The notes under the pieces: model-generated
The model's database searches: none
Told to the model about the DNA's origin: nothing
The model's input: only the letters and a program-made list of their open reading frames with translations
Assembly: GCA_022426155.1 (NCBI GenBank)
Contig: JAKMEE010000042.1
Span: 1 to 49,741 of the forward strand
DNA length: 49,741 nucleotides
DNA from: Candidatus Poseidonia sp.
GTDB taxonomy: Archaea > Thermoplasmatota > Poseidoniia > Poseidoniales > Poseidoniaceae
Reading direction: 5' to 3'
Translations under genes and position numbers: made by a program
Shown here: positions 1 through 49,741 of the stretch, piece by piece
How positions within the stretch are numbered: position 1 is the first letter of the stretch
How the letters are laid out: every line of letters begins with the position of its first letter

Positions 1-98
1 ATGTCGGGGACCTCAACTTCTGGAGTTACGGCGCTTAAGCACCCCGAAGCAAAAAATAAGGACACGAGGAAAACAGCGAGTGTTTTGTGTTCTTTCAT
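1..98 (-). CDS. Lipoprotein, N-terminal fragment (runs off left edge)
   Basis: Reading the minus strand from an ATG at 98-96 gives an open frame to the window edge. It starts MKEHKTLAVFLVSLFFASGC, a textbook lipoprotein signal: two lysines/charged residues, a hydrophobic core, and a lipobox ending in Cys20, followed by LSAVTPEVEVPD. Only about 32 residues are visible, so the mature protein and its function cannot be named. It lies downstream of and co-directional with the receiver-domain gene (79-base gap) and could be the last visible member of the rpl18a-pfdA-ftsY transcription unit. Confidence 0.6.
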   Translation of the reverse strand, partial: MKEHKTLAVFLVSLFFASGCLSAVTPEVEVPD

Positions 99-177
99 AA
101 TTCCACTACAGAACCCTAGGCTATGAAGGAATTGGTAACTTGGTTCAATGATTTGACAAACGCGGCCTCGATGGGCA

Positions 178-852
178 TCAAGGTAGGTATCCCATTTGCC
201 ATGCTGCAGCAGCCCCGCCAATGAACAGGAGAATGAATAATCCGATGAAGAGCTTACCTCGTCCTTTCTTCATGGGTTCAACGGTCGGAGATACGACCAA
301 TTCCGGCATTTCAAGCGGAAGGGAAGGGAGGGGAAGGCCTGGGAGTGGTTGGCCGGGAAGGGGGAGTGGCGGGAGTATGGGGCCAGAATCGTCTTCGGGT
401 TTGACTCGGTCTTCAGGATATAATTGGTCCAAATCCTCCAGCCCTGGTGCTTCGGGGAGCGGGCCTTCGATCTTCGCCCAAATCGCTTCTAGGGTTTCTG
501 CTGAAACTGGTTTTTGCAACCACGCCACAGCTCCTGCTGAATAAGCCGCATTTGTAGCGAGTTCTGCCATCCGAGACGGGGCGACAAACACGATGCGTTG
601 TTCTCCACCATGCTCCCTCATTTCAAGCGCGGCGAGGTGGCCATCAAGTGAAGGAAGGTCGAGGGAGAGTACCACGAGTTCTGGGTCCAAGCGAATGTAT
701 TCATCCACTGCTTTATCGCCGTCTTCGCAAATCTCTACTGCGAAATTTTTGGTTTTAAAGAGGTTTGAAAGCCGCATCACTGACATTGGATTGTTGTCCA
801 CGAGGAGCACGGTTGGGGCCATTTCGTCATCAACATCTGTGACTAGCCCCAT
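178..852 (-). CDS. Membrane-anchored response-regulator receiver protein
   Basis: 224 aa. Residues about 13-128 form a CheY-like receiver fold: the acidic pocket is reduced to D19-N20, the phospho-acceptor is probably D65 (LSLDLPSLDG), and the conserved Lys is K114 (LQKP). The usual Thr/Ser after strand 4 appears replaced (VFVAPS), so normal phospho-switching is uncertain. A proline/leucine-rich linker (about 155-185) leads to one C-terminal membrane helix (about 200-218), giving a tail-anchored cytoplasmic receiver with no DNA-binding or enzymatic output domain. The ATG at 852 is used; an ATG at 822 is an alternative. No histidine kinase is visible nearby. It is co-directional with DUF1844 and ftsY. 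Function unknown; a signalling or membrane-recruitment role is an inference. Confidence 0.75.
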   Translation of the reverse strand: MGLVTDVDDEMAPTVLLVDNNPMSVMRLSNLFKTKNFAVEICEDGDKAVDEYIRLDPELVVLSLDLPSLDGHLAALEMREHGGEQRIVFVAPSRMAELATNAAYSAGAVAWLQKPVSAETLEAIWAKIEGPLPEAPGLEDLDQLYPEDRVKPEDDSGPILPPLPLPGQPLPGLPLPSLPLEMPELVVSPTVEPMKKGRGKLFIGLFILLFIGGAAAAWQMGYLP

Positions 853-896
853 GACAATCGCTTCTCCCCAAAGGGTCCTTCCACATCAATCAACCG

Positions 897-1277
897 CTAT
901 TCTTCCTCGCCCTTTGGTGAACTTGAGAGGTCTTCAACGGGGCCGTCTTGGGGTTGTGAGAAAGTTTCACGAATCACTTCGCTCTGGGCGTTTTCTTCCT
1001 GCCGCTTTCGATGGAGTTGGGGTGCTTTGGTAAATTGAAGTTGGAGTTCGCTGATGACGGCTCGAAGCATTTGCGTCTCATGGTCGCTGAGGTTGCCTTT
1101 GGTTTTTGTTTGCAACATTTTCATGATCTCGATGCCTTCCTTTGCTTCCATGAGGTTGTAATGTAAATTTCCTTCTTGGTCTGGAAGGTAGCCCATCTGT
1201 AACAAGGTTGAGCGTTGAAACATCTGAACGATCTGGAAGAATCGTGCTGAACTTTCGTCGGAAAACATGTCGGCCAT
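897..1277 (-). CDS. DUF1844-family protein
   Basis: About 126 aa from the ATG at 1277; a TTG at 1319 overlapping the ftsY stop would add 14 residues. The central part (LLQMGYLP, then NLMEAKEGIEIMKML, then TKGNLSDHETQML) resembles the small helical DUF1844 family, whose members pair a hydrophobic helix with a K-T-K-G-N-L turn and a leucine-rich helix. The C-terminus is charged and low-complexity, ending in a Glu run. No enzymatic motif is seen and the biochemical function of the family is unknown to me. It sits immediately after ftsY in the same direction, so co-transcription with the protein-targeting genes is likely. Confidence 0.7.
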   Translation of the reverse strand: MADMFSDESSARFFQIVQMFQRSTLLQMGYLPDQEGNLHYNLMEAKEGIEIMKMLQTKTKGNLSDHETQMLRAVISELQLQFTKAPQLHRKRQEENAQSEVIRETFSQPQDGPVEDLSSSPKGEEE

Positions 1278-1315
1278 GGAGGGTCCATGGCGTGGGGGTT
1301 TTTCTCCCCTACGAT

Positions 1316-2701
1316 TCAATCAAAAAGTTGGTCAAGAAGCCAGGAGGGTTCAAACTGCAACAAATCGTCATAGCCTTGCCCGACGCCTGCGAAGACGATT
1401 GGTTTGCCGGTTGCATAGGCAATCGACAATCCCGCCCCTCCTTTGGCATCCGTATCCATCTTGGTCAAGACGGCCCCATCGAACCGCATGATTTCCTGGA
1501 ACATTTTCGCTTGCTCAACAGCGTCATTTCCAGCAAGTGAGTCGCCAACGAAAAGAGTCAGGTGGGGGTTGGTCACCTTACGTACTTTGTTGAGTTCATT
1601 CATCAGGTTGGTTTTGTTTTGCATTCGGCCTGCTGTGTCAACCAGAACTACGTCGATACCTCGTGCTTTGGCTGATTCGATCGCATCGCGGGCGATGGCG
1701 GCGGTATCTCCGCCGCGCTGACTGGATATACAACGGATGCCCAAATTCTCGCAGTGTGATTCTAATTGCTGAATCGCCCCTGCCCTGAACGTGTCACCCG
1801 CAGCCGCAATAACGCTGAGGTTGTTATCGAGGAGGCGTTTGGCAATTTTAGCAGCTGTTGTTGTTTTCCCGGTCCCGTTCACGCCGACCAGCATGATGAC
1901 CACTGGGGTGTCTCCTTGGTCAATGAATTGCTGAACCGAAGCGTCAAAATCCCAGTACCCGGCTTCAAGTAACGAATGCAAGGACCGCTTGAGGACCGCT
2001 TCGATGACCTTGGAAAGATCTGCGCCTTTTCGTAATCGGGAACCGACCAAACCGTTTCGCAAGCCATCGATGAGTGCCGATGTAGCTTGCTGAGAGATAT
2101 CGGATTCGAGCAAGACCCATTCCAGTTCTTCGAGGAGGTTGTCTAGGGCTTGACCTGGCTTGATGATGCGTCCCCCTTCTTCGACAACACCACCGCCCAA
2201 ATCAATTGAAATCGAGGTTCCAGCTTCCGTTTCCAATTCCACTCTTTTGGTCGAACCCCTCGGGGCTTGTTTCACTTCAACGAGTTGGCGGCCAGTGGTA
2301 GTGCGCATCATAGTGAGGTCCACGCGGGAGCCTTTTGGTCGGGCGACTTCTTTGGCCCCGCGTTTCTTCATTGCCTTTTTCGCCCGAGTCGCTTCTTTTG
2401 CGCGATCCCGTTCTGCACGTTCCAATCGCTTGCGCTCTTTTTTGGAGAGTTGTTGGGTGATGACTGGTTCATCATCGTCCCATTCATCCCAATCGTCGTC
2501 GGTGGGGGCGGGTTCTATTGGCGCAGGTGGTTCTATGGATTGCGGTAATTCTTCCACCTCATCCCAATCCTCTTCCTCTGCAGGGAGGGCATTGAGGACG
2601 GCTTTTGCCTCTTCTGAGGTGGCTTCAGTAGATAGTTGACCCTCGTCGGTTTCATCTGCGACCTCTCGCACCCGTTTCCTAAAAGCGTCGAATAACCCCA
2701 T
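1316..2701 (-). CDS. ftsY: Signal recognition particle receptor FtsY
   Basis: 461 aa GTPase that docks the SRP54-ribosome complex at the membrane for co-translational targeting. Residues 1-130 are an acidic then basic low-complexity extension (many Asp/Glu, then Lys/Arg-rich), usual for FtsY A-domains. The N domain is about 180-265. The G domain shows the P-loop GVNGTGKTT (273-281), DTFRAGA (303-309), DTAGR (355-359), TKMD (413-416) and the closing GVGQGYDDL (439-447). GVNGTGKTT with DTFRAGA distinguishes FtsY from SRP54. ATG start at 2701, 9 bases after pfdA. The order rpl18a-pfdA-ftsY is a conserved archaeal arrangement. Confidence 0.97.
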   Translation of the reverse strand: MGLFDAFRKRVREVADETDEGQLSTEATSEEAKAVLNALPAEEEDWDEVEELPQSIEPPAPIEPAPTDDDWDEWDDDEPVITQQLSKKERKRLERAERDRAKEATRAKKAMKKRGAKEVARPKGSRVDLTMMRTTTGRQLVEVKQAPRGSTKRVELETEAGTSISIDLGGGVVEEGGRIIKPGQALDNLLEELEWVLLESDISQQATSALIDGLRNGLVGSRLRKGADLSKVIEAVLKRSLHSLLEAGYWDFDASVQQFIDQGDTPVVIMLVGVNGTGKTTTAAKIAKRLLDNNLSVIAAAGDTFRAGAIQQLESHCENLGIRCISSQRGGDTAAIARDAIESAKARGIDVVLVDTAGRMQNKTNLMNELNKVRKVTNPHLTLFVGDSLAGNDAVEQAKMFQEIMRFDGAVLTKMDTDAKGGAGLSIAYATGKPIVFAGVGQGYDDLLQFEPSWLLDQLFD

Positions 2702-2710
2702 AATATTCCC

Positions 2711-3289
2711 TCAATCATCCAGTGTTAAATCGCCGCCGAACATGCCACGCTTCCTATTTCGCTTTGGAGGCGCTGTCGAGGAGGGAGGTTCTGGCTCTTT
2801 GGGCCCAGGAGGCGTTGGTTCGACGGTTGGTTGAGGGGGTTGTGCCTTGGCTTGAAGTTGCTCAGCAGCCGCATTGAACGTCTTGGCAACCTCGGCGAGA
2901 TTGGTTTCGGTTTGTTCGGCCTGTGCTGCGAGTTCGTCTCGCAGATGTTGGATATCACTTCGTCGTTCTTCGGTGATGGATTTAGCATCGGACCAGTGGC
3001 GCTCCCCAAACACTCCGCCGCCCAAATCGATGAGGGCAACTCCTTCGTCGCCACCCTCGTGCGTGTATTGGAGGCTCACACCAGATCCGATAGAGACTTG
3101 GCTTGATGCATGAGAAGGGTTCTCGTGTGCTAGGAGTGCCTCGAGAACTTGGGAAGTGATGTCATGTTCAGCCAAGACCGCATCGACTTGCTCAAGGCGA
3201 AGATGAATTTCGTCCAAACGACGGCGCAGAGATTCAACATCCCGGGCCATGCCTTGTAATTGGGTTCTGTCAACCATCGGCCTCACCAT
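2711..3289 (-). CDS. pfdA: Prefoldin alpha subunit
   Basis: About 192 aa from the ATG at 3289; a GTG at 3325 (GTGA overlap with the rpl18a stop) and an ATG at 3277 are alternatives. Prefoldin alpha builds the hexameric jellyfish chaperone that passes unfolded proteins to the thermosome. Two heptad-type coiled coils (LRRRLDEIHLRLEQVDAVL and a second helix with IQHLRDELAAQAEQTE) flank a beta-hairpin segment carrying ALIDLGGGVFGE, as in the family. The tail is longer than usual for archaeal prefoldin alpha: a Pro/Glu-rich stretch followed by a basic end. Its place between rpl18a and ftsY is the conserved archaeal context and strongly supports the call. Confidence 0.88.
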   Translation of the reverse strand: MVRPMVDRTQLQGMARDVESLRRRLDEIHLRLEQVDAVLAEHDITSQVLEALLAHENPSHASSQVSIGSGVSLQYTHEGGDEGVALIDLGGGVFGERHWSDAKSITEERRSDIQHLRDELAAQAEQTETNLAEVAKTFNAAAEQLQAKAQPPQPTVEPTPPGPKEPEPPSSTAPPKRNRKRGMFGGDLTLDD

Positions 3290-3321
3290 GACCAACCGCT
3301 TGGGGTTGAAGAAGGCCGCGC

Positions 3322-3594
3322 TCACTCTTCTTCTTTCTCAGCAACCAATCGGCCACCAGCAGCGGCGATTTGTTCACGGAAAGTATTGAGAACTTGGGGT
3401 TCAGTTGATGTTCGTGGATCGATTTCGTCCACGGCCTCGATGGCGATGGCACGGCGAGGTGCACGGTGGCGTGATCCAAGAATGGAGTACGCTTTGTGGG
3501 TTGCTTCATCTTGATTGGCAGCTGGTATGTCGAGCGAAAATTGCTGACGCATGCTGCCAAAGGGGGCTGTTCCTGCTACTCGGTAAGCCTTCAT
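3322..3594 (-). CDS. rpl18a: Ribosomal protein L18Ae (LX)
   Basis: 90 aa from the ATG at 3594 (MKAYRVAGTAPFG). A longer open frame upstream overlaps the promoter region of the divergent protease and is not needed. The protein is the archaeal/eukaryotic large-subunit protein L20e/L18a/LX: it begins with the typical K-x-Y-R-V-x-G strand, then a Q-x-F-S-L-D-I strand, then the helix EATHKAYSILGSRH, and the I-x-I-x-x-V-x-E-I strand. It is the first gene of the minus-strand block with pfdA and ftsY; the pfdA frame overlaps its stop codon. The 98 bases to the divergent protease gene presumably hold both promoters. Confidence 0.9.
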   Translation of the reverse strand: MKAYRVAGTAPFGSMRQQFSLDIPAANQDEATHKAYSILGSRHRAPRRAIAIEAVDEIDPRTSTEPQVLNTFREQIAAAGGRLVAEKEEE

Positions 3595-3692
3595 CGGCCC
3601 CTCCGACCTGCCATCCATCCTTAAACGCGCTGGCGCGCTATCTGGAAGCGATTCACCACAAGTTTGAGACAAATGATGGGTGTGGGGGTGGC

Positions 3693-6600
3693 ATGCGGAA
3701 GGCGTGGTTCATCGTTTTCTTGTTTCTGCTCCCCCTTACCTCTGCATGGATGGACGCGCCGCAATACGACCCCGTGGTGGTTGACGGCCGAGAACAATTG
3801 GTAATTCTTGAGGAAGGGGTTTGGGGGGTTGAAGAATGGGGCGTTCTGGTCGAGAGTGGCCTTACCCCCTTACGCGTGGTCCGGCCCGATGCCGTCTTGG
3901 TCTGGCAGCCGAATCATGTTCTCCACCCTCCGATAGGATCGTTTTTGGATGCGGGGGCTGCGGAATGGAAGCCGGGGTTTGAGCGTCAAGAGCTTTTCAC
4001 AAACGATCTGGCACGGGTGTTGTACGAGCCACGGTTGCCCATTCATGTCATGTCGTCGGTAGCGAAGGCCCTGACGGCGATTGGTGGTGAGCCTCTCGCT
4101 TTACCACCGACCCAAACCGCACCATATTCAAGTTCAATATTGATTCAAATAACGGAATCGTTTGACCTGCATCAAGCTCTTCACATTCCTGGAATTTTAT
4201 GGATTGAACCTGTCCTAGATACTCATGGAAGGAATGCCCAGTCAGCAGCATTGCATCAAAGTGGTCAATTAGACGACCGTTCATTCTGGGATCTGGGGTT
4301 GAATGGATCTGGGGTTGTTTTAGCAGTGGCCGATGGGGGTCTGGATGCGGATCACTCGTGTTTCCGCCATGCAATGAATGCGACAACTGCCAATGCCGAA
4401 GCCAACGCTTCAAATCCTGCCCTTGGTACGTTTGGACAGACTCACCGCAAAATCGTAGCCCTCAACACAACCTTGGATTCCAACGATACGCCCGGTCATG
4501 TCGATTACAGGCATGGAACTCACGTGGCAGGAACCCTTGTCTGTTTCGATGTTTTTGATGAGCGCCTTGGGCAATCGCTTTCGGCTGGAACGGCGTTAGG
4601 TCATGGGGCTTCATTGGTATTCCAGGATATCGTTTCCGAAGAGGGTTGGGTTCCACCAAATGTTGAGGGTTTGTTGTACGAAGCCTCCCTCCACGGAGCC
4701 ATTATCCATTCCAATTCCTGGGGAGATGATACCACCGCTTACACCGAACGTACTGGGATGTTTGACGCCTACGCTCGTGCCATGCCATGGTCCTTGGCTT
4801 TCATCGCCCCAGGCAATTCGGGGGCAGGGATCTTAGAGCCTGCAAACGGACGGAATGTGGTTTCGGTTGGAGCCACTGAAAAATCGTCTCAACCCGACCG
4901 GTGGGGTGGTTCAGCTTATGGCCCAACTCAAGCCGATACAGACGGATTGTTTGTCTTAGCGACAGGGGCGTCCATTCGTTCGGCCAATGCCGATGGTGAT
5001 TGGGCCTCGAATAACAACGGTTTGCGCCCTTCGTCGGGAACGAGCATGGCCACGCCTGGTGCAGCGTCGGCGGCTGGTGTGATTCAACAACTCTACGAAG
5101 ACGGGTGGCTGTTGGGGCCGCACGAGTCGGTGTCTCCTATTCCTCTTTCGGACATCCAGCCACCTTGGAGTAATGAGTCGTTTTCTGGCATTACTGAGGT
5201 GCTGCTTGGAGATGGTTTTTCGCCTTCAGGCCCCATGCTTCGAGCAACGATGGCGCTTGCGACAACCCCTCTAAATGAAACCTACAGGAACGGGGGAGAT
5301 GGAGGATTTGATCTGCATAACCCCTACGATGGGTGGGGGCAAATCAATCTCTCTTCGTTAGTGCGGCCGGATTCCTTCGAGAACGAGAACGGGTCAGCAA
5401 GCCCAAGCCCTCATGTCTGGGTTCATGACAGTTATCGGTTGACCCAAGGAACGCCGACTTCATGGATGAGTGGATTAGAGGACTCCTCTCTTGAGGGGGT
5501 GCTTGACCACCAATGGAATGGGTCGGGTGCAGCGGGGCCGTTTCTCTCAACTGGAGATGTTTATCGTCAACGAATGACGCCTGTCGCAGGCGCAGATCTA
5601 AGGGTGCGCTTAGCCTTCCCTGCTCAACCGGAACCGGCATTGGTCGATGACCTGCAACTACGAATTACACTCCCGAATGGAAAGGTCATGATTCCCGACC
5701 AGATACAATCCAACGGCGAGCCAACTCAATACTATGTTTCTGTGGCCGACCTTGACAACCTAACCGCATTCCCCAATAACAACGAAACTACACTCGGCAT
5801 CGATGTCCCCGCCTCTCTTCTTCAGGGGCACGCGTTTGTCGACATCTCTGTCGTTGCTCGGTATGTATCTCCTGGCAACCACCCAGGAACTGTTGGCCTT
5901 GATGGAAATAGGGTTGGCTTCTCATTGATCGTGAGCGGCGTTGAACGTGATGCAATGGAACATCTAGACAACGATGGGGATGGCGTTTCAAATGGGGTCG
6001 ATGAGTGTCCCAATGAAGATTCGAGATTGAGTGACCTTGATGGTGATGGGTGTCTTGATGACGATGATGGAGACGGGTTAGCGAACCCCTTTGATGCATG
6101 TCCTCTCGTCAATGCGACTGGTTTTGACCAAGATCAGGACGGGTGCCTAGATGATTCTGATAGCGATGGAGTCACGGATAATCTGGATGATTGTGTATCG
6201 GCCATTCCTGCGTGGCCAGTTAACCAAACAGGGTGCTACCCCGAGGACAAGTCGCCCGTGTTCAAAGCAATAGAGAGTCCAGCCAATGATAGCGTTTGGA
6301 CTGCGAATATGTCTGTAAAATGGGAGGTTGAAGATTCCGAAGGAGACCGCTTCACAACTGGGGCTTGGTTGGTGTATCAATCTCAACCAGCTCGAACATA
6401 CGTTTCGTGCATTGAAGAAAATCAAACAGGGGGTGTGTTTGATTGCACTTGGTCGAATCCGTCAGATCTATTGCCAGATTCAACATCTAACGAGACTTTT
6501 CGTCTTGAAGTTCGTACATTGACTCTCAATAAATCCTCCCTCCATTATGAACAAGTTGTGGTTGAAATTTTATCGGAAAACATCACCATTGATTGGGCCC

Positions 6601-6782
6601 ACCTCGTTCAAGATCATCCTGATGATATATTCTTGCCCAGTCATGGGGCTCCAATCTCAAACGCCCTATTACTCATGGTCGGGCTAACCGTGGGCCTCGT
6701 CCTCATGATTCAACGCATTCTGTCTTTGAGAGGTTCCAGGAAGGCCCACGCCATTCCGCCGCCATTTAGTGAAGATGAATGA
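3693..6782 (+). CDS. Surface-anchored subtilisin-like (S8) protease with TSP3 repeats
   Basis: 1029 aa from the ATG at 3693, chosen because it begins a clean signal peptide (MRKAWFIVFLFLLPLTSAW); the open frame upstream is antisense to rpl18a. The catalytic set is complete: Asp214 (VADGGLDADH), His274 (HGTHVAG), oxyanion Asn375 (APGNSG) and Ser451 (SGTSMATP). After the protease come a beta-rich region and then thrombospondin type-3-like calcium repeats (about 755-850; DNDGDGVSNGVDEC, DLDGDGCLDDDDGDG and similar). A final membrane helix (about 982-1005) is followed by basic residues, placing the enzyme on the outer cell surface. It probably degrades environmental protein for peptide uptake, consistent with MGII biology. 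The gene is divergent from rpl18a. Confidence 0.93.
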   Translation: MRKAWFIVFLFLLPLTSAWMDAPQYDPVVVDGREQLVILEEGVWGVEEWGVLVESGLTPLRVVRPDAVLVWQPNHVLHPPIGSFLDAGAAEWKPGFERQELFTNDLARVLYEPRLPIHVMSSVAKALTAIGGEPLALPPTQTAPYSSSILIQITESFDLHQALHIPGILWIEPVLDTHGRNAQSAALHQSGQLDDRSFWDLGLNGSGVVLAVADGGLDADHSCFRHAMNATTANAEANASNPALGTFGQTHRKIVALNTTLDSNDTPGHVDYRHGTHVAGTLVCFDVFDERLGQSLSAGTALGHGASLVFQDIVSEEGWVPPNVEGLLYEASLHGAIIHSNSWGDDTTAYTERTGMFDAYARAMPWSLAFIAPGNSGAGILEPANGRNVVSVGATEKSSQPDRWGGSAYGPTQADTDGLFVLATGASIRSANADGDWASNNNGLRPSSGTSMATPGAASAAGVIQQLYEDGWLLGPHESVSPIPLSDIQPPWSNESFSGITEVLLGDGFSPSGPMLRATMALATTPLNETYRNGGDGGFDLHNPYDGWGQINLSSLVRPDSFENENGSASPSPHVWVHDSYRLTQGTPTSWMSGLEDSSLEGVLDHQWNGSGAAGPFLSTGDVYRQRMTPVAGADLRVRLAFPAQPEPALVDDLQLRITLPNGKVMIPDQIQSNGEPTQYYVSVADLDNLTAFPNNNETTLGIDVPASLLQGHAFVDISVVARYVSPGNHPGTVGLDGNRVGFSLIVSGVERDAMEHLDNDGDGVSNGVDECPNEDSRLSDLDGDGCLDDDDGDGLANPFDACPLVNATGFDQDQDGCLDDSDSDGVTDNLDDCVSAIPAWPVNQTGCYPEDKSPVFKAIESPANDSVWTANMSVKWEVEDSEGDRFTTGAWLVYQSQPARTYVSCIEENQTGGVFDCTWSNPSDLLPDSTSNETFRLEVRTLTLNKSSLHYEQVVVEILSENITIDWAHLVQDHPDDIFLPSHGAPISNALLLMVGLTVGLVLMIQRILSLRGSRKAHAIPPPFSEDE

Positions 6783-6937
6783 TGGGTGGGGTTCGTATAT
6801 CTCGTTCTCACTAAAAACAGGGGCATGCGCTTCATTCTCCGCGGTTTTTGACCCTATACTCGCTTGAAAGGAACAAGGTGAACCTTGAAGGTTGGTGGCG
6901 CAGTCGGGAGCATATCCGCATGCGGATGGTGAACGAT

Positions 6938-7942
6938 ATGAGTGACCGCCTATACGTTGGAATTGACCTTGGAACCTACCAATCTACCATTGCTTCAAGC
7001 GCTGGTAAGATGGAAACGATTGAAACTGTTGTTGGTCGACCAAAAGACCCTGTGGCCCGAAACATGCTCGGCCGCGATGTCTTGTTTGGCAACGACGCCC
7101 TCAAGAACAAACTCGCCTGCAACCTCTACCGCCCAATGGCGGCTGGCGTTACACAAGACGATGAAGCCAACTTGGCTGCAGCCAAGGCTTTTGTTTCACA
7201 CCTTCTTGAAACTGTAGACCCAGAAGAATACGATGAGGTTCTCGGAGTTATTTGCTCTCCAAGCCACGTTTCATTCACTGACAAGTCCAATCTTGTCGCA
7301 ACACTCCGTGGCCAAGTCAACGCCATCATGGTTGTGACTGAACCCTTTGCAACCGCTTATGGAATTGATGAAGTCATGGGCTCTATTGTCGTCGATATCG
7401 GCGCAGGAACTACCGACATCGCTCGTGTGTACGGAACCTTCCCCACCGATGAGGACCAAGTTACCATCACCGAAGCTGGCGATTGGTTGGACAATCAGTT
7501 GATGGAATTGATTCGCAAGAAATACACCGGTGCACAGGTCACAAAGGACATGGTGCGAAAGTGGAAAGAGGCTTCATCTTACGTTGGTGGAGACGCACAA
7601 GAAGTGACTGTTGAACTTTCAGTGGAAGGAAAGCGTCAAGTTGTCGACATTGGCGACTTGATCCAAGAAGCCTGTGAATTGGTTGTTCCAAAGATTGGAA
7701 ATGCAATCAAGCGCATTGTCGCTGGCGCAGACCCCGAATACCAACCTGTTCTCCGAAACAACATCATCCTCTCTGGTGGAGGTTCGCTTATCGGTGGAAT
7801 TTCAGAGCGCATCGCTTCCGAAATTTCAGACATCGGCGACGTGAAGGTTTGGTGCGTTGAAGACCCCATTCATTCCGTGGCAGCTGGCGCTCTCAAATTG
7901 GCCAGTGAAATGCCCGACGACATGTACACTTCAATCAACTGA
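6938..7942 (+). CDS. MreB/MamK-like actin-family ATPase
   Basis: 334 aa from the ATG at 6938 (MSDRLYVGIDLGT); in-frame ATGs at 6920 and 6926 would add a few residues. The actin/Hsp70 ATPase fold is recognisable: phosphate-1 DLGTYQST (10-17), connect-1-like EPFATAYGI (135-143), phosphate-2 DIGAGTTDIA (153-162) and adenosine motif ILSGGGSLIGGI (277-288). Length and motif order match bacterial MreB and the magnetosome filament MamK rather than Hsp70 (too short) or crenactin. It probably forms cytoplasmic filaments for cell shape, polarity or cargo placement. A coiled-coil gene follows 80 bases downstream in the same direction and may encode a partner. An alternative role is plasmid-type ParM, but no partition genes are present. 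Confidence 0.85.
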   Translation: MSDRLYVGIDLGTYQSTIASSAGKMETIETVVGRPKDPVARNMLGRDVLFGNDALKNKLACNLYRPMAAGVTQDDEANLAAAKAFVSHLLETVDPEEYDEVLGVICSPSHVSFTDKSNLVATLRGQVNAIMVVTEPFATAYGIDEVMGSIVVDIGAGTTDIARVYGTFPTDEDQVTITEAGDWLDNQLMELIRKKYTGAQVTKDMVRKWKEASSYVGGDAQEVTVELSVEGKRQVVDIGDLIQEACELVVPKIGNAIKRIVAGADPEYQPVLRNNIILSGGGSLIGGISERIASEISDIGDVKVWCVEDPIHSVAAGALKLASEMPDDMYTSIN

Positions 7943-8022
7943 TTCGGCGACCAAAAAAGGGTCTCAAATCCGCCCCTATTGAGGCATCCTAGGCGGGAAG
8001 GTTCAAGAGTGGTTAAGCAACG

Positions 8023-9303
8023 ATGCGTTGTTGTATGACGCTTGACACTTCTTCACAAGGTGGTATCCGAAGAGTTGGAACGACCTCAAATGAAGAGCGT
8101 TCTGCCTTAGAGGGGATGCTCAAAGGCTACCCGGTCGAGCAACTGGTTGAAGAAGTCTTAGTGGCCTGGGACGAGCTCGCTCGACGCAATGATGAGTTGG
8201 TCACTGTGAAGCAACGTTTGCGCGTGGTTGAGTTAGATTTAGCAGAGCGTCAAGATCAGGTCGCTCCCGAACTTGCAAAACTCGCTGAGAGTGAACAGGC
8301 CCTCAAAGAAGCAGAGGCTCAAATTATTCACCTTCAACGAGTGCTGGGCGATACTAAGGAAGAAATGGCCTCACAGCAATCCTCACTTTCCCATGCAGAA
8401 CGAAGCGCCATGGAAGACGAAGTTGCTCAATTACGAGACCTCACAACACAACAAGACGGGGTTATCGGAGAAATGGAGGGGCGCATCTCACAGATGGTTG
8501 CTGCTCTCGAACGGGCTGCTGATGCTGGGCTAACCTCAGTCACGGCCGAGGAAGTGCGGTTGCTGAAGAATCAGGTCGATGAAAAGCAACGGCAATTGGA
8601 GGTTGAGAAGGCTGCTGGAGAAGCGTTGGAAGAAGAACGTCAGCGTCTTCGTGACATCGCCGACCGATTGAGAGGTCTGCTTGATGCCCGTGACCGTCGA
8701 CTTGAGGAATTGGAAGAACAGTTGGAACGTGTCATGCAAGGTCCCCGTTCGGTTTCTGCTGAACACGATTATTTGGTTGAGCAAATAGAGGAGCTCAAGC
8801 GACGTCTTCTTGAGCGAAATCGAGAGTATGAATCGCTTCGTCGTCGTGAGCGTCGCCTTCACAACGATGTCTTTGAGCGCGATGAACGCCTCCAACAGAT
8901 GACTCTCACCATGACTGATTTGGAAGCGGCCCTTCAGGACAGAACCGCAGAACTACGTGAGCTTGAAGGTCAGAGAAGTTCGATGGAGAGCGAATTGAAT
9001 TCAGCACGACGGAGTGAGCGAACACGAGAAGTTGTGGGCCGTGTATTTGCTGATTCACTTTCGTTGGTTCGTAGCCATGAAAGTCGGGAGTTAAAGCGGG
9101 AGCTTTACGCTAATGCCCCAGATGTTGAACGGAAGATCAAAGCACCAAGCACCGATGACATGAGTCGTTTAGCTGAAGGCGAAGAACTTGATTTGGAAAC
9201 CGAAGAACGAGTGCTCGAGAAAGGAATGGATGTTGACGATGCTCGGCCACCGTCACCAGGTGGTACTGGCGACCCTGTGGTTTTTGACGATGAAAACGAG
9301 TGA
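8023..9303 (+). CDS. Long coiled-coil protein
   Basis: 426 aa (ATG at 8023; another ATG at 8035). Residues about 60-330 are almost continuous heptad-rich helix with abundant Glu, Leu, Arg and Gln (for example LEELEEQLERVM and VEQIEELKRRLLERNREYESLRRRERRL), with short breaks. There are no membrane helices, no Cys and no Walker motifs, so this is not an SMC/Rad50 ATPase. The N-terminus has a short globular segment (GMLKGYPVEQLVEEVLVAWDEL) and the C-terminus is acidic and disordered. Position directly after the actin-like gene suggests a filament-associated or structural role, but that is inference from neighbourhood only. Confidence 0.8.
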   Translation: MRCCMTLDTSSQGGIRRVGTTSNEERSALEGMLKGYPVEQLVEEVLVAWDELARRNDELVTVKQRLRVVELDLAERQDQVAPELAKLAESEQALKEAEAQIIHLQRVLGDTKEEMASQQSSLSHAERSAMEDEVAQLRDLTTQQDGVIGEMEGRISQMVAALERAADAGLTSVTAEEVRLLKNQVDEKQRQLEVEKAAGEALEEERQRLRDIADRLRGLLDARDRRLEELEEQLERVMQGPRSVSAEHDYLVEQIEELKRRLLERNREYESLRRRERRLHNDVFERDERLQQMTLTMTDLEAALQDRTAELRELEGQRSSMESELNSARRSERTREVVGRVFADSLSLVRSHESRELKRELYANAPDVERKIKAPSTDDMSRLAEGEELDLETEERVLEKGMDVDDARPPSPGGTGDPVVFDDENE

Positions 9304-9330
9304 ACAAATCACATCTCCTAACAGAGCCAT

Positions 9331-9346
9331 GACCCTCTCAGGGGTC
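9331..9346. terminator. Possible bidirectional hairpin between convergent genes
   Basis: GACCC TCTCAG GGGTC forms a 5-bp stem with a 6-base loop in the short space where the coiled-coil gene (ends 9303) and the GGGP synthase gene (ends 9338) converge. It overlaps the synthase stop codon. There is no clear T-run on either side, and archaeal termination depends mainly on T-tracts, so function is doubtful. Confidence 0.2.
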
Positions 9347-10210
9347 GCACGCATTCACGAGTTCGCTCAGAACTGACTTGAGTTCATGGACCGAATCTGA
9401 TTCTTCTGTTACAGTTCCTGTGACAATCCAATCGGCGCCGGCCTCAACCGCCGCATGCACATCTGCTGGCGTACGCAAGCCCCCACCGACGATGAGAGTC
9501 AAGCCATCCACGGTTCTTGCTCGGCGAATGAGATCGGGATGAACGGGAGCCTGGGCACCACTCCCTGCTTCAAGATAGAGGATGGAAAAGCCGTACATCT
9601 TGGCACAAAGAGCGTAGGCATGGACCAATTCAACGTCGTCGGGCTGGATCAAATCTACTTCGCCTACTTCTCCCACACGCCCCCCTGGGGCGCATACGAG
9701 ATATCCTGTTGGAAGAGCTTCAACGCCGAAAGCTTGCAAATGTGGGGCGCCACGAACTTGCTCGCCAACCAAGAAGTCTCGCTTGGTCGAATTCATCAGC
9801 ATCATGAATGTAATAGCATCTGCTGCAGGAGATAACGCGTGGGCCCCACCTGGAAACAAAACAACGGGGACATCCCATGCTGATTCGTCTCCCTCTGGGT
9901 CTTGACTTGCTGCAAACATGCGTAATTCAAATGCTTCTTGAATGGCTTTGCACGTGGCATGAACTACTTTGTCAGGAGTGTCGGTTGAGCCACCAACAAA
10001 CACCATTGAGGAACCCGCCTCAACCGCCACCATAGCGCGTTGAGCAGCGATGTCGGGGGCTTGTTTCGCTGGGTCGATGAGGGTGATGTGTCGTGATGGG
10101 TGGGACCCCCGGCGGGTTTTTTCCAAAACTGTCCCCTCTCCGATGTGCATGGCTCTCATTTCACCGTTGACGTGGAGGGGGCATAGGGCTTCCGATGTAC
10201 TACGGCCCAT
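9338..10210 (-). CDS. Geranylgeranylglyceryl phosphate synthase (GGGPS)
   Basis: About 290 aa from the ATG at 10210; ATGs at 10159 and 10150 are alternatives, and the longer open frame overlaps the divergent ABC gene. The enzyme joins sn-glycerol-1-phosphate to geranylgeranyl diphosphate, the first ether bond of archaeal membrane lipids. TIM-barrel landmarks are present: HITLIDPAKQ near the N-terminus, VGGSTDT, FPGGAHALSP, the substrate segment YLEAGSGA, and the phosphate-binding loops VGGGLRTP and IVTGTVTEE. These match the GGGPS/PcrB family; ether-lipid synthesis is strong evidence for an archaeal host. It is divergent (36 bases) from an ABC exporter gene. Confidence 0.9.
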   Translation of the reverse strand: MGRSTSEALCPLHVNGEMRAMHIGEGTVLEKTRRGSHPSRHITLIDPAKQAPDIAAQRAMVAVEAGSSMVFVGGSTDTPDKVVHATCKAIQEAFELRMFAASQDPEGDESAWDVPVVLFPGGAHALSPAADAITFMMLMNSTKRDFLVGEQVRGAPHLQAFGVEALPTGYLVCAPGGRVGEVGEVDLIQPDDVELVHAYALCAKMYGFSILYLEAGSGAQAPVHPDLIRRARTVDGLTLIVGGGLRTPADVHAAVEAGADWIVTGTVTEESDSVHELKSVLSELVNACDP

Positions 10211-10246
10211 ACGAGCATTCTCAAGGGCGACCCTCGTAGGCGGGCC

Positions 10247-12019
10247 ATGAGCGAGGCTGGACCCTTTCGTCGCCTCCTCGATTACATGAGGCCACACAAG
10301 ACCACCATTCGTCTCGCAGCCTTTTGTTCGGTTTTCAACAAATTCTGGGATCTCGCGCCCCCATTACTCATCGGACTTGCTGTGGATGTTGTGGTCATGA
10401 AGGAAGATTCCTTTCTTGCATCCGTCGGCTTAGTCGACCCGTGGCATCAGCTCATTCTTCTCTCTGTCCTAACGTTCGCAATCTGGGGGTTAGAATCAGT
10501 GTTCGAATACTTCTATGGAATTTTATGGCGTAATCTTGCTCAGACAGTTCAGCACGAATTGAGGTTGGATACATTTGAACATGTCCAGGGTCAGGGGATG
10601 GGTTGGTTCGACGAACGGCAAAAGGGTGATATCTTGGCAATCCTCAACGATGATATCAATCAACTCGAGCGCTTTTTGGACAAGGGGGCCAATGATTTGC
10701 TGCAGGTGAGTACCACAGTTGTGGTGGTTGGTGCCGTCTTCTTGGCTATCTCGTGGCAGGTTGCCTTGTTTGCTGTCCTCCCTATTCCCCTCATCATCTG
10801 GGGTTCATTTCGGTACCAACGAAGTCTTGAACCACGTTATGCCAAGGTTCGTCAATCGGCCGGTCGCATGAACGCCTTATTGGAAAATGACCTCTCGGGA
10901 ATGTCGACCATCCAATCCTTCACTGCAGAGTCCCGAGAAGCCGATCGAGTGCGAACATTGAGTAATGAATATCGTGAAGCGAATCGTGAAGCTATTCGTT
11001 TGTCTGCTGCTTTTACTCCTCTGATTCGAATGGCTATTTTGTGTGGTTTTACTGCCACCCTCCTCCTTGGTGGGTGGATGACGCTCGAGGGTGTTTTAGC
11101 TGTCGGAGCCTATTCGGTTTTGGTCTTCATGACGCAGCGATTGCTTTGGCCATTGACGCGTTTGGGGGAGACTTTCGACCTCTATCAACGAGCCATGGCT
11201 TCTTCCACCCGTGTATTGGATGTTTTGTCGTCGCCCACAGAACTCTCCCAAGGTGACTTTTCCCCATCCCCCGATACCATCGCAGCAGCGGATGTTGTGT
11301 TTGACAATGTGTCCTTCGCATATCCCGGGCGCGACCCTATTTTCTCAGAACTGAATTTGACGTTAAAGGCTGGCCAAACCGTTGGTGTGGTCGGGTCAAC
11401 AGGAGCTGGAAAAACAACATTGATGCGGTTGTTATTGCGCTTTGCCCAACCCCAAAGTGGGGCGGTGTACTGGGTTGGTAAACCCCTCGAAAATTGGAAT
11501 TTAAATACGCTTCGTTTATCGATGGGAATGGTTGATCAGCACGTCACCTTATTCCCGACCACCATCATGGAAAACATCCGGTACGGAAACCCAAACGCTA
11601 GTGATGAGGCTGTGAAGGAAGCGGCGGCTGTTGCAGAAGCTGTGGAGTTTGTAGAGTCCCTTCCAGATGCTTGGGGGACGATGGTTGGAGAGGGCGGCCA
11701 CCGTCTTTCTGGCGGCCAGCGCCAACGATTGGCCATCGCTCGTGCGGTGCTGAAAGATGCCCCGCTGTTGTTACTGGACGAGGCGACATCGGCAGTTGAT
11801 AACGAAACTGAGGCCGCACTTCAGCGTTCAATTGGGCGGATTTCTAAAAATCGGACAACGGTGATCGTCGCTCACAGACTCTCCACTGTTCGCCAAGCAG
11901 ATCGAATCCTAGTGCTTGATTCCGGGAGTATTATCGAAGATGGAACTCATGAGGAATTAGAACAATTAGAAGGTGTTTATTCGAGAATGTGGGCTGTACA
12001 AACTGGCCAAAGCGTGTGA
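10247..12019 (+). CDS. ABC exporter, fused permease-ATPase (MsbA-like)
   Basis: 590 aa. The N-terminal half is a six-helix type-1 exporter membrane domain (about 15-320). The C-terminal nucleotide-binding domain has Walker A GSTGAGKTT (about 383-391), Q-loop, signature LSGGQ (about 487-491), Walker B LLLLDEATSAVD (about 506-517) and the H-loop AHRLS (about 541). One copy of each half means it works as a dimer. Family members export lipids, drugs or peptides; the substrate cannot be told from sequence. Its divergence from the GGGPS gene could hint at lipid export, but this is weak. The ATG at 10247 gives MSEAGPFRRLLDYMRPHK, a typical start for the family. Confidence 0.92.
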   Translation: MSEAGPFRRLLDYMRPHKTTIRLAAFCSVFNKFWDLAPPLLIGLAVDVVVMKEDSFLASVGLVDPWHQLILLSVLTFAIWGLESVFEYFYGILWRNLAQTVQHELRLDTFEHVQGQGMGWFDERQKGDILAILNDDINQLERFLDKGANDLLQVSTTVVVVGAVFLAISWQVALFAVLPIPLIIWGSFRYQRSLEPRYAKVRQSAGRMNALLENDLSGMSTIQSFTAESREADRVRTLSNEYREANREAIRLSAAFTPLIRMAILCGFTATLLLGGWMTLEGVLAVGAYSVLVFMTQRLLWPLTRLGETFDLYQRAMASSTRVLDVLSSPTELSQGDFSPSPDTIAAADVVFDNVSFAYPGRDPIFSELNLTLKAGQTVGVVGSTGAGKTTLMRLLLRFAQPQSGAVYWVGKPLENWNLNTLRLSMGMVDQHVTLFPTTIMENIRYGNPNASDEAVKEAAAVAEAVEFVESLPDAWGTMVGEGGHRLSGGQRQRLAIARAVLKDAPLLLLDEATSAVDNETEAALQRSIGRISKNRTTVIVAHRLSTVRQADRILVLDSGSIIEDGTHEELEQLEGVYSRMWAVQTGQSV

Positions 12020-12076
12020 CTGCGGCTTGGCTTAAAAGCTCAATAATACTGCAATTTTTACGCGTGGTAAATTACA

Positions 12077-12090
12077 TCCTATTATATGTA
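12077..12090 (+). promoter_or_regulatory. Candidate TATA element for the rhodopsin gene
   Basis: An AT-rich stretch (CCTATTATATGTA, about 12078-12090) lies 29-41 bases upstream of the ATG at 12119, a reasonable distance for an archaeal TATA box with a short leader. It overlaps the earlier in-frame ATG at 12086, so if it is the TATA box the translation start must be 12110 or 12119. A second AT-rich site (TTAAAAGC near 12033) is an alternative. No transcript data. Confidence 0.3.
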
Positions 12091-12118
12091 TGAATATTCG
12101 AAACTCGTCATGAGAAAC

Positions 12119-12988
12119 ATGCTAACTGAAAAATTCTCCAAGACAACAAGCCTGCTTTTAATAGCCACAATAGCCCTCGCAATGGCCGGAACGGTCAGTG
12201 CCGCGGATATCGTTGACCCTTCGACTAAATACGACGGTAACGCCCTCGGCCTCGTCACGTTCTTCCTCTTCTTCGTCGGCTACATCTCAATGGGTGCTGC
12301 CTTCGTCTTCTTCATGGCAGAGCGTAACTCAGTTGCTCCTCAGTACCGCACAACCATGACCATCTCGGCCTTGATTGTCGGTATCGCTGCGTTCCACTAC
12401 TACTACATGCGAGGCGTCTACACTGACCTCGGCAGCGTGTCTATCGAATACCGATACATGGACTGGATCATCACCGTTCCGTTGATGGCCCTCAAGTTCC
12501 CTTCCCTCGTCGGCAAAGACGCAATCACGGACGAAAAGTTCCTCGGAATGGGCTTCACTGGAATCTGTTTCAGTGGTGCACTCATCATGATTGGATTCGG
12601 ATACCTCGGTGAGTCAGGCGCTCTTGGTGAAGTCATGGGCGCATCCGCTGGCGGCTGGGCTGGCCTCATCCTCGGTGGTGTTGGCTGGGCTATGATTATC
12701 GTCGCCACCGGCACCCCTTGGTCCTCTGGCAAGGGTGTCGACAATAGCAAAATCGCTCCAGAACTCATGTGGAGCACCAACGCTCTGCGCTGGTTCATTT
12801 GCGTTGGCTGGCTCATCTACCCAATTGGATACCTCTTCAGTCCCGGTGCAGAACTCGGATTGGGAGATGGTAACCAAGAGCTTCTTGCTATCTTCTACAA
12901 CATTGCAGACATCATCAACAAGATCGGGTTCGGTGTTGTTGCTTGGATGGGTGCTAAGAAAGCAACAGAAGCACTTGCTGCTGAGTGA
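12119..12988 (+). CDS. Proteorhodopsin, light-driven proton pump
   Basis: 289 aa from the ATG at 12119, which starts a signal peptide (MLTEKFSKTTSLLLIATIAL, cleavage near VSA-AD); ATGs at 12086 and 12110 are in frame. Seven membrane helices follow. Helix C reads RYMDWIITVPLMALK: Asp115 is the Schiff-base proton acceptor (proteorhodopsin D97), Thr119 equals T101, Met123 sits at the spectral-tuning site (105; Leu/Met imply green absorption), and Lys126 replaces the usual carboxylic proton donor E108. His93 (FHYYYMRG) equals H75, which pairs with the acceptor. Lys268 (IADIINKIGFG) is the retinal lysine. A Lys donor is also known from Exiguobacterium sibiricum rhodopsin. No retinal or carotene genes are in the window. 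The next gene is a small membrane protein. Confidence 0.96.
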   Translation: MLTEKFSKTTSLLLIATIALAMAGTVSAADIVDPSTKYDGNALGLVTFFLFFVGYISMGAAFVFFMAERNSVAPQYRTTMTISALIVGIAAFHYYYMRGVYTDLGSVSIEYRYMDWIITVPLMALKFPSLVGKDAITDEKFLGMGFTGICFSGALIMIGFGYLGESGALGEVMGASAGGWAGLILGGVGWAMIIVATGTPWSSGKGVDNSKIAPELMWSTNALRWFICVGWLIYPIGYLFSPGAELGLGDGNQELLAIFYNIADIINKIGFGVVAWMGAKKATEALAAE

Positions 12989-13101
12989 AAGACATTCCAG
13001 TCCCCAACCCCTGATGGAGCGGGGCGGCCATAAGGCTGCCTCGTTCCAACTCTGGTGTTTTGCACAAGAACCATGTGGTGCCAACTCAATGCTTGTGCTA
13101 C

Positions 13102-13470
13102 ATGACATGGGTCGAACTGCTGGTAAAAATTGCGATTCCGGCACTGTTGGTCTTTGTCGTGGTTCAGGTGTCGGAAAAGAGTTCAGTGTTTGCGGCCCTT
13201 GTTGCCTCTGTTCCTCTCGTTAGCGTACTTTCGATGATGATCATGTATCATAACGACCAGTCAATGGGTGAAATTCTCTCCTTTTCACGTAGCATTGTCT
13301 GGCTGGTGTTGCCCTCACTCCTGCTCTTCCTTGTTGTTCCATGGTTGATTGAAACAAAGTCCTGGGAGTTTTATCCTGCGCTCGCAGCAGGCATCACCTG
13401 CACGGTGGTGGCATATTTCCTGATGCTTGGGGCGATGAGTCATTTTGCTGAAACATCAGGGGCTCTTTAG
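13102..13470 (+). CDS. DUF3147-like four-helix membrane protein
   Basis: 122 aa from the ATG at 13102 (MTWVELLVKIAIPALL). Four hydrophobic helices are visible (about 4-20, 26-44, 60-80 and 91-110), with a central motif FAALVASVPLVSVLSMMIMYH typical of the small DUF3147 membrane family, whose function is unknown. It follows the proteorhodopsin gene in the same direction with a 113-base gap, and its last 15 bases overlap the 3' end of the convergent acyltransferase-like gene. A link to the rhodopsin is possible but only positional. Confidence 0.75.
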   Translation: MTWVELLVKIAIPALLVFVVVQVSEKSSVFAALVASVPLVSVLSMMIMYHNDQSMGEILSFSRSIVWLVLPSLLLFLVVPWLIETKSWEFYPALAAGITCTVVAYFLMLGAMSHFAETSGAL

Positions 13471-14505
13471 CGCCAATGCTGCTTCGGTGGACCGCATGAA
13501 TGATTCAAGTGTATACCTCTCGGCCTTCCGATGCCAAAGAATTCCAAAGCCAGCCCAGAGGAGTGTGTAAATCATGACCACAAAGCTGGATGTTTGTAAT
13601 GACCATGACTGACTTTGGGCAAGGCCATGAAGCCAATAAAATGGGATAAAATGGGCGACATATATCGTCAAAGAAACTCGACCAACAGATGCTAAGGCTG
13701 GGGATGCTAGTGTGCGTTGAATCACGCTCCAAAGAAGGACACTACCTGTGGTTGCTGCAATCAAAAATGGCCCATTGGCTGGAAAAAATGTCAGTCTTGC
13801 ATCCCCCGATGGGAGGGCCCACACTTGACCAAGGCGAATCGTGTCAATGAGAATGAGAAGAGACGTTGTCAATCCGATAGCCAAGGCTATTCGAGCCTTT
13901 CGTGGTTGTATCTCGCTGGGAGTAAGGGCAATTGTTGCACCCAGCATGGCAAAGAGAAACCAAGGAATGAGGGGGTATGTTCCTGTGATGAGAAGATGTT
14001 CAACAAATGTTGAGGCATTTGGCGTCGCCACCCGAGGCCCCCATTCTGAAAGGCCCTGCCATTCAGATTTGATTTCAAGAAGGACATAAAGTGCGGCCAT
14101 GGTGAACAACAAGACCGATTCGGGCGATCTTCGTTTCATGTGAAGCGGCGCCATCCACATGGGTTCTGTAAGAATGAGCAAGGCCATGAGAGTGAGTACA
14201 CCGGGGGTGAAGAATTCAAAGAGGTGGGGTGAAGTGAGATTAACCAAACCCTGACAAAAACAAAGAAACCCGGCGCGGATGAAGCGTTGCGACCAATCCA
14301 TTTGCCCGCGAGCAAGACCCCATCCCAGAAGGCTGACGAAAAGAGGGGCGGCCAAACCACCGAGCCCTGAGATGATATACGCCAGGGGTGAAATTTGGGT
14401 GGTGGTGTATGGATTCCATGTGGCGGCTGCGTGAACCATCACCATCAGAAGGACTGCAAGTCCTCGTAATGCATCGATGTGCACGAGGCGCGTGGAATTC
14501 GCCAT
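13456..14505 (-). CDS. Polytopic membrane acyltransferase-like protein (DUF418/DUF1624 type)
   Basis: 349 aa with about 9-10 membrane helices. The N-terminus RLVHIDALRGLAVLLMVMVH is the signature first helix of the heparan-alpha-glucosaminide acetyltransferase-like / DUF1624 / DUF418 group (I-D-x-L-R-G-x-A plus a helix-end His). A C-terminal helix with SLTIYVAHFIPFYW also fits. These proteins are thought to move acyl groups across the membrane onto glycans or lipids; the substrate here is unknown. It starts 7 bases after purQ in the same direction, so it is probably the last gene of the purSL-purQ unit although its role does not obviously belong to purine synthesis. Confidence 0.75.
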   Translation of the reverse strand: MANSTRLVHIDALRGLAVLLMVMVHAAATWNPYTTTQISPLAYIISGLGGLAAPLFVSLLGWGLARGQMDWSQRFIRAGFLCFCQGLVNLTSPHLFEFFTPGVLTLMALLILTEPMWMAPLHMKRRSPESVLLFTMAALYVLLEIKSEWQGLSEWGPRVATPNASTFVEHLLITGTYPLIPWFLFAMLGATIALTPSEIQPRKARIALAIGLTTSLLILIDTIRLGQVWALPSGDARLTFFPANGPFLIAATTGSVLLWSVIQRTLASPALASVGRVSLTIYVAHFIPFYWLHGLAQSQSWSLQTSSFVVMIYTLLWAGFGILWHRKAERYTLESFMRSTEAALALKSP

Positions 14506-14512
14506 GCTGGCC

Positions 14513-15364
14513 TCACCGATTTGAACGAACGTATTCTACTGCGTTACGAAAGATTTGCAACCCTTCTCCTTCCCAACCACTCAAGTCATCATCATTGGCT
14601 TCAGTTGGGGCCTCATGACGGGTGTGGTGTGGGTGAAGCCATCGGGCATAAACTGCCTCTGGATGGGGCATCAAACCGAAAATAAGCCCTGTTGAATCGC
14701 AAATTCCTGCAATGTTTCTCATGCTCCCATTTGGACTCAGCGGGTATGGAAGCGGTTCATCGGTGAGTCCTTCTCCGGGATTGGTAGTTGGATCGGCATA
14801 TCGCACAGTAAGTTGGTGATTGTGGGCAAGTTGGTCGAGCGCCTGTTCTGAAGGCATGATGTATTTTCCTTCACCGTGGCGAACTGGGCAGTCCATCCTC
14901 GTCATGCCTTTGGTCCAAATACAGGGGCTGTCAGGATCAAATTCAAGCGTAACCCAGCGATCTTCGTACCGTCCACTATCATTCAAGCTCAAGCTACCTC
15001 GCTGAACGAAATCTGGGGAAGCAGATTCGCTTGGCCCTGGTAGAAGGCCTGTCTTGACAAGGACTTGGAATCCATTGCATATCCCGATGATGGGTTTTCC
15101 AGCGTCAACAAAGGCCTGCAATGCATCCCTCATTGCAAAGCGCATGCGATTTCCAAGTAAACGACCGCTACCAAGGTGGTCCCCAAATGAAAAGCCCCCG
15201 GGGACGGCTAAGATATCATAATGTTCCAAAGCAGCACTTCCTTGGATGAAACGGTTGACGTGAACACGATCGGCTTTGGCCCCTACTAATTCAAAGACGG
15301 CTTTGGTTTCATGGTCACAATTGATTCCAAAACCAAACAGAACTGCGACATTTGGTTGCATCAT
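14513..15364 (-). CDS. purQ: Phosphoribosylformylglycinamidine synthase, glutaminase subunit PurQ
   Basis: 283 aa class-I glutamine amidotransferase that supplies ammonia to PurL for FGAM formation in de novo purine synthesis. The N-terminus VAVLFGFGINCDHET is typical of PurQ. The oxyanion segment is PGGFSFGDHLGSG; the nucleophile is Cys96 (GICNGFQVL), with His234 and Glu236 (MPHPEAVY) completing the triad. It is slightly longer than many bacterial PurQ (about 225-260 aa), the extra residues being in the middle and the C-terminus. The ATG at 15364 overlaps the purSL stop by 4 bases (ATGA), implying translational coupling and equimolar production. Confidence 0.96.
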   Translation of the reverse strand: MMQPNVAVLFGFGINCDHETKAVFELVGAKADRVHVNRFIQGSAALEHYDILAVPGGFSFGDHLGSGRLLGNRMRFAMRDALQAFVDAGKPIIGICNGFQVLVKTGLLPGPSESASPDFVQRGSLSLNDSGRYEDRWVTLEFDPDSPCIWTKGMTRMDCPVRHGEGKYIMPSEQALDQLAHNHQLTVRYADPTTNPGEGLTDEPLPYPLSPNGSMRNIAGICDSTGLIFGLMPHPEAVYARWLHPHHTRHEAPTEANDDDLSGWEGEGLQIFRNAVEYVRSNR

Positions 15365-18300
15365 GCCACACCTCCAGTCAAATCGAGAGTTCCTTTCCAG
15401 GCCGTAACTAAACCTTCGACATCGGCCGCAACTAAAGCGTCTGGGCCGTCGGTGATGATGAGGTTTTGATCTGCGGTCACTTCACCAAGAACGGTGGTTG
15501 GGTGCCCTTTCATAGCCGCAAGGAAGGCTTCCTCGTTCTCTTGGGAAATAGCAACAATAATTCGGCCAAGGGATTCTCCCCAAAGACGACCCCACACATC
15601 TCCAGAGCCTGTGCCATCGATGTCGATTTCTGCTCCAACTCGCCCCCCGATGCACATTTCGGCAAGGGCTACTGCAAGCCCACCTTCACTGCAATCGTGG
15701 GCTGTTTTGACCCAGCCCTGATGAATAGTTGATGATAATGCACGGTAGGTCGTCAGATTCTTCTCGGGTTGCAGGAGAAGTGGGACTTGTCCGCCAATTC
15801 CTTGACTTTCGCCAGATTCTGTGAGCATCACGGCTACTTCACTGGCCCCGAGTTCTTGGGAGGAGGATCCAACAAGGTAAATCTTGTCGCCTGCATGTTT
15901 GAAATCGCTTGTTGCGCTCTTTCGAACATCGGGGTGGTCTCCGAAAAGAGAGAAGAGCAGTGTGGGGGGGATGGAGATTTTATCGGGCCCTGAGCCGTAA
16001 TCGTTCTTCATCGAATCTTTTCCACTCACACACGGCAGGCGGTAAGCGCGACAGACGCGTTCCAATTCTCTGTTCGCTCTGACAAGTTGTGCGAGTTTGA
16101 ATCGGCCATCGGGTGTTTTGACTGATTCGATCGGGTCGGGCCAGCAAAAGTTGTCCAGTCCTGCCATTTTATCCACGTCAAGACCCACACAAACTGCATT
16201 ACGCACGGCTTCATCGATGGCAGCAGCCGCCATGGCCCCTGCATCAATATCGGAATATCGTGGAGCAATACCACAGGAAATGACCAATCCGTGAGACTCC
16301 CCATGAATCGGCGCAATAACCCCAGCATCTCCCGGCCCATCTCGTTCAATTCCGACAAAGGGTTTGATGGCGGTCTGTGCGATGACTTCGTGGTCGTATT
16401 GTCGAACCCAGGTCTCTTTGCTAGCAATGTTTGGGCGGGAAAGCATGGCGTGCAGGAGTTGTCCGTGGTCAACCTGACTTGGTGGAGAAAAGGCAGCAAG
16501 GGTTGGTGGCGTCCACTCGGATTCAAGTTGGAGCTGGGGGACACCATCGTGTAGGAATTCTATCGGCAAATAAGCAACGGTGGTCTCTCCATGATAGACG
16601 TGGAACATTCCGCTCGATGTGAAAGTTGCAACGGGGGTTGCCTCGACTTCGTGAAGTTTTGCAAGTGCGTCAAAGGCTGGCTGATCTTCTGCCTTGACCG
16701 CCACCGTCATTCGCTCCTGGCTTTCTGAAACCAGAATCTCCCAAGGGGAGAGGCCTGCTTGTTTCAATGGCACTTTAGCCAAATCAATTTCGCATCCATT
16801 TGTGTATTCAGCCATCTCTCCGATGGATGATGAAAGTCCTCCTGCCCCGTTGTCCGTGATGCATGTGATGAGTCCTAAATCTCGAGCTTCGAGAATCATG
16901 TCCACCATTTTCTTTTGGGTGATGGGGTCGCCTATTTGAACGGCGCTTGATGGAGATTCCTCGGTCAATTCAAGGGAAGAAAAAGTCGCTCCATGTATTC
17001 CATCGTAGCCAACTCGGCCACCTACCATGTAAACGATATCTCCTGCAACGGGTGTTTTGACATGAGAGGGTCGGCCATCGGGAAGATTTCTCGGCATGAT
17101 GCCGACCGTGCCGCAATAGACGAGGGGTTTTCCGATGTAACGGTCGTCAAACACAATGGCTCCATTCACAGTGGGTATACCTGATTCGTTGCCACCGACT
17201 CGAACGCCCGCGTGGACTCCGCGCAGAACACGAGAAGGGTGGAAGAGATTGTCCGGGAGATCTCCTTCCCAGTCTGGTGGGCCAAAGCAGAAGACATCGG
17301 TGTTGGCAATCGGCCGTGCGCCGAGTCCAGTTCCGAGAATGTCGCGATTCACCCCCACGATTCCAGTCATGGCCCCACCGTATGGGTCCAGGGCTGAAGG
17401 TGAGTTGTGCGTCTCTGCCTTCATGCAGACGCTCCATTGATCATCCCAGGCAATCACTCCCGAATTGTCATGGAACACCGAGAGAAGCCAATCCACTTCT
17501 TGTTGCATGTCATGAGTCGGTTTCATGATGTGGGTTTTGAACAACGAGTCAATGACAGAATCTTCGCCGGTTTCTCGGTCCACGTGGTGAATTTTTGATG
17601 CGAAAATTTTGTGTTTACAGTGTTCACTCCATGTTTGAGCAAGGCACTCCAATTCAACGTCTGTTGGAGCATTGGGTGATATCCCGACGCTTTTCCTAGC
17701 CTGACGGATTTCGGCATCGCGATAATGGTGTTGAATGGTTTGCATTTCTTCAAGATTGAGAGCGAGTAAACCTGTGGTCGAGAGGTCGATTAATGCGGCA
17801 TCTTCGATCTCCAGATTTACCGATTGCGGCGCTATGAAAACTTGTTCGGGCGGGGCCGGATAATGCAATTCAGGCCATTCTTGGCGTTGGCACATAGCCG
17901 CATCGGCTAAGATGGCTCGCTCGATGAGATTGTTGTGGAGTGTTTCGGCAAGCCAAGACACGTCAACAGTTGCAGGCAAACCATAGAATACATAGGTCAA
18001 ATATGTTGCAATATTCGCTTCGGTATCCTCTGGAAAGAGAGTCAAAAAACCATCAGTTGCCGCTTTGCCGGGGTTGTCGGTCACGCCTGGTTTGAATCCG
18101 ATGGTTATGACGGCGTCCGGTTTGGAAGCGAAGGCGTTGGTGGTGAGGAGGAGTGTGTTTACCGCTCCGTGTTCAATGATTGGGTCAGCAAACAAATCAT
18201 CGACCCTTGTTTGGATGGCTTCGGATGATGTTTCTCCGTTGAGTAGGAAGCCGGTAATAGATCGAACTTGGGGCACTTCGAGGCCGTGGTCCGCAGCGAG

Positions 18301-18381
18301 TTGTCGTCGGACAACGTCGCCTCGAACATCTCGCATACCGGGGCCCTCTCGAGGAGTTATCTCTACTCGGGTGATTGGCAT
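15361..18381 (-). CDS. purL: PurS-PurS-PurL fusion, FGAM synthase synthetase subunit
   Basis: 1006 aa from the ATG at 18381 (MPITRVEITPREG); a GTG at 18390 is an alternative. The C-terminal about 780 residues are PurL: ATP-dependent amidation of FGAR to FGAM, with TWSEHCKHK, KAETHNSPSALDPYGGA, GVGGNESGIP-type (RVGGNESGIPTVNG) and DNGAGG motifs. The first about 165 residues look like two PurS units: one ends in DDLFADPIIEHGAV, the second has IGFKPGVTDNPGKAA and ETLHNNLIERA, matching PurS motifs K-P-G-V-x-D and L-x-N-P-x-I-E. Canonical small PurL needs separate PurS, so this fusion replaces it. It is followed by overlapping purQ. uvrA lies 65 bases upstream, same strand. Confidence 0.93.
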   Translation of the reverse strand: MPITRVEITPREGPGMRDVRGDVVRRQLAADHGLEVPQVRSITGFLLNGETSSEAIQTRVDDLFADPIIEHGAVNTLLLTTNAFASKPDAVITIGFKPGVTDNPGKAATDGFLTLFPEDTEANIATYLTYVFYGLPATVDVSWLAETLHNNLIERAILADAAMCQRQEWPELHYPAPPEQVFIAPQSVNLEIEDAALIDLSTTGLLALNLEEMQTIQHHYRDAEIRQARKSVGISPNAPTDVELECLAQTWSEHCKHKIFASKIHHVDRETGEDSVIDSLFKTHIMKPTHDMQQEVDWLLSVFHDNSGVIAWDDQWSVCMKAETHNSPSALDPYGGAMTGIVGVNRDILGTGLGARPIANTDVFCFGPPDWEGDLPDNLFHPSRVLRGVHAGVRVGGNESGIPTVNGAIVFDDRYIGKPLVYCGTVGIMPRNLPDGRPSHVKTPVAGDIVYMVGGRVGYDGIHGATFSSLELTEESPSSAVQIGDPITQKKMVDMILEARDLGLITCITDNGAGGLSSSIGEMAEYTNGCEIDLAKVPLKQAGLSPWEILVSESQERMTVAVKAEDQPAFDALAKLHEVEATPVATFTSSGMFHVYHGETTVAYLPIEFLHDGVPQLQLESEWTPPTLAAFSPPSQVDHGQLLHAMLSRPNIASKETWVRQYDHEVIAQTAIKPFVGIERDGPGDAGVIAPIHGESHGLVISCGIAPRYSDIDAGAMAAAAIDEAVRNAVCVGLDVDKMAGLDNFCWPDPIESVKTPDGRFKLAQLVRANRELERVCRAYRLPCVSGKDSMKNDYGSGPDKISIPPTLLFSLFGDHPDVRKSATSDFKHAGDKIYLVGSSSQELGASEVAVMLTESGESQGIGGQVPLLLQPEKNLTTYRALSSTIHQGWVKTAHDCSEGGLAVALAEMCIGGRVGAEIDIDGTGSGDVWGRLWGESLGRIIVAISQENEEAFLAAMKGHPTTVLGEVTADQNLIITDGPDALVAADVEGLVTAWKGTLDLTGGVA

Positions 18382-18446
18382 GGGGGTCACCGTGCCCTCT
18401 GGGCAAAAGGAATGCCATCACTTGCGCTCTTTGTAGTATGCGGAAG

Positions 18447-21386
18447 TCAAACATCCAGCATATCGGCCAAAAATTGGCCCGTATGGCTCTCTTTTACCTT
18501 GGCAAGAGCCTCTGGTGTTCCTGTTGCGAGCACTTGACCGCCTCGTTCACCGCCTTCGGGTCCAAGATCAATCACCCAGTCACAAGACTTGACCACATCC
18601 AAGTGGTGTTCGATGACGATAATGGTGTGTCCTTTATTGCGTAATTCCGCAAGAACATCGATGAGTTTGGCGACATCGCTGAATGAGAGGCCGGTCGTTG
18701 GTTCGTCTAGAATGTACACCGTGTGCTTGTTTGGCATTCGCCTTAATTCACTGGCTAATTTCACTCGCTGAGCCTCGCCACCGGATAGTGTGGTGGCTGG
18801 TTGGCCCAATCGCACGTAGCCCAAACCAACGGCATCCAAGGTGCTCAGTGTTCGATGGATTTTCCGATGGTTTTTGAAAAAATCAACTGCTTGAGCGATT
18901 GGCATTTCAAGTATGTCGTGGATGGTTCGGCCCTTCCAAGTCACTTCCAAACACTCCCGAGTGTACCGTTTACCTGTGCAGATATCACACGTAATCCAGA
19001 CATCGGGGAGAAAATTCATTTCCAGTTTTATCGACCCGCCGCCACGACAGGATTCACATCGTCCGCCCTTGACATTGAAGCTGAATTGCCCCGGCTTGTA
19101 GCCACGCTCTTTGGAGATTTTTGTGTTGGCAAACAGACTCCGGATTTCGTCAAAAACTTTGGTGTATGTTGCAGGATTTGAGCGCGGTGTCCTTCCGATG
19201 GGGGATTGGTCAATAATGATGGTCTTGTCGACGTTTTCCATGCCTTCGATTGAACTGTGCTTGCCCGGGAGAACCTCCGCTCGGTGAACATGACGAAGAA
19301 GAGAAGGGGCTAATATTCCAGAAACAAGGCTGGATTTACCAGAACCAGAAACGCCGGTCACTGCCGTAATGCATCCGAGGGGGAATTTAGCGGTGATGTT
19401 CTGAAGGTTATTGTGCTGTGCTCCTTTGACGGTGAGGTGTTTTCCGTTAGCTTTGACTCGTTGTTTCGGCCATGGGATGCTCTTGCGGCCACTCAAATAA
19501 GCGCCTGTGATTGATTCGGGATTCTTCATCACATCTTCGGGGGGCCCGTTGGCGACTACCATTCCGCCCTCAAGGCCAGCCCCAGGGCCCAAATCGCACA
19601 ACCAATCTGCTTGTCGTAGTGTATCTTCGTCGTGTTCAACCACCAGCAAAGTATTGCCCAAATCACTCAATTCTCGTAAAGTCTTGAGGAGACGTTCGTT
19701 GTCACGTTGATGGAGTCCAATCGATGGCTCGTCCAAGACATACATGACACCCGTCAAACGGCTCCCGATTTGGGTTGCAAGACGGATTCGTTGGCTTTCT
19801 CCCCCTGACAAGGTGTTGGCCTTTCGGTCAAGTGTGAGATAGTCCAATCCGACACTGTCCAAAAAGCCCAGCCGGCTTTCGATTTCTTTGAGAATCTCTG
19901 TTCCTATGAACATGCTTCGCTCATCGAGGGTTTCCAGAAGATCTTGGAAGGCGGCGGGTGGCCCGTCTCCTTCAGGGCTCCAGGCTCGCACCAACCCCAA
20001 TGCATCGTGGACGGAGCAACGGCTGACTTCAGGAAGGCGAACGCCGCCAACTGTGACATAGCGAGCCGCTTGGTTCAATTTTTCACCGTTGCATTCCTGG
20101 CAATCCGAGTCGGTCATGCATGCTATGAGACGGTTTCGTGTGCGTTCTGAAGTGGTTTCGGTGTAGGTGCGTTCCAATCGTGGGACGATCCCTTCCCATG
20201 GTTTGCTATACTTGTATTGCGAGCCGTTATCCGAGGTGAATTCGTAATGGATAATCGTTGACCCTGACCCGTACAGCAAGATGTCTTTCTCATCTTCATC
20301 CAATAACTCAAAGGGGAGGGTGGTGGAAATGTTGTAATGGTTACAAGTTGTTTCTAGTAACTTGCGATACCAAGAAGGTGACATGGATTGTCTCCAAGGA
20401 AGGACGCACCCACTTGAAACGCTCACGGTGTGATCGACGATTAATTCAACATTGAATTGACGCTTTACGCCCAAGCCCTGGCACGTTCCACAAGCTCCGA
20501 GAGGTGAATTGAATGAAAAGACGCGTGGCGAAAGTTCAGGCATGAAAGCGCCGTGTTCAGGGCAGGCGAAGTCTTCCGACCATGCGATGGTTTGCCCTTC
20601 TTCGGTTTCTCTTGAGCGGGACTTTGGACTTAATTTGGCCCCTTCTCCGGGTTGTTCTAAACTTTCAACCGCCAAGGCACCTCCTCCAAGGCGTAGTGCC
20701 GATTCCACCGCTTCTGTGAGCCGTTGTTTACGTTCTCTTGTACAACGAAGTCGATCGATGCGGACATCGATGTCGTGGCGGAAATTTTTATCCAGTGTTG
20801 GTGGTTCTTCAAAGCCAGTTTCGTGGCCGTTAACCCGTCCGTTAAGGTACCCTTGCTCAACCAGCTGGCGGAAGAGGTCGAGGTGCGTTCCTTTTCTGGC
20901 TCGGACCACTGGACTCCATACTGCAACTGCATGGCCTTCCATGCGCCAAAAAATGTCATCGACTATTTCCTGAACCGTTCTTCTTGCCACTTCTTTCCCG
21001 CAAGTTGGGCAGTGTGGCTTTCCGATTCTCGCCCAAAGAAGACGAAAGTAGTCTTGGATTTCGGTCACTGTCGCAACCGTTGAGCGGGGATTGTGGCTAC
21101 CTTGTTTTTGGTCGATGGAAATCGCTGGCGAGAGGCCTTCAATTGCGTCGCAATCGGCCTTTTTCATTTGGCCGATAAATTGGCGTGCATAGGAGGATAG
21201 GCTCTCGACGTAGCGGCGCTGACCCTCGGCATACAATGTATCGAATGCCAGGCTTGATTTTCCAGAACCTGAAACGCCAGAAATTACCACGAATTGGCCC
21301 TTAGGCAATTTGACATCGATGTCCCGTAGGTTGTGGGTTCGTGCCCCTCGGACTTCAATCCAACCTTCGTCTCCGGGATTGCTCAA
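18447..21386 (-). CDS. uvrA: Excinuclease ABC subunit A
   Basis: 979 aa, full length. UvrA recognises bulky DNA lesions and loads UvrB. Two ABC ATPase modules are present: Walker A SGVSGSGKSS (37-46) and a second GVSGSGKSSLV, signatures LSGGESQRIRLATQ and LSGGEAQRVKLASE, plus Walker B VLDEPSIGLHQRD and ILDEPTTGL. Zinc modules appear as CGTCQGLG and CESCRGGG...CDICTGKRY. The start is TTG at 21386: no in-frame ATG exists before an upstream stop, and GGAGG lies about 7 bases ahead. Uvr proteins are bacterial in origin, acquired by some mesophilic archaea. No uvrB or uvrC is in the window. Confidence 0.97.
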   Translation of the reverse strand: MSNPGDEGWIEVRGARTHNLRDIDVKLPKGQFVVISGVSGSGKSSLAFDTLYAEGQRRYVESLSSYARQFIGQMKKADCDAIEGLSPAISIDQKQGSHNPRSTVATVTEIQDYFRLLWARIGKPHCPTCGKEVARRTVQEIVDDIFWRMEGHAVAVWSPVVRARKGTHLDLFRQLVEQGYLNGRVNGHETGFEEPPTLDKNFRHDIDVRIDRLRCTRERKQRLTEAVESALRLGGGALAVESLEQPGEGAKLSPKSRSRETEEGQTIAWSEDFACPEHGAFMPELSPRVFSFNSPLGACGTCQGLGVKRQFNVELIVDHTVSVSSGCVLPWRQSMSPSWYRKLLETTCNHYNISTTLPFELLDEDEKDILLYGSGSTIIHYEFTSDNGSQYKYSKPWEGIVPRLERTYTETTSERTRNRLIACMTDSDCQECNGEKLNQAARYVTVGGVRLPEVSRCSVHDALGLVRAWSPEGDGPPAAFQDLLETLDERSMFIGTEILKEIESRLGFLDSVGLDYLTLDRKANTLSGGESQRIRLATQIGSRLTGVMYVLDEPSIGLHQRDNERLLKTLRELSDLGNTLLVVEHDEDTLRQADWLCDLGPGAGLEGGMVVANGPPEDVMKNPESITGAYLSGRKSIPWPKQRVKANGKHLTVKGAQHNNLQNITAKFPLGCITAVTGVSGSGKSSLVSGILAPSLLRHVHRAEVLPGKHSSIEGMENVDKTIIIDQSPIGRTPRSNPATYTKVFDEIRSLFANTKISKERGYKPGQFSFNVKGGRCESCRGGGSIKLEMNFLPDVWITCDICTGKRYTRECLEVTWKGRTIHDILEMPIAQAVDFFKNHRKIHRTLSTLDAVGLGYVRLGQPATTLSGGEAQRVKLASELRRMPNKHTVYILDEPTTGLSFSDVAKLIDVLAELRNKGHTIIVIEHHLDVVKSCDWVIDLGPEGGERGGQVLATGTPEALAKVKESHTGQFLADMLDV

Positions 21387-21493
21387 TGGTGCCCCTCCGT
21401 GTTCTTGTGACGGTCAAAGGTTCTTCAAGTCCTGCTTTTTTACCACTCGGTCAACGGGTAAAAATTGAAACATGTGAAGGGGGTGTGGTGGTC

Positions 21494-21925
21494 ATGGTTA
21501 AAGAAGTCAGAAGGGATGCTTTGGTGCTTCTTGGGGTGGCTTTTTTAGCAGTAATTTTTGGTTTTTCTGTCCTTCAAAAAGAAGCACAGATGATTGTCGA
21601 GGGCTCCTTTGGGCTTGATTGTTCAGAACTCTGGTTGGATAATTGGATGGGTTGTGAATTCAAAGATATCCAACGACCGGGCGATGCTCCTGGGGGTTGT
21701 TTCGGAATTTGTTTGGTGTGTTGTGGTTTTTGGATGGGGATCACGGGGCTGGTGTCACTTCGACGAGGAATGGTGGGGAAAGACCGGGTTATTTTCAAGA
21801 GATCGGTGGGCGTTGTTGTTGGATGCCCGCATTGCAGTACAGAGGTTGACTTGGGGGGTTATGGTCGATTCCGGTGCCCGCATTGTGGTGATGAGTTTGA
21901 TTGGTCTGCTCCGAATGAAAATTGA
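21494..21925 (+). CDS. Small membrane protein with C-terminal zinc ribbon
   Basis: 143 aa from the ATG at 21494 (MVKEVRRDALVLLG); the open frame extends upstream over the uvrA start, which is unlikely to be coding. Two hydrophobic helices are visible (LVLLGVAFLAVIFGFSVL near 11-28 and a second around GICLVCCGFWMGITGLV). The C-terminus has paired CPHC motifs (VGCPHCSTEVDL and RFRCPHCGDEF), a zinc-ribbon fold presumably facing the cytoplasm. Four-Cys ribbons of this kind are common and functionally uninformative. It is divergent from uvrA and converges on the pseudouridine synthase gene. Unknown function. Confidence 0.65.
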   Translation: MVKEVRRDALVLLGVAFLAVIFGFSVLQKEAQMIVEGSFGLDCSELWLDNWMGCEFKDIQRPGDAPGGCFGICLVCCGFWMGITGLVSLRRGMVGKDRVIFKRSVGVVVGCPHCSTEVDLGGYGRFRCPHCGDEFDWSAPNEN

Positions 21926-21956
21926 TTTCTGCGCCACTATCTTTCATAATTACTGC

Positions 21957-22838
21957 TCATGTCAGGCGAAACATCGAGGGTGGTGGCGCCTCAAACCGCA
22001 CGGGGTCATCTGAAGATGGATGGATGAATTCCAGCGCAGATGCATGGAGCATCACGCGTTTGTGTGGATTGCTCATGGCTCCGTGGAGCTCGTCTCCAAC
22101 TACTGGGGATTTGAGATATTGCATGGCCATTCGGATTTGGTGCCGTCTTCCTGTTTCTATGGTGACTTCGACCAGGCTTAACTCATCGATGGTGTCAAGA
22201 ACTCGATAGTGTGAAATGGCTTCTTTTCCTTTCGGGTGTTTTGAATTCACGGCTTTTACGTTGAGAAATTTATCCTCTGTAAGATAGGAATGAACCGTTC
22301 CTGAATCCGTGGATGGCGCCCCTTCGACCAGTGCAAGATAGATTCGGTGAACTTCTCGGTCGGCAAATTGGGACTGGAGGTCTTCTTTTGCTGGCTTTGT
22401 TTTTGCAAGCACCATCGCGCCGGATGTTTCTTTGTCAAGACGATGAACAATGTAACACCAGGCTTTGGATTCCGTGAACCGAAGATAATCAACGCAGCGG
22501 CTGTGCAGGGTATCCATCTCCAATCGGTCGGTGGCCACTGAGAGTAGGTGTGCGGGCTTGTTCACAACAAGTAATGTTTCGTCCTCAAAAATAACATCGA
22601 GGTCAACGGGGTTTGGCTTGACCGGCGGGGGTGTTTGAACCAAGGCGGTTGGTCGGTCCAATATCATCACCGTCGTACCAGCTTCAAGTTGCGTTTTGGC
22701 TCGGTGTTCGGTCTGTCCATCAACCGTTATTCTCCCTTGTGTCAGCATCTTCCGGAGGTTGGATTTGCTTGAATTTGGAAACATCTGAATCAGGCAATCC
22801 AGCAGTGTGCAGGGTTGGGTGATCATCTGCTTCATCAT
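21957..22838 (-). CDS. RluA-family RNA pseudouridine synthase
   Basis: 293 aa. An S4 RNA-binding domain at about 12-60 (SKSNLRKMLTQGRITVDG) precedes the catalytic domain. The catalytic Asp is D135 in HRLDKETSG, with the flanking VVNKPAHLLS, and later ALVEG and GRRHQIRMAM motifs, all standard for RluA/RluC/RluD-type enzymes that convert uridine to pseudouridine in rRNA or tRNA. The exact target cannot be inferred. Two adjacent ATGs occur at 22838/22835. It lies 6 bases after moeA in the same direction, so the two may be co-transcribed. Confidence 0.93.
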   Translation of the reverse strand: MMKQMITQPCTLLDCLIQMFPNSSKSNLRKMLTQGRITVDGQTEHRAKTQLEAGTTVMILDRPTALVQTPPPVKPNPVDLDVIFEDETLLVVNKPAHLLSVATDRLEMDTLHSRCVDYLRFTESKAWCYIVHRLDKETSGAMVLAKTKPAKEDLQSQFADREVHRIYLALVEGAPSTDSGTVHSYLTEDKFLNVKAVNSKHPKGKEAISHYRVLDTIDELSLVEVTIETGRRHQIRMAMQYLKSPVVGDELHGAMSNPHKRVMLHASALEFIHPSSDDPVRFEAPPPSMFRLT

Positions 22839-22844
22839 CTCACC

Positions 22845-24056
22845 TCAAAGCACCATGACATCGACCCATGAGCCCACTTCGCCGGATTGTCCTGGCTGCA
22901 GCAATGTCAAGCCGTCCGCACTTGCCAAACTTTCGAGGTTCCCCGAGCCTTGGTGACGCGGTTGGTAGGCCATAAGGCCTTCAGATGTTGAATGGAGGGT
23001 TACGCGACGAAGAGTCACGCAGTCTTTTGTCGACTTGACTCGGTCGCAAAGTTTGGCTTTCAAACGAAGTTCTACCGGCCCATCTGCTTGGGTGCTGTGG
23101 CGAATATATGGAGCGACAAGCATACGAAACACGACGTGGCTGGATACGGGGTTTCCCGGGAGGCCGAACAGGGGGGTTCCTCTCCAAGTGCCAAAAAGTG
23201 GGGGCGACCCTGGGCGGATCTTCATTCGCCAAAACTGAAGATTTCCCTCTTCTTCCATGATCTTCCGAACGAAATCAAACTCCCCCATAGAGACGCCTCC
23301 TGAAGTCAGAATGAGGTCGCAGGATTGGCTGGCAGCATTCAAAGATTGACGTAAAGCATCCATCGTATCGTTCACTGAATTCATTCGGACAGGTTCATGG
23401 CCCAGCCAGCGGACCAATCCAGCCAGTCCAAAGGAATTGGATTCGTAAATTTCCCCGTGCTCAAGTGGCGTTCCGGGAAGTTTCAATTCATCGCCCGTTG
23501 AAAGAATAGCGACCTTGAGGGGGCGTATGGTGGGAATGAAATCGTATCCCATCGTGGCGCACAAACCGATTCGAGATGGTGTGAGTACTGACCCCTTGGG
23601 AAGAGCTGTAATTCCTTGTCGTAAATTTTCACCTTGGTGGCGAACAAAATGGGGTTTTGGGGCTTCAAGAAGTGTAACGGTCTCATCCACTTCGTTCACT
23701 TCGCATCGTTCGATGGGTAAAATTGAATTGGACCCGTTTGGCATTGGCGCCCCCGTCATGATACGGCAGGCTTGGCCGTGTTTCACGTGAAATTCGGTTG
23801 CTTCTTTGGCTGCTGGCACAACACCGAGAACGGTTAGGGTGAGTGGGTAAGTTGCTTCGGGGTCGTGAACACAGGCGAAGCCATCCATGGATGAATTATC
23901 AAAAGGTGGATCATCCACTTTGCTCGCCAAATCTTCGGCCAAAATTCTACCGTGTGCTTGGTCGAGGGGGATTGATTCTTTAATACAGGGAAGGGGGGTG
24001 CCTTGGGTGATTTCAATCGCCTCCTCAACCGAGATAAAATACGGAAGGCCCTCCAT
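22845..24056 (-). CDS. moeA: Molybdopterin molybdenumtransferase MoeA
   Basis: About 403 aa from the ATG at 24056 (MEGLPYFISVEEAIE); an ATG at 24125 would add 23 residues and nearly touch the divergent transporter. MoeA inserts molybdate or tungstate into adenylated molybdopterin. Family motifs are visible: LDQAHGRILAEDL and the DDPPFDNSSMDGFA substrate loop, MTGAPMPNGSNSI, the GDEL motif in ILSTGDELKLPG, LILTSGGVSMGEFDF and LFGLPGNPVSS. The C-terminal domain IV is complete. Divergent by 71 bases from a tungstate/molybdate-type ABC transporter, so metal uptake and cofactor insertion are genetically linked here. Confidence 0.96.
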   Translation of the reverse strand: MEGLPYFISVEEAIEITQGTPLPCIKESIPLDQAHGRILAEDLASKVDDPPFDNSSMDGFACVHDPEATYPLTLTVLGVVPAAKEATEFHVKHGQACRIMTGAPMPNGSNSILPIERCEVNEVDETVTLLEAPKPHFVRHQGENLRQGITALPKGSVLTPSRIGLCATMGYDFIPTIRPLKVAILSTGDELKLPGTPLEHGEIYESNSFGLAGLVRWLGHEPVRMNSVNDTMDALRQSLNAASQSCDLILTSGGVSMGEFDFVRKIMEEEGNLQFWRMKIRPGSPPLFGTWRGTPLFGLPGNPVSSHVVFRMLVAPYIRHSTQADGPVELRLKAKLCDRVKSTKDCVTLRRVTLHSTSEGLMAYQPRHQGSGNLESLASADGLTLLQPGQSGEVGSWVDVMVL

Positions 24057-24127
24057 GGTGAGGCGATTCGGTGCTGGGGTTTGAGGGTGTGGGTTAAACG
24101 GTAGAATGATGGGGGGCGCGTCCATCC

Positions 24128-25462
24128 ATGACCATGGTCGATGCAAGTGGGGTGCAAGAGGCTATTCTCACAACCCTTCTGACGAGTGGTTCGGCCACCA
24201 TTCTGGCGACATTGTTCGGCGTTCCGTTGGGTGCGTGGTGTTCTGCTCGGAAGGGACCAATGTTTGAACGATTGAGAATTGCTGTCACGGCTTTGTACGG
24301 TTTACCTCCTGTGGTGGTCGGGGTGTTTGTGTATTCCATGTTATCAAAATCAGGAATGTTTGGGGGGTTGGATCTTTTATTCACTGTCGAAGCGATGATA
24401 CTCGCCCAAACCTGTTTGATATTTCCGCTTTTATGGGGTGGTTCTTGGTCGGCATTTGATTCGGTTGCAACCCGTTACAAGGATACGCTTGACACGTTGG
24501 GGGCTACGCCTCGCCAGCGTTTTGCAATGGAGATTCGGTTGGCAAGAACCGGTGTATACCATGCCATTGTCATCGGATTTGGGCGTGCTATCGCTGAGGT
24601 CGGAGCAGTGATCATGGTGGGTGGAAACATCGCTGGACAAACGCGCGTGATGACGACAAGTATTGTTCTTGAGACGTCGAAAGGAAACATGGATGATGCT
24701 GCTCTTTTGGGTTGGCTTCTGCTCCTCTTTTCTTTGTCCTTGGTTGGTCTTGCTTCGTTAGTACGTCGTCCATGGCCTAAACCCAAAGCGGAATTTCATG
24801 GAGCCGCACCCCCCCCATTAATTTCCTATGAGGGGCCCGGACTTCATCGGGTTGGGGTGGAGCGTGATGGTCGTGTTCTCTTACAGCCCCTTGATGTCAA
24901 ATTAAAATCGGGGACAATAACCGTCGTTTTAGGAGAATCGGGGTCTGGTAAAACATCGTTATTACGTTGTTTGGCCGGTCTTGAAGATGTGTCGGTGCCA
25001 TGTGGGTTTCAGCGTTGCTCCTATGTACCCCAGGCTCCAGTTTCATTAACAGGAAATGTTGCCGAAGAACTTGATTTGGTTTCGAAATTATTTCCTCAAG
25101 CCCCACTCTCTGGAACATATTACAGAAATGCTTTCTCCTTAGGTGTCGAAGCGTCTCAGGCTCCAGAACGTATTTCGGGAGGTGAATTACAGCGGTTGGT
25201 TTTGGCCAGACAACTTGCCTTTGCCCCGTCTCTGCTCCTGCTTGATGAGGCGACTGCAAACCTCGGAGGAATGCATGTAAAAGCCATTGAGGATGAATTG
25301 ATTCGACACAGAGATGCAGGGTGTTGCATTGTTTTAGCAACTCATAATGTCCTACAAGCTAAGCGTTTAGCGGACGAAATGATCATCCTTCATGAAGGTG
25401 GTTCATTGGATAGTGAAAGTCAGCAAGCAAAGGCTCTCCTTGAAGGAACGTGGCCGATTTAA
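24128..25462 (+). CDS. Tungstate/molybdate-type ABC transporter, fused permease and ATPase
   Basis: 444 aa (ATG at 24128; next ATG at 24134). Residues 1-215 are a TupB-like permease with about five membrane helices; the cytoplasmic EAA-type loop is TLGATPRQRFAMEIRLA, and the segment IVIGFGRAIAEVGAVIMVGGNI is characteristic of TupB/ModB-type permeases. Residues about 240-440 are an ABC ATPase: Walker A GESGSGKTS (about 269), signature ISGGELQR (about 347) and Walker B LLLLDEAT (about 368). Import permeases and their ATPases are normally separate proteins; the fusion is unusual. Substrate assignment comes from the adjacent TupA-like binding protein and moeA. The 3' end overlaps tupA by 4 bases, convergently. 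Confidence 0.85.
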   Translation: MTMVDASGVQEAILTTLLTSGSATILATLFGVPLGAWCSARKGPMFERLRIAVTALYGLPPVVVGVFVYSMLSKSGMFGGLDLLFTVEAMILAQTCLIFPLLWGGSWSAFDSVATRYKDTLDTLGATPRQRFAMEIRLARTGVYHAIVIGFGRAIAEVGAVIMVGGNIAGQTRVMTTSIVLETSKGNMDDAALLGWLLLLFSLSLVGLASLVRRPWPKPKAEFHGAAPPPLISYEGPGLHRVGVERDGRVLLQPLDVKLKSGTITVVLGESGSGKTSLLRCLAGLEDVSVPCGFQRCSYVPQAPVSLTGNVAEELDLVSKLFPQAPLSGTYYRNAFSLGVEASQAPERISGGELQRLVLARQLAFAPSLLLLDEATANLGGMHVKAIEDELIRHRDAGCCIVLATHNVLQAKRLADEMIILHEGGSLDSESQQAKALLEGTWPI

Positions 25463-26289
25463 TCGGAAGTTCCTAAGGAGAAAAAGGCGGCTTCGCCTTT
25501 GATTTCATAGCGCTCAATTGTAAGCTGTCCCGGCCCGAGAAGGTATTCCAGGAAGAGGCTTGCTGCTTTGGATTCGGGGCCACTGAGTTCAATGAATGAG
25601 TAGGGGTTGTAGAGGTGTTCATCTGTGAATTCGAGGCGCAGTAATTCGACATCTTCTTGGAAATTTAATGCGGTTCCACGGTCCGATAACGTGGCGCAGT
25701 TTTTCTCATTGGCCATGTTGATCGCTGCTCCCATTCCCTGTCCGATCGAATAATACCATTCTCCAGATGGATGGAGTCCGTTCGAGTCCTCGGTGACTTC
25801 CAATCCCCTGGTTTCATTTAGCGCTCGCCAAATAGCTTGTTCTTTGTGATGTGTCCCGGAAAAATCACCACGAGAAATGAAACATTGTTCTTCGTTATTG
25901 ATCGTTTCAAAGACGTCGAAAATAGAACCGTTAAAATTCTGTGGAGAGAGAAGAACGAATCGGTTCCATGCAATCATGGTTCGGTTTGTGCCGTGGCCTT
26001 CTTCGATGAATTGCATTTCAAGAGAAGGGGCATGAACAAGGAGGGCATCTACGTCTTTATTTTCGCCCAACACAAGAGCGGCCCCCGTCCCTACAGCCAC
26101 ATACTCAACTTCAATATCATGCGCTTCTTTGAACTCTTGAATCAGTAAATCCAACACTCCAGAATCCCGCATGGATGTGGTGGTGGCTAAACGAAGTTCG
26201 GCCTGTTCTGAGGTTTCATTCGCAGTAAGACAGCCGCTCATGGTGGACAAAACGAAGAGGGACGTTAGCCAAAGGGCTTGAAAGTTCAT
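25459..26289 (-). CDS. Tungstate/molybdate-binding lipoprotein (TupA-like)
   Basis: 276 aa from the ATG at 26289. A lipoprotein signal peptide ends at Cys20 (TMSGC). The mature protein has the TupA hallmark LATTTSMRDSGVLD, then YVAVGTGAAL, the oxyanion-binding SRGDFSGTHHKEQ and the C-terminal LSDRGTALNF. These closely follow the tungstate-specific TupA family (T-T-S and R-x-x-S-G-T-x-x-x-E), which favours tungstate over molybdate; the preference is an inference. It would deliver the anion to the fused TupBC protein encoded convergently. It begins 1 base after the stop of a small zinc-ribbon gene, in the same direction. Confidence 0.88.
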   Translation of the reverse strand: MNFQALWLTSLFVLSTMSGCLTANETSEQAELRLATTTSMRDSGVLDLLIQEFKEAHDIEVEYVAVGTGAALVLGENKDVDALLVHAPSLEMQFIEEGHGTNRTMIAWNRFVLLSPQNFNGSIFDVFETINNEEQCFISRGDFSGTHHKEQAIWRALNETRGLEVTEDSNGLHPSGEWYYSIGQGMGAAINMANEKNCATLSDRGTALNFQEDVELLRLEFTDEHLYNPYSFIELSGPESKAASLFLEYLLGPGQLTIERYEIKGEAAFFSLGTSD

Positions 26290-26290
26290 C

Positions 26291-26581
26291 TCAATCAAAA
26301 TTCATGATGTGCCCGCATTCAGGGTAACTGCATGTCACGCTGTATTTGGAGCGTTTTGGTTTTGGAATTTTCAACATGGACCCGCACATATCGCATTGTA
26401 CCTTGATGGTGTCTGGCCCTTTCTTTACAGGCTCATCGGTAAGCGTTCGCCCAACATCGGTTGACCACCCAAGAGAGTCGCTGTACTTGTCTTCCGATCG
26501 GAGTTTGGATTGTTTAAGAGAAAGGCGCATCTTACGCTTTCGCTTGCCCTTTTTTTTGCCGGGAGGTGTTTTGGCTGCCAT
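26291..26581 (-). CDS. Small basic protein with a four-cysteine zinc site
   Basis: 96 aa. The first 30 residues are strongly basic (KKKGKRKRKMR), suggesting nucleic-acid or ribosome binding. The C-terminal half holds CDMCGSMLKIPK and TCSYPECGH, a C-x2-C ... C-x4-C-x-H pattern that probably binds one zinc ion, similar in spacing to DNA/RNA-binding zinc ribbons. No named family is recognised. It sits between the beta-CASP RNase gene (54-base gap) and tupA (1-base gap), all on the minus strand. A role in RNA metabolism with the RNase is possible but unproven. Confidence 0.65.
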   Translation of the reverse strand: MAAKTPPGKKKGKRKRKMRLSLKQSKLRSEDKYSDSLGWSTDVGRTLTDEPVKKGPDTIKVQCDMCGSMLKIPKPKRSKYSVTCSYPECGHIMNFD

Positions 26582-26634
26582 GGGTATCAGTCTCCGCTAT
26601 CTGTTGATGTATTCAATGACTTCGGCTGTTTTCT

Positions 26635-27948
26635 TCATTCGATGATGCCAGAAATTCCATTGACTGGTTCATGCACGGTGTGGCCCTGAGCCTCAAGAGC
26701 TTCAACCAACGGTGGTCTTGCGTGATTTGGATCTGTGTGATAGACCACCACGTCTTTCGCACCGCATGCTTGAGCAAAATCAAGAATTTCTTGGTGCCCT
26801 GCGTGAGTTGAGAAAGAGAATTGTTCTGTTTCGAGGGTGATTTCGGTGAGTTGGCCGTAGATCTCCAAAGACCCAGTGTCTAGAAGTAGGCGGCCTCCTG
26901 TATCTTTGGCTTGGTAACCAGTGAAGAAAATGGCATTTCGTTCATCGTGGCGTAGACGATTCAAATACCAGAGTGCGGGGCCTCCAGAAAGCATCCCTGA
27001 AGTTGATACAATAACATCTGCTTCCAGCGCTTTCTTTTTGTCTGACTTACTGGATACGCGACGAGCCCAAGACCATGCACTGTCCAGTGCTTGACGATCC
27101 CGTAGGAAGTTGCCATGGTCGAGGTGAAGTTTTGCGACTCGCTTTCCCATCCCGTCAACGTGAACATCGAGATGAGGCAGGTGTTTGTGAAGAAGCATGA
27201 CAACATCTTGGGTACGCCCGTTTGCAAAGGCGGGAATAAGGACGGTTCCTCCGCGTGCGACAACGCGTGCGACGTTTTCGATGAAACGTGAAATTTCAAC
27301 ATTTTTTTCTGGGTGATCTCGGCCGCCGTATGTCCCTTCAACAAAGAGAACATCGGCTTTCACGGGTTGAGCCCCTGCAACAAGCGGAGAATCGCGTGTG
27401 TCAAAATCTCCTGTCAGTAAGACTGTTCGAGTGGGCATGTTGATCTCTAACATGGCAGCTCCTGGAATATGGCCAGCACCATGCAATGTTAGAGTCCAAT
27501 TATGATGTTGCCAGGGTACATTGAATTCATGTGTGATCCATGAATCCAATGCTGTGTCAATGTCTCTCTTATCCCAAGAAAGAGGATAACGTTCGATTGA
27601 ACTAACTTTGTAGCAATCATGCCACATCATGCTGGAAAGACTGGCCGTGAGAGGTGTTCCGTGTAAGCGTGTTCGATGATTGGCGCATAACCAAGGTGCC
27701 ATTCCAAGATGGTCGATATGTGAATGAGTGATAATGGCATCATGAACGACTGGAGCTTCTGATGGATAACGAGGCGGTGATGTTGGCGCAAGGCCATAAT
27801 CTAAGAGTAATCTGGTTCCTTCTTGATCTTCAAGAACGATTCCAACATTCCCTACTTCGTCTCCTCCACCGAGATAATGAAAACGAAATCCTTTGGATGG
27901 AGGAGAATCAGGATATGTTGTGGTACGTCCTGCTGAATAGAATACCAT
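26635..27948 (-). CDS. Beta-CASP metallo-beta-lactamase RNase (aCPSF2-like)
   Basis: 437 aa from the ATG at 27948; the longer frame starts at a non-ATG codon. The metallo-beta-lactamase core shows motif 2 THSHIDHLG, with GHIPGAAM and LLTGDFDTRD ahead of the beta-CASP segment (VLIPAFANGRTQDVVMLL, STSGMLSGGP, TGYQAKDTGGR, and the late SFSTHAGHQE). This is the RNase Z/CPSF73 class that cleaves RNA using two zinc ions. It lacks the N-terminal KH domains of aCPSF1, whose length is about 630 aa, so it matches aCPSF2 or another archaeal beta-CASP RNase. Likely RNA decay or 3'-end processing. It is the first gene of the minus-strand group with the zinc protein and tupA. Confidence 0.92.
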   Translation of the reverse strand: MVFYSAGRTTTYPDSPPSKGFRFHYLGGGDEVGNVGIVLEDQEGTRLLLDYGLAPTSPPRYPSEAPVVHDAIITHSHIDHLGMAPWLCANHRTRLHGTPLTASLSSMMWHDCYKVSSIERYPLSWDKRDIDTALDSWITHEFNVPWQHHNWTLTLHGAGHIPGAAMLEINMPTRTVLLTGDFDTRDSPLVAGAQPVKADVLFVEGTYGGRDHPEKNVEISRFIENVARVVARGGTVLIPAFANGRTQDVVMLLHKHLPHLDVHVDGMGKRVAKLHLDHGNFLRDRQALDSAWSWARRVSSKSDKKKALEADVIVSTSGMLSGGPALWYLNRLRHDERNAIFFTGYQAKDTGGRLLLDTGSLEIYGQLTEITLETEQFSFSTHAGHQEILDFAQACGAKDVVVYHTDPNHARPPLVEALEAQGHTVHEPVNGISGIIE

Positions 27949-28262
27949 GTAACGGGTAGGAGGCTCTTTCAAATGAAGATGTGGGTATGGACCCCTCTAT
28001 TTCCATTGGAGATTCTTTTCATATTTTGAACATGAAATTTTTATTTTTTCTTTCCACTATGTTGATTAACTTCTCGCGCTCAATTACAACGGGTTTTCTT
28101 CAAATTCGATTCATACATTCAATTCTTCAAATATCGGTTTGAAACAATAATTTGTTCCAGAGGAAATGTAGGGGTTTGCTCTCATACCCTCTTTTCGATG
28201 ATTATATTCTTTTATCGAGGACCAGTGGAGAACGAAGAAACCTTCTAATGTGGCGTTTTGCA
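27949..28262. other. AT-rich divergent intergenic region
   Basis: About 314 bases between the divergent RNase and ferredoxin genes, clearly more AT-rich than its surroundings. It should hold both promoters. On the minus strand GAAAAAATAAAAATTTC (about 28031-28047) is a possible TATA element for the RNase; on the plus strand GATTATATTCTTTTATC (about 28199-28217) is a possible TATA element 45-65 bases ahead of the ferredoxin start. No credible ORF, tRNA or repeat was seen. Confidence 0.5.
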
Positions 28263-28472
28263 ATGGACATGGCGCGAAAACCAAACCAGATTTTTGTCGT
28301 CGATGAAGATCGATGTTTTGGTTGTGGAGCTTGTATCGCCTTATGTCCAGTGAATGTGCTAACATTGGACAAAAGAATGATCTATGTGGATGAACCAAAT
28401 TGTTCTCATTGCGAATTATGTATTCCTTCTTGTCCAGTTTTTGCATTGACCTTCAAACCCTCAGGTGAATGA
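28263..28472 (+). CDS. 2x[4Fe-4S] ferredoxin
   Basis: 69 aa from the ATG at 28263; ATGs at 28248 and 28269 are close alternatives. Two cluster motifs are complete: CFGCGACIALCPVN and CSHCELCIPSCPV, each C-x2-C-x2-C-x3-C-P, the bacterial-type eight-iron ferredoxin pattern. It would carry low-potential electrons in the cytoplasm. The next gene, a flavoprotein-like protein, starts one base after its stop, and a membrane desaturase follows; this arrangement suggests the ferredoxin feeds one or both of them. No regulatory site is evident beyond an AT-rich upstream region. Confidence 0.9.
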   Translation: MDMARKPNQIFVVDEDRCFGCGACIALCPVNVLTLDKRMIYVDEPNCSHCELCIPSCPVFALTFKPSGE

Positions 28473-28473
28473 C

Positions 28474-29214
28474 ATGCACATCGGCATTGTAGGAGGAAGT
28501 CTCGAAGGATTGCTTCTCGCAATTGAACTCGCACCCCTTCATGACTGTATTATTTTTGATATTGAGCCAGAGATTGGAACACCATCATGGAACCCTGGTT
28601 GGATTTTAGATCCAAGCCTACTTGAAACATACCTCTCTCTAGAACAAATAGAATTCATGCTCCTTCATGAAAATCCACAAGGTTGGGGTTTTCGTTGGGA
28701 ATGGCTGATCAAACACTTGAGCGTTGTTGCTGCACAACGTGGCGTTCAATTGCGCACACGCACACGTATTTTGAACACTGAGAAAAACGATGATGGAATC
28801 GACTTACAACTATCGATAACAGAAAGCCAACATTCTGCAAATACTTTTGTTAACGTCCTTATTGATGTTCAAAACCATCATGAATCTGGAGTCGGAACCA
28901 AACAACACAACCTCAACCCCGACTATCTTCTCACACCCTTTTACGAATCAAAACAGCAACTTTGGTTCGGTGGGTTGACAACAAAGAAAACAGAAAAACC
29001 CGGAGACCCTCAACCAATTCTGATCCTTCAACGAAGTGACGGATTGAAAGAACTGTGGTGGGACCGCCCAATTTCTTGGCGCCCAAAGTCCGGATTCATT
29101 GAAGAAACAAAAGTATCGCTCCCAGATGCATTGGAAGAACTTTCTTTCGATGCGAAACTTGCCCAGGTTGTGGATTGGTTACGCGAGAACCCGGAACTGA
29201 GTAAATCGGTGTAG
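28474..29214 (+). CDS. Short geranylgeranyl-reductase-like flavoprotein
   Basis: 246 aa from the ATG at 28474; a GTG at 28465 overlapping the ferredoxin is an alternative. The N-terminus HIGIVGGSLEGLLLAIEL resembles the Rossmann FAD-binding start of geranylgeranyl reductases, and PEIGTPSWNPGWI matches their P-E-I-G-x-P segment, but the third glycine of GxGxxG is replaced by Ser and the Cys of that segment is missing. FRWEWLIKHLSVVAAQRGVQLRTRTR fits the next helix-strand unit. Full-length enzymes are about 390-450 aa; the C-terminal catalytic region is absent. It may be a degenerate or specialised redox partner. FAD binding is uncertain. It lies between ferredoxin and desaturase genes. Confidence 0.6.
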   Translation: MHIGIVGGSLEGLLLAIELAPLHDCIIFDIEPEIGTPSWNPGWILDPSLLETYLSLEQIEFMLLHENPQGWGFRWEWLIKHLSVVAAQRGVQLRTRTRILNTEKNDDGIDLQLSITESQHSANTFVNVLIDVQNHHESGVGTKQHNLNPDYLLTPFYESKQQLWFGGLTTKKTEKPGDPQPILILQRSDGLKELWWDRPISWRPKSGFIEETKVSLPDALEELSFDAKLAQVVDWLRENPELSKSV

Positions 29215-29308
29215 TTTGAAACACCACCTTGAAAGGGGGGACCGCTTCCGAAAACTGAGAAACGTGCTCTTGGCACGGCGGGAGGGAGACACTTTGGCAG
29301 CACATCCT

Positions 29309-30376
29309 ATGGCAGAACTGCGGAAAAAACTCCAAGAAAGGGGTCTTTTGGATAAACCAACAGCCAAATCCTGGACGAAAATTATCGTCCTTCTTGGAAT
29401 TCTGGGTGGACTTTACACAGCCCACCTCTATTTACCTCTCAAGTGGGGGCTCGTGCTGATTCCAATTACAGCTCTCTTCACCACCACCGTGGCAATGATC
29501 GGCCACGAAGGAGTGCATCTCTCAGCCTGTAAGTCAAAGGCAGGAAACGTATCTCTTGCTGCCATTGCCTTCCCCCTCTTTTCGGGTCTTTCCATGGAAT
29601 ATTGGCGAGAGAAACACAATGTCAAGCACCACGCCCATCCAAATGTAATTGAGAAGGACCCCGACATCCATTCATGGCCTCTTACTTTTTCACAAGAAGA
29701 ATACGAAAGCAGTGGAAAGGTTCGACAATGGTTCCAACGAAACATTCAGGCCTATTTCTTTTGGCCAATTTCACTTTTGGTCGGACATTTGATGCGCTGG
29801 GACGGCATCAAATACACCATCCTTCGCCCCTTCAAGAAAAAGCGAAACCGATTTTCAAAAATATGGATGTTGGATTCAGGATTGATTCTTGTTCATTTCT
29901 TTTTGTGGCTCGCTCTCCCAATTCTACTCGGACTAAGTTGGCAGATCACATTTGGATTTTACATTCTTCTCTGGAGCTTGGTTGGTACGTACCTGACGGC
30001 CATCTTCATCGTTGGACACGCAGGGCGACCAATCGTCACAAAGTTCGATGAAAACTGGCGTTTACAAATTGAAACCGGACGCCGAATCAAACTTGGAAAA
30101 TTCGGTTCATTCTTTTTCGTTGGACTTGATTATCAAATTGAACACCACCTTCTTCCAGCACTTTCACATTTCAATCTCCCTAAAGCCGCCCCCATCGTCA
30201 AAGAATACGCCGAGGAGCGCGGTTGGGAATATGAGGAAGTGGGCTTTTTCAGAGCATTATGGCGTTCAACAACGGCCTTGCATACGGCATGGAAAACACC
30301 AGCGATTGAAATCGATGGATCCAACCCTAAGAATGCAGCATTGATTGAAGATTTCACACCGAATGAAGCGGTTTGA
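29309..30376 (+). CDS. Membrane fatty-acid-desaturase-family enzyme
   Basis: 355 aa from the ATG at 29309. A TTG at 29294 in the same frame has a well-placed GGAGG (29281-29285), and the open frame reaches 29216, so the start is unsettled. The three histidine boxes are intact: GHEGVH (H-x3-H), HNVKHHAHP (H-x3-HH) and QIEHHLLP (Q-x2-HH), the pattern of front-end acyl-lipid desaturases but without a cytochrome b5 domain. Four or more membrane helices are visible. The di-iron enzyme needs an electron donor, and the ferredoxin two genes upstream is a natural candidate. In an archaeon the substrate could be isoprenoid lipid, a carotenoid or a scavenged fatty acid; this is not decided by sequence. 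Confidence 0.87.
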   Translation: MAELRKKLQERGLLDKPTAKSWTKIIVLLGILGGLYTAHLYLPLKWGLVLIPITALFTTTVAMIGHEGVHLSACKSKAGNVSLAAIAFPLFSGLSMEYWREKHNVKHHAHPNVIEKDPDIHSWPLTFSQEEYESSGKVRQWFQRNIQAYFFWPISLLVGHLMRWDGIKYTILRPFKKKRNRFSKIWMLDSGLILVHFFLWLALPILLGLSWQITFGFYILLWSLVGTYLTAIFIVGHAGRPIVTKFDENWRLQIETGRRIKLGKFGSFFFVGLDYQIEHHLLPALSHFNLPKAAPIVKEYAEERGWEYEEVGFFRALWRSTTALHTAWKTPAIEIDGSNPKNAALIEDFTPNEAV

Positions 30377-30378
30377 GA

Positions 30379-31746
30379 TCAATCTCTGGAAGCCGCCATG
30401 TTCGGTGTGACCCATCCATCATTTAGCAATACAGAGGGGTAACCACCCCAGTATGCTTCTCTCGCAGCTTGATTTAGATTCATACAAGTTACTACATCAG
30501 AGGGGCGGTCGGACAGCGTCTCACTTCCATTCAAATGGGCAATGATCGGCTCAACGTTTGACATATTGACAAGACCCCAGCCCGTTTGCGTACATGGTGC
30601 GACGGGTGAAACAGGAACGGTGCCTGATGTAGGGTCCCAATTCAAGTTGGGATACCACGCTGAACGGTTGAGGGCGTCACGGACATCTGCATTTTGTATC
30701 TCAATGATTTCTCCAGCAGGATCAACACCGCTGACCAACATACCGTTACGGGTAGACGTCTCCGCACCAGAGGAATTGTCATTGTATTCGACGCGAAGTG
30801 TTTCGAGAACGGCTGAAAGAATACCGGCAGTTTTTGGAGTCGCAAAAGAGGTCCCAGAGGTTTCATGATACCCGTCAATATCATCGTGATTTGGTAAAAC
30901 CTGGGTCCAATCGGCCGAAATATCGGGATAAGACCCAGACATAATCTCCTTTTGGTCATCGCCTTCTTCGGCGTATCCCGCGATTCCAATTGACCACGGC
31001 GGCCCAGCAGTTGCATCCTGAATTGCAGGAGACGGGCTGTTATCTGCAGCACCTGCGTGGAGTTTCCCATATTCAACCACAGCAGATTCTGTTGCACGTT
31101 CAATTCCGGGAACAGGCAATGAGCCGGGGGCACCAAAGGAGGTCGATAGGATGTCGACAAGTGGTTGATCAGCAGCGGATTGGACGGCCTGCGAAGAAAA
31201 ACCTTCTACGAAGAAAATAACCGCGTTTGGATTAGCGTTGACAACAGCCCCCGTAACAGCAGAACCATGACCATCGCTTGGGTCGTCGAGAATGAGAATT
31301 TCACTGTCACCATCGGGAGAACTGCCGATAATACTTGTTCCAGGGAAGTAGACGATATCGCTTGCATTGAGCGTATCCCAACAAGACGAGCGGTCTGCCT
31401 CATACCGTTCAGACCAGGTTCCTTCGAAGGTTAACTCGCATATTTTGTTGACGCCCAACCCATCCAGTAACCAATCAGGGTATGTTTCATTGATACGAAA
31501 ATGATCGTGATAGACATTGATGCCGGTGTCGATGGGAGCCACGACTGAAAAGGCCCTCCAATCACCATCATTGGTCTCTGAGGACGCATTGTTCGAAGCT
31601 TGATCATCGTCCCCCAACATGGCCATTACCGTCATCAGAGAAACCACGAGCAGTGTTGCAAGAGAGAGCGACATCAACTGGCGCGAACCCATGGGAGAAT
31701 CACCATCTATCAAAGCGACATCACCCCCAACGTCAACATCGGCCAT
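30379..31746 (-). CDS. Subtilisin-like (S8) protease, membrane-anchored
   Basis: 455 aa from the ATG at 31746 (MADVDVGG); upstream codons in the frame run into the divergent alaX. A signal-anchor helix at about 23-44 (LMSLSLATLLVVSLMTVMAML) is followed by an Asn/Ser-rich spacer. The triad is Asp73 (PIDTGIN), His160 (DGHGSAVTG) and Ser300 (ETSGTSFATP), with Asn236 (GAADNS) as the probable oxyanion residue. There are several Cys in the mature part and no repeats, unlike the larger subtilisin at 3.7-6.8 kb. A secreted or surface peptidase is likely. It converges on the desaturase gene with 2 bases between the stops. Confidence 0.88.
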   Translation of the reverse strand: MADVDVGGDVALIDGDSPMGSRQLMSLSLATLLVVSLMTVMAMLGDDDQASNNASSETNDGDWRAFSVVAPIDTGINVYHDHFRINETYPDWLLDGLGVNKICELTFEGTWSERYEADRSSCWDTLNASDIVYFPGTSIIGSSPDGDSEILILDDPSDGHGSAVTGAVVNANPNAVIFFVEGFSSQAVQSAADQPLVDILSTSFGAPGSLPVPGIERATESAVVEYGKLHAGAADNSPSPAIQDATAGPPWSIGIAGYAEEGDDQKEIMSGSYPDISADWTQVLPNHDDIDGYHETSGTSFATPKTAGILSAVLETLRVEYNDNSSGAETSTRNGMLVSGVDPAGEIIEIQNADVRDALNRSAWYPNLNWDPTSGTVPVSPVAPCTQTGWGLVNMSNVEPIIAHLNGSETLSDRPSDVVTCMNLNQAAREAYWGGYPSVLLNDGWVTPNMAASRD

Positions 31747-31815
31747 GGTATTTCGTCCGCGGGGCAATTGAAGAACCCTGCGTATTTTGAAGATGTGAAG
31801 CCAACTGGCTTCATC

Positions 31816-32580
31816 ATGGCGACAGAGAAACTCTACCTTGAAAGTATTGAAGCAGGCTATCACCAGAATTTTGACGCTACTGTTACGGCGGTTGAAGGCC
31901 AAAAAGTAACCCTTGACCGCACCCTTTTCTATCCACTTGGTGGCGGCCAACATTGGGACACTGGAGTCTTACAAGGGCCGAACGGTGAAGTCTCAGTCAC
32001 TGAAGTTCGAGGGCGACAGGCGGTGGAACACACGGTCGATGAAAATCATCAATTAGAGTCCGGGGACGAGGTGCGGGGAACCATCGACTGGGGGCCACGT
32101 TATGCACACATGAGAATGCACACGGCGCAACACCTTGTGAGCGGACTTGTGTACGAATTATTTGACGGGGCCAGAACCGTTGGCAATCAAATCCACGCTG
32201 ACCGTTCCCGCATCGATTTCAATCCCATTGCCTTTGATGAAGCCATGCTCATGACCATGACGGAAGCAGTCAACCAACGCATTGACGAACATTTACTTGT
32301 GACTGATAGTATCATGACGCGCGATGAAATCAATAGCGTGATGCCAGCCGAACGGACCAATATGGACCTCCTTCCCTCATTTGTAACGGATTTACGCGTG
32401 GTCCAAATCGGCAACATGGTGGACATGTGCCCTTGCGCAGGGACTCATGTTGCCAACCTTGCAGAATTAGGCCACATCAACATACTTGGGAAAAAATCCA
32501 AGGGAAAAGGAACCCAACGCGTGAGTTATGACCTCCATCTTCCCGAAACAACCCGCTCCCCAATTCAAACCGTGCTTTGA
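31816..32580 (+). CDS. alaX: AlaX-type alanyl-tRNA editing protein
   Basis: 254 aa from the ATG at 31816 (MATEKLYLES); the longer frame overlaps the divergent protease. Free-standing homologue of the alanyl-tRNA synthetase editing domain, hydrolysing Ser- or Gly-tRNA(Ala). The N-terminal beta-barrel part has DRTLFYPLGGGQHWDTG; zinc ligands are His102 and His106 (HTAQHLVSG) and Cys207/His211 (CPCAGTH, C-x3-H). The GGGQ-containing N-domain and a length near 250 aa fit AlaX-M rather than the shorter AlaX-S. Its 3' end lies 1 base from that of the convergent Cys-rich protein. Confidence 0.94.
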   Translation: MATEKLYLESIEAGYHQNFDATVTAVEGQKVTLDRTLFYPLGGGQHWDTGVLQGPNGEVSVTEVRGRQAVEHTVDENHQLESGDEVRGTIDWGPRYAHMRMHTAQHLVSGLVYELFDGARTVGNQIHADRSRIDFNPIAFDEAMLMTMTEAVNQRIDEHLLVTDSIMTRDEINSVMPAERTNMDLLPSFVTDLRVVQIGNMVDMCPCAGTHVANLAELGHINILGKKSKGKGTQRVSYDLHLPETTRSPIQTVL

Positions 32581-32581
32581 A

Positions 32582-33289
32582 TTAGAATTCAAGGTCGTCA
32601 TCGATCAATTCTTTGACTTCTTTCATAGCTGATTTGAGATTTTTACGAGCCTCTTGTCGGCGTTCAAATTCCGCAACCTCAATGATTTGAGCCATGTCTT
32701 CATCAAAGGGTGCGGCTTTGGCAGCTGCTTGAACACGATCGGTGAGGGCCGTATCCTCTCCAGAACGCTCATCGCGATTGATGGGTTCTATGGGCCGGCT
32801 TGGAACGGTTCTGGCGCCATAATGCTCGTCCAATTCTAACACCTCACCACTCCATGCTTCTTCACCCAACACACGGGCGATGTCTGCAGAAGGGGCCCCA
32901 TCTTTCCACGGATTTTGATTACCAATTTGGCGGATCAAACTTTCCTTTTCACGCCCCCTTTGCTGAGCGAACAATTCTTCGATGTCTTCGGTTACTAGTG
33001 GGGCCTCAGGCTCAGTTAAAACCCCGGCCAATCGCTGCTGATTGCGTAAGGTAGGCCCATGCGCTTCATCATGGTCGTACCGGTGTGGTGCGGCGGCCAT
33101 GGCCATGATTTCCTTGGCCAACTGATAGAAAGGGTCGTCCGTGGGTGCTGAAGCGAGCATCTCACGTACATTCCGATGATGGTCGATGCAGGGCCGACAA
33201 CGTTCAGCCCCCGCATCATCAGGAGCGTCACACCACAAACAACAGGCTTGAAAACCCAATTCTTTCATGGCTTTTCGAGGCATCGACAT
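32582..33289 (-). CDS. Unknown protein with N-terminal CxxC pair
   Basis: 235 aa; not recognised. Near the N-terminus CCLWC (16-20) and CRPC (31-34) give a C-x2-C-x10-C-x2-C arrangement followed by His residues, a plausible zinc site. The rest is charged and probably helical, with a Glu/Arg-rich central part and an acidic C-terminus (KEVKELIDDDLEF). There are no membrane helices and no enzyme motifs. Two Met codons occur at 33289 and 33283. It is divergent from the M50 protease (33-base gap) and convergent with alaX. A small adaptor or regulatory protein is possible; no function is claimed. Confidence 0.65.
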   Translation of the reverse strand: MSMPRKAMKELGFQACCLWCDAPDDAGAERCRPCIDHHRNVREMLASAPTDDPFYQLAKEIMAMAAAPHRYDHDEAHGPTLRNQQRLAGVLTEPEAPLVTEDIEELFAQQRGREKESLIRQIGNQNPWKDGAPSADIARVLGEEAWSGEVLELDEHYGARTVPSRPIEPINRDERSGEDTALTDRVQAAAKAAPFDEDMAQIIEVAEFERRQEARKNLKSAMKEVKELIDDDLEF

Positions 33290-33322
33290 GAAAATTCATT
33301 CCTTGGGAGTCAAGCGGAACAC

Positions 33323-34354
33323 ATGAACCCTCGGATACGAGGATTCAAAGTCCACAACGAACGGACACTTTTCATGGGCCGACGAGATTCGAGGGCGGAT
33401 ATGCTCAAAGACGACCCATTTGGAGCCCCACAATCAAGCCAGAACGGGCGCATCCATCGAGTGCATCAACGAACGGATGCAAAAGGAACGGTTCACATCG
33501 ATGCCGCTTCGGGTGGAATGAATCCAATATTCGCTCAACTTTTTGGGACCTCCAGCTGGGGGGCTGCTCAACAACATACGGGAAAACTTTGGCACTTTAG
33601 CGCAGAAGAAAAGCAACATCTTGCTCAAGCGATGGGGGCTTTTACTTTGGCGTTAGGATTCCTTTCGGTTGGAGGGATGTGGGGCCTCAATGAACTGGGA
33701 ACATCGGGGTGGATCATCACGCTTCTGATATCAATGCCCGTGATGTTTATTGCTATCGGACCAGCATTTTTATTCCATGAGATCGGTCACAAACTCGTCG
33801 CGAAACGAAACGGCTGTTGGGCTGAATTCCGAGCAGACCCAAGGGGATTACGCATGGGCGTACTCATGTCGTTTTTCCTTGGTTTTCTGTTTATGGCTCC
33901 GGGGGCAGTCATGGTTGCAGGCCTGGTTACTCGACGACAGAACGGCCACATCGCCATCGCTGGCCCACTGACAAACCTCGGGTTGTTTTTGATTGGCATT
34001 CCACTTTGGGGCATCATCATCGGACTCACTGGAGCGTTCGACGCCGGAGTGGTAAGTTCTGGAACGATGAGCCTCAATGGGAGCTCGTACTTCGATGAAG
34101 GGTCACTCGTTTGGCAGGCAGTAATTGTCAATGCGGGCATTATGTGGCTTGGGGCGAATCTCTTCCTTGGGCTCTTCAACATGATTCCATGGGGGCCACT
34201 CGACGGACTCAAGGTTCGTGATTGGAATGAGAGCGCCTTCCTAGCCACCATTGGGGTTTTTGCAATACTGTTGTTTACACTTTTCACCGGCGTATGGAGT
34301 CTGACAGGAGCGCTCCATCTCATAGCCGATCCAGTATCGACACTTATCCGCTGA
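33323..34354 (+). CDS. M50-family (site-2-like) membrane metalloprotease
   Basis: 343 aa from the ATG at 33323; an ATG at 33377 is an alternative. A hydrophilic N-terminal region of about 100 residues precedes five or more membrane helices. Zinc ligands are His152 and His156 with catalytic Glu153 (FHEIGHKLVAK), and the third ligand is probably Asp294 in NMIPWGPLDG, the N-x-x-P-x-x-x-x-D-G motif of the family. A GPLTNLG motif between them is also typical. Enzymes of this type cleave within or next to membrane helices, but this archaeal branch (related to MJ0392-like/Zn-protease groups) has no assigned substrate. Confidence 0.87.
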   Translation: MNPRIRGFKVHNERTLFMGRRDSRADMLKDDPFGAPQSSQNGRIHRVHQRTDAKGTVHIDAASGGMNPIFAQLFGTSSWGAAQQHTGKLWHFSAEEKQHLAQAMGAFTLALGFLSVGGMWGLNELGTSGWIITLLISMPVMFIAIGPAFLFHEIGHKLVAKRNGCWAEFRADPRGLRMGVLMSFFLGFLFMAPGAVMVAGLVTRRQNGHIAIAGPLTNLGLFLIGIPLWGIIIGLTGAFDAGVVSSGTMSLNGSSYFDEGSLVWQAVIVNAGIMWLGANLFLGLFNMIPWGPLDGLKVRDWNESAFLATIGVFAILLFTLFTGVWSLTGALHLIADPVSTLIR

Positions 34355-34362
34355 CTACCACT

Positions 34363-36129
34363 TCATAGGTAGGCATTTCGAACGGGCGTTTCATCCAGGT
34401 GGAAGAAGGAATAAGTCGCCCACCAAGTGATGGTATCCAGGGCGTCAACAAGGTTGCTGGTACCGCTCTGCTCATCACCGTACTCTTTTCCAGTAGTGTC
34501 CATCCAATCAACCATCTCATCAAGGGTATCACAGGTTTGGTGATAGCACCAATACCCATCGACTAATCCACCAAAACCCATGGTCACAGTACCAAGATTG
34601 TCTTGGAATGTGGCGTGGTCAGAACGAGCGGTGGTATCTTCGTAAACGATGATCTCGGGACGATCCTTTGCCAACCAATCGTCAACTTTCCAAGTATCTG
34701 CTGCATAGCCAGTTCCAATCAAAGGAGCCATTTGTTCTTCTACGCCAATGGCGTCCGAACCGATCCACATTGCAAGCCCTACCATTCCTGGTTGGTTCAT
34801 GACATCGTGATCGAGACTTGGGCCGATATACACTCGCATCGGCCACACTTCGTCATCCTTGGGATACCCATCTGGATCGATTTCAGGTTGCGGATCACAA
34901 TCACCTTCGCCTCCACCGTGCCCATCTCCACAGGGAGCCCCCCCGCCACCAGGCCAATTGACTCCAGCCATATCGAGATTGACATAATTGGTGACTTCAA
35001 CATCCGGGTTGTCTTCTTTCACCCACTCATCAGTCCAATAATCGCTTCCACGTTTACCTCCTTCTTCACCAGACCACAAGCAGAACACCATCGTGTTGCG
35101 GGTGCTGTATCCAGCCATGGCCTCCGCTACGGTGAGCACCATGCTTGTGCCTGCGGTGTTATCGTAAGCACCAACGCGTGTTCCATAGGTTCTTCCAAAG
35201 AGATGGGGGTCCAACAGGGCACCGTTTATTGGCGGAGCGATGTCAAAGTGAGCACCAAACACCATCCATTTGTCCGGGCTCACTTCACCGTAGCGATAAC
35301 CACAGATGTTGTAGGCTTCTGGATTTTGAGCACCCGTTTCAGTGGAGTCATAGACAAATCGTTGGGTGATGACTTCCAAACCGAAATTAGTAAGCGTTTG
35401 GATGAGGTAGAGCGCCCCATCTTCGTAAGCAACATTGCCCTGCCCCGCCCACCGGTCAAGGTAGCCCAATGCCCCATCAGCCCCATCACTGAGGTCGGGT
35501 GTTTGGTCGGTGAGCATAGAGAGGTAGTTGTACGTCGTTCTTCCATTCACGACGCCTGTTGAATGCCGCCCCCCATCTGCCTCAGCGTAGGCGGGAGCCG
35601 CAGGCCGTTCAATGGCTAATCGAAGTGCAAAGGCGGGTCCACCGCTCTCATTGGATGGTTGAACGGTATCAAGAGTGCCATTTATCGCAGCCATTCTCTG
35701 GATACCAGGGTTGTCACTTCGTTCATGGCCCTCACGTTCAAACCACGTGCGCCACGATTCATCCAGCGTACGAATGGGCCAATTTTCCCGACCATAATCC
35801 CCAATGAGAATGACGGCAGTATCCGTTCTTGGAGGGGCGAGGACAGAGAGTAAAACCGACTCCCCCTCCCTCAAATCGACTACCGTGGAATTTTGAACAA
35901 ATCCAGTTTCTTTGTTCTGAATTAAATAGGGGATAAAGGCGGAAAGATCGGTATCTGCAGCGAGGGTGATGCCCTGGAACACCCCTCCAGTAAATATCTC
36001 CGGAGTTACAACAACATCGTTTGCTGAACGAGGACCCCCCGCACCATCCTCACCAAAACAACCGGCTAAAGGAGCAAGAAGCATGAGGGCTACAAGCAAT
36101 CCTGCTTGTCCACAGCGCTGCCGCATCAT
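34363..36129 (-). CDS. M28-family metallopeptidase lipoprotein (copy 1)
   Basis: 588 aa with a lipoprotein signal peptide; the lipobox LAGC places Cys24 as the lipid-anchored residue. An N-terminal beta-rich region (about 45-200) precedes the M28 aminopeptidase domain with zinc-ligand motifs His294 (GAHFDIAP), Asp323 (YDNTAGTSM), Glu355-Glu356 (WSGEEGG), Asp386 (YVNLDMAG) and a C-terminal His (ARSDHATFQ). The set is complete, so the enzyme should remove N-terminal residues from peptides at the cell surface. The copy at 39.5-41.1 kb has the same architecture. A Gly/Cys-rich insertion (GGGGAPCGDGHGGGEGDC) after Asp386 is unique to this copy. Confidence 0.9.
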   Translation of the reverse strand: MMRQRCGQAGLLVALMLLAPLAGCFGEDGAGGPRSANDVVVTPEIFTGGVFQGITLAADTDLSAFIPYLIQNKETGFVQNSTVVDLREGESVLLSVLAPPRTDTAVILIGDYGRENWPIRTLDESWRTWFEREGHERSDNPGIQRMAAINGTLDTVQPSNESGGPAFALRLAIERPAAPAYAEADGGRHSTGVVNGRTTYNYLSMLTDQTPDLSDGADGALGYLDRWAGQGNVAYEDGALYLIQTLTNFGLEVITQRFVYDSTETGAQNPEAYNICGYRYGEVSPDKWMVFGAHFDIAPPINGALLDPHLFGRTYGTRVGAYDNTAGTSMVLTVAEAMAGYSTRNTMVFCLWSGEEGGKRGSDYWTDEWVKEDNPDVEVTNYVNLDMAGVNWPGGGGAPCGDGHGGGEGDCDPQPEIDPDGYPKDDEVWPMRVYIGPSLDHDVMNQPGMVGLAMWIGSDAIGVEEQMAPLIGTGYAADTWKVDDWLAKDRPEIIVYEDTTARSDHATFQDNLGTVTMGFGGLVDGYWCYHQTCDTLDEMVDWMDTTGKEYGDEQSGTSNLVDALDTITWWATYSFFHLDETPVRNAYL

Positions 36130-36219
36130 GAGCCTCCGTCGTGGTCCACCTTCTCAAGTCCTACCCTCAAGCGAGCCGATTGTTTGATATGGGTTCGGGA
36201 CCAATATCAACATGAGAAC

Positions 36220-36345
36220 ATGGCCCAAGAAAAGAAAAGAACCCATGCACCGAAAAGAACTCGTCGCCGTACAGGGGCCTGGTTATTTTCAAATCACGTG
36301 ATTGAAATTATTGACGACGTTACAACCCCCCTCATCGAGGGGTGA
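36220..36345 (+). CDS. Possible 41-aa basic small protein
   Basis: An ATG at 36220 opens a 41-residue frame beginning MAQEKKRTHAPKRTRRRTG and ending in a hydrophobic/acidic tail (VIEIIDDVTTPLIEG). The strongly basic N-terminal half resembles nucleic-acid-binding microproteins. A compact GC hairpin overlaps its stop and is followed by a T-rich tract, as expected at a gene end. It lies in the 216-base space between two genes encoded on the minus strand. It may equally be a chance frame in an otherwise empty region. Confidence 0.3.
   Translation: MAQEKKRTHAPKRTRRRTGAWLFSNHVIEIIDDVTTPLIEG
36328..36342 (+). terminator. GC hairpin followed by T-rich tract
   Basis: CCCCTC ATC GAGGGG forms a perfect 6-bp stem with a 3-base loop, followed on the plus strand by a pyrimidine stretch (TGACTATTCTTCTTCTTTCTC). 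It overlaps the end of the small plus-strand ORF and abuts the 3' end of the minus-strand gene at 36346, so it could end transcripts in the plus direction. Strength is moderate because the T-run is interrupted. Confidence 0.35.
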
Positions 36346-37035
36346 CTATTCTTCTTCTTTCTCTCCAAGACGCTTAGACGCAGCACCAGCTCGCCGTTCT
36401 TCCATTGAGTTTATGACTAAAAAAGTAAAACCAACAGCCCCTACAATCATGCTTATCAAAAGAAAACTATCCCGGTCAAAACCCACCGATTCTTCTTCCG
36501 TTGGTTGATTACTTGCATCTTCCGTTTCACAACCAGCACCAAAGCAGTCCCCAATCGAAGGCCCGCCTTCATCAGTATGCACGTCTTCGTAAACAATTAG
36601 TGTGTAGTTCCATTGCTGAGTTTGATTTTCCACGATTTGGATGACCGAGTAATTATACGCGCCGACCGCCGCATTGAGTGGGAAAGCGTAGGTGTGGGAA
36701 ACAATGCAATTGCCATCAATTAGGGTTCCGTTCTCATCAAGTTCACAACTCTTAACAAGAGTGTTTGAAACATTGTCGGCGCTTCCATTGTAAAGACCAT
36801 CTCGATCAACATCAATCATCACCTTCATCGTGGCGTTTTCGGTTGAATCATGCATTTGAAACCACAGAGCATTGCCCTGCACAAAGGATGCATCGCTAAC
36901 GTTTCCATTCACCGACCCACTATCTGTAAGGATGACAGTCATGGTCTTCTGTTCATGAGCAGCCCCGCTAGGGACCATTGACAACAAGAGGCAGGCGGCC
37001 AACATCACGACGCTGCCAGCAAAACCCTTCCCCAT
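36346..37035 (-). CDS. Secreted/membrane protein with single C-terminal helix
   Basis: 229 aa from the ATG at 37035; an ATG at 37059 adds 8 residues. A signal peptide (FAGSVVMLAACLLLSMVPSGAA, cleavage before HEQK) is followed by a beta-rich extracellular domain with many Asn-X-Ser/Thr sites and the Asp-rich DVDRDGLYNGSADN, a possible calcium loop. A Cys-containing segment (GDCFGAGCETED) precedes a C-terminal membrane helix (SFLLISMIVGAVGFTFLVI) and a short charged tail. The topology is outside with a cytoplasmic tail. No family recognised. It is divergent from the LVIVD gene (57 bases), so a shared regulatory region and related role are possible. Confidence 0.65.
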   Translation of the reverse strand: MGKGFAGSVVMLAACLLLSMVPSGAAHEQKTMTVILTDSGSVNGNVSDASFVQGNALWFQMHDSTENATMKVMIDVDRDGLYNGSADNVSNTLVKSCELDENGTLIDGNCIVSHTYAFPLNAAVGAYNYSVIQIVENQTQQWNYTLIVYEDVHTDEGGPSIGDCFGAGCETEDASNQPTEEESVGFDRDSFLLISMIVGAVGFTFLVINSMEERRAGAASKRLGEKEEE

Positions 37036-37092
37036 GAACCAGCCACTGCAAAGGGTCATAAAGACCAAACGGAAGAGAAGTTTGAGCGAAGC

Positions 37093-38874
37093 ATGAACGG
37101 GAGAGAAATCGCTATTGGATTGTTCTTAATTCTCTTCCTTGCTTCTGCAGGAGCCCTTGTGTTTGGCGGCGGTGAGGAGAAACCATCCCTCAACACTTCG
37201 CTCGATGCTAGCGGCGACCCACTCTTCCAAGGAGAAGGGCACGACCACTCCAACGCATCTCAGCACGTTGCTGGAACCGATAACATAGAATTACTCGACT
37301 TCAATTCACTTTCCACGCCAGGGAATGCGGAAGTCCAAGTTGCCACCACTCCAGACGGGAATCGAACCTATGCCTATCTGGCTGGCTGGAATGACATGCA
37401 CATTGTTGATGTTACAGACCCAAACAACACCGAAGTAGTTGGCATCTTCAACGATCCGAACACACAAGTGTTGGATGTGAAATACCTTGAATACAACGGG
37501 CGAGAATACATTCTCCAACAAAATCAACTCATCGATTCAGGAAACGCAGACCCGAATGTTGGAGAGTGGAACGACCCCACCCAAGTTTCTGCACTTCTTA
37601 TCGATGTCACGGACAAAGAAAACCCCACCCTCATCGATTCATGGTATGATGGCGACCATCCAAGTGGCCCACACAACCTCTACACTCACATGATTGACGG
37701 AGAATGGTATGTCTTCATCGCCAACCCAGATTATAACGAATGCAACGACGCCATCGGTGAAGCTTGCGGGGGAGTGACCATCGTCCACCTCAATCTTGAT
37801 GGTTCTGCAGCACGCAACCTCCAGGGCGTTCCACTTGCCGGAGCAGGACACACAATGATCAAGGTCGGAGAATACGAAGTCGCCTGGGATACGACCCGTG
37901 GGGGCTGGATTTACATCCACGATATGACGGTTCAAACATGGCCGGGAGAAGACCCCGATGACCCACGATACAAGAAGACCTTCATTTACGGTAGCTATTG
38001 GGAAGCCGGACTCAGAATCGCAGATGTTTCGGACGTACCTCATCCCGTGAATTCACCTGAAGCCTACCTCCTTCACGCAACAGTCTGCAAGAGCGGACAA
38101 GGTAATCCCCTGATGTGTCGGTGGCGGGCGCCAGAAGTTGGACTTTGGATGGACTTCCTTGACATGGACGGCGACGGCCAACCCGATAGTGGAACAACAG
38201 GAAACGAAAACGGCGGAAGGGTCTCCTACATCCACTACGCGGAACCCTTCCCAGAAATGGTGGATTTGTCTCATGTAGGGTATTCAGATGAACCTGTGCA
38301 CATGGTCACGGCCGCAGTCGAGGTCCTCTCAACCAATGTTGGAACGGGGATCATTTACTTGATCGACACCACAGATTACACTCTTGAAGATGGCCAGTTC
38401 AAATTCCAACCAAAACTCATTCGAGATTGGGAGATTCCGTATGCAGAAGAGCACTGTTATGGTGCCGATTGTGAGGCCCATCCCGATGCAGACGAATGGC
38501 TCCTATTCTCACCCCACAACCTCGACAGTACGTACTTCGAGACCGATGAAACCACAGACCAGAGTCACGGAGGGGGCTGGGATGGACGCCTCTACATCTC
38601 TCATTATCACGCTGGATTATGGATCATTGACATTGAAACACTGGTTGACCCTAGTAACCCAGACGATCGTATCGCCGTCAATAAAGAAGCGACCGTGGCC
38701 TACTATTTGCCGCATGGCGAAGACGGGACGCCATTGGATTCTTCCTTCTACGACTTCGGCTGGGTTCCCTTCCTTTGGGCCGTTGAACATCACGAGGGGA
38801 TCACGTATGCCTCATGCATTTCCACCGGTTTGTATTTGGTTCAACTCGACATTGACGAGCCGTATCGGCGTTGA
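37093..38874 (+). CDS. LVIVD-repeat beta-propeller surface protein
   Basis: 593 aa. An N-terminal signal anchor (IAIGLFLILFLASAGALVF) is followed by a His-rich patch (GHDHSNASQH) and then repeated blade units of the LVIVD type: AYLAGWNDMHIVDVTDPNN, SALLIDVTDKENPTLI, LRIADVSDVPHP, YISHYHAGLWIIDIE and GLYLVQLDI. The propeller contains several Cys and His residues. LVIVD proteins are common on bacterial and archaeal surfaces; their ligand is mostly unknown. The sco1 gene starts 9 bases downstream in the same direction, so a role in copper or electron transfer at the cell surface is conceivable but inferred from context only. Confidence 0.8.
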   Translation: MNGREIAIGLFLILFLASAGALVFGGGEEKPSLNTSLDASGDPLFQGEGHDHSNASQHVAGTDNIELLDFNSLSTPGNAEVQVATTPDGNRTYAYLAGWNDMHIVDVTDPNNTEVVGIFNDPNTQVLDVKYLEYNGREYILQQNQLIDSGNADPNVGEWNDPTQVSALLIDVTDKENPTLIDSWYDGDHPSGPHNLYTHMIDGEWYVFIANPDYNECNDAIGEACGGVTIVHLNLDGSAARNLQGVPLAGAGHTMIKVGEYEVAWDTTRGGWIYIHDMTVQTWPGEDPDDPRYKKTFIYGSYWEAGLRIADVSDVPHPVNSPEAYLLHATVCKSGQGNPLMCRWRAPEVGLWMDFLDMDGDGQPDSGTTGNENGGRVSYIHYAEPFPEMVDLSHVGYSDEPVHMVTAAVEVLSTNVGTGIIYLIDTTDYTLEDGQFKFQPKLIRDWEIPYAEEHCYGADCEAHPDADEWLLFSPHNLDSTYFETDETTDQSHGGGWDGRLYISHYHAGLWIIDIETLVDPSNPDDRIAVNKEATVAYYLPHGEDGTPLDSSFYDFGWVPFLWAVEHHEGITYASCISTGLYLVQLDIDEPYRR

Positions 38875-38883
38875 GGTGAAACC

Positions 38884-39534
38884 ATGCAACGAAGTGTGAA
38901 TGCGGCGCTAATGACCTTTCTTTTACTTCTAGCTGGGTGCACCAGCAGCGAGGACCTTGGGGTGCAATGGCAACCAAATGGAGAAGCTATCGACTCAGTA
39001 CCCGTGAATGACTTCACACTCTTAACGAGCGAGAACACGACATGGACTTTTTCCGAACACGCCGCCAACACAACAACCGTTGTGGCGTTCCTATTCACCA
39101 ACTGTTTGGACGTCTGTCCGGTCGTGACATACAACATGAAGTGGATACAATCCCAATTAACGCCCGATGAAGCAGCCAACACCACTTTCCTTACCATCAC
39201 AGTTGATCCGTGGCGCGACAACGTTAGCAAACTTCACGAATGGAAAACAAGCACCAACTCATCTTGGACCCACCTTACAGTCAACACCACAGAATCTGAC
39301 GCACCCTCGATGCAAAACATTCAGAGCGTGTGGGAGAACTTTGAGGTGGGGTTGAGTATCGAGGAAAACACCACCAATAGCACAGCCCGGCACCACCCAA
39401 GTGATTACACCGTTAACCATTCGACGGGAACGATTATCATTGATCGCTTTGGAAACCAACGTGTTTGGTGGGGTGACAATGATTGGATCTTGGACCTCTT
39501 CCTTGAAGACCTTCGTTCCCTAATAGAATTGTGA
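38884..39534 (+). CDS. SCO1/SenC-family copper chaperone lipoprotein
   Basis: 216 aa with a lipoprotein signal ending LLLLAGC (Cys19). The thioredoxin-like domain holds the copper-binding pair Cys74 and Cys78 (FTNCLDVCPV, C-x3-C) and a distal His179 (DYTVNHS), the complete SCO1 copper site. SCO1 delivers copper to the CuA centre of cytochrome c oxidase or acts as a thiol reductase for it. The protein is rich in Asn-X-Thr/Ser sites. It starts 9 bases after the LVIVD gene and its end lies 1 base from the convergent M28 gene. No oxidase genes are present in the window. Confidence 0.92.
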   Translation: MQRSVNAALMTFLLLLAGCTSSEDLGVQWQPNGEAIDSVPVNDFTLLTSENTTWTFSEHAANTTTVVAFLFTNCLDVCPVVTYNMKWIQSQLTPDEAANTTFLTITVDPWRDNVSKLHEWKTSTNSSWTHLTVNTTESDAPSMQNIQSVWENFEVGLSIEENTTNSTARHHPSDYTVNHSTGTIIIDRFGNQRVWWGDNDWILDLFLEDLRSLIEL

Positions 39535-39535
39535 A

Positions 39536-41122
39536 TCACAATTCATTTGGGACAGGCGTTTGATCCATGTGCAAGAATGCATAGACGGCCCACCAGGTGA
39601 CGATGTCCCACGAGTGAACGAGGTTCGCTTCACCCGTTGCACTATCGGTGAGCATGTATTCCTCCATCGTAGAGAGCCGATCGCAATCTCGGTGGTAACA
39701 AGGATACCCATCGACAACACCGTTCCATCCAAGCGTGGCCACGCCAATTTGTTGGAATGAATCGTGATCACTGCGTGCAGTGGGGCTTTCATAGATAGCC
39801 ACCATGTCTTCGTAATTATTCTCCCAAAGAGGGGACTCACCTTCTGCAGCCCATTGCTCTCGCCCACGCTCAATTTGATATGCTAAATCAAAAGCATCGG
39901 CACCGATCCATTCAGCCAAATGGTACATTCCCGGCTGGTCAATTGCTTCACCCGTTCCATCCGGCCCCAAATATACCGAGAGTGCAAAATCTCCAGGATA
40001 ATTGATTCCAGCCATATCGAGGTTGAGGTAGTTGCTTACGGTGACTCCGTCAGGAACAGCTCCTGTGAAGGCACTCGAACCCCACAACCCTTCTTCTTCA
40101 GAAGACCAGAGGCAGAATACCATGGTTCGGCGAGCATCAAAATCTGCCAACACACTTGCCGTAGTTAGGACCATAGAAGTCCCCGCCGAATTATCATAAG
40201 CACCCGTCCGAGTTCCATATCCCGGGATGCCTGGCCCTGGAGTATAAGCGGCGGGAGGGGCGATATCAAAGTGAGCGCCAAAGACCAACCACTCATCGGG
40301 ATAAACAGTCCCTGTTTTGTATCCACAGATGTTGACGGCCCACAAGGTGCCAGATTGGAACCGGTGGACTTCCACATCCAAACCATATCCAACCATGACT
40401 CCCTCAAAATAGGTGATTGCATCTTCGTAAGAAGGATTCGCGTTACCAATCCAACGGTCAAGGTATCCAACCGCGCCATCAGGGCCGCAGGTTGCACAGG
40501 GGGTTTCATCGGTGATGAAATCAACCCATTCATAGACGTCACGTCCGTTGAGCCAACCGTCGCTTGCCTCAACACCATTTTCTTCGGATAAATCAGCACG
40601 CTGTGGCCGAACGGTTTCATATTGCGCGATGGAAACAGCTCCACCGGAACTATTTCCAGGGACGACCCACGACCACAACCCACCTTCGTCTTCGTTGGGT
40701 ACGATTTGAACGGAGGACCCTCTTGAACCATCCACCATCCAATCCATCCAGGATTCATCGGCTGCTCGAATAGGCCAATTTTGACGGCCGTATTCTCCGA
40801 CGAGGAGAACAACATCGGAGTTTCGAGGGGGGAAGAGAATGTTGACACTTTCCGATGAGCCCGCAGCAATGTTGAGGGCTGTACCGTTTTGAGCTCGCGC
40901 AGAACCTGGGTCTTGAATGAAGTAGGGGATGAAGACTGCGATGTCGGAACTTGCTTGCAATGTGATGGTTTGCCACATCCCACCTTGGAGGGAATCGGCC
41001 TCCACCAGCACGAGAGCGTCAGCACCAGCCACATCCACCTCATCTTCACCAAAACACCCTGCTAGCGGGGCGAGAAGCATGATGGAGACCAAGATAAACG
41101 CATTGAAGCGGAGATTCATCAT
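39536..41122 (-). CDS. M28-family metallopeptidase lipoprotein (copy 2)
   Basis: 528 aa from the ATG at 41122 (the next ATG is 41119). Lipoprotein signal with lipobox APLAGC (Cys23), then GEDE. The sequence parallels copy 1 throughout: an N-terminal domain with FIPYFIQ, VGEYGRQNWPIRAADESW, then the peptidase motifs GAHFDIAPP, YDNSAGTSMVL, LWSSEEEGLWGS, YLNLDMAGI and a final ARSDHDSFQ, so all five zinc/catalytic positions are kept. It is probably a surface aminopeptidase. Copy 1 lies about 3.4 kb away in the same orientation, indicating an ancient tandem duplication with later insertion of the intervening genes. Confidence 0.9.
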   Translation of the reverse strand: MMNLRFNAFILVSIMLLAPLAGCFGEDEVDVAGADALVLVEADSLQGGMWQTITLQASSDIAVFIPYFIQDPGSARAQNGTALNIAAGSSESVNILFPPRNSDVVLLVGEYGRQNWPIRAADESWMDWMVDGSRGSSVQIVPNEDEGGLWSWVVPGNSSGGAVSIAQYETVRPQRADLSEENGVEASDGWLNGRDVYEWVDFITDETPCATCGPDGAVGYLDRWIGNANPSYEDAITYFEGVMVGYGLDVEVHRFQSGTLWAVNICGYKTGTVYPDEWLVFGAHFDIAPPAAYTPGPGIPGYGTRTGAYDNSAGTSMVLTTASVLADFDARRTMVFCLWSSEEEGLWGSSAFTGAVPDGVTVSNYLNLDMAGINYPGDFALSVYLGPDGTGEAIDQPGMYHLAEWIGADAFDLAYQIERGREQWAAEGESPLWENNYEDMVAIYESPTARSDHDSFQQIGVATLGWNGVVDGYPCYHRDCDRLSTMEEYMLTDSATGEANLVHSWDIVTWWAVYAFLHMDQTPVPNEL

Positions 41123-41248
41123 GCAACCCCGTGAGAGCACCCCCTGTTGAATCCGTCGGTCTTATGCCCCCTAGCCCACTTTCCGCACAACGGAAACCCA
41201 ATGCCGAAAACAGGGAAGGGTTAAGGTCAGCCCGACACCCGACCAACC

Positions 41249-42058
41249 ATGGCCACAGTTCGGTTGGACCAGAAGGCACGGGCACTTGTCCGAGCGGTTC
41301 CTGACTCCTATGAACGCGCCCTCGCCCGATACTTTGGTGAGGGGCCCACCAACGTCCCTCTCGCCCGAAATCAACACGCAGCCTACTGCCAAGCCCTGGA
41401 AGCAGCAGGTGTAGAAGTCCACATTCTTGATACGGACCACGCTCACCCCGATTGCATGTTCGTTGAAGACCAAGCTGTGGTCGTTGACGGAATCATGCTC
41501 CTACCCACACCCGGTGCACCAAGCAGGGTGAATGAGCAGCCACCGATTGCAGAATTCCTGATGAAAGCACTTGACGGCATTCAAACTTGCACGATGGGAG
41601 GGGAGGCGAGAATGGATGGAGGAGACATCATCCGGCTGGGCAACCTCTTCTTCGTGGGGCGCTCTTCTCGAACCAACGATCTCGGCATCGCATCCTTGCG
41701 CAGTCTCTTGGATTTCTTCGATTATGAATTACGCATTATTGACATTCCACCACACGCCCTTCATTTGACGAGCATTACTTCAACCCCCTCCGACCAACAC
41801 ATCCTGGTACCAGAAGGATACCTCCCGAAAGACGCCTTTGGGGTGCTTCCAGAAGGGTCCGAGATCATTTGGATTCCAGCCGATGAGGCCTACGGATGCA
41901 ACACGATCGGCCTCTCAAACGGCACGGTTCTCATCGCAGAAGGCTATCCTTCAGTGAAACAAGCCCTCGAACAGCGAGGGATGGTTACAGTAGAGTTGGA
42001 TATGAGTGAAATTCGGGCTGCAGACGGCTCCTTGACCTGCTGCTCTCTCTTTTACTGA
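41249..42058 (+). CDS. DDAH/arginine-deiminase-like amidinohydrolase
   Basis: 269 aa pentein-fold enzyme. Guanidino-modifying landmarks are present: FVEDQAVV (Glu-Asp for guanidinium binding), MDGGDIIRLG, catalytic His in ALHLTSITS, and the C-terminal nucleophile in GSLTCCSLFY (one of the paired Cys). The length and the L-T-C-C-S ending match dimethylarginine dimethylaminohydrolase (DDAH) better than arginine deiminase (about 400 aa). It would yield citrulline plus amine from methylated arginine, possibly salvaging proteins' modified arginine released by the many peptidases here. No citrulline-using genes (argF, arcB or arcC) lie nearby. Substrate not proven. Confidence 0.88.
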   Translation: MATVRLDQKARALVRAVPDSYERALARYFGEGPTNVPLARNQHAAYCQALEAAGVEVHILDTDHAHPDCMFVEDQAVVVDGIMLLPTPGAPSRVNEQPPIAEFLMKALDGIQTCTMGGEARMDGGDIIRLGNLFFVGRSSRTNDLGIASLRSLLDFFDYELRIIDIPPHALHLTSITSTPSDQHILVPEGYLPKDAFGVLPEGSEIIWIPADEAYGCNTIGLSNGTVLIAEGYPSVKQALEQRGMVTVELDMSEIRAADGSLTCCSLFY

Positions 42059-42068
42059 GCTGGATAAC

Positions 42069-42455
42069 TCATTCTTCCAGTTTGTATACGTGGTTGTGCC
42101 ATTGCTGGAGCGCCTCAACCATCCCCTCATCGGGTTGGCCGCGCCACACATCATCCTGGAATATACCGGACAAGCGCCCGTCAGCAAGAACAAATTCTTG
42201 AAGCGAGGGGATGAGCTCAAGGGTTTTCGTGTGATCCTTGTATATTCCTAATTCAAACACGACCCATGCCCCCTCCTCGCCCATGTACTGAGTGAATATA
42301 TCAGAGGAAAGGAACGAGACCAAATCTTCTGCAGAATGAAACGAACAAAGCATCTGCAATGTTTGATTCAGTTGTCCAACCACCTCATTAAAATGAGGCA
42401 TTTGAGCAATTTCTCGTTGCTTAACCAACGTTAGCAGCGGCAAATCCTCGCCCAT
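42069..42455 (-). CDS. Unknown small acidic protein
   Basis: 128 aa from the ATG at 42455. No family recognised. The sequence is soluble, mostly helical in composition, moderately acidic and contains a few aromatic clusters (AWVVFELGIYKDH, VWRGQPDEGMVEALQQWHNHVYKLEE). It has no Cys pairs, signal peptide or membrane helix. It is divergent from katG with only 88 bases between, so both may be read from the same region that carries the candidate Fur/PerR site. It converges with the DDAH-like gene. The reading is supported by position and absence of a better frame, not by homology. Confidence 0.5.
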   Translation of the reverse strand: MGEDLPLLTLVKQREIAQMPHFNEVVGQLNQTLQMLCSFHSAEDLVSFLSSDIFTQYMGEEGAWVVFELGIYKDHTKTLELIPSLQEFVLADGRLSGIFQDDVWRGQPDEGMVEALQQWHNHVYKLEE

Positions 42456-42498
42456 TGTATGCGCTTTGGCGTGGGCAACTTCACCCTTCCGCCTTATT

Positions 42499-42523
42499 GA
42501 GAATGAAAATCAAAACTAAATAT
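42499..42523 (+). promoter_or_regulatory. Candidate Fur/PerR operator overlapping katG TATA box
   Basis: GAGAATGAAAATCAAAACT (42499-42517) agrees with the Fur-box consensus GATAATGATAATCATTATC at 13 of 19 positions by eye, strongest in the first half. Directly overlapping is CTAAATAT (42516-42523), an archaeal TATA-like element 21-28 bases ahead of the katG ATG at 42544, as expected for a leaderless transcript. A Fur/PerR-type regulator gene lies just after katG. The site would let that regulator block TBP binding. Confidence 0.45.
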
Positions 42524-42525
42524 GA

Positions 42526-44706
<2,181 letters not shown>

Positions 44707-44738
44707 AGCAACGGGGAATGAAAAGGTGTTGAACTGTT

Positions 44739-45155
44739 ATGGTTGAGCAACGCCCCGAGCCTAACGCAAAAGGGCCACTGGGCAGCGCCTCCAAGATGAA
44801 GCGAATGACAAAACAACGCAATCTCATACTTCAGACCATCATGAACCGCCACGACCATCCGTCCGCCCAAACATTGCATGCTGAACTCCAAGAAACCCAA
44901 CCGAACATCGGCCTGGCCACAGTGTACAGAAACCTCTCCGCTTTGGTTGAATCAGGAGGTATTCTTGCCGTACCTCATGACGGTGAAGTTCGATATGACT
45001 GTAATACCGAACCCCACGCCCATGCAACATGCAATAATTGCGGCAACCTATGGGACATCCCCCTCCCCCGAGTCATCGAAACTTCTGGACCTCTTATCGA
45101 AGTTGAATCGATTGAGTTGACCGTACGTGGCCTTTGCACATCTTGTGATGCTTGA
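44739..45155 (+). CDS. Fur-family regulator, PerR-like
   Basis: 138 aa from the ATG at 44739; an ATG at 44796 (MKRMTKQRN) matches the more common shorter N-terminus. The winged helix includes TKQRNLILQTI, HPSAQTLHAEL and the recognition helix TVYRNLSALVESG. Metal-site residues are H93, H95 (EPHAHATC) and the structural zinc cysteines C98, C101, C133 and C136 (C-x2-C twice). The full complement of both zinc Cys pairs and the position directly after katG point to a PerR-type peroxide sensor rather than iron-responsive Fur, but metal specificity cannot be read from sequence. Likely co-transcribed with katG and autoregulated through it. Confidence 0.9.
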   Translation: MVEQRPEPNAKGPLGSASKMKRMTKQRNLILQTIMNRHDHPSAQTLHAELQETQPNIGLATVYRNLSALVESGGILAVPHDGEVRYDCNTEPHAHATCNNCGNLWDIPLPRVIETSGPLIEVESIELTVRGLCTSCDA

Positions 45156-45266
45156 TCGCCAAACGCCCGTTCATTTCGAATGTTTGTTCATTGATTCGCT
45201 GAAGAATTTTCGTCACCTGCCCCTCAGACTTAATGTAGTGTGGGCCATGTCATAATGAGGGTCGTT

Positions 45267-46232
45267 ATGCCTTGGAGACAGATATTAGAAAATTGCAGGC
45301 CGGGAAATTTTAATGACCCGTGGACCGAGTCATCGAATGTCTGGTTCAAACAACTTCAAGCTGCAACCAAAGGCAGAATCGGAGAACAACTTTGTCTCGA
45401 CCACTATCCGGGCTCTATACCGTATCATGTAGATGGATGCGACGTTAGAGCCGGTGAACTAGACATTGAATGTAAAGTAGCATCCCGTAGCTATGCCCAA
45501 GACAATGGACATACATGGAACCAAGTAAGACCACTTCAAAATTGGACACATTTATTCCTCATTGCCGTTGATTGTGAAAACGTAAGAGTGTTTCTCGTGC
45601 CGAAATCAGCGGTTTGGCCTTCGGCGGCAGCAATAATTCCGCTTTATGGCCTACACCATGGCGCGCAGGCCATGGAACAAATTGACCCGTCATGTCAAAT
45701 CAAAACGGGGGCCAACGACCCAATTCCTGTGGTATTTGACCAGTTTGAGATCACCGGCGTGAATTGGCAAGAGATCTTACAAAACCATAGGCCAAACGCC
45801 GACCAACCAAACGATTTGGCTTGGGCAGAATCTGAATTTCTATGGGTGCGGCACCTCCAATTAAGGCCAAGAGGAATTATGGGTGAGAGGATGTATATCG
45901 AAGGTTTAGGCGGAGAGAGAATCACGGATACTAGCCTAGGATACGATATCAGACACGACAGGGCTCGTATAGAAGCGAAATTCTCGAGTAGAACTTATTC
46001 GGGTAATTTGGCCCATCACTGGAATCAAATTCGGCCGGGAGATAATTACACACATCTTTTCCTTGTTGCAGTGGACGCAGATTCAGTCAGAGCTTTCCTC
46101 ATGACAAAGGAGGAGGCCCTGCCCTTTTCTGAAAATCAGCATGGCGGACAAGAAGACACCCAATTTATTGTGTCGACATCGACCGAAGTCATTCCAACAT
46201 GGATGTTGCCCTTCGAGGTCCGTCCTGAATAG
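45267..46232 (+). CDS. Internally duplicated PD-(D/E)XK-nuclease-like protein
   Basis: 321 aa from the ATG at 45267; ATG at 45255 adds 4 residues. It is two copies of one domain. Copy 1 (about 1-163) and copy 2 (about 165-321) share W-x(1,2)-I-L-x-N-x-R-P, W-x-E-S, G-E, a G-x-D, I-E-x-K, S-R-x-Y, W-N-Q-x-R-P, T-H-L-F-L-x-A-V-D, V-R-x-F-L and a C-terminal strand. The putative metal residues match with identical D-to-E spacing: E40, D59, E68, K70 and E207, D227, E236, K238. That is the E-...-D-...-E-x-K pattern of PD-(D/E)XK nucleases. Both sites look intact, so one chain could act like a dimeric restriction-type enzyme. No methylase is adjacent. Base composition seems more AT-rich with AGA codons, which may mean recent transfer. 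Confidence 0.6.
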   Translation: MPWRQILENCRPGNFNDPWTESSNVWFKQLQAATKGRIGEQLCLDHYPGSIPYHVDGCDVRAGELDIECKVASRSYAQDNGHTWNQVRPLQNWTHLFLIAVDCENVRVFLVPKSAVWPSAAAIIPLYGLHHGAQAMEQIDPSCQIKTGANDPIPVVFDQFEITGVNWQEILQNHRPNADQPNDLAWAESEFLWVRHLQLRPRGIMGERMYIEGLGGERITDTSLGYDIRHDRARIEAKFSSRTYSGNLAHHWNQIRPGDNYTHLFLVAVDADSVRAFLMTKEEALPFSENQHGGQEDTQFIVSTSTEVIPTWMLPFEVRPE

Positions 46233-46355
46233 GATAGGGCCCAAGATGAACCATCTCTCATTATGCGATCTTGAAGAGCGAAGAACGCACGCTGGCGAGG
46301 ACTCGGTCTTTTTGTCCGACAGGACAATACCGCCCAAACATTGACGACGAACTCC

Positions 46356-47054
46356 TTAGAAGATGTAGGCCTTCTCTTCCTCTGCGGACATTTCATCCTC
46401 TTCGTCTTCGGATTTGAATTTGTATTGGATGAACAAACTCGCAATCGAGAGAACCCCCCCCAACCCCATCAAGAGCGGATCTGCATCACTAAAACGTTGC
46501 AATCCCCACCCCATTGAAATCGATATGCCTGCCAGAATGCCCAATGACCCAATGACGCTTGAGAGCAAAGTTGGCATAATCCCCCTCAATGCGAGCCCAC
46601 CAAAGAACGCCCCGATGGTCAATAGGCCCGAGAGCAAAGGGTCCGCTTCAAAATCTAAGCCAGTGGCGTACCCAATTTGGATGATCAGATTGACGGTGAG
46701 AAAGACGATGGCGAAGGCAAACAATCGCCGGTTTCTCGCCCCACCAATGCCAGCAGCAGCCGAACCAACAATTACAGCGCAAATAAAGCGTATTTCGAAA
46801 AGGAAAGCGGGGGCCTCAGGAGGGATTGTAACCCCAGATTCAAGAACCAAATCGCGAATGTTTTCTTTACCAAAATTTTGATTGCCAACCAAATAGCCTG
46901 AAACAAACCCAAAGACACCCATCGTTAGCGATAAGACGCGTTCACCAAATACCCACATGCAGGTGGCGAGAAGAAAGATAGGGATGCCATAGGCCAACCC
47001 CCCATCTTCAACGAGGTTAACAAGGCTCGAACCAGCTCCTGAGACATCAACCAT
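46356..47054 (-). CDS. Polytopic membrane protein (DUF4203/TMEM198-like)
   Basis: 232 aa from the ATG at 47054 (MVDVSGAG); an ATG at 47072 adds 6 residues. Six or seven closely packed membrane helices are visible, rich in Gly and Ala (LSLTMGVFGFVSGYLVG, IRFICAVIVGSAAAGIGGARNRRLFAF, LLTIGAFFGGLALR, LLSSVIGSLGILAGISISMGWG). This resembles the glycine-rich helix pattern of DUF4203/TMEM198 proteins, a loose similarity. The C-terminus is cytoplasmic and acidic (SEDEEDEMSAEEEK). No transporter signature. Function unknown. The tRNA gene lies 115 bases upstream on the same strand. Confidence 0.65.
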   Translation of the reverse strand: MVDVSGAGSSLVNLVEDGGLAYGIPIFLLATCMWVFGERVLSLTMGVFGFVSGYLVGNQNFGKENIRDLVLESGVTIPPEAPAFLFEIRFICAVIVGSAAAGIGGARNRRLFAFAIVFLTVNLIIQIGYATGLDFEADPLLSGLLTIGAFFGGLALRGIMPTLLSSVIGSLGILAGISISMGWGLQRFSDADPLLMGLGGVLSIASLFIQYKFKSEDEEDEMSAEEEKAYIF

Positions 47055-47169
47055 GGCAGTGCTTTGAACCACCCGTATTTATTTCTTCAACCTCTTTATT
47101 GAGATTAAGTGCTTGATTGAATAAAACGGCAAGCAACCCACCCGTTGAACTTTTTCTTACGGAGGAGAG

Positions 47170-47253
47170 TGCAGGGGGCAGGATTCGAACCTGCGAACTC
47201 ATAGAGACTGGGACCTCATCCCAGCGCCGTTGACCAAGCTGGGCTACCCCTGC
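47170..47253 (-). tRNA. tRNA-Leu (anticodon GAG)
   Basis: On the minus strand the 84-base sequence folds as a class-II tRNA: acceptor GCAGGGG/CCCCTGC with discriminator A, D arm closed by GCC/GGC, anticodon stem CTGGG/CCCAG with loop ATGAGGT giving anticodon GAG (Leu, CUC codons), an extra arm CTC-TAT-GAG, and the T arm GCAGG-TTCGAAT-CCTGC. The long variable arm plus A73 confirms Leu. No intron and no encoded CCA, as is common in archaea. A TATA-like element lies 24-31 bases upstream. Confidence 0.95.
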
Positions 47254-47276
47254 AGTAGACTCCGCTCACACCCCGC

Positions 47277-47284
47277 GTATATCA
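47277..47284 (-). promoter_or_regulatory. TATA-like element for tRNA-Leu
   Basis: On the minus strand GTTGATATACG contains TGATATAC, whose centre is about 27 bases upstream of the tRNA 5' end at 47253. This is the usual archaeal TATA spacing. Confidence 0.5.
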
Positions 47285-47321
47285 ACACCGCGAAGTAATT
47301 TTCACATGAACCATGACGCTA

Positions 47322-47990
47322 TCACTCAATGAATACAGCAACTTCATCCAGCGATTTCCGTTGCAGGTCTGGGACTTCAGCATCCTCTGCTGGATAGCCA
47401 ACAGGCATCACGAGCATAGCCTCTTCATGAGTGGGACGATCAAGAATTTGACGAAGGAATTTCATAGGTGACGGTGTGTGTGTGAGGGTGACAAGACCCA
47501 TTCTATGTACGGCTTGGATGAACATTCCAGCAGCAATCCCACACGATTCAGTGGCGTAGTACGTCGGCCCCCACTCGCCGTTTTCTCGCAATCTTTTTTT
47601 CTGCTTGAAAAGCACCACAAGCCAGGGCGCGTCGGTAAGGTGAGTTTTCACAGCATCAGTCCCCAAAGGGTTCAACACCTCTGACCATGCCTCCGGCATC
47701 CGCTTAGTGTATGTCTTTCTCTCTTCCACTTCCGCAGCCTCACGAATTTTGATTTTGAGGTCATTTTGGCTGATCACCACCCAAGTCCATGGCTGAAGAT
47801 GGGCGCCACTCGGTGCAGTTGATCCTGCCATGATGGCTAATTCAATCAATTTTTTTTCGACGGGCTTGTTGGAAAAATGACGGGTTGTTCTTCGCAACTG
47901 CATGATTTCATAATTCTCTATGCCAAAGGCCAACATGGCTTCTTGGGAGGCCTCACTCCACTGCAAAGGGACAAACGCGGTTTCACTCAT
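47322..47990 (-). CDS. Iodotyrosine-deiodinase-like nitroreductase-fold flavoprotein
   Basis: 222 aa from the ATG at 47990 (MSETAFVPLQ). FMN-binding segment RRTTRHFSNKPV (33-44), then SGAHLQPWTWVV, typical of the nitroreductase superfamily. The later part matches the iodotyrosine deiodinase branch: an E-x3-Y-x20-K arrangement E90, Y94 and K115, followed by TDAPWLVVLFKQ, MFIQAVHRMGLVTLTHTPSP, LVMPVGYPAEDAEVPDL and KSLDEV. In mammalian deiodinase the substrate-clamping residues are Glu157, Tyr161 and Lys182, i.e. the same spacing (4 and 21), so halotyrosine-type substrates are plausible. Whether it removes iodide, bromide or reduces other substrates is not known. Confidence 0.85.
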   Translation of the reverse strand: MSETAFVPLQWSEASQEAMLAFGIENYEIMQLRRTTRHFSNKPVEKKLIELAIMAGSTAPSGAHLQPWTWVVISQNDLKIKIREAAEVEERKTYTKRMPEAWSEVLNPLGTDAVKTHLTDAPWLVVLFKQKKRLRENGEWGPTYYATESCGIAAGMFIQAVHRMGLVTLTHTPSPMKFLRQILDRPTHEEAMLVMPVGYPAEDAEVPDLQRKSLDEVAVFIE

Positions 47991-48100
47991 AAGCCTCAAC
48001 AAAGGCACGGAGTGGAAGTTCATAATCGAACGCATTCTTGACTTGCAAGACAAAAGCCACAGCAGTTAGCCGTGTCAGTGGTCAATTGCGGTTCTGAAAC

Positions 48101-49741
48101 TCAGTCCTTTCGGCGAGGGGAAATCACCGCAGCACCGAGGAGGGCCATGACTGCGAAAACACCGGTGAATCCTGGTAGGAATCCATCACCATCTGCTACC
48201 AAATCGCTGCCGTCACCAGTACCATCGCCCAGTCCATTCACAGTCAGTGTTCCTGATTCAGTATGGTGTCCATCAGTCCAAGCCACATCAAAGACATAGG
48301 TGCCATCATATCCAGCAGGAACCGAAATCAAGAGACTTGCTTCGGCTTCACCAGTTGAAGTGTACGTAGAAGTGAGATTCAAATCTGAATTTGTCATCGT
48401 TACCGTCATGTCCTGTCCTTCAGGGTCCATGCACACGACATAGATCATGTATTCAGCACCATCCATAAGCCCAATCTCGTAATCTCCACTCTCAGGTGCA
48501 GATTCAATCCCAGCTCTTGTTTCAAAGGAGCCATCGGCCATAACAGCTGCATACGCATAAGCACACATAGGCAATTTGTTCATGTCCATCTCTTCCCAGT
48601 CAATTTCATCATCTGGTAGTTCCCCGCCACTTGTCTTTTCAAGAGCGAAGGTTACTTCTTCGCTATCATCAGGGCAGTCTCCAGTGAACCAAGCATCATT
48701 GAATTCGTCGTATGTGAATGTCATGGTACTTGCAGAATCGGTGACGCTTGTGACACTCCAGGTCTCGCTGTTGTGAATCCAAATAGCTTCAATTTCACAG
48801 TCATCTCCTGACTCGTCTTCTTCATCGGAATCACCTTCGTCGGTGATTGTGAAAGTATGCGTTGTAGCACTTGCATACGGGGTTGTTTCGAAGCCAAGGA
48901 TATTTACCATTCTCATGGTGACTTCAGTGGAGCCAACGCTCAAGCCTTCGATTTCCATCCAGGAATCAACAAGTAGTCCAGGATTTCCATCCAACAGCAT
49001 ATTTTCGCCCATCTCGTCATCACCTTCGTCATCACCTTCAGTCCACATCTCACTCAGCAAATCAACTTCGTTCTGGGTGGTTTCTCCATCACCATTACCA
49101 AAGTAAACGTCAGCCATCTCCATCCATTCTTCAATGACGTCTTCATCATCGATAATCATGGTGTGAAGGAATACAAACTCCATTGTTGAATCGTCCCATT
49201 GCTCAAACCAGATGTCGACAGTGGCCGAACCAAACAAAACATCGTCTCCCTCAGTATTTCCGCCGTCATCCTCTTCGTAGATGCAGATGTCTTCACGGAC
49301 CCATTTGTTGTAGTAACTCGAGTCTGCGAACACGGTTGCAGTAAGGGTATAGCACCCCTCTTGCAAAACAACGCCTTCGAGTGAGACATGATACACCATT
49401 TCACCACCAGTCCCACTCATATAGAAATCTGAAGCTTGTATGGTAAGGCCCATCAGCATGGAATTAGCAATCTGGTCTCTGAGTTCAAATTCAACATAAT
49501 CAACATCTTCAAACCCATAGTAAATGGTGAACAGAGGATCTGCATAATCACCAGCGCTGCTATCCCAGTTGTCGGTAAGATAGGCTTCGACATACAGCTC
49601 TGAGCCGTCATCAACATCGCCACCTTCATCTTCACCATCAGGACAATCATCAACACCATCATTGACGAATTCCATAGAAATATTTGTTCCATCCATGCAG
49701 TCAAACCAGTTGTCGACAACTCCATCACCGTCAAAGTCTTG
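48101..49741 (-). CDS. PGF-CTERM surface protein, C-terminal part (runs off right edge)
   Basis: The frame stays open to the window end, giving at least 546 residues; the ATG at 49696 is internal. Near the visible N-terminus DFDGDGVVDN and CMDGT...NDGVDDCPDGEDEG resemble calcium/LDL-receptor class-A-like acidic Cys repeats. The middle is acidic, Asp/Glu/Thr-rich and beta-strand-like, typical of archaeal surface glycoproteins. The C-terminus LPGFTGVFAVMALLGAAV followed by ISPRRKD matches the PGF-CTERM sorting signal recognised by archaeosortase A, which would lipid-anchor it. No peptidase or ligand domain identified. Confidence 0.8.
   Translation of the reverse strand, partial: QDFDGDGVVDNWFDCMDGTNISMEFVNDGVDDCPDGEDEGGDVDDGSELYVEAYLTDNWDSSAGDYADPLFTIYYGFEDVDYVEFELRDQIANSMLMGLTIQASDFYMSGTGGEMVYHVSLEGVVLQEGCYTLTATVFADSSYYNKWVREDICIYEEDDGGNTEGDDVLFGSATVDIWFEQWDDSTMEFVFLHTMIIDDEDVIEEWMEMADVYFGNGDGETTQNEVDLLSEMWTEGDDEGDDEMGENMLLDGNPGLLVDSWMEIEGLSVGSTEVTMRMVNILGFETTPYASATTHTFTITDEGDSDEEDESGDDCEIEAIWIHNSETWSVTSVTDSASTMTFTYDEFNDAWFTGDCPDDSEEVTFALEKTSGGELPDDEIDWEEMDMNKLPMCAYAYAAVMADGSFETRAGIESAPESGDYEIGLMDGAEYMIYVVCMDPEGQDMTVTMTNSDLNLTSTYTSTGEAEASLLISVPAGYDGTYVFDVAWTDGHHTESGTLTVNGLGDGTGDGSDLVADGDGFLPGFTGVFAVMALLGAAVISPRRKD

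Follow-up and report, generated by a model that had tools for sequence, protein, structure and literature searches.

What kind of enzyme is encoded near the right end of the stretch of DNA analysed here (the window, 49,741 nucleotides), where one gene seems to hold the same nuclease domain twice, and how did it come to lie between its present neighbours? An earlier note on this DNA had placed the open reading frame at 45255-46232, which is where we find it, running from ATG to stop and encoding 325 residues. An in-frame GTG at 45240, 15 bases upstream of the ATG at 45255, is a possible alternative start. The gene, its parts and its surroundings are as follows.

44739-45155, plus strand: Fur-family regulator, left flank
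45163-45219, minus strand: 3' remnant of a short-chain dehydrogenase gene (tblastn, 13/19 residues identical, E = 2e-5)
45255-46232, plus strand: tandem nuclease gene, ATG to stop, 325 aa
45273-45668, plus strand: half 1 nuclease domain, residues 7-138 (G40, E44, D63, E72-x-K74, K117)
45384-45476, plus strand: half 1 catalytic codons, E44 to K74, from the family alignment
45669-45764, plus strand: linker between the halves, about 32 residues, taken as the gap between the aligned repeats, borders uncertain
45765-46229, plus strand: half 2 nuclease domain, residues 171-325 (G207, E211, D231, E240-x-K242, K285, Q295, G297, G298)
45885-45980, plus strand: half 2 catalytic codons, E211 to K242, from the family alignment
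46356-47072, minus strand: protein without Pfam match, right flank

The two halves had been described as repeats of one domain, and the alignment bears this out. BLASTP aligned half 1 with half 2 at 49/121 identical residues (40% over 121 aa, E = 2e-29), and the local score is 228, whereas 1000 shuffles averaged 28 and never exceeded 53. All the candidate metal ligands listed before are present. Their earlier numbering counts from an internal ATG at 45267, and in the 325-residue numbering E40/D59/E68/K70 become E44/D63/E72/K74 of half 1 and E207/D227/E236/K238 become E211/D231/E240/K242 of half 2. The D-to-E spacing, said to match between the halves, is indeed 9 residues in each, as it is in 84 of 86 relatives (the clustered set defined below).

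The family, which the earlier note could not name, does have a name. The whole protein matches PADLOC REase_II PDLC03515 (E = 1.7e-7) and, weakly, phrog_6927 of PHROGs (E = 0.048); REase_II is the family's annotation in PADLOC. When the halves were scanned singly against PADLOC, half 1 matched PDLC03515 (E = 0.007) and half 2 matched no family. A PADLOC match to 'E2' PDLC00869 (E = 0.0068; 0.0027 in the scan by halves) was taken as chance. Searches of Pfam, NCBIfam and, by sequence, the PDB gave no match for the tandem protein.

Relatives were collected by scanning viral contigs with the degenerate pattern F-Q-Q-[IVM]-R-x4-Y-D. The three contigs found all encode relatives (two-half profile, E = 2.5e-7 to 1.3e-4), which match PDLC03515 at E = 9.5e-18 to 3.8e-15 and phrog_6927 at E = 2.7e-24 to 3.8e-17. 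A tblastn search with one of them gave 24 phage records (one a marine virus, the other 23 named cyanophages or Synechococcus/Prochlorococcus phages) and no plasmid. A related-locus search with the three viral relatives returned at least three loci, the three queries themselves. After two wider pattern scans the sample came to at least 172 ORFs in 170 of the 224 loci scanned, 166 of them from viral contigs and six from phage records. Relatives of the REase_II PDLC03515/phrog_6927 family are mostly encoded on viral contigs and are single-domain proteins; among the matches listed, none of the 172 ORFs has two domains. Two further viral scans were discarded: a W-N-Q pattern gave seven stretches, none related by profile, and a scan for a subfamily resembling the window protein gave one, which was unrelated. 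On one viral contig (L148:1481-2906, minus strand) two single-domain family ORFs are neighbours, one of them divergent (E = 2e-8), a pair that could possibly represent the unfused precursor state of a tandem.

Among genome contigs, the pattern scan gave 39 stretches and one clear relative (L271, 156-653, minus strand), a single-domain protein from a delta-proteobacterial MAG that matches PDLC03515 at E = 0.0011 and has Q-V-K where the family has E-x-K. It sits near a contig end, close to an ORF that we take to be PIN-like, and in tblastn against plasmids and phages it found nothing at E <= 0.1. A second candidate, L241, matched one profile only (E = 0.019) and was dropped as a relative.

The tandem itself, judged by sequence, is not met elsewhere in the samples searched. 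Neither the whole protein nor a two-row profile found anything outside its own genome in viral and genome contigs, and tblastn of phages and plasmids with the whole protein gave no match. Half 2 alone, at E <= 10, found six phage and three plasmid records, all weakly; a Gordonia phage IDyn record was dropped, its match being antisense to an annotated gene. The protein found no match in the genomes of 58 other relatives (1/59, its own), nor did the two-half profile in 388 other genomes of the phylum sample (1/389, again its own). At the level of the order, its own genome alone among 318 matched the family profile at E <= 0.01; 35 of these 318 reach 90% completeness with no more than 5% contamination (0/35 matched), and many of the genomes searched are incomplete. 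Within its own genome the gene is the sole match to the protein.

In a tree of 89 rows, half 1 and half 2 are sisters (100/94) and group with the bacterial single-domain protein (96/92); the midpoint root is for drawing only, and the join of the halves with the bacterial protein is tentative because all three sit on long branches. Within the sampled sequences, the duplication looks internal to the lineage of the window protein. The phage nucleases of the family (S-ShM2_059, PSSM7_054 and the S-BM3 'restriction endonuclease') share with both halves the G/E/D/E-x-K layout and a later K, and with half 2 the Q-x-G-G motif. They differ in setting: the phrog_6927 relatives are single-domain proteins, often with a methylase next door, whereas the window protein is a fused tandem on a cellular chromosome with no adjacent methylase.

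We then examined which residues the family conserves and whether each half keeps them. After 12 short ORFs were left out of the 172, the 160 that span the domain were clustered at 90%, which reduced them to 86. Invariant (86/86 relatives) are the G and E of K-G-x-x-x-E, the D, and the two charged residues of E-x-K; the later K is kept in 84/86, and in Q-x-G-G the Q is kept in 86/86, the first G in 73/86 and the last G in 85/86. One of the scan patterns includes H-D-R and T-E-I-K, which forces D, E and K on whatever it retrieves; among the 25 representatives that this pattern does not match, all seven residues (G, E, D, E, K, the later K and the Q) occur in 25/25. The E-x-K pair, whose loss among homologues would have refuted the earlier reading, is kept in 86/86; the bacterial relative, outside this set, has Q-V-K. 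Both halves keep all five invariant residues (G, E, D and E-x-K, the last as E-C-K and E-A-K), and half 2 retains every conserved residue including Q-x-G-G. Half 1 has an altered C-terminal motif, with H134 in place of Q and A137 in place of the last G. The claim that both sites are intact is thus shown for the metal and lysine residues only: as far as residues can tell, each half retains its catalytic centre, but half 1 truly departs from the family at Q-x-G-G.

The earlier note had also proposed a nuclease fold, and structure prediction agrees. An AlphaFold2 model of half 2, built on an alignment that added half 1, the bacterial protein and 43 viral relatives (45 rows, the relatives being placed on half 2), reached a pLDDT of 82.1 and a pTM of 0.80; the protein modelled from its single sequence reached a pLDDT of 32.6. 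In the half 2 model, which is of the PD-(D/E)XK kind, helix 39-54 carries E47 (model numbering), D67 directly precedes strand 68-70, and strand 73-81 bears E76-x-K78; for half 1 the fold is suggested by its 40% identity to half 2. Foldseek against the PDB gave eight rows at E <= 0.001, all of them NhoI or the Eco15I N-terminal domain (best 7.9e-5; TM 0.52-0.57), followed by DpnI at 3.4e-3. Below these, the best 50 of 252 rows included EcoRV, I-Ssp6803I and many flavoenzymes at E > 0.01. The best viral structure match of the model was a protein of cyanophage S-RIM14 (E = 6.8e-9). The family profile matched no PDB chain sequence at E <= 10, NhoI included, so the link to NhoI is one of fold only.

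Taken together, we think the gene probably encodes a horizontally acquired restriction-type endonuclease whose duplicated and fused halves would form a covalent pseudo-dimer cutting both strands. Its ancestor would have been a single-domain REase_II PDLC03515/phrog_6927 enzyme, presumably forming homodimers, whose gene was duplicated and whose copies were then fused. The two halves would pair around one DNA site and each would cut one strand, giving a double-strand break. The likely role would be restriction of incoming DNA, hence defence, with the host presumably protecting itself by means other than an adjacent methylase. Given the divergence between the halves, an asymmetric or only nearly palindromic target is probable. 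Mechanically, the roughly 32-residue linker is plausible, since single-chain PvuII is described as working as a monomer (PMC3857828) and BbvCI tethered by a 21-aa linker as having about full activity (PMC6326814). Engineered single-chain PvuII likewise carries two copies of a small PD-(D/E)XK subunit per chain; it is man-made and acts as a monomer, according to the same account, whereas the tandem is natural and its copies are 40% identical.

The earlier note had entertained a novel enzyme, but a single-chain protein with two catalytic sites is of a known kind, since such enzymes are already described as Type IIT (PMC4081073). This class (BbvCI, and in single chains BsrI, Mva1269I, AciI, BssSI and BsrBI) has two different catalytic sites, and the sequence of the tandem protein shows two diverged predicted sites in one chain. 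Its sites, however, appear to come from duplication of one small domain, unlike those of Type IIT, and by the cited description Type IIT systems are generally accompanied by two methylases, with exceptions, whereas none was found in the window. The protein may therefore be likened to Type IIT by architecture alone and would work like it; we do not file it as a member. The best solved fold match is the BisI family (NhoI, Eco15I; Type IIM), with an alpha-beta-beta-beta core, and what it has in common with the tandem protein is the helix Glu, the Asp, x-x-Lys and the lack of a methylase companion. NhoI and the Eco15I N-terminal domain are described as dimeric, with PvuII as nearest canonical relative (PMC11347163); they are homodimers with Q-x-K, whereas the window protein is fused, has E-x-K and gives no sequence match to them.

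That no methylase adjoins the gene had been noted before, and this holds in the window for a profile made from five phage methylases, which would not pick up other kinds, and by Pfam among the proteins scanned (six plus nine), where the neighbours are a DDAH/ADI-like protein, katG, Fur, a nitroreductase and two without match. We applied the same profile around the 61 of 86 representatives whose flanks both exceed 1 kb (the other 25 were left out). A methylase ORF lies within 150 bp in 29/61, always downstream and on the same strand, and 32/61 have no methylase of the profiled type within that distance; counted unclustered, a methylase stands beside 52/106 loci. By subfamily the count is 12/18 for Q-I-R, 17/40 for N-H-[VIL] and 0/3 for others. 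Two annotated methylases adjoin the family copy of P-SSM7, and Pfam places the two viral methylases scanned in PF01555, while in S-ShM2 and S-SSM4 the copy lies behind a helicase gene and has no such methylase. The counts therefore indicate that the family includes both viral restriction-modification modules and nucleases without such a methylase.

In its own genome (89% complete) we found no match to PF00145 (m5C) or PF02086 at E <= 1e-5 and two PF01555 genes, on contigs C22 and C31. The C22 gene (37625-38314) encodes an N6/N4 methylase of a kind matched, by similarity, in 11/12 other genomes of the genus, and is a candidate genus-wide solitary methylase. The C31 methylase (529 aa, Type II, PADLOC PDLC03319, E = 1e-57; L283:6644-9822) precedes a 526-aa ORF that contains D...D-x-K and matches nothing in Pfam or PADLOC; as it adjoins this ORF and no counterpart is listed in the 12 other genus genomes, it probably belongs to a separate restriction-modification system. 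The host could be protected either by the C22 methylase acting in trans, or by a nuclease that depends on modification, or by rarity of the site. Elsewhere in the genus, one genome (G005:C7:31091-47470) carries two C5-cytosine methylase genes and an N6/N4 methylase gene within about 16 kb, possibly a defence region.

Protection by dependence on modification would make the protein a Type IIM enzyme, a sub-case of the restriction reading whose probability overlaps with it, and one that we hold possible rather than probable. Such an enzyme leaves unmodified DNA uncut, acting on methylated or otherwise modified DNA alone, and so needs no methylase of its own. The best fold matches, NhoI and Eco15I, are described as depending on modified cytosine and as lacking a methylase companion (PMC11347163), and DpnI comes next; no methylase was found beside the tandem gene, its genome has no PF00145 or PF02086 match, and the bacterial relative has QVK, the NhoI motif. 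Both halves of the tandem, however, have E-x-K and not Q-x-K, a methylase often accompanies the viral relatives, which is the conventional arrangement, a TM of 0.52-0.57 reflects a common fold and says nothing of common specificity, and the family profile matches no PDB sequence, that of NhoI included. More doubtful still is a fuller version, a natural single-chain, methylase-free nuclease of a planktonic archaeon, derived by duplication from a marine virus-type restriction nuclease, whose halves would read different half-sites and which would sense modification and might thus cut phage-modified DNA and spare the host's.

The altered Q-x-G-G bears on a different reading, in which one half alone catalyses; its partner, most likely half 1, would have a part in binding or regulation, like one half of Sau3AI. 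Half 1 has lost the Q and a G of this motif and its branch in the tree is the longer (2.92 vs 1.74), but it has kept the five invariant residues and K117 although the halves differ at 60% of positions, and we consider this reading unlikely. Two cutting halves in one restriction enzyme remain our preferred account.

The locus suggests how the gene may have arrived. Between fur and the nuclease gene, 19 residues read on the minus strand match residues 196-214 of a short-chain dehydrogenase at 68%. This remnant was seen with one of 14 orthologue queries (no hit at E <= 0.1 with the remaining 13), and none of 300 shuffles matched. Using the right-flank protein we fetched 25 loci of the genus (L005-L029) from 24 other genomes. 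A dehydrogenase matches by tblastn in 22/25 (the copy in L005 is adh_short by Pfam); fur lies on its far side in nine loci and katG directly after it in six, one locus (L014) has a different arrangement, and the remaining ones show neither fur nor katG. Of the loci with a listed gap, three (L019, L020 and L023) have an extra ORF between the dehydrogenase and the right-flank protein. The window's own genome has no close dehydrogenase copy (best 30% identity). The nuclease gene stands at the dehydrogenase's place and the resident gene has been displaced. Its GC is 0.471 against 0.506 for the window and its GC3 is the sixth lowest of 28 ORFs, so its composition is only mildly unusual. Gene content and general genome traits suggest that the organism is a Poseidoniales (marine group II) archaeon.

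A selfish, homing-like endonuclease inserted into the dehydrogenase gene might also leave a conserved locus with a scrap of the old gene; the 32/61 relatives with no profiled methylase inside 150 bp, the S-ShM2 and S-SSM4 copies behind a helicase gene and a weak fold match to I-Ssp6803I (2ost, E = 0.035) would fit as well. Yet most of the dehydrogenase gene is gone and not merely split, the nuclease was seen in 1/318 genomes of the order although a homing gene should spread, and 29/61 relatives have the layout of a restriction system, all of which makes this very unlikely. A role in DNA repair or on Holliday junctions, suggested by the same G/E/D/E-x-K layout in archaeal resolvases and a weak fold match to a resolvase (2eo0, E = 0.083), was dropped as highly improbable because the sequence matches are to restriction enzymes and the distribution is patchy (1/318).

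At the level of titles and abstracts, with few subscription papers covered, the literature gave no account of this protein or of a tandem of REase_II PDLC03515/phrog_6927. If active, the restriction enzyme that we favour would be nature's equivalent of engineered single-chain PvuII and tethered BbvCI, a compact 325-residue pseudo-dimer that could be turned into a strand-specific nickase by disabling one site. It would also be a virus-type restriction nuclease settled in a cellular, probably archaeal, chromosome, and since it lacks an adjacent methylase in a cellular host, the question of self-protection is directly testable. In the surroundings, Rfam found two tRNAs only on the stretches scanned, and a tRNA gene (RF00005) lies at 47170-47253 on the minus strand, about 0.9 kb downstream of the nuclease gene and beyond the right-flank gene.
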